Positions 1-64,000 of a stretch of 64,000 nt of DNA are shown here, in pieces. The first letter of the stretch is position 1. Each line of letters begins with the position of its first letter. Source of the stretch: Synechococcus sp. RCC307. GTDB taxonomy: Bacteria; Cyanobacteriota; Cyanobacteriia; PCC-6307; Cyanobiaceae. The stretch spans positions 1,049,105-1,113,104 of the forward strand of contig CT978603.1 of NCBI GenBank assembly GCA_000063525.1, in the 5' to 3' direction. The notes beneath the pieces are model-generated. The model was not told the origin of the DNA and searched no databases. It worked only from the letters and a program-made list of their open reading frames with translations. Made by a program: the position numbers and the translations under genes.

Positions 1-677
1 TTGACATGGGCGAGCCGTTCCTGGAGCCGGCCTCCATCCCCACCAACCTTGCGGCGGGAACTCCGCTGCCGGATGGCGAATTGCAGGTGGCTGGGATCTC
101 GCTGCAGGTTGCCGCCGTTGGCATGGGCAATCCCCATGCGGTGGTGCAAGTTGATGACCTGGAGTCGCTGGACTTCGATCGTCTCGGCCCTGCTCTCGAA
201 CAACACCCAGCCTTCCCGGCCCGCACCAATGTTCATTTTGTGCAGGTGCATGCCCCTGATCAGCTGCAAGTGCGCGTTTGGGAACGGGGTGCTGGCCCCA
301 CGCTGGCCTGCGGCACCGGTGCCTGCGCCACCGTGGTGGCAACCCATCTGCGTGGTGCCTGTGCTCGCCAGGCGACGGTGCAGCTGCCTGGCGGCCCGCT
401 GCAAATCGACTGGGACAGCACCAATCACATTCAGATGGCCGGTCCAGCGGTCTTTGTGTTTGAAGGGGTTCTGCCCGCAGCCGGCGGCAGTGATGCCGTT
501 GAGGCCATTGACTGCGCCAGCCTCTGCAGCGACGGCTGCATCCGGCCTGAGGCCTGCCCCAGTGCTGCGGCACGGGAACAAGCGATGACATTCCTTGATC
601 GTCTGTCGCTTGATGACATGGTGGGTTTGGCGAATTCATCGCTTGAAGAGCGCACCCGCCGTCGTGCCGGCTTCTAG
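1..677 (+). CDS. dapF: Diaminopimelate epimerase, 5'-truncated, with cysteine-rich C-terminal tail
   Basis: The window opens inside this gene; frame 3 is open from base 3 to the TAG at 675. DapF interconverts LL- and meso-diaminopimelate for lysine and peptidoglycan synthesis. The fragment begins at the DMGEPFLEP strand, shows the GMGNPHAVVQVDD motif and the second catalytic cysteine in LACGTGACATV (Cys codon 309-311), and ends its normal fold at GPAVFVFEG. About 65 further residues follow, beyond where the E. coli enzyme ends, with four cysteines spaced C-x3-C-x3-C-x5-C (codons 513-557). The stop lies inside the next gene. Family assignment is secure; the tail is unexplained. Confidence 0.95.
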   Translation, partial: DMGEPFLEPASIPTNLAAGTPLPDGELQVAGISLQVAAVGMGNPHAVVQVDDLESLDFDRLGPALEQHPAFPARTNVHFVQVHAPDQLQVRVWERGAGPTLACGTGACATVVATHLRGACARQATVQLPGGPLQIDWDSTNHIQMAGPAVFVFEGVLPAAGGSDAVEAIDCASLCSDGCIRPEACPSAAAREQAMTFLDRLSLDDMVGLANSSLEERTRRRAGF

Positions 678-1842
678 GCCTCTGATCTATCTGGATGCCT
701 GCGCTGCAACGCCCCTCGCTGAGGGGCTTGGGCAACGGCTGCTGGATTACCAACAGCAGGCTTGGGCTAATCCCTCAAGCCTTCATCCGGCAGGGCTTGC
801 TGCTGCCGAGTTACTGGAACGCAGCCGTCAGAGGCTGTTGGAGCTATTGGACTGCCCCAATGGCCAGGTCGTCTTCACATCAGGCGGGACAGAAGCAGAC
901 AACTTGGCCCTGTTCGGGGTCTGCCGCAGGCAAACACCGGGCCGTCTGTTGATTTCAGCCTTTGAGCATGCGGCCATTGGCCGCAGCGCCGATCAGTTGC
1001 GCGCCGAGGGCTGGCAAGTGGAGATCCTGCCCCTGGATCACCACGGGCGGATCGACCTTCAGGCCCTCGAAGGATTGCTGGTTCCACCGACTCGCCTTGT
1101 CAGCGTGGCGTGGGCCAGCTCAGAGCTCGGTGTTCTGCAGCCCATGGAAGCGATCAGCCGCCTGTGCCATCGAGCTGGTGTGCCATTGCACAGCGATGCG
1201 GTGCAGGTGGTCGGTCAACTCCCCGTTGCGCAGTTGCTGCCGTTGCCGGTGGATCTGCTGAGCATCAGCGCCCACAAATTTCAGGGCCCCAGGGGAGTGG
1301 GCGCCCTGGTGATGCCCAAGCCGCAGGCTCTGCAACCTCAGTTGATTGGCGGCGGGCAGGAATCAGGACTGCGATCTGGAACCGAATCACCTTGGTTGGT
1401 GGCGGCCATGGTGGATGCCCTGGAATGTCGCTTCAACCTGCAACCCCAGCTGGCTGAAGCGATGGCTGACCTGCGGGATGAGCTTTGGCAGCGACTAGCC
1501 GCCGTTGCTGGCCTTGAGCGGGTTGGCCGCTGGAGGGGCTCGGAGTGTTTGCCACACCATTTGGCTGTGCTGCTGTCGTCAGTGGAGGGAGAGCCGCTCT
1601 CAGCACGCGCCGCCGTGCGCCAACTGGCCCAAGCCGGTGTGGCGGTGAGCAGTGGTTCGGCTTGCAGCAGCGGCACCGATCAAGCCAACCCGGCGCTGTT
1701 GGCATTGGGTTACAACCCCAGGCAGGCCCGTAGTGGATTGCGCTTCAGTGTGGGGCCCTGGCTGCAGCCACAGGACTTCATTGGCTTACCGCCTCTGCTG
1801 GAATCGGTACTGCGCCAATTGCCCACCGTTGAGTTGCCATGA
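664..1842 (+). CDS. NifS/IscS-like cysteine desulfurase (class V aminotransferase)
   Basis: A PLP enzyme of the cysteine desulfurase group, expected to take sulfur from cysteine as an enzyme persulfide for Fe-S clusters or thiolation. Visible features are LDACAATPL at the N terminus, TSGGTEADNLALFG, the PLP lysine in SAHKFQGPRGVGAL and the active-site cysteine in SSGSACSSGT near the C terminus. About 392 residues, normal for the family. I chose GTG 664 because it precedes the conserved PLIYLDACAATP start; it overlaps dapF by 14 bases. A TTG further upstream in frame (595) would add a non-conserved segment. Its stop overlaps the next ATG (ATGA), suggesting one operon. Which acceptor it serves cannot be read from sequence. 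Confidence 0.88.
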   Translation: MPASRPLIYLDACAATPLAEGLGQRLLDYQQQAWANPSSLHPAGLAAAELLERSRQRLLELLDCPNGQVVFTSGGTEADNLALFGVCRRQTPGRLLISAFEHAAIGRSADQLRAEGWQVEILPLDHHGRIDLQALEGLLVPPTRLVSVAWASSELGVLQPMEAISRLCHRAGVPLHSDAVQVVGQLPVAQLLPLPVDLLSISAHKFQGPRGVGALVMPKPQALQPQLIGGGQESGLRSGTESPWLVAAMVDALECRFNLQPQLAEAMADLRDELWQRLAAVAGLERVGRWRGSECLPHHLAVLLSSVEGEPLSARAAVRQLAQAGVAVSSGSACSSGTDQANPALLALGYNPRQARSGLRFSVGPWLQPQDFIGLPPLLESVLRQLPTVELP

Positions 1843-2516
1843 GCCTTCCTGCTGATCTCGTTGCCGCTGAGGCCGAGTTGCTGACAGCGCTGGAGTCGGC
1901 CCTGGCCAGCAATGCAAAAGGCCGCTGGACCTTGGATCTGCGCTTTGAAGGGCTGCGCTTGGCCCCGGTTGCCCTGCGACTGCAACGGAAGTTGGACCAA
2001 CCGGAACGCCGTTGCCGGCTGCTCTTTGCCGATGCTGGCGCCACAGCCTTGGCCAAGCGCGATGCCCCAGATCAGGCCGATGCGATCACCAGCGTCTCGG
2101 ATTGCTATCGCGGCGAGCTTCCAGCGGAAAGCACTGTGCTGGTGTGCGTGACCCCGGGCCCACCGGACTACGACGAGGTGGAAATTCTCTGCGACAAGTT
2201 TGCTGGCCCTGTGGTGTTGCTCAATGGCCGGCTGGAAGATGCGGCCGTTGGCATCGGCAGCGTTGCCCGTGAGCGTCGGCGCGGCTTCATGGCCCAATGG
2301 CAAAGCGCCTACACCCTCCAGCCACTCAATGCAGCGGCGCTGCGCCATGCCCACCCCAGCGATTGGCAGATCTACCGGCTCGACCCTGATGGATACCGAT
2401 TGGCCGGAACCCAAGAGGCCAAACCAGCACCGGAAGAATTGGATGAACTGCTCAGTGGCGCTGCAACGGCAGGCCTGCGTTCGGTGGATCGCTTCATGCG
2501 CGAACTGAGTGGCTGA
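1839..2516 (+). CDS. DUF1995 family protein
   Basis: A 225-residue protein of the DUF1995 type, found in cyanobacteria and in plastid proteins. It begins SLPADLVAAEAELLTALES and contains RLCRLLFADAGATALAKRD-like and VCVTPGPPDYDEVE segments, a Rossmann-like alternating pattern, and a hydrophobic VVLLNGRLEDAAVG strand. No signal peptide or membrane helix is visible, so it is probably cytosolic. The ATG overlaps the stop of the cysteine desulfurase gene by four bases, so co-translation is likely. Function is unknown; the family name rests on general resemblance. Confidence 0.7.
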   Translation: MSLPADLVAAEAELLTALESALASNAKGRWTLDLRFEGLRLAPVALRLQRKLDQPERRCRLLFADAGATALAKRDAPDQADAITSVSDCYRGELPAESTVLVCVTPGPPDYDEVEILCDKFAGPVVLLNGRLEDAAVGIGSVARERRRGFMAQWQSAYTLQPLNAAALRHAHPSDWQIYRLDPDGYRLAGTQEAKPAPEELDELLSGAATAGLRSVDRFMRELSG

Positions 2517-2571
2517 GCCTGGCAGTCCTTGGAGACGCCACTAAAATTCGAGCACTTTTTAATTGCTCTGC

Positions 2572-3084
2572 ATGGGCTTACCCCGCATCAGTTGGGTTGA
2601 CCTCGGCGCTGCTGTGGCTGTTTTGGGTGCAGCCGCAGGGGTGCTGTGGAGTCCAAAGCTCACTGGTGCAGTGGCCAAGGCCACTGGAGCCCTACAGCCT
2701 GTTGAGTTCAGCGTTGATATCAAGCACACCCCCGCTGCTGATCCTGAAGCCTTGCTGGAACGAATCGAGCAGCGGGGGAGCACCAGTTTGGTGATTCGCA
2801 ACCAGCCCCACGGCACTGTTGCCGTCAAAAGCGTGGCTCGCTTGAAGCGCCAAGTGGCCGTTGTGTTTCCCGATGGCCAAGTGCAGTCGGTGCCCGACCC
2901 CAATGACGACATCTTCACCAACTTCGATGCCAGGCTCGTGCTCGAAGGAGAAGGCCAGCGCACGTCATCAGGCGGTGTGGTGGTGGGTAACCAGGCGCTC
3001 AAAATCGGTTCCCACGTTGAGCTGGAAGGCCCCACTTACCGCATCAAAGGCATGGTGAGCGGCATCCAGCTGGAGGGCTTGTGA
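2572..3084 (+). CDS. DUF4330 family membrane-anchored protein
   Basis: A 170-residue protein with one N-terminal membrane segment (WVDLGAAVAVLGAAAGVLW) followed by a soluble beta-rich domain. The layout matches the cyanobacterial DUF4330 family, which has no known role. ATG 2572 is chosen over an in-frame TTG nine bases upstream. A TAAAAT hexamer at 2542-2547 is a plausible -10 box. The stop TGA shares one base with the ATG of the downstream D-Ala-D-Ala carboxypeptidase, so the two are probably co-transcribed, which hints at the cell envelope. Confidence 0.72.
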   Translation: MGLPRISWVDLGAAVAVLGAAAGVLWSPKLTGAVAKATGALQPVEFSVDIKHTPAADPEALLERIEQRGSTSLVIRNQPHGTVAVKSVARLKRQVAVVFPDGQVQSVPDPNDDIFTNFDARLVLEGEGQRTSSGGVVVGNQALKIGSHVELEGPTYRIKGMVSGIQLEGL

Positions 3085-4403
3085 TGGGCAAGCGTCTTTG
3101 CTTCGCCGCCTTGGCGTTGTTGATTCCTGCTGCGGTGCAAGCCCAAGGTCTCGAATCGCTGCTCAGCAGCATCGAAGAGGACAACGAAAACAAGCTCAAT
3201 CCTGTGGCGGAGCATCCGCCCCTCACCCCGCCCCCGTTCTTGGCACCAGTGGGGCTTCCGCTGCAGCAGGCCAGCACCATTTGCCCTGCGCTTCAGAAAG
3301 CCGTTGTGGCCGCCACCGGAGCGGAGTCGGGTGTCTGGAGCATCACCGTGGCCGATCGCAACGGCATGGTCTTGGCCGATTTGCATGGCAACAAGTCGCG
3401 CATTCCCGCCTCGAACCAAAAGCTGATCAGCACCGCGATCGCCATGGATCGCCTCGGCCCCAACCACCGCATCAGCACGGAGCTCTGGCGCTTGCCCAAT
3501 GGCACCTTCCGCATCCAAGGCGGTGGTGATCCCACCTTTGGCTTTAGTGGATTGCGCCGCTTTGCCAAGTTGGCTGCTGGTTCTGGAGGAGGCAGCTCCA
3601 CCAGCTCAGGCACCGTGAAATTGCAGCTGGAGGAAGAACATGCTTCCCGCTGGTGGCCCCAGGGCTGGTCGCAACCTGATCGCAGCTATGCCTATGGCGC
3701 ACCGATCACCCGTCTGGCGGTGACCTCAAATGCTGTGGATCTCTCGGTTCGCAACCCGCCTCAGCGTCTCAAGCGCTTGCTCAATAGTGAGATTTATCGC
3801 AACGGCGCCAACGCTGAGATCAGCACGATCCCTGCGGGCACCCCTGAACCCGCCGGCAGCGTTTTGCTGCACAGCGAGTCATCGAAGTCGATGCATCACC
3901 TCATGAGCCTGGCCAATGGGGAAAGCCATAACTTCACGGCCGAGGTGTTGTTGCGTGAAGGCACGGGTTCTTGGTCCCTACCGGAAGCCCAACGGCGAGC
4001 CATGTCATGGATGCGCCAACAGGGGCTCCCCATCGCAGGGGTACGCGTCGCCGATGGTTCCGGGCTTGACCGTGCCAACCGCGTCACCAGCCGACTGTTA
4101 ACAGCTTTGATGTTGCGGATGGAGCAGCACCCCTACGCCAAAAACTATTACGCGAGCATGGCCGTCGCCGGTGAGCGGGGAACCCTCCGCTACTACTTCC
4201 AGGGCTCACCACTGAAGGGACGTTTCCGCGGCAAAACCGGCACGATTAGCGGCGTGAAAGCGGTGAGCGGCAAGCTCGACACCAACAACGGTCCGCTTTA
4301 CGTGAGCATGATTTCCAACGGATCCTGGGGACCGGTTGGGGTGATGCAGCGGGTGCTGATGGCCAGCCTCAAGCAGAGCGGCTGCCGTCCCGTGTCTCTT
4401 TAA
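3084..4403 (+). CDS. dacB: D-alanyl-D-alanine carboxypeptidase/endopeptidase, PBP4 (peptidase S13) family
   Basis: Low-molecular-weight penicillin-binding protein that trims or cross-cuts peptidoglycan stem peptides in the periplasm. A signal peptide is clear at the start (LCFAALALLIPAAVQA). The catalytic motifs are in order: SxxK as SNQK (Ser110, Lys113), the SxN-equivalent as SGL in DGSGLD (Ser326), and KTG as KTGTISG (Lys384). Length 439 residues fits S13 enzymes. The ATG overlaps the preceding TGA by one base; an in-frame GTG sits three bases upstream. The 3' end overlaps the convergent DivIVA-like gene by 35 bases. Confidence 0.92.
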   Translation: MGKRLCFAALALLIPAAVQAQGLESLLSSIEEDNENKLNPVAEHPPLTPPPFLAPVGLPLQQASTICPALQKAVVAATGAESGVWSITVADRNGMVLADLHGNKSRIPASNQKLISTAIAMDRLGPNHRISTELWRLPNGTFRIQGGGDPTFGFSGLRRFAKLAAGSGGGSSTSSGTVKLQLEEEHASRWWPQGWSQPDRSYAYGAPITRLAVTSNAVDLSVRNPPQRLKRLLNSEIYRNGANAEISTIPAGTPEPAGSVLLHSESSKSMHHLMSLANGESHNFTAEVLLREGTGSWSLPEAQRRAMSWMRQQGLPIAGVRVADGSGLDRANRVTSRLLTALMLRMEQHPYAKNYYASMAVAGERGTLRYYFQGSPLKGRFRGKTGTISGVKAVSGKLDTNNGPLYVSMISNGSWGPVGVMQRVLMASLKQSGCRPVSL

Positions 4404-5307
4404 CCCGCCGCGCGGAACGACGCACCCGGTTGATCGGCACGGTTTTGTTCTCGTTGTTTTCGGGCTGGGTGAGTTCCACATCGGTGTTTTGAAGGCGCAC
4501 CAATTCCCGACGGCCACCGATGACCACCTTGGCCATGTCCTGCAAGCGGGTATCGAGTTCACCGAGAACCTGCTCGGCGTAGCGGTTGGCGCCCTGCTGA
4601 ACGCTGGCGGCTTCCTGACGGCTCCGTAGCAGAAGCGCTTCAGCTTGCTGCTGAGTGCTCTGACGGAAGCTCAGGGCCTCTTGGCGAACACGCTCAGCGT
4701 CTTTTTGCGTTTCCTGTTGCAGGCGAGTGCACTCCTGACGGATTTGCTCGAGTTCCTGAAGCGACTGCTGGCGATTGCGCTCATGGGTTTCCGCATGGGA
4801 GCGCTTGAGCTGTTGATGCTCCTGCTCGAGTTGCTGAAAACGGCTGGCGGCTTCCTGTTCCAGCTGTTGCCGGCGGGTGGCTTGCTGTTGCTCCAGCTGG
4901 GAGGCTTTGGCCTGGTGTTCCTGCTCGAGGCTGGCCACCTGTCGGCGAGCCTGCTGCAGCATTTGCTCGCCCTGCTGGCGGCCTTGCTCGCGCAACTCAG
5001 CGCCTTGACGTTCGGCTTCCTGGCGAATGCTGGAACTGCCGATGAGTGATTCCCGCTCTCGGCGGGCCTGATTCATGAGTTCTTCAGCCTGTTGGCGGGC
5101 CTGGTTCAAAAAGGCTTCGCGCTGACGCAGCAGCTCAGCGGCGCGCTCCAATTCACTGGGAAGGGCCTGACGGACCGCATCGAGGATATCGACGGCATCG
5201 CTTTCATTCACCAAGCGTCCCCCGGAGAAGGGCACCCGGGCCCCCTCGAGCACGATTTCTTCGAGCTGATCAAGCTGCTCTAGAACCTCGAAACGCGCCT
5301 GGCTCAT
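4369..5307 (-). CDS. DivIVA-like coiled-coil protein, Cdv3 candidate
   Basis: A 312-residue, Gln/Glu/Arg-rich protein. An N-terminal conserved segment ([19 protein letters not shown]) is followed by an almost unbroken coiled coil from about residue 55 to 230, then a basic tail ending [17 protein letters not shown]. The N-terminal motif and coil resemble the cyanobacterial DivIVA-like cell-division factor Cdv3; similar proteins are also misnamed ATP-synthase-b-like. Its ATG overlaps the coaD stop (ATGA), so it is the second gene of a coaD operon. It may help place the division ring, but this is inferred from resemblance only. The 3' end overlaps dacB, convergently, by 35 bases. Confidence 0.65.
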
Positions 5308-5804
5308 CGATCACCGCCGACATCAACCCGCTGATTAAACAACCTGCGGAGATCAATCGCCACCGTCTCAGGGACCAGGTGTTGAACATCCCCACCAAAG
5401 CGCGCCACCTCTTTCACCACGCTGCTGCTCAAAAAGCTGTGGGGCACGGCCGTGGCCATGAATAACGTGTCCACCTGGCCCGAGAGGCTGGCATTGGTGT
5501 GGGCCAGCTGAAGTTCAAACTCAAAATCACTCAAGGCCCGCAACCCCCGCAAAATCACACGGGCGTCCTGCTCCAAGGCGAAATGCACGGTTAGACCTTC
5601 AAAGCTGGTGACCCGCACCTGCGGCAGATGGCTGGTCACGCTGCTGAGCTGCTCAAGGCGTTCCTCGAGGCTGAAGCTCGGCTGCTTGTTGGGGTTGCGC
5701 AACACCGCAACGATCACCTCATCAAAAAGCTGTGATGCACGTTGGATCAGGTCCAAGTGACCAAAGGTCACCGGATCAAAGCTGCCGGGATACAGCGCAC
5801 GCAT
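5304..5804 (-). CDS. coaD: Pantetheine-phosphate adenylyltransferase
   Basis: Catalyses the penultimate step of coenzyme A synthesis, joining ATP and 4'-phosphopantetheine. The nucleotidyltransferase signature is at the start ([20 protein letters not shown]), then [12 protein letters not shown] in the middle and the [11 protein letters not shown] motif toward the end, with Arg/Lys in the usual places. Length 166 residues matches the family. ATG 5804 is fixed by the signature; upstream in-frame sequence is antisense to the uvrC 5' end. Divergent from uvrC by only 24 bases; overlaps the downstream DivIVA-like gene by four bases. Confidence 0.96.
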
Positions 5805-5828
5805 GGATTCAGGCGAGCTCTCCCTAGA

Positions 5829-7811
5829 GTGCCCCAGCACGTCGAGGCTGTTCGCCAGTTGGGGCTGCCGGCCGGAAAAGAACCGCTCATTGAAGACAGC
5901 CAGCGGTTGGAAACGCTGCTGCGCAATCTCCCTGTTGAACCTGGCTGTTACCTGATGCGCGATCGCGACGATCGCATCCTTTACATCGGTAAATCCAAGA
6001 AGCTGCGTAGCCGTGTCCGCAGCTATTTCCGTGGTGGCAATCCCATCAGCCCACGGATCCGCTTGATGGTGCGTCAAGTGGTGGACATCGAGTTCATCGT
6101 CACCGACAGCGAGGCTGAAGCCCTAGCGCTGGAATCAAATCTGATTAAAAACCACCAGCCGCACTTCAACGTGCTGTTGAAAGACGACAAGAAATACCCC
6201 TACCTCTGCATCACCTGGAGTGAGGATTACCCAAGGATTTTTATCACCAGACGGCGGCGTTTTCGCAGCCCTTTGGATCGCTTTTATGGGCCCTATGTCG
6301 ATGTGGGCCTGTTAAGGCGCACGCTGTCTGTGGTCAAGCGGGTGTTCCCCTTGCGGCAACGGCCCCAGCCACTGCATAAAGACCGCACCTGTCTGAACTA
6401 CGACATTGGTCGCTGCCCTGGGGTGTGTCAGGAAAAAATCAGCCCTGCCGATTACCAGCAAATCCTGCGCAAGGTGTCGATGGTGTTTCAGGGTCGCAAT
6501 GAGGAATTGCAGAACCTTCTTCAGCAACAGATGGTGCGCTATTCCGAGCGACTCGACTTTGAAGCCGCTGCTCGGGTTCGCGACCAGCTTCAGGGCTTGG
6601 AGTTGCTCACGGCTGATCAGAAGGTGGCGCTCCCCGATGCCAGTGTCAGCCGCGATGTGATTGCCCTAGCTGCCGACGACCGCGTCGCTGCAGTTCAACT
6701 GTTCCAGGTCAGGGCGGGCAAGTTGGTGGGTCGTTTGGGCTTCACCGCCGATGCAGAGGCCGCTGAGCCTGGCGCCATCTTGCAGAGGGTTTTGGAGGAG
6801 CACTACAGCCAGCTGGATCCCGTGGAATTGCCAGCTGAAGTGTTGCTGCAACATCCACTGCCAGAGCAAGAACTTCTGGAGGCATGGCTGCGTGATCGCC
6901 GGGGCCGCAAGGTGATCTTGCAGGTGCCGCAACGGCAGCAAAAGGCCGATCTCATTGAGATGGTGGAGCGCAATGCGGGCTTTGAGCTGGCCCGCGCTCA
7001 GCGCGGCGCCGAGCAGCAGCAGCTCTCCACAGAAGATCTGGCCCAGTTGCTCGAGCTCGAGCATCCACCGCGGCGCATTGAGGGCTACGACATCAGCCAC
7101 ATCCAAGGCAGTGATGCGGTGGCCTCCCAAGTGGTGTTCATCGATGGCCTCCCGGCGAAGCAGCACTACCGCAAATACAAGATCCGCAGCAGCAGCATCC
7201 GCTCTGGCCATAGCGATGACTTCATGGCCATGGCGGAAATCATGCGGCGCCGATTTCGGCGTTGGAGCCAAGCCAAGGCCACTGGCGCCAACCTCTCTGA
7301 GCTGCGCCAACGACGCGGCTCAGCCCTGCAAACCGATGGATTCACCGATTGGCCCGATGTGGTGATGATCGATGGCGGAAAAGGCCAGCTGTCTGCCGTG
7401 ATGGAGGCGCTGCGGGAGCTGGATCTGGCTGACGAACTGGTGGTGTGTTCCTTGGCCAAACAACGGGAGGAAGTGTTTCGGCCAGGAGCCAGCCAGCCGC
7501 TGGAGAGCGAGGCCGATCAGCTCGGTGTGCAGCTGCTGAGGCGCCTGCGGGATGAAGCGCACCGTTTTGCCGTGAGCTTCCACAGGCAGCAACGGGGTGA
7601 ACGGATGAAACGCTCACGCCTGAGCGACATCCCAGGACTTGGTCCGAAGCGAGTCAAAGATTTGCTCGCCCATTTCCGCTCGATCGATGCGATCCAGCTG
7701 GCCAGTGCAGAGACGATCGCGGAATGTCCAGGGGTGGGGCCTGCCTTGGCGTTACAAATCCACCAGTTCTTTCATCCGCAAGCCGAAGCCGATGCTCAGG
7801 AAACCGGTTGA
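5829..7811 (+). CDS. uvrC: Excinuclease ABC subunit C
   Basis: Nuclease of UvrABC nucleotide excision repair, incising on both sides of a lesion. In order: GIY-YIG domain ([19 protein letters not shown], about residues 45-65), a cysteine stretch with [10 protein letters not shown], the UVR/UvrB-interaction helix ([18 protein letters not shown]), the RNase H-like 3' domain ([29 protein letters not shown]) and C-terminal helix-hairpin-helix repeats ([22 protein letters not shown]). GTG 5829 gives 660 residues; frame further upstream would run into coaD antisense. No LexA-like box was seen in the 24-base divergent gap. Confidence 0.95.
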
Positions 7812-8017
7812 GGCCGTTGCAGCAGGTCCATCAAGTGCTCCGGTGATTTGTAGCGGCCTGGCAGTGAGCGATGCAGCAGGGCCAACCGATCCCAGCAGAG
7901 GGAGCGCTTGATCTCTTCAATGGCGCGAGCCTCTTTCACCAGCAGCTTGAGCGCCTTGCAATAGAGCGGATATTTCGCTTCCAGTTCGTCGATCGTGATC
8001 TTGGGAGCTTTAGCCAT
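7796..8017 (-). CDS. Conserved small hypothetical protein (73 aa)
   Basis: A 73-residue, lysine-rich protein starting [19 protein letters not shown] and containing [20 protein letters not shown]. It looks helical and soluble, with no signal or membrane segment and a single cysteine. Composition is typical of cyanobacterial genes rather than a random frame. The last 16 bases overlap the 3' end of uvrC on the opposite strand. I do not recognise a function. Confidence 0.65.
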
Positions 8018-8071
8018 GGCTCAATTGTCTCATCCGCGCGCAAGCCTGAAACAGGTTTCGCCCTAGCGCTG

Positions 8072-8085
8072 CCCCCATTTGGGGG
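8072..8085. repeat. Short palindrome CCCCCA-TT-TGGGGG
   Basis: Six-base arms with a two-base centre in the 121-base gap between the 73-aa gene and the CP12-like gene. It could be a hairpin in the leader of the downstream gene or a protein-binding palindrome; nothing decides between these. Confidence 0.35.
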
Positions 8086-8138
8086 TATCCGGAGATAAAT
8101 CGATAGAAAGAAGATCGTGCCCAGGCTCACCTGCGGCA

Positions 8139-8357
8139 ATGAATCAGCTCGACGATCACATCAGTCAAGCCAAACGGGAACTCTCTGCTGCGCAGCAGCG
8201 TGGTGATCAACCCAGTGCTCGGCATTACGCCAGCGAGTTGAATGATCTGCTCACCTACAAAAAAAATCATCCTGATGAAAACCATGACCCGAGCTCGTTA
8301 GAGGTCTTCTGCGACATGAACCCTGACGACCCCAAATGTCGTGTTTTTGAAGACTGA
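8139..8357 (+). CDS. CP12-like protein, C-terminal cysteine pair only
   Basis: A 72-residue protein. Its C-terminal end (SLEVFCDMNPDDPKCRVFED) matches the end of CP12, the redox-controlled linker that binds GAPDH and phosphoribulokinase in the Calvin cycle: two cysteines separated by eight residues with proline between, and an acidic tail. The N-terminal half is a charged helix that lacks the second (N-terminal) cysteine pair of canonical CP12. ATG 8139 is chosen because upstream in-frame residues look non-coding. No gapA or prk neighbour is present. A GAPDH-only linker is a reasonable inference, not proven. Confidence 0.7.
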   Translation: MNQLDDHISQAKRELSAAQQRGDQPSARHYASELNDLLTYKKNHPDENHDPSSLEVFCDMNPDDPKCRVFED

Positions 8358-8380
8358 CGCGAAAGGTTCAGGGCCAAGTT

Positions 8381-8782
8381 ATGGATGACTACACCGAACT
8401 CCTTAAAAGAACGGCTGATCTTGTGGCATCGAATCGCTCTGATCCAGCACTCAATGCCTATTGGATTGTAAGTCGCTTGGATACCGATCTGTCGGTACTT
8501 GACACTGCCTTGTTTAAAAGCTCAAGGCGTTCTTGTGAAGAATATATTGAACACCATCGCATTAGCTGGTTTTGCAGGCCGCTCAAGCAGACCCCCCATC
8601 GCCAGGTTGAGGAGGTAGCTGCAGAATGCGGTCTTAATAGCCTGTGCAAGCTACGCGAGAGTTTCTATCAGCATCTTGGTATCCATTTGGAACCTTTTGT
8701 GGTGATGAGTGGCCGTGCACTTGAAGACTTGCAAATTCGCCATAACAATGGCAATGACGCCTTAATTCTCAAAGAAGTGTAA
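8381..8782 (+). CDS. Small AraC-type helix-turn-helix protein
   Basis: A 133-residue protein. Residues about 60-105 (RISWFCRPLKQTPHRQVEEVAAECGLNS then LCKLRESFYQHLGIHL) follow the AraC/XylS DNA-binding pattern, with the second helix-turn-helix degenerate. There is no ligand-binding domain; about 55 residues precede the HTH and 28 follow. The sequence is AT-richer than its surroundings (27 of 60 bases G+C in line 8521-8580, against about 63% in ordinary coding lines). It starts 23 bases after the CP12-like gene and may share its transcript. Target genes are unknown. Confidence 0.6.
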   Translation: MDDYTELLKRTADLVASNRSDPALNAYWIVSRLDTDLSVLDTALFKSSRRSCEEYIEHHRISWFCRPLKQTPHRQVEEVAAECGLNSLCKLRESFYQHLGIHLEPFVVMSGRALEDLQIRHNNGNDALILKEV

Positions 8783-8852
8783 ACCTGGCCACAGTGGCCT
8801 TTGCGGGGCGAGATGATGGCAGAGCAGATGGGTTGATAAATCAAGCAAGGCT

Positions 8853-9539
8853 ATGGATTTCACCCCTTATCTGGACACCTTTCAGTCCTCCAGCTTGGGG
8901 GAAGCCCTGCTCTCAGTCTCGGTCGATGGAAAGATTGCCTTGGCCATGAAGGGCCGCTTCTTTCTGCGGTGTTTTTGTGAAAGCTTTGAACATCAAAACT
9001 TGATTGGTTGCGCTGTAACTGATGCCAAAAGCTGCTTGCATTATCTAAAAGAGCAGGATTTTCAGCTTCTGATCTGCACCGATTTTTTGGAAAATGGCAA
9101 CGGCTTTGAGTTGGTCCACGAAGCTCGCAAACTGCAGCCCAGCCTTAAAACGGTTGTTTTAGCGCTCGGCGATGTGATTCCGGTTGAATTTAGTGACGCT
9201 GACTGGCTTCAGGCCGTTGTTGCTGAAGCTGATTTTGTTGATGATCAAAAACCACTTGAAGCGGCAATTATTGCTGTCATGGGAAATCACGGCTACCGCA
9301 GCGTTTCCCTGCGCTCAGGCCAATTGCCGTATCTCAGCTGTCCGCGGCTCACACCCCGTGAATATGAGGTGCTTGATTTGCTGGCCAGTGGCTTGAGTGA
9401 TCGTGAAATCGCTGAAAAGCTGATTGTGAGTGAAGAAACCTCCAGGACTTACACCAAACGGTTGTTGAGAACCCTCGAAGTCAACAACAGGGTTCAGGCG
9501 GTTTTGAAAGGAATGCGATGTGGGATGGTCAAAATCTGA
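8853..9539 (+). CDS. NarL/LuxR-type regulator with degenerate receiver domain
   Basis: A 228-residue two-domain protein. The C-terminal part is a clear LuxR HTH (LTPREYEVLDLLASGLSDREIAEKL and VSEETSRTYTKRLLRTLEV). The N-terminal part folds like a receiver: Asp77 in LLICTDFLENGNGFEL sits where the phospho-acceptor should be, but the early acidic pair is missing (SVDGKIALAM) and the conserved late lysine is replaced (ADFVDDQKP). It may therefore work without normal phosphotransfer. AAGG lies two bases before the ATG and TTGATAAAT upstream is a possible -10. G+C is low here too (28 of 60 in line 9061-9120). No histidine kinase is adjacent. Confidence 0.82.
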   Translation: MDFTPYLDTFQSSSLGEALLSVSVDGKIALAMKGRFFLRCFCESFEHQNLIGCAVTDAKSCLHYLKEQDFQLLICTDFLENGNGFELVHEARKLQPSLKTVVLALGDVIPVEFSDADWLQAVVAEADFVDDQKPLEAAIIAVMGNHGYRSVSLRSGQLPYLSCPRLTPREYEVLDLLASGLSDREIAEKLIVSEETSRTYTKRLLRTLEVNNRVQAVLKGMRCGMVKI

Positions 9540-9547
9540 GCACCTCG

Positions 9548-10879
9548 TCACCCCATGGTCACGAACTCTTCTGAAATGCTGGGGTGAAGGGCCATGGTGC
9601 GATCGAAATCGGCCTTGGTGGCCCCCATGCCCAAGGCGATGGCGCCCATCTGAATGATTTCAGCGGCATGGCTGCCAACCATGTGGCATCCCAACACCCG
9701 ATCGCTGCTGCTTTCCACCACAAGCTTGAGCAAACAACGGGGACCACGCTTCGGCAGGGCTTGGTGCATGTCACGGAATCGGGCTTTGTGGATGGTGATG
9801 GCATCAGCGCCGTAGCGTTCTTTGGCGTCCTCTTCGCTCAAACCAACACTGGCCAGTTCCGGTTGCGTAAACACCGCTGTGGCCACCAAGTCATGGTTCA
9901 CCGTGCGTGTGCCAGCGGCGAACAAAGCATCGGCAACGGCGCGACCCTCATCGATCGCCACGGGGGTCAAGTTGATGCGATCGGTGACATCACCAACGGC
10001 ATAAATGTGGGGAACGTTGGTGCGTTGATGTGCATCAACAGCGATGCGATGCCCGTCATGGTCAATGCCCGCCTTCTCCAGGGCCAGCGGCTTGAGGAAG
10101 GCTTTCCGGCCTGCGGCCTGCAACACCACATCAGCCTCAAGAGCGGTGTCGCCACAGCGCAACACCATGCCCCTCTGGGGCTGCTCGATTGCGGTGGGCT
10201 GCAATCCAAAACGCAGTGTGATGCCAAGTTCTTCCATGCCCTCGCGCACCGCATCAGAGAGTTCTTGGTCAAAGCCTTTGAGGATGCGATCACCGCGGAT
10301 CACCTGGGTGACGGCCACCCCCAAGCCTTGGAGGATGCAGGCGAATTCACAGGCGATGTAGCCAGCTCCAATGATCAAAATTGAGCTGGGCAGCTTTTTT
10401 TGAACAAAGAGGTCATCACTGATCCAGCCAAGCTCACCTCCAGGAATCGCCAGCCGTTGTGGCCTGCCGCCCACAGCCACCATGATCTGACGAGCTGTGA
10501 ACTGCTGATCACCGACTTGAACGGTGTGGGCATCCACGAATTCGCCCCAGCCCGTGATCAGTTCCACCCCAGCGTTTGCCAGGGCCTTGATGTGGATGCC
10601 GTTGAGCCGGTCCACCTCCTGGCGAACGTTCTCCAGCAGCACTGAGCTGTTGCAGTCCGTGTTGCCAACAGCCCAGCCATAGCTGGCGGCATTGCTGAGA
10701 ATCTCGCGGTATTCCGATCCGTAGACCAGCAGCTTTTTGGGCACGCAGCCGCGGATGACGCAGGTGCCTCCAACGCGGTCACCCTCAATGATTCCGACCT
10801 TGGCACCATGACGTGCTGCACGTTTGGCACTGGCCAGACCGCCAGAGCCAGCGCCGATGACGAGCAAGTCAAAGTCCAT
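9548..10879 (-). CDS. gor: Glutathione reductase
   Basis: NADPH-dependent flavoprotein that keeps glutathione reduced. The FAD site is LLVIGAGSGGLASAKRAARHG; the redox disulfide is Cys40-Cys45 in GGTCVIRGCVPKK; the NADPH fold is IIGAGYIACEFACI; FAD contacts continue at IYAVGDVTD; the catalytic C-terminal histidine is in LHPSISEEFV. Length 443 matches the family. At the NADPH-phosphate site, VIRGDRILKGFD has Arg then Lys where the E. coli enzyme has two arginines. It faces the luxR-type gene tail to tail (eight bases apart) and is divergent from the photolyase gene by 41 bases. Confidence 0.93.
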   Translation of the reverse strand: MDFDLLVIGAGSGGLASAKRAARHGAKVGIIEGDRVGGTCVIRGCVPKKLLVYGSEYREILSNAASYGWAVGNTDCNSSVLLENVRQEVDRLNGIHIKALANAGVELITGWGEFVDAHTVQVGDQQFTARQIMVAVGGRPQRLAIPGGELGWISDDLFVQKKLPSSILIIGAGYIACEFACILQGLGVAVTQVIRGDRILKGFDQELSDAVREGMEELGITLRFGLQPTAIEQPQRGMVLRCGDTALEADVVLQAAGRKAFLKPLALEKAGIDHDGHRIAVDAHQRTNVPHIYAVGDVTDRINLTPVAIDEGRAVADALFAAGTRTVNHDLVATAVFTQPELASVGLSEEDAKERYGADAITIHKARFRDMHQALPKRGPRCLLKLVVESSSDRVLGCHMVGSHAAEIIQMGAIALGMGATKADFDRTMALHPSISEEFVTMG

Positions 10880-10920
10880 GCAGTGCGCGACAGGATGACC
10901 CCCATCTTGCGCGTGATCTG

Positions 10921-12447
10921 ATGGCCATCGCCATCTGGGTTCTCAATGACCAGCTGCATCAGGCCCAGGCAGCCCTAGCCAGCTATGAACCCGGCGAGGC
11001 CTCGGTGGTGTTTGTGGAGGCTGAAGCTCTGCTGCGGGTGCGGCCTCACCTGCAAAAACAAATCCTGTTCTGGAGCGCACAACGACATTTCGCGGCCGAA
11101 TTGCAGACAGCTGGTTGGGACGTGCATCAGCTGGAGGCGGTGTCCCACGCCGAAGCTCTGATTCCTTGGTTGAAGCAACAGGGCATCAGCCGTTTGGTGG
11201 TGATGGCACCACCGGATCGGCCGATTCGCCAAGCCATTGAACGCTTATCCCAACAACCGGAGTGGCCCTGCGAGCTGGAGTGGATTGAGAACAACCAATT
11301 CCTTTGGATAGCAGAGGAATTCAGTCGTTGGGCCGGCAGCAAAAAGCAGCTCCGCATGGAGTTCTTTTATCGGGAGGGGCGACGTCGCTTCGACGTGCTG
11401 ATGGATGGGGACCAGCCCCAAGGCGGTCAGTGGAACTTTGACCAAGACAACCGCAAGCCGCCACCGAAAGGCCTTGAGGGGCCTGAGCCCCTGTGGTTTG
11501 AGCCCGACGCGATCACCAGCGCTGTGATCTCCAAGCTCAACCGCTTGGCTGAGCGCTACGAGCTCCCTGGCACGAGCGACCCCTTCCGCTGGGGCGTGAG
11601 CCAACAGCAAGCGCAGGAGGTGCTGGAGCACTTCATCGCCACTCGCCTCGAGGGTTTTGGTCCCTACCAAGACGCCATGGTCAGCGGCCAGCCCACCCTG
11701 TGGCATGCGCTGATCAGCCCCTACATCAATCTCGGTTTGCTCCAGCCCTTGGCCGTGATTCGCCAGCTTGAGCACGCCGGGCGTGAACGCGAGATTCCTT
11801 TGGCAAGCCTGGAAGGTGTGATCAGGCAGCTCCTGGGTTGGCGTGAATTCACCCATGGTCTCTATCACCATTTCGGCGAGGACTACAGCCACAGCAATGC
11901 CTTAGAGGCTCTGGAGCCTCTACCGGAGTTTTTGCATCAGCTGGGGGGCAGTGGAATGGGCTGCGTTGACACCGTGCTGGGTGAACTCAACGAGCGGGGC
12001 TATGCCCACCACATTCAGCGCTTGATGGTGCTCACCAACTTGGGCTTGATGGCGGGTTGGAATCCCCAAGACCTCACCAGCTGGTTTCAAGCTCAATTTG
12101 TCGATGCCCACCACTGGGTGATGCAAACCAATGTTTTAGGGATGGGACTCTGGGCTGATGGCGGCCGGCTGGGCAGCAAGCCCTATGCCGCCAGCGGCCG
12201 CTACATCAACAAGATGAGCACCTATTGCAAGGGCTGCCGCTTTGATCAAACCAAGCGCAGTGGCCCTGAGGCTTGTCCCTTCAACGTTCTCTATTGGGAT
12301 TTCATGGCGCGCCACCAAGAGCGTTTCCGCAACCATCCGCGCATGGCCCTGATGATTCGCCAGCTCGATCGCATCGACCCAGCGGAGCTTGAAGCGATCC
12401 GATCAACGGCATGCGGGCTTGAATGGGCTCAACCCCCTGCTGCCTGA
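10921..12447 (+). CDS. Fe-S cluster bacterial cryptochrome / (6-4) photolyase (DPRP family)
   Basis: A 508-residue flavoprotein of the prokaryotic FeS-BCP/CryPro group, expected to repair (6-4) photoproducts or act as a light sensor. The N-terminal DPRP domain starts IAIWVLNDQLHQAQAALA. The four cluster cysteines are Cys348 (GMGCVDTV), Cys436 and Cys439 (YCKGC) and Cys452 (EACPFN); their spacing matches, as I recall, the cluster ligands of Agrobacterium PhrB. The FAD-binding helical domain lies between. The stop overlaps hemJ (TGATG), so the light-related enzyme and a tetrapyrrole oxidase are translationally coupled. Confidence 0.9.
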   Translation: MAIAIWVLNDQLHQAQAALASYEPGEASVVFVEAEALLRVRPHLQKQILFWSAQRHFAAELQTAGWDVHQLEAVSHAEALIPWLKQQGISRLVVMAPPDRPIRQAIERLSQQPEWPCELEWIENNQFLWIAEEFSRWAGSKKQLRMEFFYREGRRRFDVLMDGDQPQGGQWNFDQDNRKPPPKGLEGPEPLWFEPDAITSAVISKLNRLAERYELPGTSDPFRWGVSQQQAQEVLEHFIATRLEGFGPYQDAMVSGQPTLWHALISPYINLGLLQPLAVIRQLEHAGREREIPLASLEGVIRQLLGWREFTHGLYHHFGEDYSHSNALEALEPLPEFLHQLGGSGMGCVDTVLGELNERGYAHHIQRLMVLTNLGLMAGWNPQDLTSWFQAQFVDAHHWVMQTNVLGMGLWADGGRLGSKPYAASGRYINKMSTYCKGCRFDQTKRSGPEACPFNVLYWDFMARHQERFRNHPRMALMIRQLDRIDPAELEAIRSTACGLEWAQPPAA

Positions 12448-13031
12448 TGGCCCTGAGCCTTCCGCCCGAGAGTTACCTGTGGTTCAAAACCTTCCACATC
12501 ATTGGTGTGGTGGTTTGGTTTGCCGGGCTGTTCTATCTCGTGCGGCTGTTCATTTATCACGTGGAAGCCGCTGAGCAGGAACAGCCGATTCGCGGGGCCT
12601 TTGAGCAGCAATACGGCTTGATGGAGCGCAGGCTGGCCAACATCATCACCACCCCGGGGATGGCGGTGGCTGTCAGTTGTGCGGTGGGCTTGTTGGTGGT
12701 GAACCCCAGCTGGCTGCAGCAGAGTTGGATGCACGCGAAGCTACTGTTTGTGGCCTTTTTGCTCGGCTACCACTGGCTTTGTTATCGCCTGATGGGTCAG
12801 CTGCAGCGGGGCGACTGCAACTGGAGTGGACGGCAGCTGAGGGCACTCAACGAGTTGCCCACCTTGCTGCTGGTGATTGTGGTGCTGTTGGTGGTCTTCA
12901 AGCAGCAGTTCCCCACCGGTGCTGCCACCTGGCTCACCGTTGGTTTGGTGGTGTTCATGGCCGCCTCGATTCAGTTTTATGCCCGCTGGCGCCGGCTTCG
13001 TGCTGAGCGGGAGGCTGCCCATGCCGGTTGA
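12447..13031 (+). CDS. hemJ: Protoporphyrinogen IX oxidase HemJ
   Basis: Oxygen-dependent membrane enzyme converting protoporphyrinogen IX to protoporphyrin IX, the usual form in cyanobacteria. The 194-residue protein has four to five hydrophobic helices, with the conserved histidine and tryptophan region WFKTFHIIGVVVWFAGLFYL at the start, LMERRLANIITTPGM in the middle and HAKLLFVAFLLGYHW later, all HemJ features. ATG 12447 overlaps the photolyase TGA. Its own 3' end overlaps the next ATG by 11 bases, giving a three-gene operon. Confidence 0.9.
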   Translation: MALSLPPESYLWFKTFHIIGVVVWFAGLFYLVRLFIYHVEAAEQEQPIRGAFEQQYGLMERRLANIITTPGMAVAVSCAVGLLVVNPSWLQQSWMHAKLLFVAFLLGYHWLCYRLMGQLQRGDCNWSGRQLRALNELPTLLLVIVVLLVVFKQQFPTGAATWLTVGLVVFMAASIQFYARWRRLRAEREAAHAG

Positions 13032-13677
13032 TCAACACCCACTGCGATCGGTCCTGGAGACAGTTGATCCCAACAGTTGTCCGACGCGGCTGAATTTTCA
13101 TTGCCACAGCCTCTGCAGCGACGGCAGCCTCTCTCCCGCTCAAATTGCTGACCAGGCCGTTGAAATCGGTCTTGAGCACATGGCGGTGACCGACCACCAC
13201 AGCGTTGCTGCTTGGGATCCCATGCAACAGCGCCTGAGCGAATGGAGCGAAGCAGGCCATTCGGTGCCAACTCTCTGGAGCGGCTGTGAGATCAGCTGCG
13301 TTCTAGAGACCTGCTTGGTGCACGTCCTCGCCTTGGGCTACGAGCGCAACCACAGCGCGATGGCCCCCTATCTGCAGGGTGATGCCGTGATTGGAGAGCA
13401 ACTGGAGGCTGCCGCAGTTGTTGAGGCGATTCATGCCAGTTCCGGCCTGGCCGTATTGGCCCATCCAGCCCGGTATCGGCTTGGCTTTAAGCCCTTGATG
13501 CGGGCCGCCGCCGCTTTGGGTTTCGACGGGGCGGAATGCTGGTACGACTATGAAATGCAACCCCAGTGGCGACCCAGTCCATTGATCTGCGAACACAAGG
13601 CATCACTGGCTGGCGATCTCAACCTTTTGCAGACCTGTGGCACCGATAGCCACGGTTTAAGCCTCAAAGGCCGCTAA
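13021..13677 (+). CDS. PHP-domain phosphoesterase
   Basis: A 218-residue metal-dependent phosphoesterase of the PHP superfamily. Metal-binding motifs appear in order: NFHCHSLCSDGSLSP, HMAVTDHHSV, LAHPARYR and GTDSHG. It is shorter than typical TrpH/YciV proteins (about 290 residues) but keeps all four motifs, so it is probably active. The substrate is unknown; nucleotide or RNA phosphates are likely from family precedent. The ATG lies inside the last codons of hemJ. Confidence 0.85.
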   Translation: MPVDQHPLRSVLETVDPNSCPTRLNFHCHSLCSDGSLSPAQIADQAVEIGLEHMAVTDHHSVAAWDPMQQRLSEWSEAGHSVPTLWSGCEISCVLETCLVHVLALGYERNHSAMAPYLQGDAVIGEQLEAAAVVEAIHASSGLAVLAHPARYRLGFKPLMRAAAALGFDGAECWYDYEMQPQWRPSPLICEHKASLAGDLNLLQTCGTDSHGLSLKGR

Positions 13678-13702
13678 ATTCGGCGGATTCTTATGGACAG
13701 TT

Positions 13703-14296
13703 ATGGGTCTGTTTGATCGCTTCCGCCAAAAGCCTGGTGAGTCTGAAGGTGGAGATAAGAGCTTTTTCCTAGATGCTGATAAATCCAGCAGCCTGGGTGA
13801 TGTGGATTTCATGCGCCGCTCCAACACAATCCGCCGCACCTTCCCTGGCACGGCTGAAAACCCTGGGATGAAAGAGCGCATCGAAGAGGTTGCTTCGATG
13901 GAAGCCCAGATGGCCAAGGTCTCCGAGGGCCTGCCCGAAGCTGGTGGTAATCAGTCCGTTGCACGCGTCGATCCCGGTGTCCCCAAACCGGTGAAAAAGA
14001 CCTTCGCCCAGCCGATGTCCCAGCAAGAGCTGAAGGAGCGCATGAAGGGATCAGCCCTGGGCACCAACGTGCCGGGCACCAGTTCCAAATCCGCGCCGGT
14101 TGCCAGTTCAACGCCGGCTCCTGCAGCCCAACCCAGTCAGCCCGCGGCTGCCCCCCAGATGGCCCCTGTTCCGCCAATGCCGACCGTTGGCAGTGGCAAC
14201 GCTCCGGCGCCCAAGTCTGCTCCCAGCAGCGCTCCTGGCTCCGCCAAGCCTGGCTCGATTGATCCTTTCAAGGACATGCTCAAGGACATGCGCTGA
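13703..14296 (+). CDS. Conserved hypothetical protein, Ala/Pro-rich linker
   Basis: A 197-residue protein with a conserved N-terminal region (MGLFDRFRQKPGESEGGDKS; VDFMRRSNTIRRTFPGTAE), a short middle helix, then a low-complexity Ala/Pro/Ser stretch from about residue 125 to 185 and a short conserved end (DPFKDMLKDMR). No membrane segment. The two conserved ends joined by a flexible linker suggest an adaptor. I do not recognise the family. It ends two bases before the convergent cobN stop. Confidence 0.7.
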   Translation: MGLFDRFRQKPGESEGGDKSFFLDADKSSSLGDVDFMRRSNTIRRTFPGTAENPGMKERIEEVASMEAQMAKVSEGLPEAGGNQSVARVDPGVPKPVKKTFAQPMSQQELKERMKGSALGTNVPGTSSKSAPVASSTPAPAAQPSQPAAAPQMAPVPPMPTVGSGNAPAPKSAPSSAPGSAKPGSIDPFKDMLKDMR

Positions 14297-14298
14297 GT

Positions 14299-17200
14299 TC
14301 AGCGCTGATTGCCTGTTTCAATTTGCTGCTCACTACTGAGCACCAAAGCTCGCAATTCATCGAGTTGTTGTGGATCGGCTGATTCCCAGAGACCGCGGTT
14401 ATTGGCCTCGAGCAGTCGTTCAGCCATATCCCGCAGGGCCCAGGGGTTGTGCGTTCTGAGGTGGTTCAGCACGGCCTCCGACTGCAACCACTGCTTGCAG
14501 ACTTCGCTGTAGGCCCAATCGGGCACCACATTGGTGCAGGCGTCATAGGCGAAGAGGTAATCAAGGCTGGCGGCCAGTTCAAAACCGCCTTTGTAGCCGT
14601 GTTTGGCCATCCCTTGAATCCAGCGCGGATTCAGCAATCGGCTGCGGATCACCTTGTCGAGTTCCTGCTGTAAGGGCTTGGGCTTGGGTCGTTCTGGGCG
14701 GCTGTGGTCACCAAACCAGAGGGCAGGGGTTTCGCCTTTCAGGGTCCCAACAGCGGCGGCTAGGCCCCCTTGAAACTGGTAGTAGTCATCGGAATCGAGC
14801 AGGTCATGCTCGCGGTTGTCCTGGTTGTGCAGGATCAGCTCAACCTGGCGCAGGCGATCTTCCAGCCCTCTGCGGTCTTTGAGGGGTTCACCGGCTTTGC
14901 CGTAATCCCATTGACTCCAGTTCAAAAAGGCCTCGGCCAGATCCGATCGCTCATCCCATTGGCCGGAATCGATGAGGCCTTGCAGTCCAGCGCCATAGGC
15001 GCCAGGCGCTGAGCCATAGATGGCACACATCCGCTGACTGGGATCGCCTTGCTGAGCGCGTACCAACTGATCGGCCTGATTGAGCCAGCCAATCAGCTGC
15101 GGAAAGGCATCACGGAAGAAGCCCGAGATCCTCACCGTCACCTCCACCCTTGGGCGACAGAGGGCGGATTCGGGAATCAACTCCAGCCCGACCATGCGCC
15201 TGCTGGGGCCATCCCAGCGGGGCCGCACACCCATCAAGGCGAGCACTTGAGCCACATCGTCACCACCGGTTCGCATGGTGCTGGTTCCCCAAATGGAGAT
15301 GGCCAAATGCTTGAGATGCTCTCCCTCCTGTTGCAGGTGCTGTTGCAACAGCGCATCGGCACTGCGGTAGCCCAGATCCCAGGCTGTTTCGGTGGGCACA
15401 CCACGTAGGTCAACCGCATAGAAATTGCGGCCCGTGGGCAACACGTCAGCGCGGCCGCGTGTCGGGGCCCCTGAGGGCCCGGCCTCCACCCGTTCGCCCC
15501 GCAATCCGGCCAACAAGTTGCGCCGTTCACTGCTGCTGCAGGCCATCAGCGCCGGTTGAATCACCCGCTGGATGTGGTGAAACGCCTGCCGCGTTTGCTC
15601 ACCTGGATATGCCGCACTGCCCTGCAAACACTGCAGCGCTAGCTGCTCCAGCACCTCCACCGCATCACCAACTTGCCTCGGCGTGGAGCGGTTGGGTTGC
15701 AGGGCAACCAAGCGCTCCTGATCTGCCGCAGAGAGAGCAATCGATTCCTGATCCGTCCAGGGATCACACTCCAAGGCCAGGTCCTCAGCGAGGGCTCGCG
15801 TTAGGCCCAGCCGCCCGGGCCCAGGACAACGGGCAATGGCCACGACCAATTCATCGAGCTGGGGTTGTTCGGGCTGACTGCCATAGATGTGCAGACCAGT
15901 GCGAATCTGCGCTTCTTTGAGTTCGCAGAGATAGCCATCGACGCTATCGAGGCGTTCTTCAAAGCTGGCCTCCGATGGGTTGAGGTTGAGCTCGCGAAGG
16001 CTCTGCTCAAGGCGTTGCCGCAGCAATTTGCGGCGTTCACTGCCCAGCTGGATGGCCTCCCAATACTCATCAACGAGCCCTTCCAGTTCGGCCAAGGGCC
16101 CATGCAGCCCAGCACGTCCCAGCGGTGGAGTGAGGTGATCGAGGATTAAGGCCTGGCTCCGCCGTTTGGCTTGGGAACCTTCACCAGGGTCGTTGACGAT
16201 GAAGGGGTAGAGATGGGGCATCGGCCCCAGGCACAACTGGGGGAAACAGGCCGGGCTTTGGCCCATCCCCTTGCCGGGTAACCACTCAAGGTTGCCGTGT
16301 TTACCCAAATGGATCACGGCATGGGCGTCGAAATGCCGTTGAATCCAGATGTAGTGGGCCAGGTAGGCGTGCGTCGGCGCAAGATCAGGGGCGTGATAAT
16401 TCAGGCTCGGGTCGCGGTCATAGCCCCGCGAGGGCTGCAGGATCACGGTGACGTTGCCGTAGCGCTTCGCCGAAAGCGGAAAGCGGTCGCCATCCAAGGT
16501 TGGATCGGTGGTGGGATCGCCCCAACGCTCCAGCACGGCTGCACGCGCTTCTGGCGCAAAGCGGCTCCAGATCGCGTCGTAGTCCGCCAGCATCAGGTGC
16601 TCGCTAGCGGGGTGGTGCCACGTTTCAGGATCAGGGGTGCGGCCAGAGCTGAGCTCAGCGATCAACTCCGCACTGGTGGCAGGGATTGGGTCCTCCCCGA
16701 GCCAGTAACCCTCCTGCTGCAACCACAGCAAGATCGCTACGGCGCTGGCCGGTGTATCGAGCCCCACGCCATTGGCTAAGCGGGCATTACGCGTGGGGTA
16801 GTTGGCCAACACCAGGGCAATGCGTTTGTTGGGCTCGGGCGTATGCCGCAAGGCGATCCAACGCTTGATGAGCTCAACACTCCAGGCCACACCGGCAGGG
16901 TCGGGTTGATAGCGCTGGATGGCGCATTGCAGGGCGTCGTCTCTCTTTGCCAGCTCCTTGAAGCCGCCAATGCGGGCCATTAAACGGCCATCGAGCTCGG
17001 GCAACGCCACCTGCATGGCCAAATCCAATGGGCTCAGGCCCACGGAGCTGCTTTGCCAGCGCTGCTGACTGCCGGAGCTGATCAACAACTGAATCACGGG
17101 AACGCCGAGCTGTTGCCACAGGGGGGCCCCATCACCGGCCCGGTCCGCTTGCACCGAGGCAAACCCCGTGCAACAGATCACCGCCTCAACAGCGGCCTGG

Positions 17201-17925
17201 CAGAAGTGATCACGGACGGCCTGCTGCAGAGCCGGGTCCCGTAAACCACTCACCAACAGGATTCGCGGGCAAAGACCAGCTCGACGTAGACAGGCGGCGA
17301 TTTCCTGGAGCATCGCCGTGTCGCCACTGCTCCACAGGGCCCTGTAGGCCACCACCCCCACCGTTGGACCGTCATCGGTTTGCCAGTCGAAACAGAGCGG
17401 GTCGGGTTGCGGCTGCGGCTCAGGGGCACTGGGTGCAGCCCCGGCCAACCAGCGCTGACACCAAAGGAGCACCGCATCAATGTTGTCTGGACCTCCATGG
17501 CGCAAGCAGCTGGCTAACGCCAGGGCGGTGGTGGCAGGTTCACTGCTGAGGTCAGCCAATTCCTCGGCACCATCGGCGGTGCCGCCGAGCACCAACAGAG
17601 CGCGCTGCGGTGATTGGGCGGCCCATTCACGCAGTTGCTCCAGGCCGTAGCTCCAATGACCCCGGCCACCAAGCAACCGCACAACCACCAAGCGGGTGGA
17701 TGCCAGCGAACTGCGGATGTAGTGATCGATGGCGGCTGGATGGCTCAACGCCGCCAGGTTCAAGCCCCGCATCCAGGCGGGATCACCAGCGGCTGAGAGC
17801 CGCTGAGCAATCAGGCTGAGATCGCTATCGGCGTGACTGAGCACCAGAGCCGGCAGGGATTCCTGCTCAACCAGGACCGCATCCCCCTCGCCGGGATCCC
17901 CTGGCAGTGCTGCCAATCTGTGCAT
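14299..17925 (-). CDS. cobN: CobN-type cobaltochelatase large subunit
   Basis: A 1208-residue member of the CobN/ChlH family, the large subunit that inserts cobalt into the corrin ring in the aerobic-type pathway. Family features include PTRNARLANGVGLDTPASA, VIHLGKHGNLEWLPGKGMG, GAYGAGLQGLIDSGQW and LEANNRGLWES. The strong HLGKHGNLEW motif is metal/porphyrin-site related. No CobS or CobT lies nearby; in cyanobacteria ChlI/ChlD-type ATPases may substitute, which is inference. Start taken at ATG 17925 (MHRLAALPGDPGEGD); an upstream ATG at 17985 would overlap ilvE. It is divergent from ilvE by 58 bases. Confidence 0.92.
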   Translation of the reverse strand: MHRLAALPGDPGEGDAVLVEQESLPALVLSHADSDLSLIAQRLSAAGDPAWMRGLNLAALSHPAAIDHYIRSSLASTRLVVVRLLGGRGHWSYGLEQLREWAAQSPQRALLVLGGTADGAEELADLSSEPATTALALASCLRHGGPDNIDAVLLWCQRWLAGAAPSAPEPQPQPDPLCFDWQTDDGPTVGVVAYRALWSSGDTAMLQEIAACLRRAGLCPRILLVSGLRDPALQQAVRDHFCQAAVEAVICCTGFASVQADRAGDGAPLWQQLGVPVIQLLISSGSQQRWQSSSVGLSPLDLAMQVALPELDGRLMARIGGFKELAKRDDALQCAIQRYQPDPAGVAWSVELIKRWIALRHTPEPNKRIALVLANYPTRNARLANGVGLDTPASAVAILLWLQQEGYWLGEDPIPATSAELIAELSSGRTPDPETWHHPASEHLMLADYDAIWSRFAPEARAAVLERWGDPTTDPTLDGDRFPLSAKRYGNVTVILQPSRGYDRDPSLNYHAPDLAPTHAYLAHYIWIQRHFDAHAVIHLGKHGNLEWLPGKGMGQSPACFPQLCLGPMPHLYPFIVNDPGEGSQAKRRSQALILDHLTPPLGRAGLHGPLAELEGLVDEYWEAIQLGSERRKLLRQRLEQSLRELNLNPSEASFEERLDSVDGYLCELKEAQIRTGLHIYGSQPEQPQLDELVVAIARCPGPGRLGLTRALAEDLALECDPWTDQESIALSAADQERLVALQPNRSTPRQVGDAVEVLEQLALQCLQGSAAYPGEQTRQAFHHIQRVIQPALMACSSSERRNLLAGLRGERVEAGPSGAPTRGRADVLPTGRNFYAVDLRGVPTETAWDLGYRSADALLQQHLQQEGEHLKHLAISIWGTSTMRTGGDDVAQVLALMGVRPRWDGPSRRMVGLELIPESALCRPRVEVTVRISGFFRDAFPQLIGWLNQADQLVRAQQGDPSQRMCAIYGSAPGAYGAGLQGLIDSGQWDERSDLAEAFLNWSQWDYGKAGEPLKDRRGLEDRLRQVELILHNQDNREHDLLDSDDYYQFQGGLAAAVGTLKGETPALWFGDHSRPERPKPKPLQQELDKVIRSRLLNPRWIQGMAKHGYKGGFELAASLDYLFAYDACTNVVPDWAYSEVCKQWLQSEAVLNHLRTHNPWALRDMAERLLEANNRGLWESADPQQLDELRALVLSSEQQIETGNQR

Positions 17926-17983
17926 GGCTTGATTCTCGCTCAGCAGAGGAGGTGAGAAGATCTGCCCAGGTCTGTGTCGCTCC

Positions 17984-18898
17984 ATGCATCGCTTCCTGCC
18001 CTACGCCTGGTTCGGCGGACGCTGCGTGCCATTTGCTGAAGCCACGCTGTCGGTGGCGACCCATGCCTTGCACTACGGCACCGGTGCCTTTGGCGGCATG
18101 CGGGCCCTGCCAAATCCTCAAGATCCCGGCGAGATCCTGCTGTTCCGGGCTGATCGCCATGCCAAGCGCCTGAGCCAGAGCGCACGCTTGCTGCTCACTG
18201 ATTTGCCCGCGTCCACTGTTTTGGAGGCGGTGGAGGCTTTCCTGAAGGCCAACCAGCCCAGCTGTCCGATCTACCTGCGCCCATTCGTTTACACCTCCGA
18301 TCTCGGTATCGCCCCGCGGCTGCACGACATCGAGACCGATTTTCTGATCTATGGCCTGGAACTGGGGGACTACCTCTCTCCGGAGGGCGTCAGCTGCCGG
18401 ATCAGCTCCTGGACACGCCAGGAGGACCGCTCTCTCCCCCTGAGGGGCAAGATCAGTGGGGCCTACATCACCAGCTCCCTGGCCAAGACAGAGGCAGTGA
18501 AGAGCGGATTTGATGAGGCGCTGCTTCTGAACAGCCGCGGCAAGGTGAGCGAAGCCAGCGGCATGAACCTGTTCATCGTTCGCGATGGGGTGCTCTACAC
18601 CCCTGGCGTCGACCAGGACATCCTGGAGGGAATCACCCGTGGCAGCGTGATCGAGCTGGCTCGCCACATGGGCTACACCGTGGTGGAACGGCCGATCGAC
18701 AAGAGCGAATTATTTGTTGCCGAGGAGGTTTTCCTGACCGGCACCGCCGCCAAGGTCACCCCGGTGCGGCGCGTGGAATGCACCGACCTGTCCTCTGATC
18801 GGCCGGTCATGGATGCCTTGCGCGAGCGCATCACCGCCATTACCGAGGGGCGAGACCCTAACTTTGAGCACTGGGTGACGCGGATTCGGATTAAGTGA
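17984..18898 (+). CDS. ilvE: Branched-chain amino acid aminotransferase
   Basis: PLP enzyme carrying out the last step of leucine, isoleucine and valine synthesis. It shows [20 protein letters not shown] near the start, [13 protein letters not shown], the PLP lysine (Lys156, [11 protein letters not shown]), the class IV motif [18 protein letters not shown] and [10 protein letters not shown]. Length 304 fits. The stop shares a base with the metH ATG (TGATG), linking branched-chain and methionine synthesis in one transcript. Confidence 0.94.
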
Positions 18899-21800
18899 TG
18901 CACCGCTTTCTGGAGAGACTGCACGCTCCGGAGCGGCCAGTTCTCGTCTTCGATGGGGCGACGGGTACCTCGCTCCAACAGATGGATCTTGGCCCCGATG
19001 ATTTCGGTGGCGCTGCCCTGGAGGGCTGCAACGAAAACCTGGTGGTGACCAGGCCGGATGCCGTGCAAGAGGTGCACCGGCAGTTCCTTGAGGCCGGTTG
19101 CGATGTGATTGAAACCGACACCTTCGGGGCCACCTCGTTGGTGTTGGCTGAATACGACCTGCAGGACCAGACCTACGAGCTCAATGTCAAAGCGGCTCAA
19201 CTGGCCCGTGAGATGGCCGATCGCTACAGCACCCCAGAGAAGCCGCGCTTTGTGGCCGGCTCCATGGGGCCCACCACGAAGCTGCCAACCCTGGGGCATG
19301 TGGGCTTCGATGCGATGCGCGATTCCTTTGCCGAACAGGCCCGCGGCTTGCTGGCCGGCAATGTTGACCTGTTCATCATCGAAACCTGCCAAGACCCGCT
19401 GCAAATCAAGGCAGCCTTAGCTGGCCTTGAGCAGGCGTTTGCTGCCGCTGGCGAGCGGCGGCCGGTGATGGTCAGCGTGACGATGGAAACCACCGGCACG
19501 ATGTTGGTGGGCTCCGACATCGCCGCTGTGGTGGCGATCCTCGAACCCTTCCCGATTGATGTGTTGGGCCTCAATTGCGCCACGGGCCCGGAGCAAATGA
19601 AAGAGCACGTGCGCTACCTCAGCGCGCATGCTCCCTTTGTTGTGAGTTGCATCCCCAATGCCGGTTTGCCGGAAAACGTGGGGGGTGTGGCCCACTACCG
19701 GCTAACCCCGGTGGAAATGAAGATGGCGATGCACCACTTCATCGAAGACCTCGGGGTTCAGGTCATTGGTGGCTGTTGCGGCACCACGCCAGCCCACATT
19801 GCTGCCCTGGCTGAGTTGGCCCAGGAGATGACCCCAGCGGAACGGCCGGTGCGCACGCCCCAGGCCCAACTCCAACGCCCCTTGTTGGGTGCTGAGGCAT
19901 CGGCGGCCTCGATTTATGGGACGACGCCTTATCACCAGGACAACTCCTTTTTGATCATTGGTGAGCGGCTCAACGCCAGTGGCTCCAAGAAGGTGCGCGA
20001 GCTGCTGAACAGCGAAGACTGGGATGGCCTGGTGGCTGTTGCTAGGGGCCAGGTCAAAGAGAATGCCCACGTGCTCGATGTCAACGTCGACTATGTCGGC
20101 CGTGACGGTGAGAAAGATATGCACGACTTGGTGAGCCGTTTGGTCACCAACGTCAACCTGCCGTTGATGCTCGACTCCACGGAATGGCAAAAGATGGAGG
20201 CCGGGCTGAAGGTGGCTGGTGGTAAGTGCCTGCTGAATTCCACCAACTACGAAGACGGCGACGAGCGCTTCTTCAAAGTGCTGGAGCTGGCTCGGACCTA
20301 TGGCGCTGGTGTGGTGGTGGGCACCATCGATGAAGAGGGAATGGCACGAACCGCCGATCGCAAGTTCGCCATTGCCCAACGCGCTTATCGAGATGCCGTG
20401 GAGTTCGGCATCCCGGCCCATGAAATCTTTTACGACCCCCTGGCGTTACCGATTTCAACCGGCATCGAAGAAGACCGGCGCAATGGCTGCGAAACCATTG
20501 AAGCGATTCGGCGCATCATCACCGACTTGCCTGGAGTTCACGTCGTCCTCGGCGTGAGCAATATCAGCTTTGGTCTCTCACCGGCTGCACGGATCACCTT
20601 GAACTCCGTGTTCCTGCATGACTGCTGTGAAGCCGGGATGGACGCCGCCATCGTGAGCCCAGCCAAAATCCTGCCGCTGATGAAGATCAGCGATGAGCAT
20701 CAACAGGTGTGCCGGGATCTGATCAACGACAACCGTCGTTTTGAGGGCTCGGTTTGCATTTACGACCCCCTCACCGAACTCACCACGATGTTCGAAGGGG
20801 TGAGCACCAAAGAGGCACGAGCCTCAGGCCCCTCATTGGCTGACTTGCCGGTCGAGGAACGGCTCAAACAACACATCATTGATGGTGAACGAATTGGCTT
20901 AGAGCCGGCCTTGGATGAAGGCCTGCAGAACTACAAACCCCTTCAGATCGTCAACACCTTTTTGCTCGATGGCATGAAGGTGGTGGGGGAATTGTTTGGT
21001 TCGGGCCAAATGCAACTTCCGTTTGTGCTGCAGAGCGCCGAAACCATGAAAAGCGCTGTGGCTTATCTCGAGCCCCATATGGAGAAAACAGAAGGGGAAA
21101 GTTCAGGCAAGGCCAAATTCTTGATCGCCACGGTGAAAGGCGACGTGCATGACATTGGCAAAAATCTGGTTGACATCATCCTCACCAATAACGGCTATGA
21201 GGTGGTCAACCTCGGCATCAAACAGTCTGTTGATGCCATCATCGAAGCCCAGCAAACCCATCAGGCTGATTGCATTGCCATGAGCGGTCTGCTGGTGAAA
21301 TCGACGGCCTTCATGAAGGACAACCTGCAGGCCTTCAATGACGCCGGCATCTCGGTCCCTGTAATTCTTGGCGGAGCAGCCTTAACGCCACGCTTTGTGC
21401 AGAAGGACTGCCGTGAGGTTTATAACGGTCAAGTCATCTATGGCCGTGATGCGTTCGCTGATCTGCGCTTTATGGACGCGCTGGTGGATGCGAAAAAAGG
21501 TGGTGAGTGGAGTGACACCGAGGGTTTCCTTGGAGCCGTTCCCGAGGGTCTGGGGCTCAACGGCGATGCCCATAGCGATTCAGCAAGCTCGGATGGCGCA
21601 GCCAGCGAGCCCACCGAGGAGAAGCCATCACTGCCTGTGAGCCTTGAGCGGTCCGCTGCTGTGCCAGAAGAACCGGCACTAGAGCCTCCCTTCTGGGGGA
21701 CCAAGGTGCTCAGCGAGCAGGACATGGATCTGGAGGAGGTGTTTGGCTACCTCGATCGCAACGCGCTGTTTGCAGGCCAGTGGCAAATGCGCAAAAGCAA

Positions 21801-22485
21801 GGACCAAAGCCGCGAGGAGTATGAGCAACAACTCCGCGATAAGGCTGAGCCGGTGTTGCAGGAGTGGTTGCAACGGGCCCGCAGCGAGAAGCTGCTGACG
21901 CCGCGTGTGGCCTATGGGTATTTCCCGTGCGGACGCGATGGCAATGCCGTTGTGGTGTTCGATCCCAACGACACCACGCGTGAGCTGGGACGCTTTGAGT
22001 TGCCACGGCAACGCTCGGGCAACACCTACTGCATCGCTGATTTTTATCGGGATCTCAGCAGCAATGGCGAACCCACCGATATGTTGCCCATGCAAGCGGT
22101 GACCATGGGTGAGAAGGCCAGTGCTTTTGCCAAGGAGCTCTTCCAAGCAGATCGCTACAGCGATTACCTCTACTTCCACGGCTTGGGTGTGCAGATGGCT
22201 GAAGCCCTTGCTGAGTGGACCCACGCGCGCATTCGCGCTGAGCTTGGCTTCGCTGCCGATGAGCCTGAAGCCCTGCGGGATGTGTTGGCCCAGCGCTACC
22301 GAGGCAGCCGGTATTCCTTTGGCTACCCCGCCTGTCCCAACGTCGCCGATTCAAGGCCTCAGCTGGATTGGCTTGAGGCTGATCGCATTGGCCTGTCCAT
22401 GGATGACAGCGATCAATTGGAGCCAGAACAGAGCACAACCGCCCTGGTGGCCCTGCACAGCCAGGCGCGCTATTTCAGCGCTTGA
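18898..22485 (+). CDS. metH: Cobalamin-dependent methionine synthase
   Basis: Transfers a methyl group from methyltetrahydrofolate through B12 to homocysteine. All modules are present in 1195 residues: homocysteine domain ([11 protein letters not shown]; zinc ligands Cys227, Cys293, Cys294 in GGCCGTT), pterin domain ([16 protein letters not shown]), B12 cap and B12 domain (His751 in [19 protein letters not shown]) and the reactivation domain ([17 protein letters not shown]). A charged linker rich in Ser/Glu (about residues 885-935) precedes the reactivation domain. An in-frame GTG sits three bases upstream of ATG 18898. No B12 riboswitch precedes it because it abuts ilvE. Confidence 0.97.
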
Positions 22486-22516
22486 TTGTGAGAGCCTGAG
22501 CGCTTGCTGCGCTGAA
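22474..22516 (+). repeat. Inverted repeat TTCAGCGC / GCGCTGAA between metH and the 90-aa gene
   Basis: Eight-base perfect arms (22474-22481, 22509-22516) enclose 27 bases that themselves contain a second GAGCGCTTG copy of the GCGCTTG motif. The right arm ends three bases before the next start codon, where the ribosome would bind, so folding could affect translation of the 90-aa protein. Confidence 0.4.
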
Positions 22517-22519
22517 TCA

Positions 22520-22792
22520 ATGGCGATTGCTGGACCTGGCGGCGTTGATGACGCCATTGCCGCTGGCCTGGACCTCGATGGAACACCGATTCCAGGGCCG
22601 ATGGTGGACCTCTACCGCGAGGTGATGGAGCTTGAGAGCAAGCGAGCCCGCAGCGGCGTCAAAAAATCAATGCGCAACCGGATCGTCAAAACCGGGGCCA
22701 AGCACTTTGATCAAGAGACCTTGAACCAACGCCTCATCGACGCCGGCTGGGATGGTCTGAAGGCCAAGGAGATCGCGTTCTTCTACAGCTGA
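22520..22792 (+). CDS. Conserved small cyanobacterial protein (possibly DUF4090)
   Basis: A 90-residue protein. The N terminus is glycine-rich (IAGPGGVDDAIAAGLDLDG), followed by a helical basic segment and a conserved-looking end (FDQETLNQRLIDAGWDGLKAKEIAFFYS). It resembles the small cyanobacterial family I know as DUF4090; that match is from memory and unsure. ATG 22520 starts three bases after an inverted repeat (22474-22481 with 22509-22516). No function can be assigned. Confidence 0.68.
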   Translation: MAIAGPGGVDDAIAAGLDLDGTPIPGPMVDLYREVMELESKRARSGVKKSMRNRIVKTGAKHFDQETLNQRLIDAGWDGLKAKEIAFFYS

Positions 22793-22798
22793 GCTGAT

Positions 22799-23029
22799 TT
22801 ATTCGCTGACGCGCCCTTCCAGGGCGTCGATCACGCTTTGTTGAAACGCATCGAGGGCGGAGGAGTCGCTGAGATCTTCCCCCTCTCCGGCGGCGTTCTG
22901 GGTCAAATCCTGGAAGTGGAAGGCACCTTCTCCATTCGCCAGAAACTCCATCGCGGAGCTCTCGCCACTCTCTGCAAAGGCATCAACTAGAGCGTGGAAG
23001 GCCGCATCTTCGGTGAAATCCCAGCTCAT
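22799..23029 (-). CDS. Small acidic hypothetical protein (76 aa)
   Basis: A 76-residue, strongly acidic protein (MSWDFTEDAAFHALVDAFAE at the start, then EGEDLSDSSALDAF) with few basic residues and no cysteine or membrane segment. It faces the 90-aa gene tail to tail six bases away. The acidic, helical make-up could suit an inhibitor or adaptor, but nothing in the context points to a partner. Confidence 0.6.
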   Translation of the reverse strand: MSWDFTEDAAFHALVDAFAESGESSAMEFLANGEGAFHFQDLTQNAAGEGEDLSDSSALDAFQQSVIDALEGRVSE

Positions 23030-23138
23030 CAGTTCAGCAGGTGTCGATGGTCGAAACAGACAGCCACAACGTGGCCCCCATGACCCATAGCGCCTACCCC
23101 CCCGAATCCGTCAAGCTTTTGATAGCAGTTTGTGGCCT

Positions 23139-23552
23139 GTGAACTCCAACCCAAATGCTCCAAAACACGTTCTGGGAGGCCCTTTGCAGCGATGTGGCTG
23201 CCAACCCATGACCGGTTGGTACCGCGATGGCTTTTGCCGAACTGACGCGGCTGATGTGGGTCAACACACGGTGTGTTGCCAGGTGAACGACTCGTTCTTG
23301 AGCTACAGCAAGGCCCAAGGCAACGACCTCAGCACGCCGATGCCCCAATTTGATTTCCCGGGGCTGAAGCCTGGGGACCATTGGTGTATTTGTGCGGCTC
23401 GCTGGTTGCAGGCCTACGCCGACGGCATGGCTCCGCCGGTGATCCTCGAGCGATGCGAGCAATCGGCCCTGGAGGTGATCCCTCTGGAGTTGCTCAAGGA
23501 GCTCGCCTTACCAGGGGATGACGCTTCCATCCCAAGCCAGGAAGCGCCCTGA
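23139..23552 (+). CDS. DUF2237 family protein
   Basis: A 137-residue protein with the DUF2237 hallmark: NVLG-like NAPKHVLGGPLQRCGCQP, the MTGWYRDGFCRTD motif, then a VGQHTVCCQV segment and PGLKPGDHWCICAARW. Cysteines and the GDxWCxCxxRW ending suggest a small metal- or redox-linked fold; the role is unknown. GTG 23139 is chosen because upstream residues are not family-like. It overlaps the convergent SDR gene by 45 bases. Confidence 0.78.
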   Translation: MNSNPNAPKHVLGGPLQRCGCQPMTGWYRDGFCRTDAADVGQHTVCCQVNDSFLSYSKAQGNDLSTPMPQFDFPGLKPGDHWCICAARWLQAYADGMAPPVILERCEQSALEVIPLELLKELALPGDDASIPSQEAP

Positions 23553-24224
23553 ATCCTCTGGTGTTTGCCGCGCCAACACATCCAACAGATGTCCCGCTGC
23601 CCGTTGGGGACTGAACAACTTTTCAGCCGGCACCGCCGAGCGAAACGGTGCTGAGAGCTCGGTTGCCGTGGTCCCTGGGTGCAAAAGGCTCACGCAAGCC
23701 AGCGGCAAACGCCTCTTCCACTCCAAGGCCAACGTGCGCAGCAATTGATTTTGGGCGGCTTTGGCCGCCCTGTAGCCATACCAACCGCCGAGGTGGTTAT
23801 CGCCGATGCTGCCGACGCGGGCTGAGAGGGAGGCAAACCAACACGGCTGGCCATGGCCCAGGGCTGGGGCGACGGCCTTAGCCAGCAGGATCGGAGCAAA
23901 GGCATTGATGTTGAACGCTTGTTCCAAACCACTGCGCTGGATGGCTTGCAACCGTTTTTCAGGGCCACGGCCGCCCTCATGCAACCAACCAGCGGTGTTG
24001 ATGACCATCCGCAGCGGCGGTTGCTGCTGCAGCCAACCACTGAGCTCTTCGAGATCCTCGTCGCGGCAGAGATCCAGGCGCGGCTGACTGCGTCGGCCAA
24101 GGGGCAACACCGTGAGTCCTGGGCACTCCTGGTTCAGTAGCTCGCTGATGGCTGAGCCAATGCCCCCCTGTCCAACAACCAAAGCCGAACCATCAAGCTC
24201 CTGCAGGCGGGCTGGAACGGGCAT
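23508..24224 (-). CDS. Short-chain dehydrogenase/reductase, CsgA-like
   Basis: A 238-residue Rossmann oxidoreductase. It carries a dinucleotide loop (LVVGQGGIGSAISELL), the NAG-type motif (VINTAGWLHEGG), the catalytic Ser-Tyr-Lys set (SLSARVGS; YGYRAAKAAQ) and an HPGTTATELSAPF loop after the active site. Substrate unknown. ATG 24224 has GGAG six bases upstream; ATG 24257 (MAIMRQRIG) is possible with a weaker AGGA. It is divergent from gpsA. Confidence 0.83.
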   Translation of the reverse strand: MPVPARLQELDGSALVVGQGGIGSAISELLNQECPGLTVLPLGRRSQPRLDLCRDEDLEELSGWLQQQPPLRMVINTAGWLHEGGRGPEKRLQAIQRSGLEQAFNINAFAPILLAKAVAPALGHGQPCWFASLSARVGSIGDNHLGGWYGYRAAKAAQNQLLRTLALEWKRRLPLACVSLLHPGTTATELSAPFRSAVPAEKLFSPQRAAGHLLDVLARQTPEDSGRFLAWDGSVIPW

Positions 24225-24274
24225 GGGAACTCCGATGCGCTGTCGCATGATGGCCATCACATCGTCCTGAGTGC

Positions 24275-25180
24275 GTGGCCCTGACGATTGGTGTGCTTGG
24301 AGGAGGTGCTTGGGGAAGCACCTTGGCCGGACTGCTGAGCCAGGGCGGCCATCGCGTTCAGATTTGGCGGCGTGAGCACGGCCCACAAGCTCTGCAAGCT
24401 CTTGCAGCCTCTGAGGTTTTGGTGGGAGCCACCGCCCTGGTCGGTGTCAGTGGCATGGCGCAACAGATCAAGGGCTGGTCAGCCAGACCGATCGTGAGTT
24501 GCTCCAAGGGCCTGGACCCAAGCAGCGGTCAAACAGCGAGTGCCCTGTGGAAGGCGGCTTGCCCCCTGTGGCCTGTTGTGGTGCTTAGTGGCCCCAATTT
24601 GGCCAGTGAGCTGCAACAGGGACTGCCAGCGGCCAGCGTGCTGGCTGGCCATGACGAGGGGTTGCTCAGCACACTGCAGCAGCAGCTCAGCACAGAGCAA
24701 TTTCGCCTGTATCGCAACAACGACCCACTTGGGACTGAATTGGCCGGTGCTCTGAAAAATGTGATGGCGGTGGCTGCTGGCATCTGTGATGGCCTCCAGC
24801 TGGGCGCCAATGCCCGCGCATCGTTGTTGACCCGTGCCCTGGCCGAAATGGCCACGGTGCTCCACGGCCTGGGAGGCCGTCAGGACACCTTGTACGGCCT
24901 AGCTGGCATTGGTGATCTCCTGGCGACCGCGACGAGCCCGCTGAGCCGCAATTACCGGTTCGGACTCTGTATGGCCGATGGCTTGGACCGGCAGCAGGCC
25001 CTTGAAAAGGTCGGAGCCACCGTTGAGGGGGTTCCCACCTGTGAAGCCATTGCTTCGCTGGGGCGGCAAAAGCAATGGTCCCTGCCAATCACCGAGAGCG
25101 TGGCATTGCTGCTTCAGGGCGCGCTCTCTCCCGCACAAGCTCTTCAGCAACTGATGCAGCGCGAGCTGCGCTGCGAATGA
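24275..25180 (+). CDS. gpsA: Glycerol-3-phosphate dehydrogenase [NAD(P)+]
   Basis: Makes sn-glycerol-3-phosphate for membrane lipids. The nucleotide motif is at the very start (IGVLGGGAWGSTLAGLLS), with SCSKGLDP, LSGPNLASE, the catalytic lysine region GALKNVMAVAAGICDGL and the GLAGIGDLLATATSPLSRN motif in order. Length 301 is slightly short but complete. It begins with GTG 24275. Its TGA overlaps the ATG of the next gene (ATGA). Confidence 0.95.
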   Translation: MALTIGVLGGGAWGSTLAGLLSQGGHRVQIWRREHGPQALQALAASEVLVGATALVGVSGMAQQIKGWSARPIVSCSKGLDPSSGQTASALWKAACPLWPVVVLSGPNLASELQQGLPAASVLAGHDEGLLSTLQQQLSTEQFRLYRNNDPLGTELAGALKNVMAVAAGICDGLQLGANARASLLTRALAEMATVLHGLGGRQDTLYGLAGIGDLLATATSPLSRNYRFGLCMADGLDRQQALEKVGATVEGVPTCEAIASLGRQKQWSLPITESVALLLQGALSPAQALQQLMQRELRCE

Positions 25181-26013
25181 CATTGCCCGTGGTTGCTGTT
25201 GATGCGTTCAGCGCCGAGCCCCTTGGCGGGAATGGCGCGACGGTGGTGTGGCTTGAGCAACCAGCCGATCGGCAGTGGATGCAGCAAATGGCTGCCGCGT
25301 TCAATCAATCCGAGACCGCCTTTCTATGGCGGCATGGGGGTCAGTGGTATCTGCGCTGGTTCACGCCGAGCTGTGAAGTGGATCTATGCGGCCATGCCAC
25401 CTTGGCGACCACCTTGGCGTTGCATCACTGGAAGCAGCTGCTGATCCATTCACCCCAACACCTACAGACCCGAAGTGGCCCGTTGCGAATTGAACTGCAG
25501 AGTCCAATCTCGGCAGCGATTGATTTGCCCAGCGATGGTTTGAAGCCACGCGGGAAGGACCCATGGATGGCCCCATTCCAGCCGCTGCAGCAGTGGACCT
25601 CTGATCTTGGCTACGGGGTGCTGTTGCTGGAGCCCACAGCAGATCTCAAGCAGCTCAATCCCGATGATCCCTGCTGGGCCAGTTCCGTTGAAAAAGCTTG
25701 GGTTCTGATGCAGCGATGTAGCGGGCCTAGCGATTACCAGCTGCGTTTCTTTGCTCCAGGTCTTGGACTGCGGGAAGACCCTGTGACGGGATCGGCCCAT
25801 GCCTTGGTGGCCCCCTGGTGGTGTGAACAGCTCCGTCAAAGCTCGGTGCGTGGATGGCAGCCATCACACCGTCCCGGTGGACTCTGTTGTGAACCACTCA
25901 GCAGCGGCATGATCCGCCTAACCGGCGATGGGGTCATCCTTTGGGACGGCGACTTGCGCAGCGAACCAGCCCATCCATCTGCGGAGCCATGGCTCGCTTT
26001 GCATCCCAACTGA
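25177..26013 (+). CDS. PhzF-family isomerase-like protein
   Basis: A 278-residue member of the PhzF (phenazine biosynthesis-like) fold. Features: VDAFSAEPLGGNGATVVWL, the catalytic glutamate in NQSETAFLW, the FTPSCEVDLCGHATLATT motif and the second-half motif GLREDPVTGSAHALVAPWW. Such proteins are epimerase/isomerase relatives, usually without phenazine production; the substrate is unknown. Four-base overlap with gpsA and an overlap of 25 bases with the next gene place it in a tight cluster. Confidence 0.88.
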   Translation: MTLPVVAVDAFSAEPLGGNGATVVWLEQPADRQWMQQMAAAFNQSETAFLWRHGGQWYLRWFTPSCEVDLCGHATLATTLALHHWKQLLIHSPQHLQTRSGPLRIELQSPISAAIDLPSDGLKPRGKDPWMAPFQPLQQWTSDLGYGVLLLEPTADLKQLNPDDPCWASSVEKAWVLMQRCSGPSDYQLRFFAPGLGLREDPVTGSAHALVAPWWCEQLRQSSVRGWQPSHRPGGLCCEPLSSGMIRLTGDGVILWDGDLRSEPAHPSAEPWLALHPN

Positions 26014-26900
26014 GTGCGTCGGGGCCTGTGGTGTTGCTGTTGGGGCTTCCACTGCTGATGGGTGGGGCGATCTTGGCTTGGATCGTTCAGGACCAGCAGC
26101 CCAATTCACAGGCTTTGTCGAAGTCGTTGGTGGATGAACTCCTCGATCAGCAGAGCAGCCATCAGTCAGCAGCTGCGGGAGCCTCGGCCGCTGCGCAGGA
26201 GTTGGCCGTTCCCCCCTTGGGAGCCCAGCCTGCGTTAGCCATTCGTGTGATGCTCCATCACGCTTCAGGCCCGGTGTCGATTCACCATGGAGAGCGCTCC
26301 GAGACGCTGAACTGCCGAGGCGGTCAACTCACCGGGGCTCCACAGCCCTTGGGATCTGGGCGTTGGTTCCAGGCGGTTGCTGGCGAGCCTGTTGGCCTGA
26401 ATCAACAGCGTTACCGCGGAGGTGTGCAGGTGCTCTGCCAGGGCAACAAGCTCTTGGTGGTGAATCATGTGCCCTTAGAGGACTACATCAGCTCGGTGGT
26501 GGGCGCTGAGATGCCCAGCCACTGGCCAGCTGAAGCCTTAAGGGCGCAGGCGGTTGCAGCCCGTTCTTACGCCATGGCTCACCTGGCCAGACCAGCCAGC
26601 CAGGCCTGGAATCTTGGGGCCACCACCCGCTGGCAGGCCTATGGGGGACTGGGCACGGAAAGCAAGAGCAGCCGCGCGGCGGCGGCTGACACGCAAGGGC
26701 TGATTCTGAGTTTTGAGGGCGGCATTGTGGAAAGCCTCTACGCCGCTGACCGGCAACTCACCGTGGAAGCCCATGGCCATCTCGGGGCCAGCATGAGCCA
26801 ACAGGGGGCCCGAAACTTGGCGGACAAGGGTTACCAATTCACGCAAATTCTCTCCAAGTACTACCCCGGTGCGAGCCTGGCGAGGTTGCAACGCTCGTGA
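25989..26900 (+). CDS. SpoIID/LytB-domain protein, membrane anchored
   Basis: A 303-residue protein with an N-terminal membrane segment (VVLLLGLPLLMGGAILAWIV) and a periplasmic SpoIID-type domain. The core motif is complete (VPLEDYISSVVGAEMPSHWP, ALRAQAVAARSYA). The C-terminal GxGMSQxGA motif appears as GHLGASMSQQGARNLA. The usual serine/glycine-rich segment between the two is much shortened. SpoIID relatives cut denuded glycan strands or activate amidases; either is possible here. The start overlaps the PhzF gene. Confidence 0.82.
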   Translation: MARFASQLSASGPVVLLLGLPLLMGGAILAWIVQDQQPNSQALSKSLVDELLDQQSSHQSAAAGASAAAQELAVPPLGAQPALAIRVMLHHASGPVSIHHGERSETLNCRGGQLTGAPQPLGSGRWFQAVAGEPVGLNQQRYRGGVQVLCQGNKLLVVNHVPLEDYISSVVGAEMPSHWPAEALRAQAVAARSYAMAHLARPASQAWNLGATTRWQAYGGLGTESKSSRAAAADTQGLILSFEGGIVESLYAADRQLTVEAHGHLGASMSQQGARNLADKGYQFTQILSKYYPGASLARLQRS

Positions 26901-26908
26901 GAGCTGCC

Positions 26909-27724
26909 ATGCACGACCTGCCCAATCGGTCTTTGGCGGTTCAACGCTCTGCGTTGCAATCCGGGGCGTTGATCCCGTTAAAGACGGAATTGATCTCTGG
27001 AGCCGATGAGCGCTTCCAACTGAGGCGCCTGATCAGTGCCACGCCTAAACACCTCACCAAGGCCGGCCCGAAACCGAACCCTTTTCGGCCGTGGGATCCG
27101 CGTTTGGAGGTGGCTTGCCAGCCAGAGCATGTGGTGTTGCTGAATAAATATCCGGTCCAAGCCGGGCATCTGTTGTTGATCACCAAGCAATGGCAGGCGC
27201 AGGGTGATTGGTTGCAAGCCACGGACTGGCAAGCGCTTTCGGCGGTGTGGAAGCAGCAGGCTGGCTTTTGGTTTTTCAACAGTTCAGCGGCTGCTGGAGC
27301 CAGTCAGCCGCACCGACACTTGCAATTGCTACCCCGAGGCGTCGGCCAGCCGCCGTGTCCATTGGATGCGGAATTTGAGGCTTTGGCCCAAGGGGGATCC
27401 CCTCGATGGCCATGGCAACACGCCGTCGCGGCACGACAACTCAAGCCAGCCTGCAACGCCGAAGATCTATTGGCTTGTTATCAAGAGCTAGCGGCTGCGC
27501 TTGGGATCGGAACAGCCACGAGCGATCAACGCCCCAAGCACCCCTACAACCTGCTGCTTTGCAACAAGTGGATGGTGATGGTGCGCCGCCGAAAAGAGAG
27601 CCACGCAGGATTCAGCGTGAATGCCCTCGGCTTTGCCGGCTACATGCTCGCCACCGATGCGTCGGACATGAGTTGGTTGGCCAACTGTGGCGGAGATGCG
27701 TTGTTGGATCAGGTCAGCTTTTAG
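26909..27724 (+). CDS. ATP adenylyltransferase (Ap4A phosphorylase)
   Basis: A 271-residue HIT-superfamily enzyme that phosphorolyses diadenosine tetraphosphate. It shows PFRPWDPRLEV, VLLNKYPVQAGHLLLITK, the HxHxx catalytic site as SQPHRHLQLLPR, and HPYNLLLCNKWMVMVRR with VNALGFAGYML at the end, typical of the cyanobacterial and yeast Apa proteins. ATG 26909 is used; GTG 26897 would overlap the preceding TGA and add four residues. The last four bases overlap the convergent 59-aa gene. Confidence 0.9.
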   Translation: MHDLPNRSLAVQRSALQSGALIPLKTELISGADERFQLRRLISATPKHLTKAGPKPNPFRPWDPRLEVACQPEHVVLLNKYPVQAGHLLLITKQWQAQGDWLQATDWQALSAVWKQQAGFWFFNSSAAAGASQPHRHLQLLPRGVGQPPCPLDAEFEALAQGGSPRWPWQHAVAARQLKPACNAEDLLACYQELAAALGIGTATSDQRPKHPYNLLLCNKWMVMVRRRKESHAGFSVNALGFAGYMLATDASDMSWLANCGGDALLDQVSF

Positions 27725-27900
27725 CTGGCCGCATCCCGCTCAATCTGCTGTTCCAGCGTCGCGATCGCAGCGTTAGCGGCGGCCAGTTGGCGTTCAACAG
27801 CATCACGCCAACCCTTGAGCATGTGGAGCTTGCGCTGTTGGTACTTGGCATAGGAGCTGTCACCAGGTTCAGACCAGCAGCAACCAGGAAGCGGAAACAT
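27721..27900 (-). CDS. Small conserved hypothetical protein (59 aa) with CCW motif
   Basis: A 59-residue protein: MFPLPGCCWSEPGDSSYAKY at the start followed by a charged helix to the end (QRKLHMLKGWRDAVERQLAA, then a short coiled coil). The vicinal cysteines and adjacent tryptophan are distinctive. The upstream in-frame codons (to 27987) look non-coding, so ATG 27900 is preferred. It overlaps the Ap4A phosphorylase gene by four bases. Not recognised. Confidence 0.6.
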   Translation of the reverse strand: MFPLPGCCWSEPGDSSYAKYQQRKLHMLKGWRDAVERQLAAANAAIATLEQQIERDAAS

Positions 27901-28086
27901 GGGAAACTCGTGCCGTCCTGCCTGTTGTAGCGAAGGCAGAGTCGCTGTCGTTGATGTCGCCTTGTTGCTGTGCGCCACCCACAACACAAGGCCGCCACTG
28001 CCATTGATTACTCGCTGATCAAAAGAAAATCTGTTGACCTTTCATCCTGGTCGCAGCTGAGACGCAATGTGAGAGCAGTAAGCCCC

Positions 28087-29586
28087 ATGCGTCCCATGCG
28101 TCCTGTTGCTTTTGCTGCTGTTCTGGCTGTTCTGGGTGCCGCCCCAGCGGCGTGGGCCGATGTGGCGTTGATGGCAGGGCAGCGGGCCACTCCCCTCCGC
28201 GGCCAGTTCAACAGCGTGCCGGTGTTGCATTCCAACCAGCCGGAGCAGGTCACCGGTCCAGGCATCCTGGTTTCCACCACAGGAGGTCAAGCCAGGGCTG
28301 AAAACGGGCAGATGCTGAGGCATGCCACCTACACCTTCAACGGCGACTTCGGTATTCACGCCCATCACAAGTACTACCCCTCCGATGCCAGTCGCCTTGG
28401 TGGTGCTCGCCAACGGGGCACGCTGACCATCGCCACCATCGCCATCAACAACGGTGATGCGCCCGTCACCCTGGAGATGAGCCAAGGCTCAGTCAAAAAC
28501 AGCTTTGAAGCGCCTTACAAAGTCGACGGCCTGATGGGCGTCAAGGTGCAGGGTTATCGGCCCTGGAATGCGGGTCCTGGCGACGCCACATCGGTGCAAA
28601 TGTTGCGCGGCAAGTTGGATCGCAAGCTGCCCGAGCAGATCACCATTCCCGCCAGAAGCCGGATCATCTTGTTCAGCACCAACCTGCCGGCACGAGGCAT
28701 TGCCAACGCGCTACTCAAAGGAACCAGCTCAGGACCGTTCCAAATGGCTGTGGTGGCAGCGGAAGATCCCAAATCCGATGCTGATCTCTTTGCGGTCTTG
28801 GATGGCCAACAGCTCGCTGGTGGTCGCATCTACCTCGACAAAGTCGCCAAGATCAACAACGGCGAAGTGTTTTCACGGGTTGGTGGCGTTGCCATTGGTG
28901 ATGCCTACAGCGCTGCCATCAGCCATGACCTCAGGACCAGCCCCCTGCATGTGCCGTTCACAACCACCTCGCGGCACCACTTCGGCACTGGCGAGAACCA
29001 GGTGAACCGTCTGGCCACACGCATGCGCGATTCATCGCTCGACAACGTGGGGACCTACGGCGTTCGCTATGACGTCGATCTCAACCTGATCGGCAGTGGC
29101 AACCATCGCCTGATGCTCAGCCACCCGAGCATCGCGGGGCGTCAATTCACGGCCTTCCGCGGCACGATTGCCATCACCGACGGCCAAGAAACAGAAGAGC
29201 TGCATGTCGGCATGCGCTCTGGCCAAAGCCTGGAACTGAAGGCGCTGCAATTACGGGAAGGCCAGCCACGCAATCTGCGCATCAGCATGGTGTATCCCGC
29301 TGATGCCACCCCAGGCCACCTGCTCAGTGTTGTGCCTGAGCAACAGTTGCTGGCTCTGCGACAAAAGCAGACCATGATGCAAGTGGCTCAGCAGCCAGCT
29401 CAGCCAGCGCTGATGCCGGTGGCACCGCCACCGCCCATCCCACAACAACAGCGCTTGGGTGCTGGAGCCGTTCTGCAAAAGACAGCTCCACGTCTGCTCC
29501 CCTATGGCGGCTGGCCAAACCCTGCTCCGGCGATGCTTGATCCAGCTCGTCCCTATCAGTTGATGCGCCATTGGCTGAACCGTTAA
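28087..29586 (+). CDS. DUF3370 family exported protein
   Basis: A 499-residue exported protein. A signal peptide is clear (VAFAAVLAVLGAAPAAWA|D). The body resembles the cyanobacterial DUF3370 family, with LRGQFNSVPVLHSN, YTFNGDFGIHAHHKYY and VGTYGVRYDVDLNLIG segments, followed by a Pro/Gln-rich tail (about residues 430-465). Location is probably periplasm or surface. ATG 28087 is used since the signal begins there; earlier in-frame ATGs are weak. It lies 186 bases from the divergent 59-aa gene. Function is unknown. Confidence 0.8.
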   Translation: MRPMRPVAFAAVLAVLGAAPAAWADVALMAGQRATPLRGQFNSVPVLHSNQPEQVTGPGILVSTTGGQARAENGQMLRHATYTFNGDFGIHAHHKYYPSDASRLGGARQRGTLTIATIAINNGDAPVTLEMSQGSVKNSFEAPYKVDGLMGVKVQGYRPWNAGPGDATSVQMLRGKLDRKLPEQITIPARSRIILFSTNLPARGIANALLKGTSSGPFQMAVVAAEDPKSDADLFAVLDGQQLAGGRIYLDKVAKINNGEVFSRVGGVAIGDAYSAAISHDLRTSPLHVPFTTTSRHHFGTGENQVNRLATRMRDSSLDNVGTYGVRYDVDLNLIGSGNHRLMLSHPSIAGRQFTAFRGTIAITDGQETEELHVGMRSGQSLELKALQLREGQPRNLRISMVYPADATPGHLLSVVPEQQLLALRQKQTMMQVAQQPAQPALMPVAPPPPIPQQQRLGAGAVLQKTAPRLLPYGGWPNPAPAMLDPARPYQLMRHWLNR

Positions 29587-30527
29587 ACGACAAGGGCCGC
29601 AGGGTCAGCCTTGAATTGCGCGAGGACACGATTGAACGCCTCGACGCTTTGCGCAAGCAATGGTCGCTCCGCAGCCGCGGCGCGGCCATTCAGCGTTTGT
29701 TGGACGATCTGCTGCAAGATCTGCCAGCGGAGCACGATGTTGAATCAGAGCAAGACCCCCAACCAGAGGATCATCTGCAGGGGGCCATCGTGTTGGTGTC
29801 CTCCACCAATGAGACCCCAGAACCGGAACCAGAGGAACGCAGCACAGGGATCAATTTGCCCGGGTTCGTCTCGCGGCGCACAACCAAGCTCAAGCGGAGC
29901 CTCAAAGAACCGGTTGTGAGCGAGGCACAAGCCAGTGGCGAGCGTTTTGAAGTGATGGACGACCAGCAGCTCAGCGCATCCATTGCAGCTGTTCAAAACC
30001 AATGGATGTCGCTGTATGGCAGTGAGCCATCGGCCGCTGTTCTCGAAGCAGCCATGAACTGGCTCGGTCAAGACATCTGGCCCAGTGCAGATGCCTCAGA
30101 AGGCCAAAGCTTTACTTGGAACGCCGTTCAACAGGTGATGCTCGGTTTCTGTCCCAGTTGGGAGATCCGAGAAGCCAGCGTTGATCGGGTCGTTGTGGCT
30201 GCTGGAGTGCTGGAAGATCCCTTTGGCGCAGCATCGCTTCCAATGCGCGTGCCATCGCTGGTGGGTCGGATGACCCAACGGTTGCGGCGCCGGCGTCGTG
30301 GCTCACCATTTTTAGATCTACAGAGCACAATGAGCACCCAGGGCTCATTGAAGTTGCTGGGGTTGTCCACTGCGCCTGGCTTCAAGCTCAGCTTGTCGGA
30401 CATCCGTGAGGCCTACCGCCAAAAGGCTCTGGCTTGCCATCCCGATGCCGGTGGATCAGCAGAGGACATGCGCCGGTTGAATGAGGCTTATCAACTGCTC
30501 AAACAGCGTTACGTGCGTACCAACTAA
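29571..30527 (+). CDS. Ribbon-helix-helix / J-domain hybrid protein
   Basis: A 318-residue protein that joins two normally separate modules. Residues about 10-45 (RRVSLELREDTIERLDALRK; RGAAIQRLLDDLLQDL) follow the CopG-type ribbon-helix-helix DNA-binding pattern. Residues about 252-315 form a J domain with the HPD motif (LACHPDAGGSAEDMRRLNEA), the part that stimulates Hsp70. A conserved-looking middle region (QNQWMSLYGSEPSAAVLEAA) and a basic run of arginines separate them. It starts at TTG 29571, inside the DUF3370 gene, as no ATG is available in frame. The role is unknown; chaperone-linked regulation is inference. Confidence 0.75.
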   Translation: MAEPLNDKGRRVSLELREDTIERLDALRKQWSLRSRGAAIQRLLDDLLQDLPAEHDVESEQDPQPEDHLQGAIVLVSSTNETPEPEPEERSTGINLPGFVSRRTTKLKRSLKEPVVSEAQASGERFEVMDDQQLSASIAAVQNQWMSLYGSEPSAAVLEAAMNWLGQDIWPSADASEGQSFTWNAVQQVMLGFCPSWEIREASVDRVVVAAGVLEDPFGAASLPMRVPSLVGRMTQRLRRRRRGSPFLDLQSTMSTQGSLKLLGLSTAPGFKLSLSDIREAYRQKALACHPDAGGSAEDMRRLNEAYQLLKQRYVRTN

Positions 30528-30832
30528 GACTCTTAGTGAGTCTCATGTCTCGTCTCGCCTGAGATTAGCGAGCCGAAAAACTTGCGATGATGATTGCCGC
30601 CTGCCAACCCTCGCGTGTGCGACTCAAGGAGTAACTCAAAAGTCTCAGACAAGACCGCTGATGGGTCTCAGAACAAGCCACAACTGATACAAACAAATAG
30701 AATATTTGGGAAAGCTAAAAAACCTGTTTTTTCAGAGTTTTCGGCTGCGTTGCCCGTGAGGCAGTGAATGCAAGCCTCAAACAAAAATGCTCGGAATCAG
30801 GCACTTGGTCGGGCCCGGTCAATCGATGGCCA

Positions 30833-30865
30833 AATGGCCTGTCCAATGGCCGTGGACAGGCCATT
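30833..30865. repeat. Perfect 13-bp hairpin with seven-base loop
   Basis: Arms AATGGCCTGTCCA (30833-30845) and TGGACAGGCCATT (30853-30865) pair completely around loop ATGGCCG. There is no T-run on either side, so it is not an ordinary terminator. It sits near the middle of the long non-coding stretch. Confidence 0.75.
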
Positions 30866-31206
30866 ACGAAGAAAGCCAAAATCCAGTCCTGCCAGTGATT
30901 TTGCCATCCCTGATGATTTGGAGCGTATCTGTGTTTGACACAGTGACGCAAGCTGGATGGAGGCCTGAGTGACATGAATTATGAGTCTTAGTCAAGATTT
31001 GAAGCGAGACCTGAAGTGGTTCTCATTTGATACAGCCAGCACAGCGAAATTAGCCCAGCTAAGCAGCTAAATCGCCCATTAAAAAATCCGCCAGGAAGAT
31101 GGGGATCGCAGACCAAAAGAAACTAATCTCGTTCAACGCAATCTGTTCAAAGAGTGAGACCAGGCTTGAGAATTAAATAGGATTAGCAAGGCGAATAAAA
31201 GTGCTC

Positions 31207-31248
31207 CGAGGCGAGGCAACCCAACAAGTGATGACGAGGCGAAGCAAC
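31207..31248. repeat. 14-base direct repeat, one mismatch
   Basis: CGAGGCGAGGCAAC (31207-31220) and CGAGGCGAAGCAAC (31235-31248) are spaced 28 bases start to start, close to three helical turns, upstream of nothing coding on the plus strand. Confidence 0.6.
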
Positions 31249-31328
31249 ACCGCATGAATTAAATGTATTAACTGGCTCATTCGAGTCTCTACGCAGGACT
31301 TGAGACAAGTCGCAAGTGAGACGCCTGA

Positions 31329-31823
31329 TCAGGTGCTGGTCTGCATCCCTTGAATCAAATAGTCAAAGAACGGCGAAATGAATTGGGCGTCATCAGGGGA
31401 GAGCAAAGCAATGGAGGCCTGCTTGAGGCAGCGCATCGCTTCGACCATGCCCGGCATCGGAACGCCAAGGCTGTTGTACATCTCGCGGGCGCCGATCAGA
31501 CCCGTGCTTTCGATAAAGCTGGTGCTGCCGGCCAAACCGCCGTAAGTCACCAGCCGCAAATACCAGCTGAAATCCCGCAGGCATTGGGCCCGTTGCTTTT
31601 GGCCATAGGCATTACCGCCGGGCGCCACATAGTCGGGCTTGCGGGTGAAGAGTTGCTTGGCTGATTCATCAACGATCTTGCGCTCGTTCTCAGTCAGCAC
31701 ACGGGCCACCCGAACACGGCGATCGCCGTCGTTCAAAAAGGCCGCCATCGAGCGAAGCTCACCGCTCGTTGGATAACGGAGCTCGTCGTCAGCTTGAAGG
31801 ATTAGATCCTTTACAACGCTCAT
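31329..31823 (-). CDS. apcD: Allophycocyanin-B alpha subunit
   Basis: A 164-residue phycobiliprotein of the phycobilisome core, a terminal emitter that passes energy toward chlorophyll. The N terminus ([20 protein letters not shown]) and TTG-type segments ([20 protein letters not shown]) are ApcD-like rather than ApcA-like. The phycocyanobilin cysteine is Cys81 ([16 protein letters not shown]). Its stop lies in a CCTGATCAGG palindrome (31324-31333). AAGGTG lies six to seven bases before the ATG. It stands alone, away from apcABC. Presence argues for a phycobilisome-bearing organism. Confidence 0.93.
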
Positions 31824-31844
31824 CGCAACACCTTGGCCGCCGCC

Positions 31845-31850
31845 ACTTTA
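31845..31850 (-). promoter_or_regulatory. Candidate -10 box for apcD
   Basis: On the minus strand the hexamer reads TAAAGT, 21 bases upstream of the apcD ATG, in the 102-base gap shared with divergent rlmD. No clear -35 hexamer is visible. Confidence 0.3.
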
Positions 31851-31925
31851 CTGAGCTCAACTCGCCTCTGGCTGCCGAACAGCAGAAACCACGCGAGCTG
31901 TAATGCCCAGCGGTAGCGTCAAGGG

Positions 31926-33293
31926 ATGCCTGTTGATGCCAGCCATCCCAACCAGCTGACGCTGGAGATCAAAGATCTCGCCCTCGACGGGACCGGCCTT
32001 GCTCAACACGACGGCAAGTTGGTCTTTGTTTCAGGCGCTCTGCCGGCAGAAACCGCCACGGTTCGAATCACAGGGCAAGGACGGGGCAAGCTTCACGGGG
32101 AGATCAGCGAGCTCACGTGCTCGAGCCCTGATCGGCGTGATCCCGTCTGCATCCTTGCCGGCAAATGTGGTGGCTGCAGCCTGTTGCATTGGCAAGACCA
32201 GGCCCAGAGCGAGTGGAAACAGCAGCAGCTGCAAAACACCCTGCGTCGTGTGGGACGTTTGGAATGTTTGGTGGAGCCCATCCGCTCAACCCAGGCGGTG
32301 TTGGGCTATCGCAACCGCGCCATCATCCCGGTGCAGGAGCGGGATAACTCCTTAAAAGCTGGTTTTTTTCAACGCGGCAGTCACCAGGTGGTGAACATGA
32401 ACCACTGCCCCGTTCTCGACCCCAGGCTGGATGCCTTGATCGAGCCGCTCAAAGCAGATCTTCAAGCCGCCGGCTGGCCGATCTACAACGAGGACACCCA
32501 AAAGGGTTTGTTGCGTCAGTTGGTGCTGCGAGCCGGAGTCTCCAGCGGTGAAGTGTTGCTTGGGGTGGTCGTTCGCGACGATCAGTTTCAAGGGGCACAG
32601 GAGTTGGCTGAGCAGTGGATGCAGCGCTGGCCCGAACTGGTGGGTGTTGTGCTGAACGTGCAACCCAAACCAGGCAACACCCTGCTCGGCCCAAAAGAAA
32701 GGCTTCTGGCTGGTCGGCCCTGGTTGATGGAAAGCTTTGCAGGACGCCGCTTCCAAATCGGTTTAGGCACTTTTTTTCAAGTGCACCACCAGCAAGCGGA
32801 AGCGCTGGTGGATGCGTTGCGTAGCGAGCTTCAACTCCAATCCGGGGAGGTGTTGGTCGATGCCTATTGCGGTGTGGGCACCCTTGGACTCCCGTTAATC
32901 CAAGAGGGTGTTCGTCTGATTGGCATTGAGCAAAGCCGCGAAAGCATTGAGCGGGCTCAATGCAATGCCCTGCTCAATGGACTGGAAGACACGGACTTCC
33001 ATGCCGGTTCTGTCGAGCGCCGGCTGCAGGAATTCCTGCCTTTTACCGATGTGCTGCTCCTCGATCCACCGCGCAAGGGATTGGATGCCCGGGTGTGTGA
33101 GGCGATCAGGGAGCAACCACCAGCACGCATGGCCTATGTCAGCTGCAATCCAGCCACCTTGGCCCGCGACCTAGCGCTCCTCTGCGCCGACCAGCGTTTT
33201 GAGCTGACGAAGGTGGTGCCGTTTGATTTCTTCCCGCAAACCACCCACATCGAGGCGATGGCAATCCTGACTAGCAGCGCAGCTCAGCTTTGA
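31926..33293 (+). CDS. rlmD: 23S rRNA (uracil-5-)-methyltransferase, RlmD/RumA type
   Basis: SAM-dependent RNA m5U methyltransferase. An N-terminal TRAM domain (LTLEIKDLALDGTGLAQHDG) is followed by the Fe-S cysteine set (CSSPDRRDPVC; KCGGC), then the methyltransferase domain: DAYCGVGTLGLPL for SAM, LLLDPPRKGLD and the catalytic cysteine in YVSCNPATLARDL. Length 455. The exact rRNA position (1939 or other) is assumed from family. The 3' end overlaps pheT convergently by 23 bases. Confidence 0.9.
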   Translation: MPVDASHPNQLTLEIKDLALDGTGLAQHDGKLVFVSGALPAETATVRITGQGRGKLHGEISELTCSSPDRRDPVCILAGKCGGCSLLHWQDQAQSEWKQQQLQNTLRRVGRLECLVEPIRSTQAVLGYRNRAIIPVQERDNSLKAGFFQRGSHQVVNMNHCPVLDPRLDALIEPLKADLQAAGWPIYNEDTQKGLLRQLVLRAGVSSGEVLLGVVVRDDQFQGAQELAEQWMQRWPELVGVVLNVQPKPGNTLLGPKERLLAGRPWLMESFAGRRFQIGLGTFFQVHHQQAEALVDALRSELQLQSGEVLVDAYCGVGTLGLPLIQEGVRLIGIEQSRESIERAQCNALLNGLEDTDFHAGSVERRLQEFLPFTDVLLLDPPRKGLDARVCEAIREQPPARMAYVSCNPATLARDLALLCADQRFELTKVVPFDFFPQTTHIEAMAILTSSAAQL

Positions 33294-35715
33294 AACTTTT
33301 TTCCAAGCTTTGACGAACCTTGTTGAGCAGGGGATCGACCTGCTCATCGCGCAGGGTTGCTTTGGGGTCACGGAAGCGCAGACGCACAGCCAGGCTGCAA
33401 GAGCCTTCTGGGATTGGTGATCCGCTGTAGCGATCGAGCAAATCCACGTGCTCGAGCAGTTGGCCGCCAGCCTTGCGAATCGTTTGCAGCACGCTGGCCA
33501 CATCCTGCGTGTCCTCGACAACAAAGGCCAGATCGCGTTCGCTCGCTGGCACCGTCGCAAAAGACTTAAACGCTGGGCAGTAGCGGTTCGTGCGGCTGGC
33601 CGCGGTGAGCACTGGCTGCAGGGCTAGATCAAAGATCAATGTTCCAGAGGGCAGATCCTGCTGCTCGGCCAGGCGCGGATGCAGCTCTCCAAAGACGCCA
33701 ATCACCTTGCCTTCGAGCACGAGGGTGGCGCTGCGCCCTGGATGCAGCCGCTCGTCATCCTCTAAGCGGCGGTCTTGCAAGCTCAAGCCCAATTGGGCCA
33801 TGGCGAGTGCCAAGAGGCCGCGACCCTGGTGATAGCTCAAAGGGGAAGGCTGACCGCTCGTGCTCCACAGGCCCTGACGTCGCTCACCGGCCAGAACACC
33901 ACAGAGCCGCTCCTCTTCGCTGAACACGTCGCCATCACGGGCAAACACCTTGCCGATTTCAAAACCCCAGAAGCCCGCCTGGCTGGCTTGAAGATTGCGC
34001 GCAGCAGCCTCCAGCAAAGCCGGAACGACAGTGGTCCTCAGGCAGCCGTAATCGGTCAGCAATGGATTGCTAATCGCCACCTGCGCTGGATTGCTCGGTT
34101 CTTCAGTGGCCACCAGCGACAGGTGGCTGATCTCCTGCAGGCCTGCTGCGCGCAGGTTGGAGCGCAACCGCCTGAGCAACTCCTGCTCAGCCGTTAGACC
34201 GCCAGGCTCCACAGGATCGGGCAGGTGGGAGCCGAAGTTGTCGTACCCCACCAAACGGGCGATCTCCTCGATCAGATCCACTTCCCGTTGCAAATCCAGT
34301 TGCCGCGACGGTGGGACCTGAACACTCCAATGGCTGATCTGATCGTCGTCGTCGTGGTGCGATTGCAAAGAACAGCCCAAACGCTCCAGCAGGGCGCCCA
34401 CCTTGGAATCCTCAATCCATTCACCACTGCCCAAGGGGCCTAAGAGCCGATCGAGTGCTTCACGCCGCAGAACCAGCGGTTCGGTGGCGCTGGCCACAGG
34501 GCTCGCCTGCCAACGGCCGGTGACCTTGGCCTGACAAAGCTCCTGAAGCAGGGCAACAGCGCGGTTGCTGGCTTCGAGCGTCAAGGCTTGGGGTACACCT
34601 CGTTCAAAGCGGGCGCTGGACTCTGTGCGCAGCCCGGCGGCACGGCTGCTGCGGCGCACGAGATTTTGTGGGAAGACGGCGGCCTCGAGCCAAATCCTCT
34701 GCGTGGACTCGGTGACAGCGCTGCTTTGGCCTCCCATCACGCCAGCCAGTGCAACGGCTTGGCCGCCATGGCTGACCAAGAGATTGTCTGCGCGCAGCTT
34801 GAGGGTTTGTCCGTCGAGCAGCTCGATGGACTCATCGCTGCTGGCTGCTCGCAAGCCGAATCCCTCAGGGCCAAGGTCTGCGAGCCGGTCGCGGTCGTAG
34901 GCGTGAAGGGGTTGGCCGGTTTCCAGCATCACCAAATTGGTGATGTCCACCACGGTGTTGATGCTGCGTTGGCCGGCAGCTTCCAAACGCTGCCGCAGCC
35001 ACTTGGGGGATGGCCCATTGCTGATCCCCTCAAGTGCTGTGAGGCTGAACAGCAGGGCGTGATCACCGAAAGGAGCTGTTTCCAACTGGACCGCTGGCTC
35101 TAGCTCAGCAGATGGAGGCTCCTGAACGCTGAGGTCTTCCAGGGCCGCCACCTCACGGGCAATTCCCAGCATCGACATGCCATCGGGTCGATTGGCGGTG
35201 ATGGCCAGCTCGAGGATGTGATCGGTTAAGCCCAACAAGGGGCCCACTGGTTCACCAAGTTGTGGCAGCGGTGAACCCTGCTCGCCAGCCACAACCTCGA
35301 GGTCAACCAAGCCCTCGGAATTGGTTTCCAAGCCCAGCTCGGAGAGCGAGCAGAGCATCCCGCAGCTGTCAACGCCGCGGAGTTTGGCGGGTTTGATGGT
35401 GAGGTCCACAGCCGGCAAATGGCTCCCAACGGTGGCGACAGCAACGGCCATGCCCTCACGCACATTGGCTGCACCGCAAACGATTTGGAGGGGCTCGCTG
35501 CCGCCGCCAATCGAGACCGAGCAGACATTCAGCTTGTTGGCATCGGGGTGGGGGGTTTTGCTGAGCACTTGACCCACCACCACACCAGCCGCACGGGCCG
35601 CTAAGTCCTCCTGCTCCTCCACTTCAAAGCCAGCCATTGAAAGCTGTTCAGCCAGGCTGTCGACGTCACTGCGGAAGGGAACCAAGTCCCGAAGCCACTG
35701 CAGCGATACGCGCAT
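33271..35715 (-). CDS. pheT: Phenylalanyl-tRNA synthetase beta subunit
   Basis: An 814-residue large subunit of PheRS. In order: N-terminal start MRVSLQWLRDLVPFRS, tRNA-binding domain (VVGQVLSKTPHPDANKLNV; IVCGAANVREGM), B3/B4 editing domain (TANRPDGMSMLGIAREVAAL), the B5 domain (VDLIEEIARLVGYDNF) and a ferredoxin-like anticodon domain at the C terminus (YSGSPIPEGSCSLAVRLRFR). It requires a separate pheS, which is not in this window. Divergent from rpmG by 102 bases. Confidence 0.97.
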   Translation of the reverse strand: MRVSLQWLRDLVPFRSDVDSLAEQLSMAGFEVEEQEDLAARAAGVVVGQVLSKTPHPDANKLNVCSVSIGGGSEPLQIVCGAANVREGMAVAVATVGSHLPAVDLTIKPAKLRGVDSCGMLCSLSELGLETNSEGLVDLEVVAGEQGSPLPQLGEPVGPLLGLTDHILELAITANRPDGMSMLGIAREVAALEDLSVQEPPSAELEPAVQLETAPFGDHALLFSLTALEGISNGPSPKWLRQRLEAAGQRSINTVVDITNLVMLETGQPLHAYDRDRLADLGPEGFGLRAASSDESIELLDGQTLKLRADNLLVSHGGQAVALAGVMGGQSSAVTESTQRIWLEAAVFPQNLVRRSSRAAGLRTESSARFERGVPQALTLEASNRAVALLQELCQAKVTGRWQASPVASATEPLVLRREALDRLLGPLGSGEWIEDSKVGALLERLGCSLQSHHDDDDQISHWSVQVPPSRQLDLQREVDLIEEIARLVGYDNFGSHLPDPVEPGGLTAEQELLRRLRSNLRAAGLQEISHLSLVATEEPSNPAQVAISNPLLTDYGCLRTTVVPALLEAAARNLQASQAGFWGFEIGKVFARDGDVFSEEERLCGVLAGERRQGLWSTSGQPSPLSYHQGRGLLALAMAQLGLSLQDRRLEDDERLHPGRSATLVLEGKVIGVFGELHPRLAEQQDLPSGTLIFDLALQPVLTAASRTNRYCPAFKSFATVPASERDLAFVVEDTQDVASVLQTIRKAGGQLLEHVDLLDRYSGSPIPEGSCSLAVRLRFRDPKATLRDEQVDPLLNKVRQSLEKSFKAELRC

Positions 35716-35767
35716 GAAATCCAGCTGGAAGCGGGCGGATCCTACCGATGAGCGGGAGCCACTCAGT

Positions 35768-35773
35768 TATGAT
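35768..35773 (+). promoter_or_regulatory. Candidate -10 box for rpmG-rpsR
   Basis: TATGAT lies about 45 bases upstream of the rpmG ATG in the divergent gap with pheT. No good -35 match accompanies it, as is common for cyanobacterial promoters. Confidence 0.35.
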
Positions 35774-35817
35774 GGCGGATTGTCACACCGCTCCGCTCAA
35801 GCAGCGCACGTCCTTCC

Positions 35818-36012
35818 ATGGCCAAAAACAAGGGCGTCCGGATTGTGGTCACTCTCGAGTGCACCGAATGCCGGTCCAACACTGATAAGCGGTCTCAGGG
35901 AGTGTCCCGCTACACCACTGAGAAAAACCGCCGCAACACCACAGAACGGCTGGAGATCAAGAAGTTCTGTCCCCACGACAACAAGATGACGGTCCACAAA
36001 GAGATCAAGTGA
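35818..36012 (+). CDS. rpmG: Ribosomal protein L33
   Basis: A 64-residue 50S subunit protein, starting [20 protein letters not shown], with the cysteine pair CTEC and [20 protein letters not shown] toward the end. A single C-terminal cysteine follows (FCPHD). It is followed 42 bases later by rpsR, an arrangement seen in cyanobacteria. Confidence 0.97.
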
Positions 36013-36053
36013 TCTCACGCTCGTTATCCCACTTCCACTGACTCTCCAATCCC

Positions 36054-36275
36054 ATGCCTCCCTCCTTCTTTAAAAAGCGGCTGTCTCCGATCAAGCCCGG
36101 TGATCCGATTGATTACAAGGACACCGATCTGCTGAAGAAATTCATCACTGAGCGCGGCAAGCTTCTGCCCCGTCGCATGACTGGCCTCACCGCCAGACAG
36201 CAGCGTGACCTGACCAACTCCGTCAAGCGCGCCCGCATCGTCGCGCTTCTGCCCTTCGTGAATCCAGAAGGCTGA
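36054..36275 (+). CDS. rpsR: Ribosomal protein S18
   Basis: A 73-residue 30S subunit protein. The core [20 protein letters not shown] and [19 protein letters not shown] are diagnostic of S18. Co-transcribed with rpmG upstream and probably with the RNase II gene, whose reading frame is open right across the rpsR stop. Confidence 0.97.
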
Positions 36276-36307
36276 GTTCGAAACCCGCCATCCAGCCAGG
36301 TGATCTG

Positions 36308-38275
36308 GTGGGTGTTTGCGACGACCGCAAACAACCCCGCCTGGCTCTCCTCGAAGCCCTGTCCAACGGCAGGGCTTCGTTGCGTTATGCCGCCGCTAGT
36401 GGCCAGCAGCAGCGCCCTGTGCCGCTGAAGCAGGTTGAACTGATCGTTCCCCTCAGTGCCAGCAGCAGCAGCGACCTGGCCCATGCCCTGTCCGCCACCA
36501 GCAGCAGCTCCACTGAACTGGCCCTGGCCTGGATGGAGTCGCAGCAACAGCAATCACCGGCTCAGAGCTACTCGCTGGCGTCTTTGGGTCAACTGCTGCG
36601 CAACGACCCCACACCACAACAGCTGGCGGCTCTGTGGCTGTCCTTACAGAGCCCGCAAGATTTGTGGCGTTGGAAAGCGGGGGTGGCCACAGCCCGCAGC
36701 AGCTCAGAGCTGCGGCAACTGCGCCGCAGCCGCCGATCCCAGCAACTCGAGCAAGCAGGCCGGCAAGGGCTGCTCGATGCGATAGCAGCCCGCAGACCAA
36801 TCACGGCCCTCGTGGGTTCGAAGCCGGCCCAGGAGCTTTTGCGGGGGCTCAAGCAACTCGCTGGCGCTGAGAAGCCAGAGGAGGTGAGCCTGGCCCCTGA
36901 ACTCCACCAAGCCTTGCAACGGGCTGGATACGACGGTTCAGCGCAGGTGTTGCAGCAGGTGTTGGTGGACCTGGGTTTGCTGCAACCAGGGCAGCCCTTG
37001 CGGTTGCTTGGATCAGCATGGGAGAGCAACTCCGAGGTGGAGTTGCCAACAGCCCAGATCGATCCACAGCGTAGAGATCTGACCCATTTGAGCTGTTTCA
37101 GCATCGACAGTGCCTCCACCCAAGAGGTGGATGACGCCATTGGATTGGAGCGCCGCGACGGAGACCTCTGGATTTGGGTCCACATTGCTGATCCCCATCA
37201 ATGGCTGGAGCCGGGAGATCGTCTGGATCTTGAGGCCCAGCGCCGGGGCTCAACGCTTTATCTCAGTGGCGGGGCCATGCCGATGTTCCCGATGGCCGTG
37301 GCGCGTGACTGCATGAGCTTGCGGCCCATGCGCCGCTGCGGCGCCTTGAGTGTGGGCGTCCTGCTCGATGCCGACGGCGCCATCACCGCGGTCAAACCTT
37401 GCCGCAGTTGGGTGAAGGTCTCCTATGGGCTCACCTATGAGGATGCCGATGACTTAATCGAGCTGGCTCCGCCTGAGGATCCTGATCTGGCGGAATTGGC
37501 GGAGCTCCTCAAACGCCGCACAGCCTGGCGCGAACAACAGGGAGCGCTGCTGATGGAGCAGGCCGAAGGTCGTTTGTTCCGCAACGGCGCGGCTGAACTC
37601 GCGCTCGAGATCACCGAACCCGGCCTAGCCCGCTCCTGCGTCAGCGAAGCCATGATTCTCGCTGGTGCAGCCATGGCCGAATGGTCGAGCCAACACGAGT
37701 TGGCGATGCCCTTTCGGGTGCAAGCCGGATCCAGTCAGGACAATGCAGAGGCCAACCAATGGCCCCAAGGCCCAGTGCGTTGGGCCCAGCAGCGACGGGG
37801 GCTGAGCCGCAGCCGCTTGCAAAGCAAAGCTGAGCCCCATGGCTCACTGGGTCTGCCGATGTACCTGCAGTGGACGTCCCCGATCCGCCGCTACGGCGAT
37901 TTATTGGCTCACCGCCAGTGGTTGCAATTCAGTGGACACCTTGAGGGCGAACCGCTCGACGCTGAAGCCATCGGCGCGCTACTGCAGCGCTTGGATCAAG
38001 GTCAACGGGAGGCGAGTTTGATTGCACGGCAAGACCAACGCATGGCCCTGTTGGAATGGCTGGCCGGACCTATCCCGCAATGGCCGCAGCCAGCGACCCT
38101 GCTGAGCTGGCTGCGGGAAGACAACGGCATCGCTCTGGTGCGGTTGGAGGCCTGGGCCATGGAGTTGCCGGCCCAAATTGAACCCGGACTGGGGCTTGGC
38201 GATCAGCTCTTCATCCAGCTGGAGCGGGTTGATCCCGCCAGCGACCTGCTGCGTCTTAAGGGCATAGCCGGTTAA
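36308..38275 (+). CDS. RNase II/R family exoribonuclease
   Basis: A 3'-5' RNA exonuclease of about 655 residues. The RNB catalytic domain has HLSCFSIDSASTQEVDDAIG with the metal aspartates, VWVHIADPHQWL-like strand and QWTSPIRRYGDLLAHRQWL; the S1 C-terminal domain is weakly visible. Family members process and degrade mRNA. GTG 36308 is the first common start, yet the frame is open upstream and codes PAIQPGDLVGV, so the true start may be earlier, e.g. CTG 36272 overlapping the rpsR stop. The 3' end overlaps the convergent FAD gene by 20 bases. Confidence 0.88.
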   Translation: MGVCDDRKQPRLALLEALSNGRASLRYAAASGQQQRPVPLKQVELIVPLSASSSSDLAHALSATSSSSTELALAWMESQQQQSPAQSYSLASLGQLLRNDPTPQQLAALWLSLQSPQDLWRWKAGVATARSSSELRQLRRSRRSQQLEQAGRQGLLDAIAARRPITALVGSKPAQELLRGLKQLAGAEKPEEVSLAPELHQALQRAGYDGSAQVLQQVLVDLGLLQPGQPLRLLGSAWESNSEVELPTAQIDPQRRDLTHLSCFSIDSASTQEVDDAIGLERRDGDLWIWVHIADPHQWLEPGDRLDLEAQRRGSTLYLSGGAMPMFPMAVARDCMSLRPMRRCGALSVGVLLDADGAITAVKPCRSWVKVSYGLTYEDADDLIELAPPEDPDLAELAELLKRRTAWREQQGALLMEQAEGRLFRNGAAELALEITEPGLARSCVSEAMILAGAAMAEWSSQHELAMPFRVQAGSSQDNAEANQWPQGPVRWAQQRRGLSRSRLQSKAEPHGSLGLPMYLQWTSPIRRYGDLLAHRQWLQFSGHLEGEPLDAEAIGALLQRLDQGQREASLIARQDQRMALLEWLAGPIPQWPQPATLLSWLREDNGIALVRLEAWAMELPAQIEPGLGLGDQLFIQLERVDPASDLLRLKGIAG

Positions 38276-39959
38276 CCCGCCACCAGGGTCCAAAGGGATT
38301 GGCAGAACCCTCCAGATCCAGCCAGCGTCCGTGTTGATCAGGCAGGACCTGCTGCACCTGCGGCTCGAGGGTGATCAGGGATAGGCGCTGCCCAGATTCG
38401 GTATCACCCCACCAACGCTCACCGTCAATCTGAATCAACAACCGTTGCTGCTGGCTGGCTGGTTCGTGTGGAGCCGTGGCGGGTTGATGCTGAGTGGACT
38501 CTCCATCGAGCCGATCCAGCTGCAGCTGAGCCCAGTCGGGCTGATGCCACGGCAGCTCAGGGCACGGAACAACACCCGAGGGGGCCACCGGATCATTCAG
38601 CAGCTGCCGCTGCAACTCGGACACCGGCAGCTCAGCCACAGCAAGGCGCTGCTGCACGCAGAGCGCGGCCGCTTGACCAGCGGCTTGTCCAACCAAGAGC
38701 AGCAATGGGCCCATCCGGGTCGCCCCATTAGCCATGTGGCTCACGCTGATGGATTTATCAGCCATCAACAAATTGCTGATCTCAGGGGTGTACAGCGCAC
38801 CAAAGGGGATCACAAATGGCGTTCCGCTGCGGCGCCCACCCCAGGCCATGGATTTATCCGCCAAGTGCCACTCACGTTCGCCGTAGTGGTGGTCATTGGC
38901 GTAGTTCCCAATGGCGATCGCCTGTTGTTGGTGTTCAGCATTGGGGGAGTGCGGCAGCAAGTCCTGCTCAATCACCGTGGTGGCCCCTATCAAGCGGCGC
39001 CCCTCACGCCAGTAGGGCTGAAAGGCCAAGGCCTCTCCAGCAAAGGCTGATGCAGGCTGCAGCTGCGGGCCACAAGCGGCTTGCAGTTGAGCCAGGAAAG
39101 CCTCGCTGTGCTGACGCAGGCCTGTGAGCTGCTCTCGCTGGCGCTGGGCATCCCCGCTGAACACCGCCCCTGGATCAACAGGCCAGTCGTTGCCGTGCAA
39201 GGGCCAATTCAGCATCAATTGCTGGCCTGGGAGTCGGCCATAACTCAGCAGTTGGGGCAGTGAAAAACGATCAGCGCAGCCTTTGAAGAGTGCGCTGAAG
39301 GGCTCGACCGGCTGCTCTGGTGGAGTCCAAGGCCCTTGCCACTGTCCATGGATCACCCAGGTGGGTGATTGCACCGGTTCGCGCTCAAAAAAAGGATCCT
39401 TCAGTGCCTCAGCTGAGGGGGCGCTGGGCTCACCCCACTGCTGCTGGGAGTCCCAACCCAAACGGTGGGGAATGTCTGCCAACGCCAAGCTGTCGCCGAG
39501 CTCGCTGCCATCAACGAGCACATCAAAACTGATGGTGATCGGTTCCCCATTGCGCTGCAGAACGGCCTTGCTCAGCTGATCACCATTGCGCTCCAGGCTC
39601 AACACTTCAACGCCCGACCACCAGCTCAGGGGGCGAGCTTCACGGATCCAGCGCTGCAGGATCGATTCAGCTTGTTGCGGGCGGAACCCAAAGCAACTGA
39701 CCCAGTTGTGATCGAGCCCGTCGGGTAGTTCAAGACGCAACTGACGCAGCAAGGCACCCCAAAGTCCGCTCTGCCAGGCACTCAGCTCATTGCCATCGGG
39801 GGCCGACACACCACCACTGGTGATCATTCCGCCGGTCCAGGGGCCGGGTGTCACCAGAAGTGTTTCAACGCCAGAGCGGGCGCATTGGAGCGCGGCGCCA
39901 CAGCCACCAATGCCGCCACCTATGACCAGAACGGGGACGTGGCCCTGCTGAAAAGCCAT
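38256..39959 (-). CDS. FAD-dependent oxidoreductase
   Basis: A 567-residue flavoprotein. It begins with a Rossmann FAD motif (PVLVIGGGIGGCGAALQCARSG), then TGGMITSGGVSAPDG, and has a second conserved stretch (ADKSISVSHMANGATRMGPLLLLVGQAAGQAAAL) near residue 420. The latter is typical of the FAD-dependent oxidoreductase family (Pfam FAD_oxidored). Substrate and partner are unknown. No signal peptide. Divergent from metG by 58 bases. Confidence 0.8.
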   Translation of the reverse strand: MAFQQGHVPVLVIGGGIGGCGAALQCARSGVETLLVTPGPWTGGMITSGGVSAPDGNELSAWQSGLWGALLRQLRLELPDGLDHNWVSCFGFRPQQAESILQRWIREARPLSWWSGVEVLSLERNGDQLSKAVLQRNGEPITISFDVLVDGSELGDSLALADIPHRLGWDSQQQWGEPSAPSAEALKDPFFEREPVQSPTWVIHGQWQGPWTPPEQPVEPFSALFKGCADRFSLPQLLSYGRLPGQQLMLNWPLHGNDWPVDPGAVFSGDAQRQREQLTGLRQHSEAFLAQLQAACGPQLQPASAFAGEALAFQPYWREGRRLIGATTVIEQDLLPHSPNAEHQQQAIAIGNYANDHHYGEREWHLADKSMAWGGRRSGTPFVIPFGALYTPEISNLLMADKSISVSHMANGATRMGPLLLLVGQAAGQAAALCVQQRLAVAELPVSELQRQLLNDPVAPSGVVPCPELPWHQPDWAQLQLDRLDGESTQHQPATAPHEPASQQQRLLIQIDGERWWGDTESGQRLSLITLEPQVQQVLPDQHGRWLDLEGSANPFGPWWRVNRLCP

Positions 39960-40004
39960 CGCTGCACTGAACTGAGATCATCATGCTGACGGGCGCAGCC
40001 TCAG

Positions 40005-40010
40005 TAAGAT
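40005..40010 (+). promoter_or_regulatory. Candidate -10 box of metG, leaderless arrangement possible
   Basis: TAAGAT ends seven bases before ATG 40018, so transcription would begin at about the start codon. No confident -35 is visible. The call depends on this hexamer being used. Confidence 0.25.
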
Positions 40011-40017
40011 CGCGTTG

Positions 40018-41550
40018 ATGACAAGCACACTCACCACTCCGCTTTATTACGTCAACGACAAGCCCCACATCGGCAGTGTTTACACCACGTTGGCAGTCGA
40101 TACTCTGGCCCGTTTTAAGCGACTTAGCGGCGAGAATGTGGTGTTCATCACGGGATGCGATGAACACGGTCAAAAGATTCAACGAACCGCTGAATCAGCG
40201 GGGATTGATCCTCAACAACATTGCGACCAAATCAGCAGCACCTTTGCATCGGTGTGGTCGCAGTGGCAGATCAGCAATGATCGTTTCATACGCACCACAG
40301 ATCCCCGCCACCAATCGATTGTTGAGCAGTTCTTCGCCCGAGTCGAAGCCAACGGCGACATTATTGAAGGCCGGCAACAAGGCTGGTATTGCGTTGCCTG
40401 TGAAGAATACAAAGATGATCCGAAAGAGGCCCAATCACCCCACTGCCCGATTCACCAGAAACCCTTGGAATGGCGTGATGAGGCCAACCTGTTCTTCCGG
40501 CTGAGTCGTTACCAAGACGCCATTGAAAAGCTCATTGCAACCGAGGGCTTCATTCGCCCAGCCAGCCGGCGCAAAGAAGTTGAAAATTTTGTTGCCAACG
40601 GCCTTCGAGATTTCTCCATTTCCCGGCGAAACGTGAGCTGGGGTCTGCCGGTCCCTGGTCATGACGGGCACACCTTCTACGTCTGGTTTGACGCCCTGTT
40701 GGGCTACATCACAGCCCTTCTAGAGCCTGATCAGCCAGCCACGCTGGATCAAGCCCTCAGTAATGGCTGGCCAGCCCAATTGCACGTGATTGGCAAAGAC
40801 ATCTTGCGCTTCCACGCTGTGTATTGGCCCGCGATGTGTTTATCCGCTGGGATTGATTTGCCAACAGGGGTGTTTGGCCATGGCTTCCTCACCCGGGAAG
40901 GTCAAAAAATGGGCAAGTCCATGGGGAATTCCATTGACCCCACCCGTTTGGTTGAGCTCTGCGGCCGCGATGCTGTGCGCTGGTACCTGCTGCGTGACAT
41001 CCAATTTGGCGACGATGGCGATATCCAGCAGCAGCGCCTCTTGGATCTGGTCAACAACGATCTAGCCAACACCATCGGCAATCTGGTGAATCGCTCCATT
41101 TCGATGGCCCGTAAATGGTTTGAGGGTGTTCCATCACTGCCTCAAGAGCTCCCCAGCAACCATCCCCTCAAGCAAGCCGCACAAGCCGCGGTGGCTGATG
41201 TGGCGAGCCACTACCAAGAGCTCAGGTTCCATGCTGTGGCCGAACAGGCGCTGCAGTTGGCCATTGCCGCCAACGGTTACCTCAGTGATCAAGCTCCTTG
41301 GAAGGCCATCAAAGATCCAGCCAACCGCGATCAAGTGGCCGCTGACTTGTATGCGGTGCTGGAAGCCAGCCGCGTGGTGGGTGTTGTGCTGCAACCGCTC
41401 TTGCCCGAGTTCAGTGAACGGCTTTTGCAGCAGCTCAATGCACCCTCAGGGGATTGGATCGAGCTTTTGAATTGGGGGCAGCTCACGCCAGGCCCATTGG
41501 ATGCACCATCCCCGCTGCTGCAACGCTTGGAGCTGGAGGAGCCAATTTGA
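40018..41550 (+). CDS. metG: Methionyl-tRNA synthetase
   Basis: A 510-residue class I synthetase. The HIGH motif is PHIGSVYTTLAVD, the knuckle is CVACEEYKDD with a later CPIHQKPLEWR, the fold continues through FYVWFDALLGYI, and the KMSKS motif is KMGKSMGN. There is no C-terminal tRNA-binding extension. ATG 40018 is three bases after an in-frame TTG. TAAGAT at 40005-40010 would place transcription near the start codon. Its stop overlaps the TTG of the lptC-like gene. Confidence 0.96.
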   Translation: MTSTLTTPLYYVNDKPHIGSVYTTLAVDTLARFKRLSGENVVFITGCDEHGQKIQRTAESAGIDPQQHCDQISSTFASVWSQWQISNDRFIRTTDPRHQSIVEQFFARVEANGDIIEGRQQGWYCVACEEYKDDPKEAQSPHCPIHQKPLEWRDEANLFFRLSRYQDAIEKLIATEGFIRPASRRKEVENFVANGLRDFSISRRNVSWGLPVPGHDGHTFYVWFDALLGYITALLEPDQPATLDQALSNGWPAQLHVIGKDILRFHAVYWPAMCLSAGIDLPTGVFGHGFLTREGQKMGKSMGNSIDPTRLVELCGRDAVRWYLLRDIQFGDDGDIQQQRLLDLVNNDLANTIGNLVNRSISMARKWFEGVPSLPQELPSNHPLKQAAQAAVADVASHYQELRFHAVAEQALQLAIAANGYLSDQAPWKAIKDPANRDQVAADLYAVLEASRVVGVVLQPLLPEFSERLLQQLNAPSGDWIELLNWGQLTPGPLDAPSPLLQRLELEEPI

Positions 41551-42716
41551 AGGTCTTTGCTCTAGGCGCGGGAGCGGGGCTGCTCTGTTTGCTGTTGCAT
41601 GGATGCGTCGGTGTGTCGCAAAGTCCAGAGCCAGCGAAACCGTTTCAGTTCCGTAGCCTCACACTTCGGCAAAACGATGAGGCTGGTGAGCCCCTTTGGG
41701 AGTTACGCAGCCCCCGCAGCCGCTATCAACTCGACAACCGCCAAGCGGTTGTGACCGCTCCAGTGGGGGTGCTTTATCGAAAAGGGGAGCCCGCCTATCG
41801 GCTGAGTGCACCCAAAGGGTTATTAATCCGCGATGGCGAGCAAGTCGAACTGATTGATGGCGTTCACCTTCGGGCCTTGGATGGCAGTGGGTTGGTGATC
41901 ACAGGCAACCGCGCTGTATGGACACCCAATGACGATCTTTTGGTTTTGCAAGGTTCTCCCAAGGCTGAGGATCCACAGCAACTGCTCACCGCAAGGCACG
42001 CTCAGTTCGATTCCAAACTCGAACAACTTCAGTTGCGCGACAACTTGGTCTTGAGACGCTGGAACAAAGGTCAATCGCACCGTGAGCCAGCAACTTTGCT
42101 GTTGCGTAGCCCAGAAGCTGACTGGAATCTCAAATCTGGCGCTTTGACCGTGGCAGGTCCTGTCAAAGGAGTGCAGCGGCCCGAGGCCAACCGGCAACGG
42201 TTGTTGTCGGCCTCCGCATTGACCGGCAATACCACCGAGAACTGGATTGACTTTGAGGCTCCCGTCACAGTCGATGAAGCCGCCGAAGGCTTGACATTGC
42301 GAGCCGGTAAAACCCGTTGGTGGACCCAAGACAACCGCCTGAGCTCAAGCGCACCGGCTCAGGGAACCTTCAAAAAGCTCACAGCCAGTGGTGGCGGATT
42401 TGAGCTGTGGGATCAGCGCAAGGAACTCTTGCTCACGAGCGATTGCCAGCTGCAACAGCCTGATCAATCGTTAAACGCCAAACAGTGCCGTTGGAATTGG
42501 GACACCGGTGAATTGATGGCCCGAGGTTCCGTTGAGCTGCGGCGTGAACAACTCAATCAACTCACGCGAGCGGAAGTCATGCAGGGCTTCACGGGTGAGG
42601 ATGGGCAGATTCGCTTCACAGCTCCTGGTTCTCGGGTGCAGACGAGGCTCGAGTTTGATCAGCCTGATTCAGCTGAGCCATCGGATCGCAATCAAGCTGC
42701 TCCAGTGCAGTTCTGA
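41547..42716 (+). CDS. LptC-like lipoprotein of LPS export
   Basis: A 389-residue lipoprotein: MKVFALGAGAGLLCLLLHGC carries a lipobox cysteine near residue 20. The remainder is beta-rich with repeated GVHL/GDVxL-like strands, as in LptC/OstA proteins that hand lipopolysaccharide across the periplasm. Start is TTG 41547, forced by the signal; it overlaps the metG TGA (TTGA). Cyanobacterial LptC proteins are longer than E. coli's, in keeping with this length. The last 101 bases overlap a convergent gene. Confidence 0.75.
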   Translation: MKVFALGAGAGLLCLLLHGCVGVSQSPEPAKPFQFRSLTLRQNDEAGEPLWELRSPRSRYQLDNRQAVVTAPVGVLYRKGEPAYRLSAPKGLLIRDGEQVELIDGVHLRALDGSGLVITGNRAVWTPNDDLLVLQGSPKAEDPQQLLTARHAQFDSKLEQLQLRDNLVLRRWNKGQSHREPATLLLRSPEADWNLKSGALTVAGPVKGVQRPEANRQRLLSASALTGNTTENWIDFEAPVTVDEAAEGLTLRAGKTRWWTQDNRLSSSAPAQGTFKKLTASGGGFELWDQRKELLLTSDCQLQQPDQSLNAKQCRWNWDTGELMARGSVELRREQLNQLTRAEVMQGFTGEDGQIRFTAPGSRVQTRLEFDQPDSAEPSDRNQAAPVQF

Positions 42717-43323
42717 GCTTTTCAGCCACGCCTTTGATCCAGATCTCATCGCTGCGGCTGAAACAACGCACAGACCAGCCCGCCACCAAAAGCCATCCCC
42801 TGGCGCCTAGGGGTTCGACCACAACCGCTGGAGTGTTCTCAGGGAAGTAAGCAAATTCGCTGCGGCCTGGATACAAGGTCAAATTGACCAGGCCAACGGT
42901 TTGCTGTTGCTCTCGGGCCCGTTGGACGATGGGCCCCGGCTCAAATGGCTTGGAGGTCAACACACCGCGCCGCATCAATTCGTTCTGATCCCAAACGAGC
43001 AACACACTCGCTGCTGGAGTTGCTTTGAGCAATTGATGGCTGGCCCAGGCCAGCTCCAGCCGAATGCCTTCAGGCAACCCTTCATTGAGCTCAAAACCCT
43101 GGGGTCCTTCCAAGCTGACGCGTTCGCGGGTGGTGGGATTGGCCCGGGTCCACAACACCGCCACCAACATCAGTCCAACAGCCATCACACCAGCGAGCAC
43201 CGATGCGCGTTGAAAGATCGGCAGTGCGCTGCCCAAATCAACGGGGATCAGCAGGGAGTTGATAACAACGAGCAGCAAGCCAACGACACCACAGCCAAGA
43301 ACCACGCGGGCTTGTGATGGCAT
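42616..43323 (-). CDS. Cofactor assembly of complex C subunit B (CCB-type) protein
   Basis: A 235-residue protein with two N-terminal membrane helices (VVLGCGVVGLLLVVINSLLI; VLAGVMAVGLMLVAVLW), then a soluble domain containing PEGIRLELAWASHQLLKATP and VEPLGARGWLLVAGWSVRCF. This matches the CCB2/CCB4 family that attaches heme c(i) to cytochrome b6. The C-terminal about 33 residues overlap lptC antisense. ATG 43323 is used; an ATG three codons earlier also exists. The match is from memory of the family. Confidence 0.72.
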   Translation of the reverse strand: MPSQARVVLGCGVVGLLLVVINSLLIPVDLGSALPIFQRASVLAGVMAVGLMLVAVLWTRANPTTRERVSLEGPQGFELNEGLPEGIRLELAWASHQLLKATPAASVLLVWDQNELMRRGVLTSKPFEPGPIVQRAREQQQTVGLVNLTLYPGRSEFAYFPENTPAVVVEPLGARGWLLVAGWSVRCFSRSDEIWIKGVAEKLRTALEQLDCDPMAQLNQADQTRASSAPENQEL

Positions 43324-43398
43324 GGACCTCATGGCTTTGCTGCAAGGCTGCCATTCCACCGCGCTTTGGCTGAAATAGGGGCAACTCCCGCTGATGCG

Positions 43399-43815
43399 AT
43401 GACCCCGGAACAGGCTTTCGCTGCAATTTGTCTGGCTGCTGTGGCCAGTGATGGGGTGGTGGGTCGCGATGAGGCCCGAAGCCTGCGGATTGAGTTGGAG
43501 TTTCGAACCCCCTATGTGGGCATGGATGAAGCCACCATGGCGGGGTTGTTTGACGATCTGCTGGAGCTCTGGAGGAGCGAGGGCACCGAAGCCTTGGTCG
43601 CCAAAGCAGCCCCCTGCCTGAATCAGGTGCAGCGTGAAACCGCTTTGGCGGTGGCGATTCAATTGGTCCGCGCCGATCGAATCATTGAGCCTGAAGAACT
43701 CAAATTCATTGATCAGCTCGCCGGCCATTTGGCCCTACCCGAGACGATGAGCCAGCAGATCATCACGGTGATGGACATCTTGCACCGTGACGCTTTGGCC
43801 ATGGCGGGCGAATGA
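43399..43815 (+). CDS. TerB-like domain protein
   Basis: A 138-residue all-helical protein resembling the tellurite-resistance TerB/DjlA domain: AFAAICLAAVASDGVVGRDEA and, near the end, ALAVAIQLVRADRIIEPEEL, both with the acidic DG/DR-E pattern that binds metal in TerB. There are no other ter genes, so tellurite resistance should not be inferred. ATG 43399 is preferred; TTG 43366 would add eleven residues. It overlaps the next ATG (ATGA). Confidence 0.75.
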   Translation: MTPEQAFAAICLAAVASDGVVGRDEARSLRIELEFRTPYVGMDEATMAGLFDDLLELWRSEGTEALVAKAAPCLNQVQRETALAVAIQLVRADRIIEPEELKFIDQLAGHLALPETMSQQIITVMDILHRDALAMAGE

Positions 43816-44504
43816 AGGGCAGACTGGGCAGCGATTGCCTGGGGGTCATGGCTCGTCTTTTGCCGCTATTGCTTCTGCTTGTCAGCTTGGCGCTGCCTGC
43901 CTTGCCGGCTTTGGCTGTTGCTCCCGCAGACTTTCCAGCCGGCGCACCCGAGGGCCACGTGTTGGATTCAGCCGATGTGCTGAGCCGGGCCTCCACTGGT
44001 GAATTGGGTGCACGCTTAGCCAACTTTGAGAGCGATCACATCAATGCGAATTTGGTGACGGTTAAGCGTCTCGACTACAACGTTGACCTTGATTTGTTTG
44101 CCTCTGAGCTGCTCAGCCGCTGGCACGGTTCCGACGATGACAGTGATCTGTTGATCGCGATTGATTCAGGGGCCAACGCAGCTCGTATTGCTGCCGACCC
44201 CACCCTGTTGCAGCGTTTGCCCAATGCGCTGCTTGAGAGCACAGCCGATGAAACGATGTCGGTAGCCCTGCGCGATGGTGGCCGTTACCGCCAGGCCACG
44301 ATTGATGCCCTCTCCCGACTGGAAACGGTCTTAGCTGGTCAAGAAGATCCCGGTCCTCCCGAACTGATTGAGCAAGTGGCCGTTGTGAGCAATGTCCCAA
44401 CCAAGGAAGAGACCGAAGAGAGCAATGCCTTGATTTGGGTGGCCGTGCTGTTGGTTTTGGGAACGCTTGTGCCGATGGCCACTTGGTGGGTGTTCTCTCG
44501 CTGA
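43812..44504 (+). CDS. psb32: TPM-domain protein, Psb32-like
   Basis: A 230-residue protein with a signal peptide (LLPLLLLLVSLALPALPALA), a TPM domain (VLDSADVLSRASTGELGARL; DDDSDLLIAIDSGANAARI) and a C-terminal membrane helix (LIWVAVLLVLGTLVPMATWW). In cyanobacteria and plastids this architecture is that of Psb32, a thylakoid protein helping photosystem II assembly or repair. Symbol is from architecture, not a search. Either ATG 43812 or ATG 43848 could start it. Coupled to the TerB-like gene. Confidence 0.78.
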   Translation: MKGRLGSDCLGVMARLLPLLLLLVSLALPALPALAVAPADFPAGAPEGHVLDSADVLSRASTGELGARLANFESDHINANLVTVKRLDYNVDLDLFASELLSRWHGSDDDSDLLIAIDSGANAARIAADPTLLQRLPNALLESTADETMSVALRDGGRYRQATIDALSRLETVLAGQEDPGPPELIEQVAVVSNVPTKEETEESNALIWVAVLLVLGTLVPMATWWVFSR

Positions 44505-44540
44505 ACCTCGGCATCATGGGCTGACGCCCAGTTCGACGGC

Positions 44541-45680
44541 ATGGGACTGAATGACTGGCTTGGCACCTTTGCCAAGGCCGAAGGACTGGATTTGAGTAGC
44601 GATTTGGAGCAGGCCTATGAGGCTGCTCTGATGATCCAAGGCTTAGAGCTCGAATATTTCAACGACCGCCCTGTTCGCACCGATGTCAATTTGGGTTTGC
44701 CGCAAGCAACCCAAACGCAGATCTTTCGCCGCTTTCGCTCGGCATTGGAGATTTGCCGTGCCCTGCTCTCATCGATTGAGCGCCAGCGCGCCCAGCTCGA
44801 CAGCCAGGAACTGCGGCAGCTGCAGCTGATTGAGTCGGTGGTGCGGCGCTATCGCAGCAAAGACGGTCAAACCCTGTTTCAACGCCCGGACCCTCTACCC
44901 CGCAGTCTGCTTGGGGTGTTTGATCGGGTTCGCAATCAATTGGATCCAGAAGCCGAAGCCAATGTGGTGGCTGGTTTCCGGCGCCGGCGTGATTCCACGT
45001 TGGTGTCGCTGCGGATCCTGCTGTTGATGATTTTGGTGCCACTGCTGTTGCAGCAGATTTCGCGCACCTATGTGATCTCACCCTTGGTGGATCGCATTGC
45101 CCCTGATATTCCTTTCCTCAGTTACACCAAGCCACGGCTGCAGCAATCTGCGGTGGCCAGCCTGCGGGAATACAAAGCTGAGATCGAATTTGCAGCGCTA
45201 CTGGAGGGAGAAGACAGCCCATCGGTGGAAGAGCTGCGCCAAAAGCTCACGCTCAAAGCAGCCGAGCTGAAAGATGAGGCGGACTCCGAGAGCACCACAG
45301 CGATCAAAAACGTGCTCGCCGATGTGGTGGCCACCATCGGCTTTGTGTTGGTTTGCCTGTTTGGCCGCGATGAAATCCGTGTGCTGCGCGGCTTTTTTGA
45401 CGAGGTGGTCTACGGCCTCAGCGATAACGCCAAGGCATTTGTGATCATCCTGTTCACCGACATTTTCGTTGGTTTCCACAGCCCAGAGGGTTGGACTGTG
45501 CTCCTGCAGGGAATCTCTTCTCATCTGGGGATTCCAGCTGAAGAGCAATTCATTGATCTGTTCATCGCCACCTTCCCGGTGATCCTGGCGACGATCTTCA
45601 AGTACTGGATCTTCCGCTACCTCAACCGCGTGTCGCCGTCCTCGGTGACAACCCTGCGCGGCATGAATGGCGGTGGCTAA
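44541..45680 (+). CDS. pxcA: Proton extrusion protein PxcA (CotA/CemA family)
   Basis: A 379-residue membrane protein needed for light-driven net proton release and inorganic-carbon uptake. The soluble N-terminal part (about residues 1-145) precedes a CemA-type membrane domain with helices LRILLLMILVPLLLQQISRT, VVATIGFVLVCLFG, AFVIILFTDIFVGFHSPEGW and FPVILATIFKYWIFRYLNR. The FHSPEGW motif is strongly CemA-like. The last 14 bases overlap cobU. Confidence 0.93.
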   Translation: MGLNDWLGTFAKAEGLDLSSDLEQAYEAALMIQGLELEYFNDRPVRTDVNLGLPQATQTQIFRRFRSALEICRALLSSIERQRAQLDSQELRQLQLIESVVRRYRSKDGQTLFQRPDPLPRSLLGVFDRVRNQLDPEAEANVVAGFRRRRDSTLVSLRILLLMILVPLLLQQISRTYVISPLVDRIAPDIPFLSYTKPRLQQSAVASLREYKAEIEFAALLEGEDSPSVEELRQKLTLKAAELKDEADSESTTAIKNVLADVVATIGFVLVCLFGRDEIRVLRGFFDEVVYGLSDNAKAFVIILFTDIFVGFHSPEGWTVLLQGISSHLGIPAEEQFIDLFIATFPVILATIFKYWIFRYLNRVSPSSVTTLRGMNGGG

Positions 45681-46236
45681 TCACCTGTTGATCACCGGTC
45701 CATCGCGCGGCGGCAAAAGTGAATGGGCGGAACAGCGCATCCGCGAGATGGCTGGTGCAGCCGCAATCACCTATCTCGCCACCGGACCCACACTCCCCGA
45801 TGACGCTGCCTGGCAACAGCGCCTGAGCCGTCACCGCCAGCGGCGCCCAGAGCATTGGCGTTTGCTGGAAGCTTCGTCCATTTCAGCGGTGAGCCAGCTG
45901 TTGCAGCAGGGCAGCGACTGCCAGGAGGACTTCGTTTTATTGGACTCCCTCGGTGGACTTGTGGCCTCAGCCCTTGAGCTCGAGGAGGAGTGCTGGCTGG
46001 AGTTGCAGGCTGCCTTTCTGATGGCTCTCGAAAAACGATCAACCCCTGTGGTGTTGGTGGCTGAGGAAGTGGGCTGGGGCGTGGTTCCGCCAACCGCCAT
46101 CGGCGGACGCTTTCGCGATCGCAATGGAAGCCTGACCCGGCAGTGTGAGCAACTCTGCTCGGAAAGTTGGCTCGTGGCAGCTGGACGCGCCTTGCCTCTC
46201 CATCAGCTCGCACAACGCCTCAATCCCGCACCCTGA
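45667..46236 (+). CDS. cobU: Adenosylcobinamide kinase / guanylyltransferase
   Basis: Bifunctional enzyme activating adenosylcobinamide for nucleotide-loop assembly of B12. The P-loop is ITGPSRGGKSEWAE (residues about 9-18), followed by TYLATGPTLPDD, the FVLLDSLGGLVA strand and a VLVAEEVGWGVVP motif characteristic of CobU/CobP. Length 189 fits. The start codon lies within the pxcA 3' end. Confidence 0.92.
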   Translation: MAVANHLLITGPSRGGKSEWAEQRIREMAGAAAITYLATGPTLPDDAAWQQRLSRHRQRRPEHWRLLEASSISAVSQLLQQGSDCQEDFVLLDSLGGLVASALELEEECWLELQAAFLMALEKRSTPVVLVAEEVGWGVVPPTAIGGRFRDRNGSLTRQCEQLCSESWLVAAGRALPLHQLAQRLNPAP

Positions 46237-46239
46237 GTC

Positions 46240-46698
46240 ATGCCTCAGATCGTTTTGGTGGAGCCTGAGATTCCGCCCAATACCGGCAATATCGCCCGCA
46301 CCTGCGCGGCCACAGAGACCCCCCTCCACCTGGTGGAACCCTTGGGCTTTGAGATCAATGATCGCCAGTTGAAGCGTGCTGGTTTGGATTACTGGCCCCA
46401 CGTTCCCTTGGTGCAACACTCCAGTTGGGGAGAGTTTTTGAAGCACCATCAGCATCATTCAGGACGCTTGTTGGGGTTCAGCCGCCATGCCAGCCGCTCC
46501 TACCTGGAGATTGATTATCGAGCAGACGACTGGCTGATTTTCGGTTGTGAAACCAAAGGATTAGCCCCTGAAGTCCAAGCCAATTGCGATGACCTCCTTC
46601 TGATTCCGATGACGTGTTCAGCGGTGAGAAGCCTGAATTTGTCTGTGGCTGCAGCGGTTGTGCTGTTTGAATCTCGTCGCCAATTAATAAACGGTTAA
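46240..46698 (+). CDS. trmL: tRNA (cytidine/uridine-2'-O-)-methyltransferase
   Basis: A 152-residue SPOUT methyltransferase acting on the wobble position of certain tRNA-Leu species by family precedent. Motifs: VEPEIPPNTGNIARTCAAT, HLVEPLGF, DDWLIFGCETKGLAPEV and SLNLSVAAAVVLFE. It is short and lacks an extra RNA-binding domain, which is normal for TrmL. Three bases separate it from cobU. Confidence 0.9.
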   Translation: MPQIVLVEPEIPPNTGNIARTCAATETPLHLVEPLGFEINDRQLKRAGLDYWPHVPLVQHSSWGEFLKHHQHHSGRLLGFSRHASRSYLEIDYRADDWLIFGCETKGLAPEVQANCDDLLLIPMTCSAVRSLNLSVAAAVVLFESRRQLING

Positions 46699-46720
46699 AG
46701 CATCTGTTTATCTAATGATC

Positions 46721-46770
46721 GGTGGATTTCATCCCACCTCACCCTTGATCATTTACCTACGAGCAGGTAA
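46721..46770 (+). repeat. Two hairpins in the leader of the M23 peptidase gene
   Basis: GGTGG/CCACC (46721-46725, 46734-46738) and TTACCT/AGGTAA (46753-46758, 46765-46770) sit in the 120-base gap before GTG 46819. No T-run follows. I looked for a ydaO-type c-di-AMP riboswitch because such elements precede M23 genes in some cyanobacteria, but its conserved segments are not present. Confidence 0.4.
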
Positions 46771-46818
46771 TTTACGCCCGATCCCGCCTGAGGGGATTGG
46801 TTCTCAGTCATTTTTTGC

Positions 46819-47730
46819 GTGAAGCCAAGCACCCTTTTCGTTCTGGGCACCTGCAGCTCACCCGTGGTGTTGGCCATGGCTGCTGGTTTTCCAAGTCGAA
46901 GCGATGATCTGGTGATTCCCGAGCTGCCCCCCTTGGTGGCTGCAGCTCCGGCCTCTGTCTCCACCCTTTGGGTGAAGACCTTGGAGAAAGTCAGTGTGAT
47001 GGATCTCGCTGAGCAAGTGGAGATGGAGCCGATTCGTTTGGCCCAGCTCAATGGTCTCAGCGCCCTCGACCATTTTGAAGCTCAGCAGTGGGTCGCCCTG
47101 CCTGAGTCACTTGAGTCATCACTGTTTTTAGTGGCCTCTCTCGACGCCAATTCGGCCCAAGACGCCAAACCCGATTCCTTCGCCGATGACAATCTGGCGG
47201 CCAAGATGAAGCGGCTTGGAAAGCTGGTGAGCCAGTCGACCCTGCCCCCAGTCCACGCCCGCCGAACCCTCGCCATCGTCCCTGGCATGAGCGGCGGCTT
47301 GAGTTGGCCTGAACTCCCTGATTTTGGGCAGCTGCGCCGGCCACAGCTCTCCGGTTTCATTTGGCCTGCGAAAGGCACGCTCACCTCTGGCTATGGCTGG
47401 CGCTGGGGCCGCATGCACCGCGGCATTGATGTCGCCAACAGCGTCGGCACCCCCATCATTGCGGCCGCCGATGGCAAGGTTGTGTTCTCCGGTTGGAGTT
47501 CAGGCGGCTACGGCTACCTGGTTGAGTTGGCCCACACCGATGGCAGCAAAACCCGCTATGCCCACAACAGCGCCTTGCTGGTGAAGAAGGGCCAAAGCGT
47601 TCGCCAAGGAACCGCGATCGCACGGATGGGAAGCACCGGCAGAAGCACTGGTCCTCACCTGCATTTTGAAATCATCAAGCCCGGCCTTGGCGCCGTGAAC
47701 CCTGTCAGTCACCTGAGTCGTCGGGGCTGA
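46819..47730 (+). CDS. M23 family metallopeptidase with LysM-like segment
   Basis: A 303-residue cell-wall peptidase or activator. The N-terminal half has a LysM-like stretch (VKTLEKVSVMDLAEQVEM; LAQLNGLSALDHFEA). The C-terminal M23 domain keeps the zinc and catalytic motifs: GWRWGRMHRGIDVAN for the H-x3-D pair, and PHLHFEI for HxH. The N terminus looks like a short signal anchor. It starts with GTG 46819. Followed by tRNA-Met. Confidence 0.88.
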   Translation: MKPSTLFVLGTCSSPVVLAMAAGFPSRSDDLVIPELPPLVAAAPASVSTLWVKTLEKVSVMDLAEQVEMEPIRLAQLNGLSALDHFEAQQWVALPESLESSLFLVASLDANSAQDAKPDSFADDNLAAKMKRLGKLVSQSTLPPVHARRTLAIVPGMSGGLSWPELPDFGQLRRPQLSGFIWPAKGTLTSGYGWRWGRMHRGIDVANSVGTPIIAAADGKVVFSGWSSGGYGYLVELAHTDGSKTRYAHNSALLVKKGQSVRQGTAIARMGSTGRSTGPHLHFEIIKPGLGAVNPVSHLSRRG

Positions 47731-47738
47731 CGATCCCG

Positions 47739-47744
47739 TACACT
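47739..47744 (+). promoter_or_regulatory. Candidate -10 box for the tRNA gene
   Basis: TACACT lies 12 bases before the first base of the tRNA, a usual spacing. Confidence 0.35.
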
Positions 47745-47755
47745 CATTCGCTCAA

Positions 47756-47829
47756 GGCTCGGTAGCTCAGCTGGTTAGAGCACAGCATTCATAACGCTGG
47801 GGTCGGGAGTTCAAGTCTCCCCCGAGCCA
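47756..47829 (+). tRNA. tRNA-Met (anticodon CAT), elongator type
   Basis: A 74-base cloverleaf: acceptor GGCTCGG/CCGAGCC, D-arm GCTC...GAGC, anticodon loop TTCATAA, T-arm GGGAG-TTCAAGT-CTCCC and discriminator A. The CCA tail is not encoded. The base pair at the base of the anticodon stem is A-C mismatched. It is not initiator-like. A tRNA-Ile2 (lysidine-modified CAT) cannot be fully excluded by eye, though the stems fit elongator Met better. Confidence 0.92.
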
Positions 47830-47856
47830 TTGCCTTGTTCTCAATCAACCTCAGTT

Positions 47857-48132
47857 TCAGCGCATTTCGATCGCGTTGAGCCGATCACGGAAGCTGCTTC
47901 CCACCGCATTGTCGCGGGGCTCACTGCGACGTGCAGGTGCGTTGCGATTTTGATAAGCCACGCTCTGCGGACGAACCTCCACAGTCTTGGAGTTACGCGC
48001 CTGCTGCTCTTGGTTTGAGGTTGGCTTGGACCGAACAATGGGATCCTTCTTCAGCTCATTGCGGAGTTGATTCAGAAGCCGGAAGTGACCGGTGTTGTTG
48101 TACTTGCGCATGAGCGCTTGATCCCAGGCCAA
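47857..48132 (-). CDS. Conserved cyanobacterial hypothetical protein (91 aa)
   Basis: A 91-residue, basic protein. MAWDQALMRKYNNTGHFRLL is followed by NQLRNELKKDPI and a disordered, Gln/Arg-rich tail. The start is conserved-looking; TTG 48132 is used because the first residues look family-like, with ATG 48111 as an alternative. No known domain. It lies tail-on to the tRNA and head-on (divergent) to the peroxiredoxin gene. Confidence 0.62.
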   Translation of the reverse strand: MAWDQALMRKYNNTGHFRLLNQLRNELKKDPIVRSKPTSNQEQQARNSKTVEVRPQSVAYQNRNAPARRSEPRDNAVGSSFRDRLNAIEMR

Positions 48133-48197
48133 AAACCCACAGCAATTCGTACCCAGACTAAGCCGCAGGAGCGGGGCAATTGTGATAGCTTAGGGAA

Positions 48198-48224
48198 GCT
48201 TAAACGGAATGAATCCGCTTAAGC
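48198..48224 (+). repeat. 11-bp inverted repeat in the peroxiredoxin leader
   Basis: GCTTAAACGGA (48198-48208) and TCCGCTTAAGC (48214-48224) pair with one mismatch around ATGAA, 25 bases before ATG 48250. It could be an RNA hairpin in the leader or an operator. Confidence 0.5.
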
Positions 48225-48249
48225 AGCTGTTAATTCTCTGCCTTTCTCC

Positions 48250-48849
48250 ATGACCACCGGCGTCTTCCGCGTTGGCCTGCAGGCCCCCGATTTCACCGCC
48301 ACCGCAGTGGTTGACCAAGAGTTCAAGGACATCTCCCTATCCCAGTACCGCGGCAAGTACGTGGTGCTGTTCTTTTACCCCCTCGATTTCACCTTTGTCT
48401 GCCCAACGGAGATCACAGCGTTCTCCGATCGCTACGACGCCTTCAAAGCACTGAACACCGAAGTGCTGGGTGTCTCCGTCGACAGCCAGTTCAGTCACCT
48501 GGCCTGGATCCAAACTGAGCGCAAGCAAGGTGGTCTTGGCGACATTGCCTACCCACTGGTTGCTGACCTCAAAAAGGAGATTGCTAGCGCCTACAACGTC
48601 CTCGATGAAGCCGAAGGCGTTGCCCTACGCGGTTTGTTCATCATCAATCCCGAGGGTGTGGTCCAGCACGCCACCGTCAACAACCTGCCAGTGGGCCGCA
48701 ACGTGGAGGAAACCCTGCGTGTGCTTCAGGCCTTCCAGCACGTTGAGGCCAACCCCGACGAGGTCTGCCCCGCCAACTGGACGCCTGGTGAGCGCACCAT
48801 GAACCCTGATCCGGTCGGAAGCAAGGACTTCTTCGCTGCTGTCAACTGA
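48250..48849 (+). CDS. Typical 2-Cys peroxiredoxin
   Basis: Thiol peroxidase reducing hydrogen peroxide with thioredoxin, 199 residues. The peroxidatic cysteine is Cys51 in [13 protein letters not shown] and the resolving cysteine is Cys173 in EVCPANW. GGLG and the YF-like C-terminal part ([10 protein letters not shown]) correspond to the sensitive-type region, though the YF pair itself is absent (here FF). It ends with an intrinsic terminator inside the facing ldcA gene, and overlaps that gene by eight bases. Confidence 0.95.
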
Positions 48850-49795
48850 GCAGCGACAGGGTTCCAGCTTCAGCGTCCAAACGAGCCCTCCTGCCCAGCG
48901 GGAGGGCTTTATTGGGTCGTCCATGACCCACTGGCAGGCCCTGGACAATCGGAATACCAAGATCACCCAAGCGGTCTTCCAAGACGTCCGCCAAGCTCAA
49001 ATCGCCGGGAAGCACATCCTCAGGAATCCAACGGAAGTGTCCCAAGCCGATGCCAGCGAGGTTCTGCAATAAACCGGCGGTGCGCCACTGGGTGAGCATC
49101 CGGTCGATTCGGTAGGGCGCTTCTCCAACGTCTTCCAGCACAAGGATCGTGCCATCCAGTGATGGCATCCAAGGGGTTCCAATCAGGTGGGTACCAACGG
49201 TGAGGTTGGTGACCACAAGCTCTCCCTCCGCAACACCACCACGCAACGGTTGCCCGGTGAGCGGCCCGACGGCCTCTCCCATCAACAGCTGGCGCACCCG
49301 TTCGTCTTTCCAGCCATGAATTCCGCCCCGTCCGCCTGCTGCTAACTGGGCAAGAAGCAGGGCACAGTTATCGGAAAACCCCACGCACCAACGTGGCGTT
49401 GGACCAGGATTAAAGCCCGCCTCGAGGCTGCGGGCCGCTCCCCAGCCCCCGGCAATGCAAACAACACCGTCAGCTCCAGGATCACGCCAGGCTTGCTGCA
49501 ACAGGGCTGCGCGATCTGGGTCGCTGGCTGAGAAATAGGTCCATTGCCCCAAGCTCTGCTTAGGGATGACGAGATCCAACCCCCAGTCTTGATAGAGCCG
49601 CTGCCATCCACGATCCCCCTGCAAGGTGTCGGGATCAACCCAGGTGCCAGGAGCCACGCCGATCAAGCGATCACCCAAGCGCAATGGCGCAGGCCAAGCC
49701 GACGGGCTCGATTGCACAGGTGTCGGCAAGCCTGTTGCGGTGAGCGCAGCCCCAAAACCTAGGCTGGCCAAAATCTGGCGACGGTTGAGCTTCAT
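48842..49795 (-). CDS. ldcA: LD-carboxypeptidase (peptidase S66, LdcA-like)
   Basis: A 317-residue muramoyltetrapeptide carboxypeptidase, releasing the terminal D-Ala in peptidoglycan recycling. It has a Tat-like signal ([19 protein letters not shown]), IGVAPGTW, the nucleophile serine in [12 protein letters not shown], and conserved glutamate and histidine regions ([31 protein letters not shown]). An exported Tat substrate is unusual for this enzyme group. ATGA overlap with purQ makes it the third gene of purS-purQ-ldcA. Confidence 0.86.
48885..48913 (+). terminator. Rho-independent terminator of the peroxiredoxin gene
   Basis: GCCCTCC (48885-48891) pairs with GGAGGGC (48901-48907) and is followed by TTTATT. 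It lies within the 3' coding part of the convergent ldcA gene, so its DNA serves both as coding sequence and as terminator. Confidence 0.8.
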
Positions 49796-50445
49796 CCCAG
49801 CAGAGACTGCAGCAACCGTTGACCATCGATGCCCCCCAACAGGGGATCGGTCGCTCGCTCAGGGTGGGGCATCAATCCAAGAACATTGCCACGGCGGTTG
49901 CAAACGCCGGCTACATCAAGGATGGAGCCATTGGGGTTGTGCCCGTAGCGCAGCACCAGCTGACCATGCTGCTCAAGCTCGCTCAAGGTGTCGGCCTGGC
50001 ATTGGTAGCGGCCTTCGCCGTGGGCAATTGGAAATTGCACACGCTCCTGGTCCCCATAGCCCTTCAGGAGATGGCAGGAGCCGGGGCTCACGACCAACTC
50101 ACAGGGCTCACAGATGAAATGGAGGTTTTGGTTGCGCGTGAGGGCGCCCGGCAACAGGCCCATCTCCGTGAGCACCTGAAACCCATTGCAAATGCCCAAC
50201 ACAGGACCGCCATCGGCGGCAAAAGCGTGGACGGCATGCAGGAGTGGAGACAGGCTCGCCAAAGCACCACAGCGCAGGTAATCGCCGTAGCTGAAACCAC
50301 CGGGGAGCACCACCGCCTGGATGTCTTCCAGGCTGGTGGTGTCATGCCAAAGAAACCGGCAGGGCAGATCGAGGATTCCGCTCAGGGCCCAGGCCATGTC
50401 CCGATCACAGTTGGACCCTGGGAAAACAACAATGCCGACGGTCAC
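49792..50445 (-). CDS. purQ: Phosphoribosylformylglycinamidine synthase subunit PurQ
   Basis: The glutaminase subunit of the three-part FGAM synthase. [19 protein letters not shown], the nucleophile in [20 protein letters not shown], and the C-terminal [15 protein letters not shown] are diagnostic. It starts at GTG 50445, overlapping the purS stop (GTGA). Length 217 fits. Confidence 0.95.
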
Positions 50446-50765
50446 GCTTGGAGTTCCTCCAGGCTGATGCTCCAGTTTTCCGTCACAGGGTTGGCCAGCA
50501 AGCGATCACAGAGAACTCCCACCTGCGCTTCCGCTTGTTTGGCATCAGGCGCTTCGAGGCTGAGAACGATGGCCTTACCAATGCGCAAGCTTTGGAGTCC
50601 TTCCACGCCTAAACGGGCCGCAGCCGATCGGGTGGCTTCACCAGCTGGATCGAGAACCGAAGGACGCAGCTGCACTTCGACACGAGCTTGATAACGGGGC
50701 AAAGCGAACAAGCAATCGCAACGATCTTCGCAGTTGCTGCTGCCAAATCTTTTTTTGATGGGCAT
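50442..50765 (-). CDS. purS: Phosphoribosylformylglycinamidine synthase subunit PurS
   Basis: A small dimeric bridge between PurQ and PurL. From residue 22 the sequence [20 protein letters not shown] and [13 protein letters not shown] match PurS. The 21 residues before ([20 protein letters not shown]) are not part of the usual fold, so the start might instead be TTG 50702; ATG 50765 is the only ATG. The start lies 27 bases from the divergent start of the next gene. Confidence 0.88.
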
Positions 50766-50791
50766 GGTGAAAAAAACGCCCCCACGCCCCG

Positions 50792-51088
50792 TTGGCCAAG
50801 GCCCTGCTGCTGCTACTGACCATTGGCATGGCCGTGCCTGGCCTCGCCCAGGAATGTCGTGGCAAAGATGGAGCTTGGCAGCAGTGTTCCTTGGACTGGA
50901 TCGATCCAGGCCGCCGCTGGGATCTGCGCTTGCCTAATGAGCACTGGCAAATCAGCCACGACGGCAGTGGTTCCATGCAAATTCGCGAAGCTGGGGGCCA
51001 GTGGGTTCCTGCTCAAGCGCGCTGGCAGGAGCCAGGGGTGTTGTGCTGGGGAGAGCTCTGTGCCCGTGGGCCCTTGCCCCTCGATTAA
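50792..51088 (+). CDS. Small exported hypothetical protein
   Basis: A 98-residue protein with a signal peptide (AKALLLLLTIGMAVPGLAQ|EC) and four cysteines in the mature part. Its mature sequence (RGKDGAWQQCSLDWIDPGRR; WCGELCARG-like end) suggests two disulfides and a compact extracytoplasmic domain. It begins at TTG 50792, forced by the signal. The 3' end overlaps cobW by four bases. No family recognised. Confidence 0.6.
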   Translation: MAKALLLLLTIGMAVPGLAQECRGKDGAWQQCSLDWIDPGRRWDLRLPNEHWQISHDGSGSMQIREAGGQWVPAQARWQEPGVLCWGELCARGPLPLD

Positions 51089-52134
51089 GCCTGCAGGGAA
51101 GCGAGTTGCGCCGCCAAGCGGCTCTGATCGGGGGATCGGCCAATCAACACCAGGTTGAGCTGGTCGCTGCTGGCTTGGTCCGCTTCAAACCAACAATCCA
51201 GTCGCCGGCCAACGGCTTGCACCTGCAGCGGCAACACTTTGCCAGCAATGGGAATCCGTCCCTTAAGCCGCAACAAACCCATGGTTTCAATGGCGCCTGT
51301 CAAAACGCTCTCAAGACCCTCCTGCTGCCAACGACCCTTTAACTGCAGGCTGGCGGAGAGCAGCTCTGGGTGGTGGTGATCGTGGTGGTGGTGATGATCA
51401 TCATGGGATTCGGGCTCAGGGTCCACCGCCTCATGACGACTCAAACCAAGTAACAACTCCGGATCCACCCGGCCGTGGCTGATCGGCAGGCTCATCACGC
51501 CAGGGAAGTGGGCACGCGACTCAAGCTGCTGGGCCGCCAAGCGCTGCTGCTCATCAGAGAGACGATCAGCCCGGCTAATCAGCACAAGATCAGCTTGTTC
51601 CAGCTGCTCGTCAAACAGCTCATCAATGCTGTCGTCGTGATCCAGGCTGGGGTCATCAGCCCGTTGCTGCTCCAGCAGATTCACATCGGCCACAACCTCG
51701 CCGCGAGCCAAGGCTTCGCCATCCACCACCGTCACCACCCCGCTGACGCGGGTGCGATGGCGAATTTCCGGCCATTGGAAGGCCTGTAGCAGGGGCTCGG
51801 GCAAAGCCAACCCACTGGTCTCAATCACGATCCCATCGAGCTGATCGGCTTGCTCAAGCACCGCTTCCATCGTGGGAAGAAAGTCGTCTTGAACGGTGCA
51901 ACAGAGGCAGCCATTGGCCAATTCCACGATGGTTGGAGCAGTGACCGACTCGTCCTCATCGCACACCTGACAGCTTTTAAGCAGCTGTCCATCAATGCCA
52001 ACCTCGCCGAACTCATTAACCAGCACAGCCAGCCGTTGCTGCGATTGCCGCAAGAGTTCACGCAAAACCGTGGTTTTGCCAGCACCAAGGAACCCGGTGA
52101 CCACCGTCACCGGTAAACGGGTTGTGGACGCCAC
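51085..52134 (-). CDS. cobW: CobW/COG0523-family metal GTPase
   Basis: A 349-residue G3E GTPase that handles metal ions, here most likely cobalt. It shows the P-loop (VVTGFLGAGKTTVLREL), the C-x-C-C motif (NGCLCCTVQDDF), NKxD-type ISRADRLSD, and a histidine-rich loop (ESHDDHHHHHDHHHPELL) between the G domain and the C-terminal domain. It starts at GTG 52134, right after hupE under the same B12 riboswitch. The riboswitch context supports a cobalamin role. Confidence 0.9.
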   Translation of the reverse strand: MASTTRLPVTVVTGFLGAGKTTVLRELLRQSQQRLAVLVNEFGEVGIDGQLLKSCQVCDEDESVTAPTIVELANGCLCCTVQDDFLPTMEAVLEQADQLDGIVIETSGLALPEPLLQAFQWPEIRHRTRVSGVVTVVDGEALARGEVVADVNLLEQQRADDPSLDHDDSIDELFDEQLEQADLVLISRADRLSDEQQRLAAQQLESRAHFPGVMSLPISHGRVDPELLLGLSRHEAVDPEPESHDDHHHHHDHHHPELLSASLQLKGRWQQEGLESVLTGAIETMGLLRLKGRIPIAGKVLPLQVQAVGRRLDCWFEADQASSDQLNLVLIGRSPDQSRLAAQLASLQA

Positions 52135-52136
52135 GC

Positions 52137-52715
52137 TCAGGCCACCAGCAACGACCAGCTGAAAGCACAGCCAATGCCAATCCAGATCCCAGCGGCCAAG
52201 CGCAGGCCCTGATCACCGATCAGCCGCACCACCGGATCAGAGAAGCGGCGCACCAACAGGAGCATCACAGCTTGAGCCACAAAGAGACCGATGAAATAAG
52301 CCACCAGGGGCGTGGGCTCGGCGCCAACGATGGTTCCCCCAAGCATCACGCCATGCAGCGCAAAGGCGGGGTACAACCAACCGGTGGAAAGGGTGCCAAG
52401 GATGACCAAGCCTTCCACCACCAGAGACAGCGACACCAGCGCTTCGGTGGGCAGAACCAAGGCCTCAGGGATCACCACAACCTGAGCTAAGGCCGCGCCG
52501 AGCAAACCAACAGCCAGCAGGGTTGGAATCCAGCGGCGGGGTTGATCCCAACCCACCAGCATCAAAGCTGCCAAAAACAAAAGGTGGTCGGGCCCCAACA
52601 AGGGATGACCCACACCACTGAGGAAACCCTGAAGAGGAGAGAGGCTGATCTCCTCCATTCCGAAGGGATGGTGCGCCAACACCGTTGGGAGGAACCCAAG
52701 CAGGGAATCAATCAT
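52137..52715 (-). CDS. hupE: HupE/UreJ-type cobalt (nickel) permease
   Basis: A 192-residue protein with six hydrophobic helices. The conserved histidine motif in helix two is GHPLLGPDHLLFLAALML, and another is AFALHGVMLGGTIVGAEP. The N-terminal region to AHHPFGME resembles the short signal of HupE proteins. HupE imports nickel or cobalt; the cobalamin riboswitch and adjacent cobW point to cobalt. Confidence 0.88.
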   Translation of the reverse strand: MIDSLLGFLPTVLAHHPFGMEEISLSPLQGFLSGVGHPLLGPDHLLFLAALMLVGWDQPRRWIPTLLAVGLLGAALAQVVVIPEALVLPTEALVSLSLVVEGLVILGTLSTGWLYPAFALHGVMLGGTIVGAEPTPLVAYFIGLFVAQAVMLLLVRRFSDPVVRLIGDQGLRLAAGIWIGIGCAFSWSLLVA

Positions 52716-52732
52716 CCAGAAGATCCGGTCCG

Positions 52733-52865
52733 CGCCGGGGAAGTGGGGAGGTTCCGGCGGGCGTTCTGACTCACCCCTTGGGGTTCACAGCTGCGGGACA
52801 GCGCCGGATTCACACCGGACTTTCCCCCTTTCCTTCCCGAGCTGATCCCAAGGGAAACCGGATCC
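52733..52865 (-). promoter_or_regulatory. Cobalamin riboswitch
   Basis: Read on the minus strand, the conserved core runs GGGGGAAAGTCCGGTGTGAA, then TCCGGCGCTGTCCCGC and AGCTGTGA (52785-52828), followed by GTCAGAACGCCCGCCGG (52751-52770), matching B12 riboswitch signatures. It ends about 18 bases before the hupE ATG. An alternative stem CGCCGG/CCGGCG (52754-52759 with 52733-52738) uses part of the core and could be the switch. B12 would lower hupE-cobW expression. Confidence 0.9.
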
Positions 52866-52886
52866 TGAAATTACCATCGCCGTCCC

Positions 52887-53381
52887 CTAGCCACAGCCCA
52901 AGCTGTCAGCTGTGGAGAGACCGGAACGTTCGTTGACTCCAGTGGCTCTGGCACAGAGCTGCTTGATCTGCGGTAGATCGAGCACGGCATTGGTGAAATC
53001 AGCACCGTCGATCGTGGCGTCGGTGAATTTGCTTTGCAGCAACATGCCGTTATCGAGCCTGGCCTGGCTCAGGTCAGCCCGGTCAAAACGGCTGGAGAAG
53101 GCCACCACATCACGCAGATCGGCCCCGGAGAAATTGGAATCCTGCAATTGCGTGGTGTTGAACACCGTGCCGCGTAGGTCGCTATCGGAAAAATCCGTTC
53201 CCTCCAAATCCATCTTCAGAAACTCCTTCTGCTGAAGGTTTCGGCCGTGCATGTCACTGGAGAGATCTTGCATCGACTTCGCCCCTCGCAGCTCTGGAGC
53301 TGTGATGGCAGCAGCGGCTCCAGGCCACTGCAAGAGCAACACCAACAACATCGCGGTGGCCGACAGCAAAAAGCGCCGCAT
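52887..53381 (-). CDS. Pentapeptide-repeat protein, exported
   Basis: A 164-residue protein with a signal peptide (LLSATAMLLVLLLQWPGAAA) and about eight pentapeptide repeats of the A(D/N)Lxx type (DLEGTDFSDSDLRG; SNFSGADLRD; FTDATIDGADFTNA). The fold is a right-handed quadrilateral beta helix. Export suggests periplasm or thylakoid lumen, where such proteins occur in cyanobacteria. Two cysteines lie in the C-terminal part. Divergent from upp by 35 bases. Confidence 0.85.
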   Translation of the reverse strand: MRRFLLSATAMLLVLLLQWPGAAAAITAPELRGAKSMQDLSSDMHGRNLQQKEFLKMDLEGTDFSDSDLRGTVFNTTQLQDSNFSGADLRDVVAFSSRFDRADLSQARLDNGMLLQSKFTDATIDGADFTNAVLDLPQIKQLCARATGVNERSGLSTADSLGCG

Positions 53382-53416
53382 GAATCCCCGTAGGCTTGGC
53401 GCACAAGCTAGGTGAA

Positions 53417-54088
53417 ATGCCCTCCTCCTTTCGTGTGGTGGTGCCCCCCCATCCGTTGGTGGCCCACTGGCTCACAGTGCTGCGCGACAAGCAAACCCCC
53501 TCGCCGTTGTTCGCAACAGCGATGAAAGAGCTGGGCCGCTGGCTCACCTATGAGGCAGCCCGCGATTGGTTGCCCCAGCGCAACATCACAGTTGAAACGC
53601 CTTTGGCCAGTTGTGAGGGCCAAGTGATGGACCCCACAACCCCGGTGCTCGCCATCCCAATCCTGCGCGCTGGTTTGGGACTCTGGGCTGGCGGGCAAGA
53701 CGTTCTGCCCCATGCGCGGGTTGCCCATATGGGTGTGGTGCGTGATGAGGCAACGGCGCAGGCCAGCAGCTATCTCGACCGCATGCCCAAGCGCATTGGC
53801 GAGCGGGTGGGCGTGATGGTGTTCGATCCGATGGTCGCCACTGGTGGCAGCTTGGCGATGGTGCTCCGCCAACTCAAGGAGCTTGGGGTGCATGGATCGC
53901 GTCTGCGGGTGATCACCGCTCTGGCCTCCTCACCAGGGCTCAAAAGCCTGGCTGAGGAATTTCAGGACCTCACCCTCTACACCGGTTGCATTGATGCCGA
54001 ACTCGATGAACGGAACTACATCGTGCCTGGACTAGGCGATGCGGGCGATCGTCTTTACGGCACAGAGTCGGAGGACTTCCTAGCCTGA
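53417..54088 (+). CDS. upp: Uracil phosphoribosyltransferase
   Basis: A 223-residue salvage enzyme making UMP from uracil and PRPP. It has PILRAGLGLWAGGQDVLP, the PRPP loop in VMVFDPMVATGGSLAMVL, and LYTGCIDAELDERNYIVPGL with GDRLYG toward the end. ATG 53417 is used; codons before it are not conserved. Confidence 0.95.
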   Translation: MPSSFRVVVPPHPLVAHWLTVLRDKQTPSPLFATAMKELGRWLTYEAARDWLPQRNITVETPLASCEGQVMDPTTPVLAIPILRAGLGLWAGGQDVLPHARVAHMGVVRDEATAQASSYLDRMPKRIGERVGVMVFDPMVATGGSLAMVLRQLKELGVHGSRLRVITALASSPGLKSLAEEFQDLTLYTGCIDAELDERNYIVPGLGDAGDRLYGTESEDFLA

Positions 54089-54107
54089 TAGGGACAACGT
54101 TTTGAGC

Positions 54108-54389
54108 ATGGCTGAACAAAACAGCAGCTCCGCATCGCTTCTTCTCAGCGCGCTCACCGGTGCGGCGGTTGGCGCTGCAGGTCTGACCTGGTGGCTGTTG
54201 TCCCGCGCTGAGCGTCGCCAGGCCCTTGGAGATCAGTTCAAGCGTCTTGGCCTCAACGGCGCTCCAACCAACGGCTCGTCAGCTCAAGGCTCACCAGAAA
54301 ATCTCGAGCAAAAGGTGAACCGCCTCAACCTGGCGATCGAGGATGTGCGCCGTCAGCTGGAGAGCATGGCTCCCGAGAGCAGCAACTGA
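54108..54389 (+). CDS. Small membrane-anchored hypothetical protein (93 aa)
   Basis: A 93-residue protein: an N-terminal hydrophobic segment ([20 protein letters not shown]), a short linker and a C-terminal coiled coil ([20 protein letters not shown]). It is typical of single-span cyanobacterial proteins that contact a membrane complex. ATG 54108 is chosen over TTG 54102. Lies between upp and ilvD. Not recognised. Confidence 0.65.
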
Positions 54390-54415
54390 GAGGATCGTGC
54401 AAACCGCACGGACCC

Positions 54416-56082
<1,667 letters not shown>

Positions 56083-56092
<10 letters not shown>

Positions 56093-56484
56093 ACCAGTTC
56101 GGCGCGCAAGCGACGCGCCAAGGTTTCCAATGGAATGCCGTCGTCAGGCCTGGGGCAGGCTTGTCCGGAGGTGCCGTCCATCCACACCGGATGGCGGCCC
56201 TGCCACAGCAGGGGCCGCTCCTCGTCCTCACACCAGCTCAACTGCAGCGACGGATCTACCGCTGCGCCATAGATCTCCAGCTCGAGATCCAGAGCGGGTT
56301 GGCGTTGACCATCGTGACTTCTAACTTCCAAACGGCCAATCCAACTGTCACCCAGTTGTTCAGAGGGCAAAAAAGCATGCCGATAAGGGGGCCTGCTGAG
56401 ATCGGCTGCGCGGCAGATGCTTTGGGTCAAGAGCTCGCAGCCTTCAGGATCGCTGATGCAGGCCGGTAGCCAGTCCTTGGCCAT
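56083..56484 (-). CDS. Conserved hypothetical protein (133 aa)
   Basis: A 133-residue soluble protein with a proline-rich middle and a beta-like pattern ([31 protein letters not shown]). It contains four cysteines. It is translationally coupled (TAATG) to the CIA30-like gene, so its role may be shared with that protein. I do not recognise the family. Confidence 0.65.
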
Positions 56485-57062
56485 TACTGGATCGCTTCGA
56501 TCGAGAGCACCTGAAGCCGCAATGGACCGGCCCGGAAACCAGGGTTGCTCTCCCCATCGTCGGCAAAGCGGGAGTGGAGGATCTGCAAACGCGACACCTT
56601 GGCAGCTTCAAATCGCAGGGGAAAACCCACGGGCTTGGCCCTGACCACGGGTTTGAGATCAGCAAAGGGGATCACCACCTCGCTGATGCCACTGGGCTGC
56701 GTATCAAAATCTTCCACCCACCTCAGGCCGCCAGGCACCAGATCTCCCAGGCGTCCGGCCAAATCAGAAACAGCAACGGCGAGTTTGTAGCGCCGTCCAT
56801 CGCCTTGCAGCCGCAAACGCAAAGCCGTTGCCGATGACAAATCGAGGGGTGGTTGCCAGACCGGGGAACGGCAACTCACAAAGCCGCCACCTTCGGCCAC
56901 AACCTCGGCCTGCATCAGCAAACCATCGGAATTGACGACACACTCGCCGCTGCTGCGGCCGCCCATGATCGTGTCGTTCAAGCTGGCCCAGCCACTAAAG
57001 CCATCACCAGCAGCAATCAAGATCGTCAACAGTTCAGGCCAGAGCGCCACAGGCCGCAGCAT
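56484..57062 (-). CDS. CIA30 family protein
   Basis: A 192-residue protein with the CIA30 (complex I intermediate-associated) fold: WASLNDTIMGGRSSGECVV at the start, VWQPPLDLSSATALRLRLQG, VEDFDTQPSG and the C-terminal ADDGESNPGFRAGPLRLQVL motif. In cyanobacteria such beta-sandwich proteins are linked to NAD(P)H-like complexes or to unknown sugar-binding roles; I cannot tell which. ATG 57062 lies within the pgl 3' end, as the gene overlaps pgl by 29 bases. Confidence 0.8.
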   Translation of the reverse strand: MLRPVALWPELLTILIAAGDGFSGWASLNDTIMGGRSSGECVVNSDGLLMQAEVVAEGGGFVSCRSPVWQPPLDLSSATALRLRLQGDGRRYKLAVAVSDLAGRLGDLVPGGLRWVEDFDTQPSGISEVVIPFADLKPVVRAKPVGFPLRFEAAKVSRLQILHSRFADDGESNPGFRAGPLRLQVLSIEAIQ

Positions 57063-57756
57063 CAGCCAGAACCGTGATCTTCGCTTCGGTCTGCACCAGT
57101 TTGGCTGGTGTTCGCCCTGGATCTTCGGCAGGGTCAAGCAGCCGGCCCAACGCTTGCTGCTTTCCCTCGCCAGCCACCAAAAACACCACCTGGCGCGCTG
57201 CGCAGAGAACCGGTGGTGTGAGGGTGATGCGCGGAATGCCCTTGCCTTCCCCCACCGTGACCCAGCGATCACGAACCTGCGTGGCTGCTGTGCCTGGGAA
57301 CAGGGAGGCCGTATGGCCGTCGTCGCCAAGACCCAAGAGGATTAAATCAAATTCCGGTGGACTGCTGCCGCAGATCTGCTCTAACGAACTGTTGAAACGC
57401 GCCACATCGGCGGTCACATCGGCGCCATCGGTGGGCACCGGGTGAAAGCAGGCATGTTGACCAGGGCCTTCGGCCATCAAGCTGCCGCGCACCATGCGTG
57501 CGTTGCTGAGCGCGTCGTCGGCGGGCACATAGCGCTCATCGCCCATCAACAGATCAACCCGGTCCCAGGCCAAATGTTCTTGGCCGAGCAAGTGATAGGT
57601 GGCTTCCGGTGTGGAGCCACCGGAGAGGGCGATTTGAACACGGTCCCGTTCCGCCAAGGTGAGGTCAATGACCTGGGCGATCGTCTCGGCAGCCCGCTTG
57701 GCCAAACTGCCGCGATCCGCCAACTGGATCAGCTCGTACTGGCTCACTGCAGCCAC
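57034..57756 (-). CDS. pgl: 6-phosphogluconolactonase
   Basis: Second enzyme of the oxidative pentose phosphate pathway, 240 residues. Family motifs: IALSGGSTPEATYHLL, LMGDERYVPADDALSNARM, and LLGLGDDGHTASLFPG. It starts with GTG 57756, only a few bases before the gnd stop, so it follows gnd in one operon. Confidence 0.92.
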   Translation of the reverse strand: MAAVSQYELIQLADRGSLAKRAAETIAQVIDLTLAERDRVQIALSGGSTPEATYHLLGQEHLAWDRVDLLMGDERYVPADDALSNARMVRGSLMAEGPGQHACFHPVPTDGADVTADVARFNSSLEQICGSSPPEFDLILLGLGDDGHTASLFPGTAATQVRDRWVTVGEGKGIPRITLTPPVLCAARQVVFLVAGEGKQQALGRLLDPAEDPGRTPAKLVQTEAKITVLADAAACGALA

Positions 57757-59162
57757 TCAGTGTGGAAGGTGCCGTCGCGATCGACACGTTGGTAGGTATG
57801 CGAACCGAAGCAGTCACGCATCGCCTGGACCAAGTTCTGTGGCAAGCGGCCGGTGCGGTAGCTGTTGATGTAATCGAGGGTGCTGCTGAAGGTGGGCACA
57901 GGAATGCCATTGGCCGCTGATGCCGCCACCACTTTGGCGAGGCCAGGCAAACGACGGTTCACCTGATCAGCAAACCAAGGATCGATCATCAAATTGGGCA
58001 GCTGAGGATCAGCGTTGAAGGCATCTTGGATGCGCTTCAGCAGCTTGGCGCGAATGATGCAACCGCCCTTCCAGATCTGAGCGATCGCGGGCATATGCAG
58101 GTTGTAGTTGTTGTCGGCTGAAGCAATGCGCAGCAGCTCCATGCCTTGGGCATAGCTGGCGATACACGAGAGCACCACCGCATCCATGATCGGACCCATG
58201 GCATCGGATGGTGAGCCCAGGTCGGCATCGGCAACGGCGGGACCTTTCAAAATCGATTCGGCCTTTTGGCGTTGGGGCTTCATCGAACTCATCACCCGCC
58301 CATTGAGAGCGGCATAAATGGTGGGCACCGACGCCCCCATCTCTAGGGCTGTCACCACGGTCCAGAGACCAGTGCCCTTCTGGCCGGCCTGATCCATGAT
58401 TTTTTCAACCAGGTCGGTGCCGTCATCGGGATCTTTGGTGCGCAGGCACACCTCGGTGATCTCCACCAGGTAGGAGTTGAGCTCTTCGGTCGCATTCCAG
58501 GCCTTAAAAACGTCAGCGATCTGCTCGCCGTTCATGCCCTTGACCCGCTTCATCAGGTCATAGGCCTCGGCCAGGATTTGCTCAATGCCGTACTCAATGC
58601 CGTTATGGACGGTCTTGACGAAATGGCCAGAACCGCCAGGGCCGATGTAGGTGACACAGGGGCCGTCTTCCACCTGAGCGGCCATCTTGGTCACCAGGCT
58701 TTCGATGGCGTCGTAAGAAGCCTTGGTACCTCCCGGCATCATGCTGGGACCTTCCAGAGCACCTTTGGCGCCGCCTGAGACGCCCATGCCAATGAAGCCG
58801 AAGCTCTGGCTTTCGAGTTTGGCGACGCGGCGTTCGGTGTCTTTGTACTCCGAGTTGCCGCCGTCAATCAGCAGGTCGCCGGCTTCCAGATACGGAGAGA
58901 TTTGATCGATGACAGCATCCACGGCACCACCGGCCTTCACCATCATCAAGATGCGGCGGGGCCTTTCGAGCTTGTCGACAAACTCCTGCAGGGAATAGGC
59001 CGGCTGAATCTGTTTGCCGGCGCCACGGCCAGCCATGAATTCATCGGTCTTTTGCCGGGTGCGGTTGTAAACCACGCTCGAAAAACCATTGCGCTCAGCG
59101 TTGAGCACAAGGTTTTCCCCCATCACACCAAGCCCGATCAGGCCGAAATGCCCCTTGCCCAT
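57744..59162 (-). CDS. gnd: 6-phosphogluconate dehydrogenase (decarboxylating)
   Basis: Makes ribulose-5-phosphate and NADPH, 472 residues. FGLIGLGVMGENLVLNAERNG is the NADP fold; GVSGGAKGALEGPSMMPGG, YIGPGGSGHFVKTVHNGIEYG with the catalytic lysine and the C-terminal NLVQAMRDCFGSHTY motif complete it. ATG 59162 is used. Confidence 0.96.
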   Translation of the reverse strand: MGKGHFGLIGLGVMGENLVLNAERNGFSSVVYNRTRQKTDEFMAGRGAGKQIQPAYSLQEFVDKLERPRRILMMVKAGGAVDAVIDQISPYLEAGDLLIDGGNSEYKDTERRVAKLESQSFGFIGMGVSGGAKGALEGPSMMPGGTKASYDAIESLVTKMAAQVEDGPCVTYIGPGGSGHFVKTVHNGIEYGIEQILAEAYDLMKRVKGMNGEQIADVFKAWNATEELNSYLVEITEVCLRTKDPDDGTDLVEKIMDQAGQKGTGLWTVVTALEMGASVPTIYAALNGRVMSSMKPQRQKAESILKGPAVADADLGSPSDAMGPIMDAVVLSCIASYAQGMELLRIASADNNYNLHMPAIAQIWKGGCIIRAKLLKRIQDAFNADPQLPNLMIDPWFADQVNRRLPGLAKVVAASAANGIPVPTFSSTLDYINSYRTGRLPQNLVQAMRDCFGSHTYQRVDRDGTFHTEWLQ

Positions 59163-59232
59163 AGTGCCCCGCGTGGAACCAGTCACAGCAAGTGTGGCCA
59201 CGCCTGGCTTAAGGGCCTACTAAGGCACTGAT

Positions 59233-60528
59233 TCAGATCACCATCCCGTCGGGAATCGAAGCGTTTTTGGTGATCACCACAATCCCGCCACGGATGTAGA
59301 AGCCCTGCTCAGCGCGGTCGGCTTCCTCAACGTTGTCTTTGTTGATGATGCTGACGTTGCTGCCGATGCGGACGTTCTTATCGAGGATGGCCTTTTTCAC
59401 CGTGGTTCCTCGGCCCACACCCATGGGGATGCCACCACGTTCCCGCAGGATGGCCCGCTCTTCGCCGGACTCATAGAAGTCGTTGCCCATCACCAGGGTG
59501 TCTTGCAAGGCAACCTCGTCTTCAATGCGGCTGCGCACACCCAAGACGCAGTGGTGAATACTGCAAGCCTTCAAAATGGACCCCTCACCAACAATGGAGT
59601 CGGTGACCTGCGCATCTTGAAGCTTGGAGGGCGGCAGGTAGCGATGACGTGTGTAGATCGGGAAACGCTTGTCGTAGAAAGAGAAGGGCGGACGCGGCTG
59701 GGTCGTCAGCGCCAGATTCGCTTCATAGAAAGCACGGATGGTTCCGATGTCTTCCCAGTAATCGTCGAAGAGATAGGAGCGGAGTTTGAAGCCATCGTCG
59801 AGTGCCTTGGGGATGATCTCCTTACCGAAGTCAGTGGCACCGGGGTTTTCAGCCAGTAAGCGGAAGAGCACGTCCCGCTTGAACACGTAGATGCCCATGG
59901 AAGCCAGGAACGGCCGGCGATGGGCTTCCTCAGCGCTCAAGCCCATGCTGGCGGTATCGCAGGACATCTCATCGAGTGCCTCGCCTTTGGGCTTTTCGCG
60001 GAACTTGGTGATGGAGGCTTCTGCACCGGTGTGCATCAAGCCAAAGCTCTGGGCTTGCTCGCGATCAACCGGGAGGGCGGCCACGGTGAGGTCAGCGCCG
60101 CTGGCGCGGTGCTGAGCCACAAAATGGGCATAGTCCATCCGGTAGAGCTGGTCACCCGAAAGGATCAGCACTTCGTCGATGTCCCACTCCTGCAGCAGCC
60201 ATTCGTATTTACGAACAGCATCGGCTGTTCCTTCAAACCAACTGGGGCTATCTGGGGTCTGCTGGGCCGCCAGAACTTCAACAAACCCTTGATCAAACCC
60301 CGAGGAGAGGTTGAAGGTTTGAGCGATGTGGCGATTCAGTGATGCGCTGTTGAACTGCGTCAGCACATAGATCTTGTTGATCCCGCTGTTGATGCAGTTG
60401 CTAACGGGGATGTCGATGAGGCGGTACTTACCCGCCAGCGGCACGGCTGGTTTGGCCCGCATTTTGGTCAGCGGATAGAGCCGCGTACCCGCACCGCCAC
60501 CGAGAATGATTGCGAGAACCCGTTTCAT
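59233..60528 (-). CDS. glgC: Glucose-1-phosphate adenylyltransferase (ADP-glucose pyrophosphorylase)
   Basis: First committed enzyme of glycogen synthesis, 431 residues. The start [20 protein letters not shown], the [14 protein letters not shown] motif, the [11 protein letters not shown] motif and the C-terminal left-handed helix repeats ([20 protein letters not shown]) are typical of cyanobacterial GlgC, with the 3-PGA activator-site lysine region included. Start is ATG 60528; a TTG lies one codon earlier. Confidence 0.96.
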
Positions 60529-60601
60529 CAACCCCTGGCAGCGCGGCCACTTTGGGCCCAGGGACCCAATTGATCAAGGGGTTGACGCCAGATCCACCGA
60601 G

Positions 60602-61930
60602 TTATTTTGCGTCGCTGCGATCTCGATCTGCGTCGTCGCCAGGCAGATCAAAGAGGCGTTGTGCGGCTGCCATCGAATCAAGCCGCTGTTGGCGTGGCTG
60701 TGGCGCCCGCAAGGCCGTGGTCGGACCGTGCAAGATCTTGTTGATCAAGCCCTTGGTGAGCGCTTCCACCACTTGCTTCTCGCGCTGTGAGAAATCGGAT
60801 CCCATGCGGCTGAGCGCTTTGAGCAACTCCTGCTTACGGATCTCTTCAAACTGCTGCCGCATGCGGTTAATGGTGGGCACAGCTTCCAGGCCATCCCACC
60901 AATCCAGGAAGGCTTGGCGGTCTTCATCGAGCAGCACCTCAGCCTGTTGAGCCAATTGCTGCCGCGCGGCCACATTGCGCTCCACGACCTCTTGCAGATC
61001 GTCAACGTCGTAACTCAAGGTCCCAGAGACATCAGCTGCATCGGAGCTGATGTTGCGGGGAACACCAATGTCGACAAGCATCAAACGCGCCTGACGGGTA
61101 ATCGCGTCCAAGCGCTGGCGGTCGATTATCGGCTCATCAGCGCCGGTGCTGGTGAACAGGAGCGTATTGCTGGCCAACTGCGCATCGAGCTGGTCCAGCC
61201 CGCAGCAGGTGATCACCAAATCGGGGAAATCTTTGGCGAGCACTTCGGCTTTGGCCACCGTGCGGTTGACCACCGTGATGCTGCGTGCCCCTTTTGATTG
61301 CAGGTGTTGCAACAGCAAGCGAGCCATCCGACCAGCCCCCACCACAGCCACCTTCTCCTGGGAGAGGGAGACCAAGTCATCAACGCCCTGTTCCTGGCCC
61401 ACCTTGAGTTGAGCCAATTCAACGGCAGCTGAACTGATCGAAACGGCACCGGAACCGAGGTTGGTTTCGCTGCGAACCCGTTTGCCCGTACTAACGGCCT
61501 GATTCAACAAACGGTTGAGGATTGGGCCGATGGACTTGTGGTCCTGACCCAACCGGTACATCTTTTTGACCTGGCTGAGGATCTGCCCCTCGCCGAGCAC
61601 CAAGCTGTCGAGGCCAGCACTCACCCGCAGCAGGTGTTGGATGGCTTCCTCGTGGTGGAGCGCAAACAGGTGCGGCTGGAGGTCGGGATCAGCCAGGCCA
61701 CTGTGATTGGCCAGAAAATCGCGAATCGCCTCCACACCATCCTCAGGATGGCGCAACAAGGAATAGATCTCGAGGCGATTACAGGTGCTCAGGATTGAGG
61801 TCTCAAGGACCTGCTCATGGGAGCGCAACGACTGGAGCGAGGTCTCCAGGTGATGTTCCGGAATGCTTAGCCGCTCGCGGACCTCAACAGGCGCCGTTCG
61901 ATGGCTAAGGCCGACGACGGCGAGATGCAT
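60602..61930 (-). CDS. hemA: Glutamyl-tRNA reductase
   Basis: Entry enzyme of tetrapyrrole synthesis, reducing glutamyl-tRNA to glutamate-1-semialdehyde. The N-terminal GLSHRTAPVEVRERLSIP, the thioester cysteine Cys50 in LSTCNRLEIYSLL and the NADPH domain (VAVVGAGRMARLLLQHLQSK) are all there, ending in a dimerisation helix. Length 442. In line with glpX and glgC in the same direction. Confidence 0.96.
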   Translation of the reverse strand: MHLAVVGLSHRTAPVEVRERLSIPEHHLETSLQSLRSHEQVLETSILSTCNRLEIYSLLRHPEDGVEAIRDFLANHSGLADPDLQPHLFALHHEEAIQHLLRVSAGLDSLVLGEGQILSQVKKMYRLGQDHKSIGPILNRLLNQAVSTGKRVRSETNLGSGAVSISSAAVELAQLKVGQEQGVDDLVSLSQEKVAVVGAGRMARLLLQHLQSKGARSITVVNRTVAKAEVLAKDFPDLVITCCGLDQLDAQLASNTLLFTSTGADEPIIDRQRLDAITRQARLMLVDIGVPRNISSDAADVSGTLSYDVDDLQEVVERNVAARQQLAQQAEVLLDEDRQAFLDWWDGLEAVPTINRMRQQFEEIRKQELLKALSRMGSDFSQREKQVVEALTKGLINKILHGPTTALRAPQPRQQRLDSMAAAQRLFDLPGDDADRDRSDAK

Positions 61931-61992
61931 ACGTCAGTTCAGAGTGATCAAAACGGGGCCAGGCCTAGGCCCAACCCCGACTATGCCAGAGC

Positions 61993-62997
61993 TCAGCGCA
62001 GAGCAATGCTCTGGGCGCCAGGCTTGATATGAACTGTGTCAGTGAAGCGGGCCGAGTTATCCAGGGTGCTGATCACCAGGCTGCTGGTGCGAACACAGTC
62101 GCTTTCGAACTTGACGCCGCCAAACAGCAGGCCGTCGGTGATGCCGCTGCCGGCGAACACCACGTTCTCGCCAGAAGCCAGCTCATTGGCTTCATAGACC
62201 TTGTCGGGATCGCTGATGCCCATCTCAGCCAAACGAGCCAGGTTGCCCTCACGGGTCAGGCCTTCCCACTCCTTGGTTTGAGCCACAGCCGGGTCATAAA
62301 CCAGCTGTCCTTGGAAGTGACCACCGAGGGCACGCAGAGCGGCGGCGGAGATCACACCCTCAGGGGCGGCGCCAATGCCCATCAGGCAGTGGGTGCCGGT
62401 ACCAGCAAAACCACAGGCAATGGCGGCCTGCACATCACCATCGGAGATGGGCTGCACGCGGGCACCGGTGGCGCGGATTTCAGCGATCAGGTCCTTGTGG
62501 CGGGCGCGGTCCATGACCACGATCACCAGGTCAGACACAGCAATGCCGAGGCACTCGCTGAGGATATTGATGTTTTCAGTGGCGCTCTTGTTGATGTCAA
62601 CCTTGCCCTTGGCGGCCGGAGGAGCAGCCAGCTTCTTCATATAGAAGTCAGGGGCATTGAACAGACCGCCGGTTTCAGAAGCCGCCAGAACAGCCATCGA
62701 ACCGCGCTGGCTGTTGGCGCAGAGGTTGGTGCCTTCGCAAGGGTCCACGGCGAAATCAACGCCGGGGCCGGTGCCGCTGCCCACTTCTTCACCGATGTAA
62801 AGCATCGGAGCTTCGTCCCGCTCGCCTTCGCCGATCACGATGCGCCCGCGCATGTTGATCTTGCCCATGCGGTCGCGCATGGCCTCAACGGCAGCCGCAT
62901 CAGCTTCGTTTTTGAGGCCACAGCCGGTGAGTTTTGCCGAGGCAATGGCGGCCTGCTCGACGACCTCGAGAATTTCCTGGATGAGCGTGCGGTCCAA
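61993..62997 (-). CDS. glpX: Class II fructose-1,6-/sedoheptulose-1,7-bisphosphatase
   Basis: The Calvin-cycle bisphosphatase of cyanobacteria, 334 residues. Features: [38 protein letters not shown] and the [18 protein letters not shown] region, as in GlpX-type dual bisphosphatases. It starts at TTG 62997. On the opposite strand a 366-codon shadow frame is open through it, which I regard as chance. Divergent from rpe by 129 bases. Confidence 0.95.
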
Positions 62998-63098
62998 TGT
63001 GAGGCGGCGGTAAAGAACAAGGCCCCAGCCGCTCAGACGGCTAAAGCGGGCAGGACTTTATCAGTGCTGCTGTGGCTAACGGCCGGGAAAGGGTCTCC

Positions 63099-63104
63099 TA
63101 CAAT
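63099..63104 (+). promoter_or_regulatory. Candidate -10 box of rpe
   Basis: TACAAT lies 22 bases before the rpe ATG in the divergent gap with glpX, giving a short leader. The matching -35 is poor. Confidence 0.4.
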
Positions 63105-63126
63105 CACCGGCCCACCAGTTCAGGCC

Positions 63127-63810
63127 ATGTCCCAGAAATCCCTGGTTATTTCTCCCTCGATTCTTTCCGCGGACTTTTCCAAGCTTGGAGAGGACGTGCG
63201 GGCGGTTGACCAGGCCGGCGCTGACTGGATTCACGTCGATGTGATGGATGGCCGCTTTGTGCCCAACATCACCATCGGTCCAATGATTGTTAAGGCCTTG
63301 CGGCCTGTGACCAGCAAGCCGCTGGATGTGCACTTGATGATTGTTGAGCCCGAGAAATACGTCGAGGACTTCGCCAAAGCTGGCGCAGACATCATCAGCG
63401 TCCAAGTGGAGGCCTGCCCCCATCTGCACCGCAACCTGGCTCAGATCAAAGACCTGGGCAAAAAAGCTGGTGCAGTGCTGAACCCCGGCACCCCAATCGA
63501 CACCCTCGAATACTGCCTCGAGCTCTGCGATCTGGTGTTGGTGATGAGCGTCAACCCTGGTTTTGGCGGCCAGAGCTTCATCGAGAATCAGGTCGACAAG
63601 ATCCGCGACCTGCGCCGCATGTGCGACGAGCGCGGCCTCGATCCATGGATCGAAGTTGACGGCGGCATCAAAGCTGGCAATGCCTGGAAAGTGATCGAAG
63701 CCGGCGCCAATGCCATTGTTTCCGGCTCGGGCGTCTTCAATCAGCCCAGTTACGCCGAAGCCATCGAAGGAATCCGCAACAGCAAGCGCCCTGAACTGGC
63801 AGCTGCTTGA
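63127..63810 (+). CDS. rpe: Ribulose-phosphate 3-epimerase
   Basis: Interconverts ribulose-5- and xylulose-5-phosphate in the Calvin cycle and pentose phosphate pathway. 227 residues. Diagnostic motifs: [57 protein letters not shown] and EVDGGI. The preceding upstream frame is antisense to glpX and is not part of this gene. Confidence 0.97.
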
Positions 63811-63835
63811 TCCGAACGGAAACCGACGGATGAAT

Positions 63836-63865
63836 TGATCAAGGGGCCGCAAGGCCCCTTGATCA
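63836..63865 (+). terminator. Terminator-like perfect hairpin after rpe
   Basis: A 13-bp perfect inverted repeat, TGATCAAGGGGCC and GGCCCCTTGATCA, with GCAA loop, 26 bases after the rpe stop. No T-run follows, so it may instead protect the 3' end of the transcript. Confidence 0.55.
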
Positions 63866-63872
63866 TGCTCAA

Positions 63873-64000
63873 TTAGCTGCCAAAAAACCAGCCAGACTTG
63901 CGCAGTTTGTAACACCAATGAGACTCGTGAGATGTATCAGGTGCGTATCAAGGGTTATCGGACAGGCAGTCATAAAAGGATTCCCTGAGAGGGAAATCGG
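63873..64000 (-). pseudogene. Possible end of an interrupted coding sequence (edge of window)
   Basis: On the minus strand one frame runs from the window edge as DFPLRESFYDCLSDNP, meets TGA (63948-63950), and continues as YAPDTSHESHWCYKLRKSG then WFFGS to TAA (63873-63875). Both parts look protein-like (many aromatic and charged residues, Cys). It could be a gene disrupted by a nonsense mutation, a short gene ending at the TGA, or chance. The upstream part lies outside the window. Confidence 0.25.

Follow-up and report, generated by a model that had tools for sequence, protein, structure and literature searches.

We found that the main element of the 801-bp gap between two convergent genes of Synechococcus sp. 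RCC307 is a single 27-bp quasi-palindrome (positions 30923–30949 of the window, i.e., of the whole 64,000-nucleotide stretch of DNA that was analyzed), which the original prediction had overlooked. The DNA element itself, its conservation among relatives, its position in the chromosome and the phasing of the motifs around it are well supported. The symmetric arms and asymmetric center, the single site at the terminus, the presence of a suitable recombinase, the lack of FtsK and the occurrence of integrase-less phages with the same palindrome make it probable that the gap is an FtsK-independent, dif-like resolution site of the chromosome terminus provided with accessory arrays. The features of the locus are as follows.

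29571–30527, plus strand: gene of the RHH-J protein (318 aa; ribbon-helix-helix (RHH) N-terminus, J domain C-terminus), the candidate binder of the AGAC array
30527–30566, no strand: AGAC/GTCT cluster I, sites at 30527, 30540 and 30552 in a 12-bp register, with AGAT at 30562 next
30540, 30547, 30552, 30642, 30665, 31006, 31156, 31285, 31302, 31318: GTCTC/GAGAC pentamers
30642–30669, no strand: AGAC/GTCT cluster II, GTCT at 30642, AGAC at 30652 and GTCT at 30665, centers 11 and 12 bp apart
30833–30865, no strand: perfect 13-bp inverted repeat with TGTCCA at 30840 and TGGACA at 30853
30923–30949, no strand: 27-bp quasi-palindrome GCGTATCTGTGTTTGACACAGTGACGC, found once in the window and proposed as the crossover core
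30984–31010, no strand: AGAC/GTCT cluster III, GTCT at 30985 and AGAC at 31007, centers 23 bp apart
31285–31322, no strand: AGAC/GTCT cluster IV, GTCT at 31285, AGAC at 31303 and AGAC at 31319, outer centers 35 bp apart
31329–31823, minus strand: apcD (allophycocyanin family, PF00502), the convergent neighbor closing the gap, in synteny in relatives

The gap extends precisely from one convergent stop codon to the other, these ending at 30527 and 31329. As had been claimed, no gene fits into it, the longest listed ORF wholly within the gap having 86 aa, whereas its description as AT-rich holds relative to the genome only (G+C content of 48% in the gap vs. 59.5% in the window). The gap DNA used as a query gave matches in two close relatives only, one of them a 36-bp piece of 94% identity. 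The comparison of the same locus, which the original prediction had proposed as a check, demonstrated that the pair of RHH-J and apcD genes converging on a gap of 0.7–1.5 kb is kept in relatives. In the RHH-J protein, a profile search detected PF00226 (E 3.5e-7) and, weakly, PF01402 (E 0.01); the RHH was clear in the alignment and the helices of the model were consistent with it. The middle domain (residues 131–241) is all-helical, well conserved and confidently modeled, and no recognizable match to it was detected among solved structures. The DUF3370 gene (27970–29586) ends 16 bp past the start of the listed RHH-J ORF, and this same-strand overlap suggests that both genes may be co-transcribed. 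Elsewhere in the window, a cobalamin riboswitch (Rfam RF00174) is located at 52739–52877 on the minus strand.

The starting observation was the density of the GTCTC/GAGAC pentamers. All ten pentamers reported between 30540 and 31322 were present at the positions claimed, and the chance expectation of one or two was confirmed by dinucleotide shuffles of the gap (mean of 1.7). Ten pentamers were reached in none of 3000 such shuffles of the 801 bases; when the choice of the pentamer was left free, the same excess occurred in 0.6% of shuffles. In 464 kb of RCC307 DNA (20 samples of 20 kb together with the window, out of a genome of 2,224,914 bp in one contig), any other 801-bp segment contained at most 5 pentamers, and the gap held 12.5 per kb, compared with 1.4 per kb across ORF-free stretches elsewhere. 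The five GACTC/GAGTC variants were also found, with 1.65 expected.

Comparison of relatives placed these pentamers in a broader motif. The words most enriched in 35 palindrome-masked gaps were AGAC/GTCT (524 occurrences vs. 200 in shuffles), AGACT, GTCTTA and GTCTCA, so GTCTC is the RCC307 flavor of a family-wide AGAC/GTCT motif, for which the best composite was GTCTnATATnAGACTnATnnTnAGTCTnATnTnAGTCTnATATGAGAC. In 54 non-redundant loci of the second set, such sites occurred at 14.3 per 900 bp in the gaps and at 4.7 per 900 bp in the J gene itself. The distances between their centers were sharply quantized (11, 12, 20, 23, 24, 32, 35 and 44 bp). In the second set of loci, 388 of the 629 pairs from 54 non-redundant loci fell on the 11/12/23/24/35/36 register, with 19% expected. 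In RCC307 alone, the array is degenerate and the signal weaker, being still significant (6 of 13 pairs on register, P 0.003); the register of cluster I is conserved in relatives. A spacing of 11–12 bp corresponds to one helical turn, as expected when a protein binds cooperatively along one face of the helix. As in RHH operator arrays, the half-sites are helically phased and an RHH protein is encoded next to them. MetJ, also an RHH protein, recognizes AGAC half-sites (the metbox being AGACGTCT). The adjacent RHH gene and the analogy with MetJ make the RHH-J protein a plausible binder of the AGAC array. The suggestion that the pentamers form a binding array for one regulator was thus upheld as far as a phased and conserved array is concerned, although ordinary gene regulation is unlikely since the gap separates two convergent 3' ends at the replication terminus. 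A KOPS-like polar reading of the motif (GTCTC to the left and GAGAC to the right of the core in RCC307) was also considered and rejected, as the orientations are mixed in relatives.

The palindrome, with the consensus GCGTAHCTGY-N7-RCAGDTACGC, was the one element common to the nine gaps of this kind that were read. The exact pattern was present in 136 of 251 family genomes, nearly always in a single copy, and a reversed control pattern matched about a dozen. Many genomes were missed by the exact pattern because they carry variant arms (the CAGTGAC right arm or GCATAACTG arms) or, in high-light Prochlorococcus, the shorter GTACTG form; the RCC307 palindrome itself has one arm altered (CAGTGAC). 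In the second set, 71 J-gene loci from a collection other than the 251 genomes with some genome overlap, 70 contained the palindrome with a score of at least 16 (control maximum of 14) and the 71st carried the GTACTG form. The arms of 9–10 bp are symmetric and the center of 7–9 bp is asymmetric. Among 79 unique host sites, the arm positions were symmetric in 65–100% and the two arms covaried symmetrically, with the symmetry of the center at chance level. The element therefore resembles dif in its size (27 bp, against about 28 bp with inverted arms and a short asymmetric center) as well as in being a single-copy site conserved among relatives.

A second copy of the palindrome was detected in four of the 251 genomes, and in one or more of these it is on a contig resembling a phage or plasmid. 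In G170, the additional copy (contig 14, L410, 4170–4196) lies 83 kb from the terminus copy amid ordinary genes, next to a porin-like gene, and may be due to chance. In G157, it is located on a contig of 10 kb with phage- or plasmid-like character (contig 20, L412, 3306–3332), among whose products are a large helicase/primase-like protein and a capsid-like one; with its own copy of the palindrome, this contig suggests that extrachromosomal elements may also use it. The site looks specific to the family, judging from a one-mismatch search of 15 genomes of other families that returned a single isolated match. The palindrome was present in no genome of the g9 group (G013, G082, G109, G131, G149, G164, G178, G190, G202 and G213; L073). 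In G013, the recombinase is kept although neither J gene, array nor palindrome is present. The enzyme and the palindrome are hence not strictly linked, and the terminus site of the g9 group, in which the palindrome is missing and, in G013, the recombinase remains, must be different.

The other word enriched in the 35 masked gaps was TGTCCA/TGGACA. Over the 120 bp preceding the palindrome in 53 non-redundant loci, TGTCCA occurred at −55 to −59, −65 to −69 or −77 to −82 only. These three positions are about one helical turn apart, and 46 of the 53 loci have at least one such box. In RCC307, the boxes of the 30833–30865 repeat lie at −83 and −70 relative to the core.

The site is located close to the terminus of replication. 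In all 16 single-contig genomes, the palindrome was located at 0.385–0.523 of the circle from dnaN (mean of 0.488), i.e., like dif, within 0.12 of the antipode of dnaN; the J gene of WH7803 lies at 0.499 of the record. The GC skew of RCC307 was positive in all 12 samples on one side and negative in all 10 on the other, and its sign switched between the halves of the window that flank the site. In the genome of 1,657,990 bp that we take to be Prochlorococcus MED4 (G167), the palindrome is at 829,201–829,227. DNA from MED4 vesicles is enriched at 826–832 kb (PMC10913375), and the palindrome of the MED4-like genome (829.2 kb) falls inside this peak; the position of the site in that paper was taken from earlier literature, so the agreement holds within a few kilobases and not at the level of single bases.

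In the search for the cognate enzyme, no FtsK/SpoIIIE domain (PF01580) was detected in six genomes in which the controls rang, which makes the classical FtsK–XerCD reaction unlikely. Tyrosine recombinases were present in all 22 genomes screened, and at least 17 of these 22 have an ortholog of about 390 aa that is 46–67% identical to the RCC307 copy.

777,294–778,442 of the RCC307 genome: candidate tyrosine recombinase, about 390 aa

In four palindrome-bearing genomes, this recombinase was the single PF00589 match. Its catalytic residues, assigned from the known motifs of the family as R236, K263, R328, H351 and Y360, were invariant in the alignment. The model of the enzyme was nearest to archaeal XerA among solved folds, and in the curated families, the best NCBIfam score was also that for XerA, 19.7 bits vs. 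the cut-off of 220 bits; the protein stayed below the cut-offs for XerS and XerD as well, so that membership in XerC/D, XerS, XerH or XerA was not supported. Its N-terminal 80 residues were modeled confidently as a beta-beta-beta-alpha unit, the shape expected of the arm-binding domains of integrases, which could hold the TGTCCA boxes; the Pfam Arm-DNA-bind_2 profile recognized one of 15 members (E 0.009). A core accompanied by distant, phased boxes would fit a two-handed recombinase.

The palindrome is also carried by phages, having been found in at least 120 IMG/VR stretches. Its center started with a pyrimidine and ended with a purine, as in the hosts, in 77 of the first 80 matches listed. 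Among the matches listed, the nearest annotated relatives of the palindrome-bearing contigs were cyanophages, a large terminase was encoded in 78 of the 120 stretches read (57 T7-like and 21 of other types), one 27-mer was identical between hosts and phages and seven centers were common to both. Neither an RHH-J, apcD or recombinase gene nor AGAC enrichment was seen on the phage contigs and stretches among these matches. The phage TGTCCA boxes, which are phased like those of the hosts, lie at −59, at −70 and at the mirror images of these positions, and some immediately adjoin the core. PF00589 was found in 0 of 18 palindrome-bearing phage records vs. 3 of 6 palindrome-free isolates, a comparison of small numbers of related phages with partly fragmentary records. 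In combining the core of the host with the lack of an integrase (0 of 18, possibly fragments), the cyanophages resemble integrative elements exploiting Xer (IMEX). In AP013539, the palindrome lies in a 945-bp gap following the terminase gene, and no integrase is annotated. The palindrome was absent from the stretches beside the large-terminase gene of S-TIP37, KBS-S-2A and MED4-184 and was nowhere in P-SSP7, S-RIP2 and S-CBP3. No clear prophage was noticed between two copies in the 251 genomes, the four genomes with two copies having been examined in part. T7-like cyanophages known to integrate do so with an integrase of their own at a tRNA-Leu site (PMC8776855), so phages borrowing the host site would follow another route.

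Recombination at the site, the pairing of the proteins with the motifs and the use of the site by phages, all of which we infer, could be combined in the following scheme. Two protomers of one tyrosine recombinase would bind the 27-bp palindrome as the crossover core. The recombinase of about 390 aa, most likely the enzyme in question, would hold the TGTCCA boxes 50–80 bp away via its N-terminal domain, and the RHH-J protein would coat the AGAC/GTCT arrays cooperatively along the helix. With the arrays acting as accessory sequence, chromosome dimers could be resolved independently of FtsK as replication ends, and cyanophages that have the core and the boxes and no integrase might borrow the host enzyme. 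A more elaborate version, less likely than not, would be a separate type of resolution machinery in picocyanobacteria: a two-handed integrase-like recombinase, using terminal sites of both core and arm type, would act in a synapse organized by RHH-J, which would bring the Hsp70 system in place of FtsK, at a site captured by lytic cyanophages.

Other explanations of the locus were considered. The site might organize the terminus without any recombination, with RHH-J on the AGAC arrays and RHH-J or another protein on the palindrome anchoring or condensing the terminal region in the way known for MatP or ParB-like proteins. In favor of this, the RHH-J gene neighbors both the array and the palindrome, and G013 lacks all three while keeping the recombinase. 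We nevertheless consider this role unlikely, as the symmetric arms and asymmetric center resemble a recombinase core and phages have the palindrome with its boxes in stretches free of AGAC enrichment and of the RHH-J gene. A replication fork trap, the palindrome being a Tus- or RTP-type arrest site where the forks meet, would also agree with the location, which is close to the antipode of dnaN and coincides with the skew switch. Known fork traps consist of several polar sites facing each other, unlike the one near-symmetric palindrome per genome observed here, and the carriage of the palindrome by phages would be left unexplained, so this explanation seems very improbable.

Still less credit was given to a structured or regulatory RNA, the second candidate of the original prediction, or to a bidirectional terminator serving the convergent genes. 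The inverted repeats at 30833–30865 and 30923–30949 and the fold z-score speak for it, but this score was only about −2 on both strands, Rfam searches at gathering and relaxed thresholds returned nothing relevant to the gap, and the promoter/terminator scan revealed no terminator-like site and one promoter-like site at chance level; there is no T tract either. Little is conserved in the gap outside short DNA elements that are palindromic or phased, the bases of the arms are conserved as sequence beyond pairing alone, the spacing of the TGTCCA boxes tracks the DNA helix, and in some relatives the apcD end has a hairpin of its own. Least probable of all is a functionless leftover of a mobile element or of a former attachment site: the same palindrome is present on phages and the recombinase resembles integrases, yet a neutral relic would not show arms and box spacing conserved family-wide, from Synechococcus to Prochlorococcus, at a constant place in the terminus.

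A dif-like resolution site thus remains the preferred reading, and the locus is probably the long-missing site at which Synechococcus and Prochlorococcus separate joined chromosomes. The precise set of candidates (the 27-bp core, the boxes, the array, the RHH-J gene and one recombinase) makes the question directly testable. The site could also serve as the molecular address of the terminus DNA found enriched in vesicles of Prochlorococcus, and it suggests how integrase-less cyanophages could exploit host recombination.

Among known systems, the locus shares with FtsK–XerCD/dif the single terminus site, two arms of about 11 bp and a short center, and differs from it in the lack of FtsK (six genomes), in the arms, which are symmetric and not of the XerC/XerD type, and in a recombinase that does not reach the curated Xer cut-offs. 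As both FtsK and curated Xer membership were looked for and not found, we do not file the site in the XerCD/dif family; a function of the dif or cer type is the best explanation. Kono et al. predicted with dif profiles no such site in any cyanobacterium (PMC3025954). The combination of one tyrosine recombinase with one short inverted-repeat terminus site is that of XerA/dif, XerH/difH and XerS/difSL. FtsK activates recombination by XerH and XerS, as it does by XerCD. XerA works without FtsK (PMC5357621). Unlike these single-recombinase systems, the one described here combines a longer recombinase, whose N-terminal domain has the shape of an arm-binding domain, with phased boxes at a distance and an extensive phased array, and the recombinase is encoded away from the site.

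The plasmid resolution sites cer and psi likewise consist of a core plus accessory DNA: about 180 bp bound by other proteins accompany the Xer core, and FtsK is not needed (PMC5357621). The site of RCC307 is chromosomal, with TGTCCA boxes and AGAC arrays instead of ArgR, PepA or ArcA sites, and its accessory protein would be RHH-J. Short half-sites about one helical turn apart, in either orientation and with the RHH gene adjacent, are found in the ParR/parC, omega repressor and MetJ arrays, from which the present array differs in the fusion of the RHH to a J domain and in its location downstream, between convergent genes. Finally, the presence of the host terminus site in phages that have no integrase recalls Xer-exploiting elements such as the CTX phage, although the carriers here are T7-like and other tailed cyanophages of which no integrated copy was seen.
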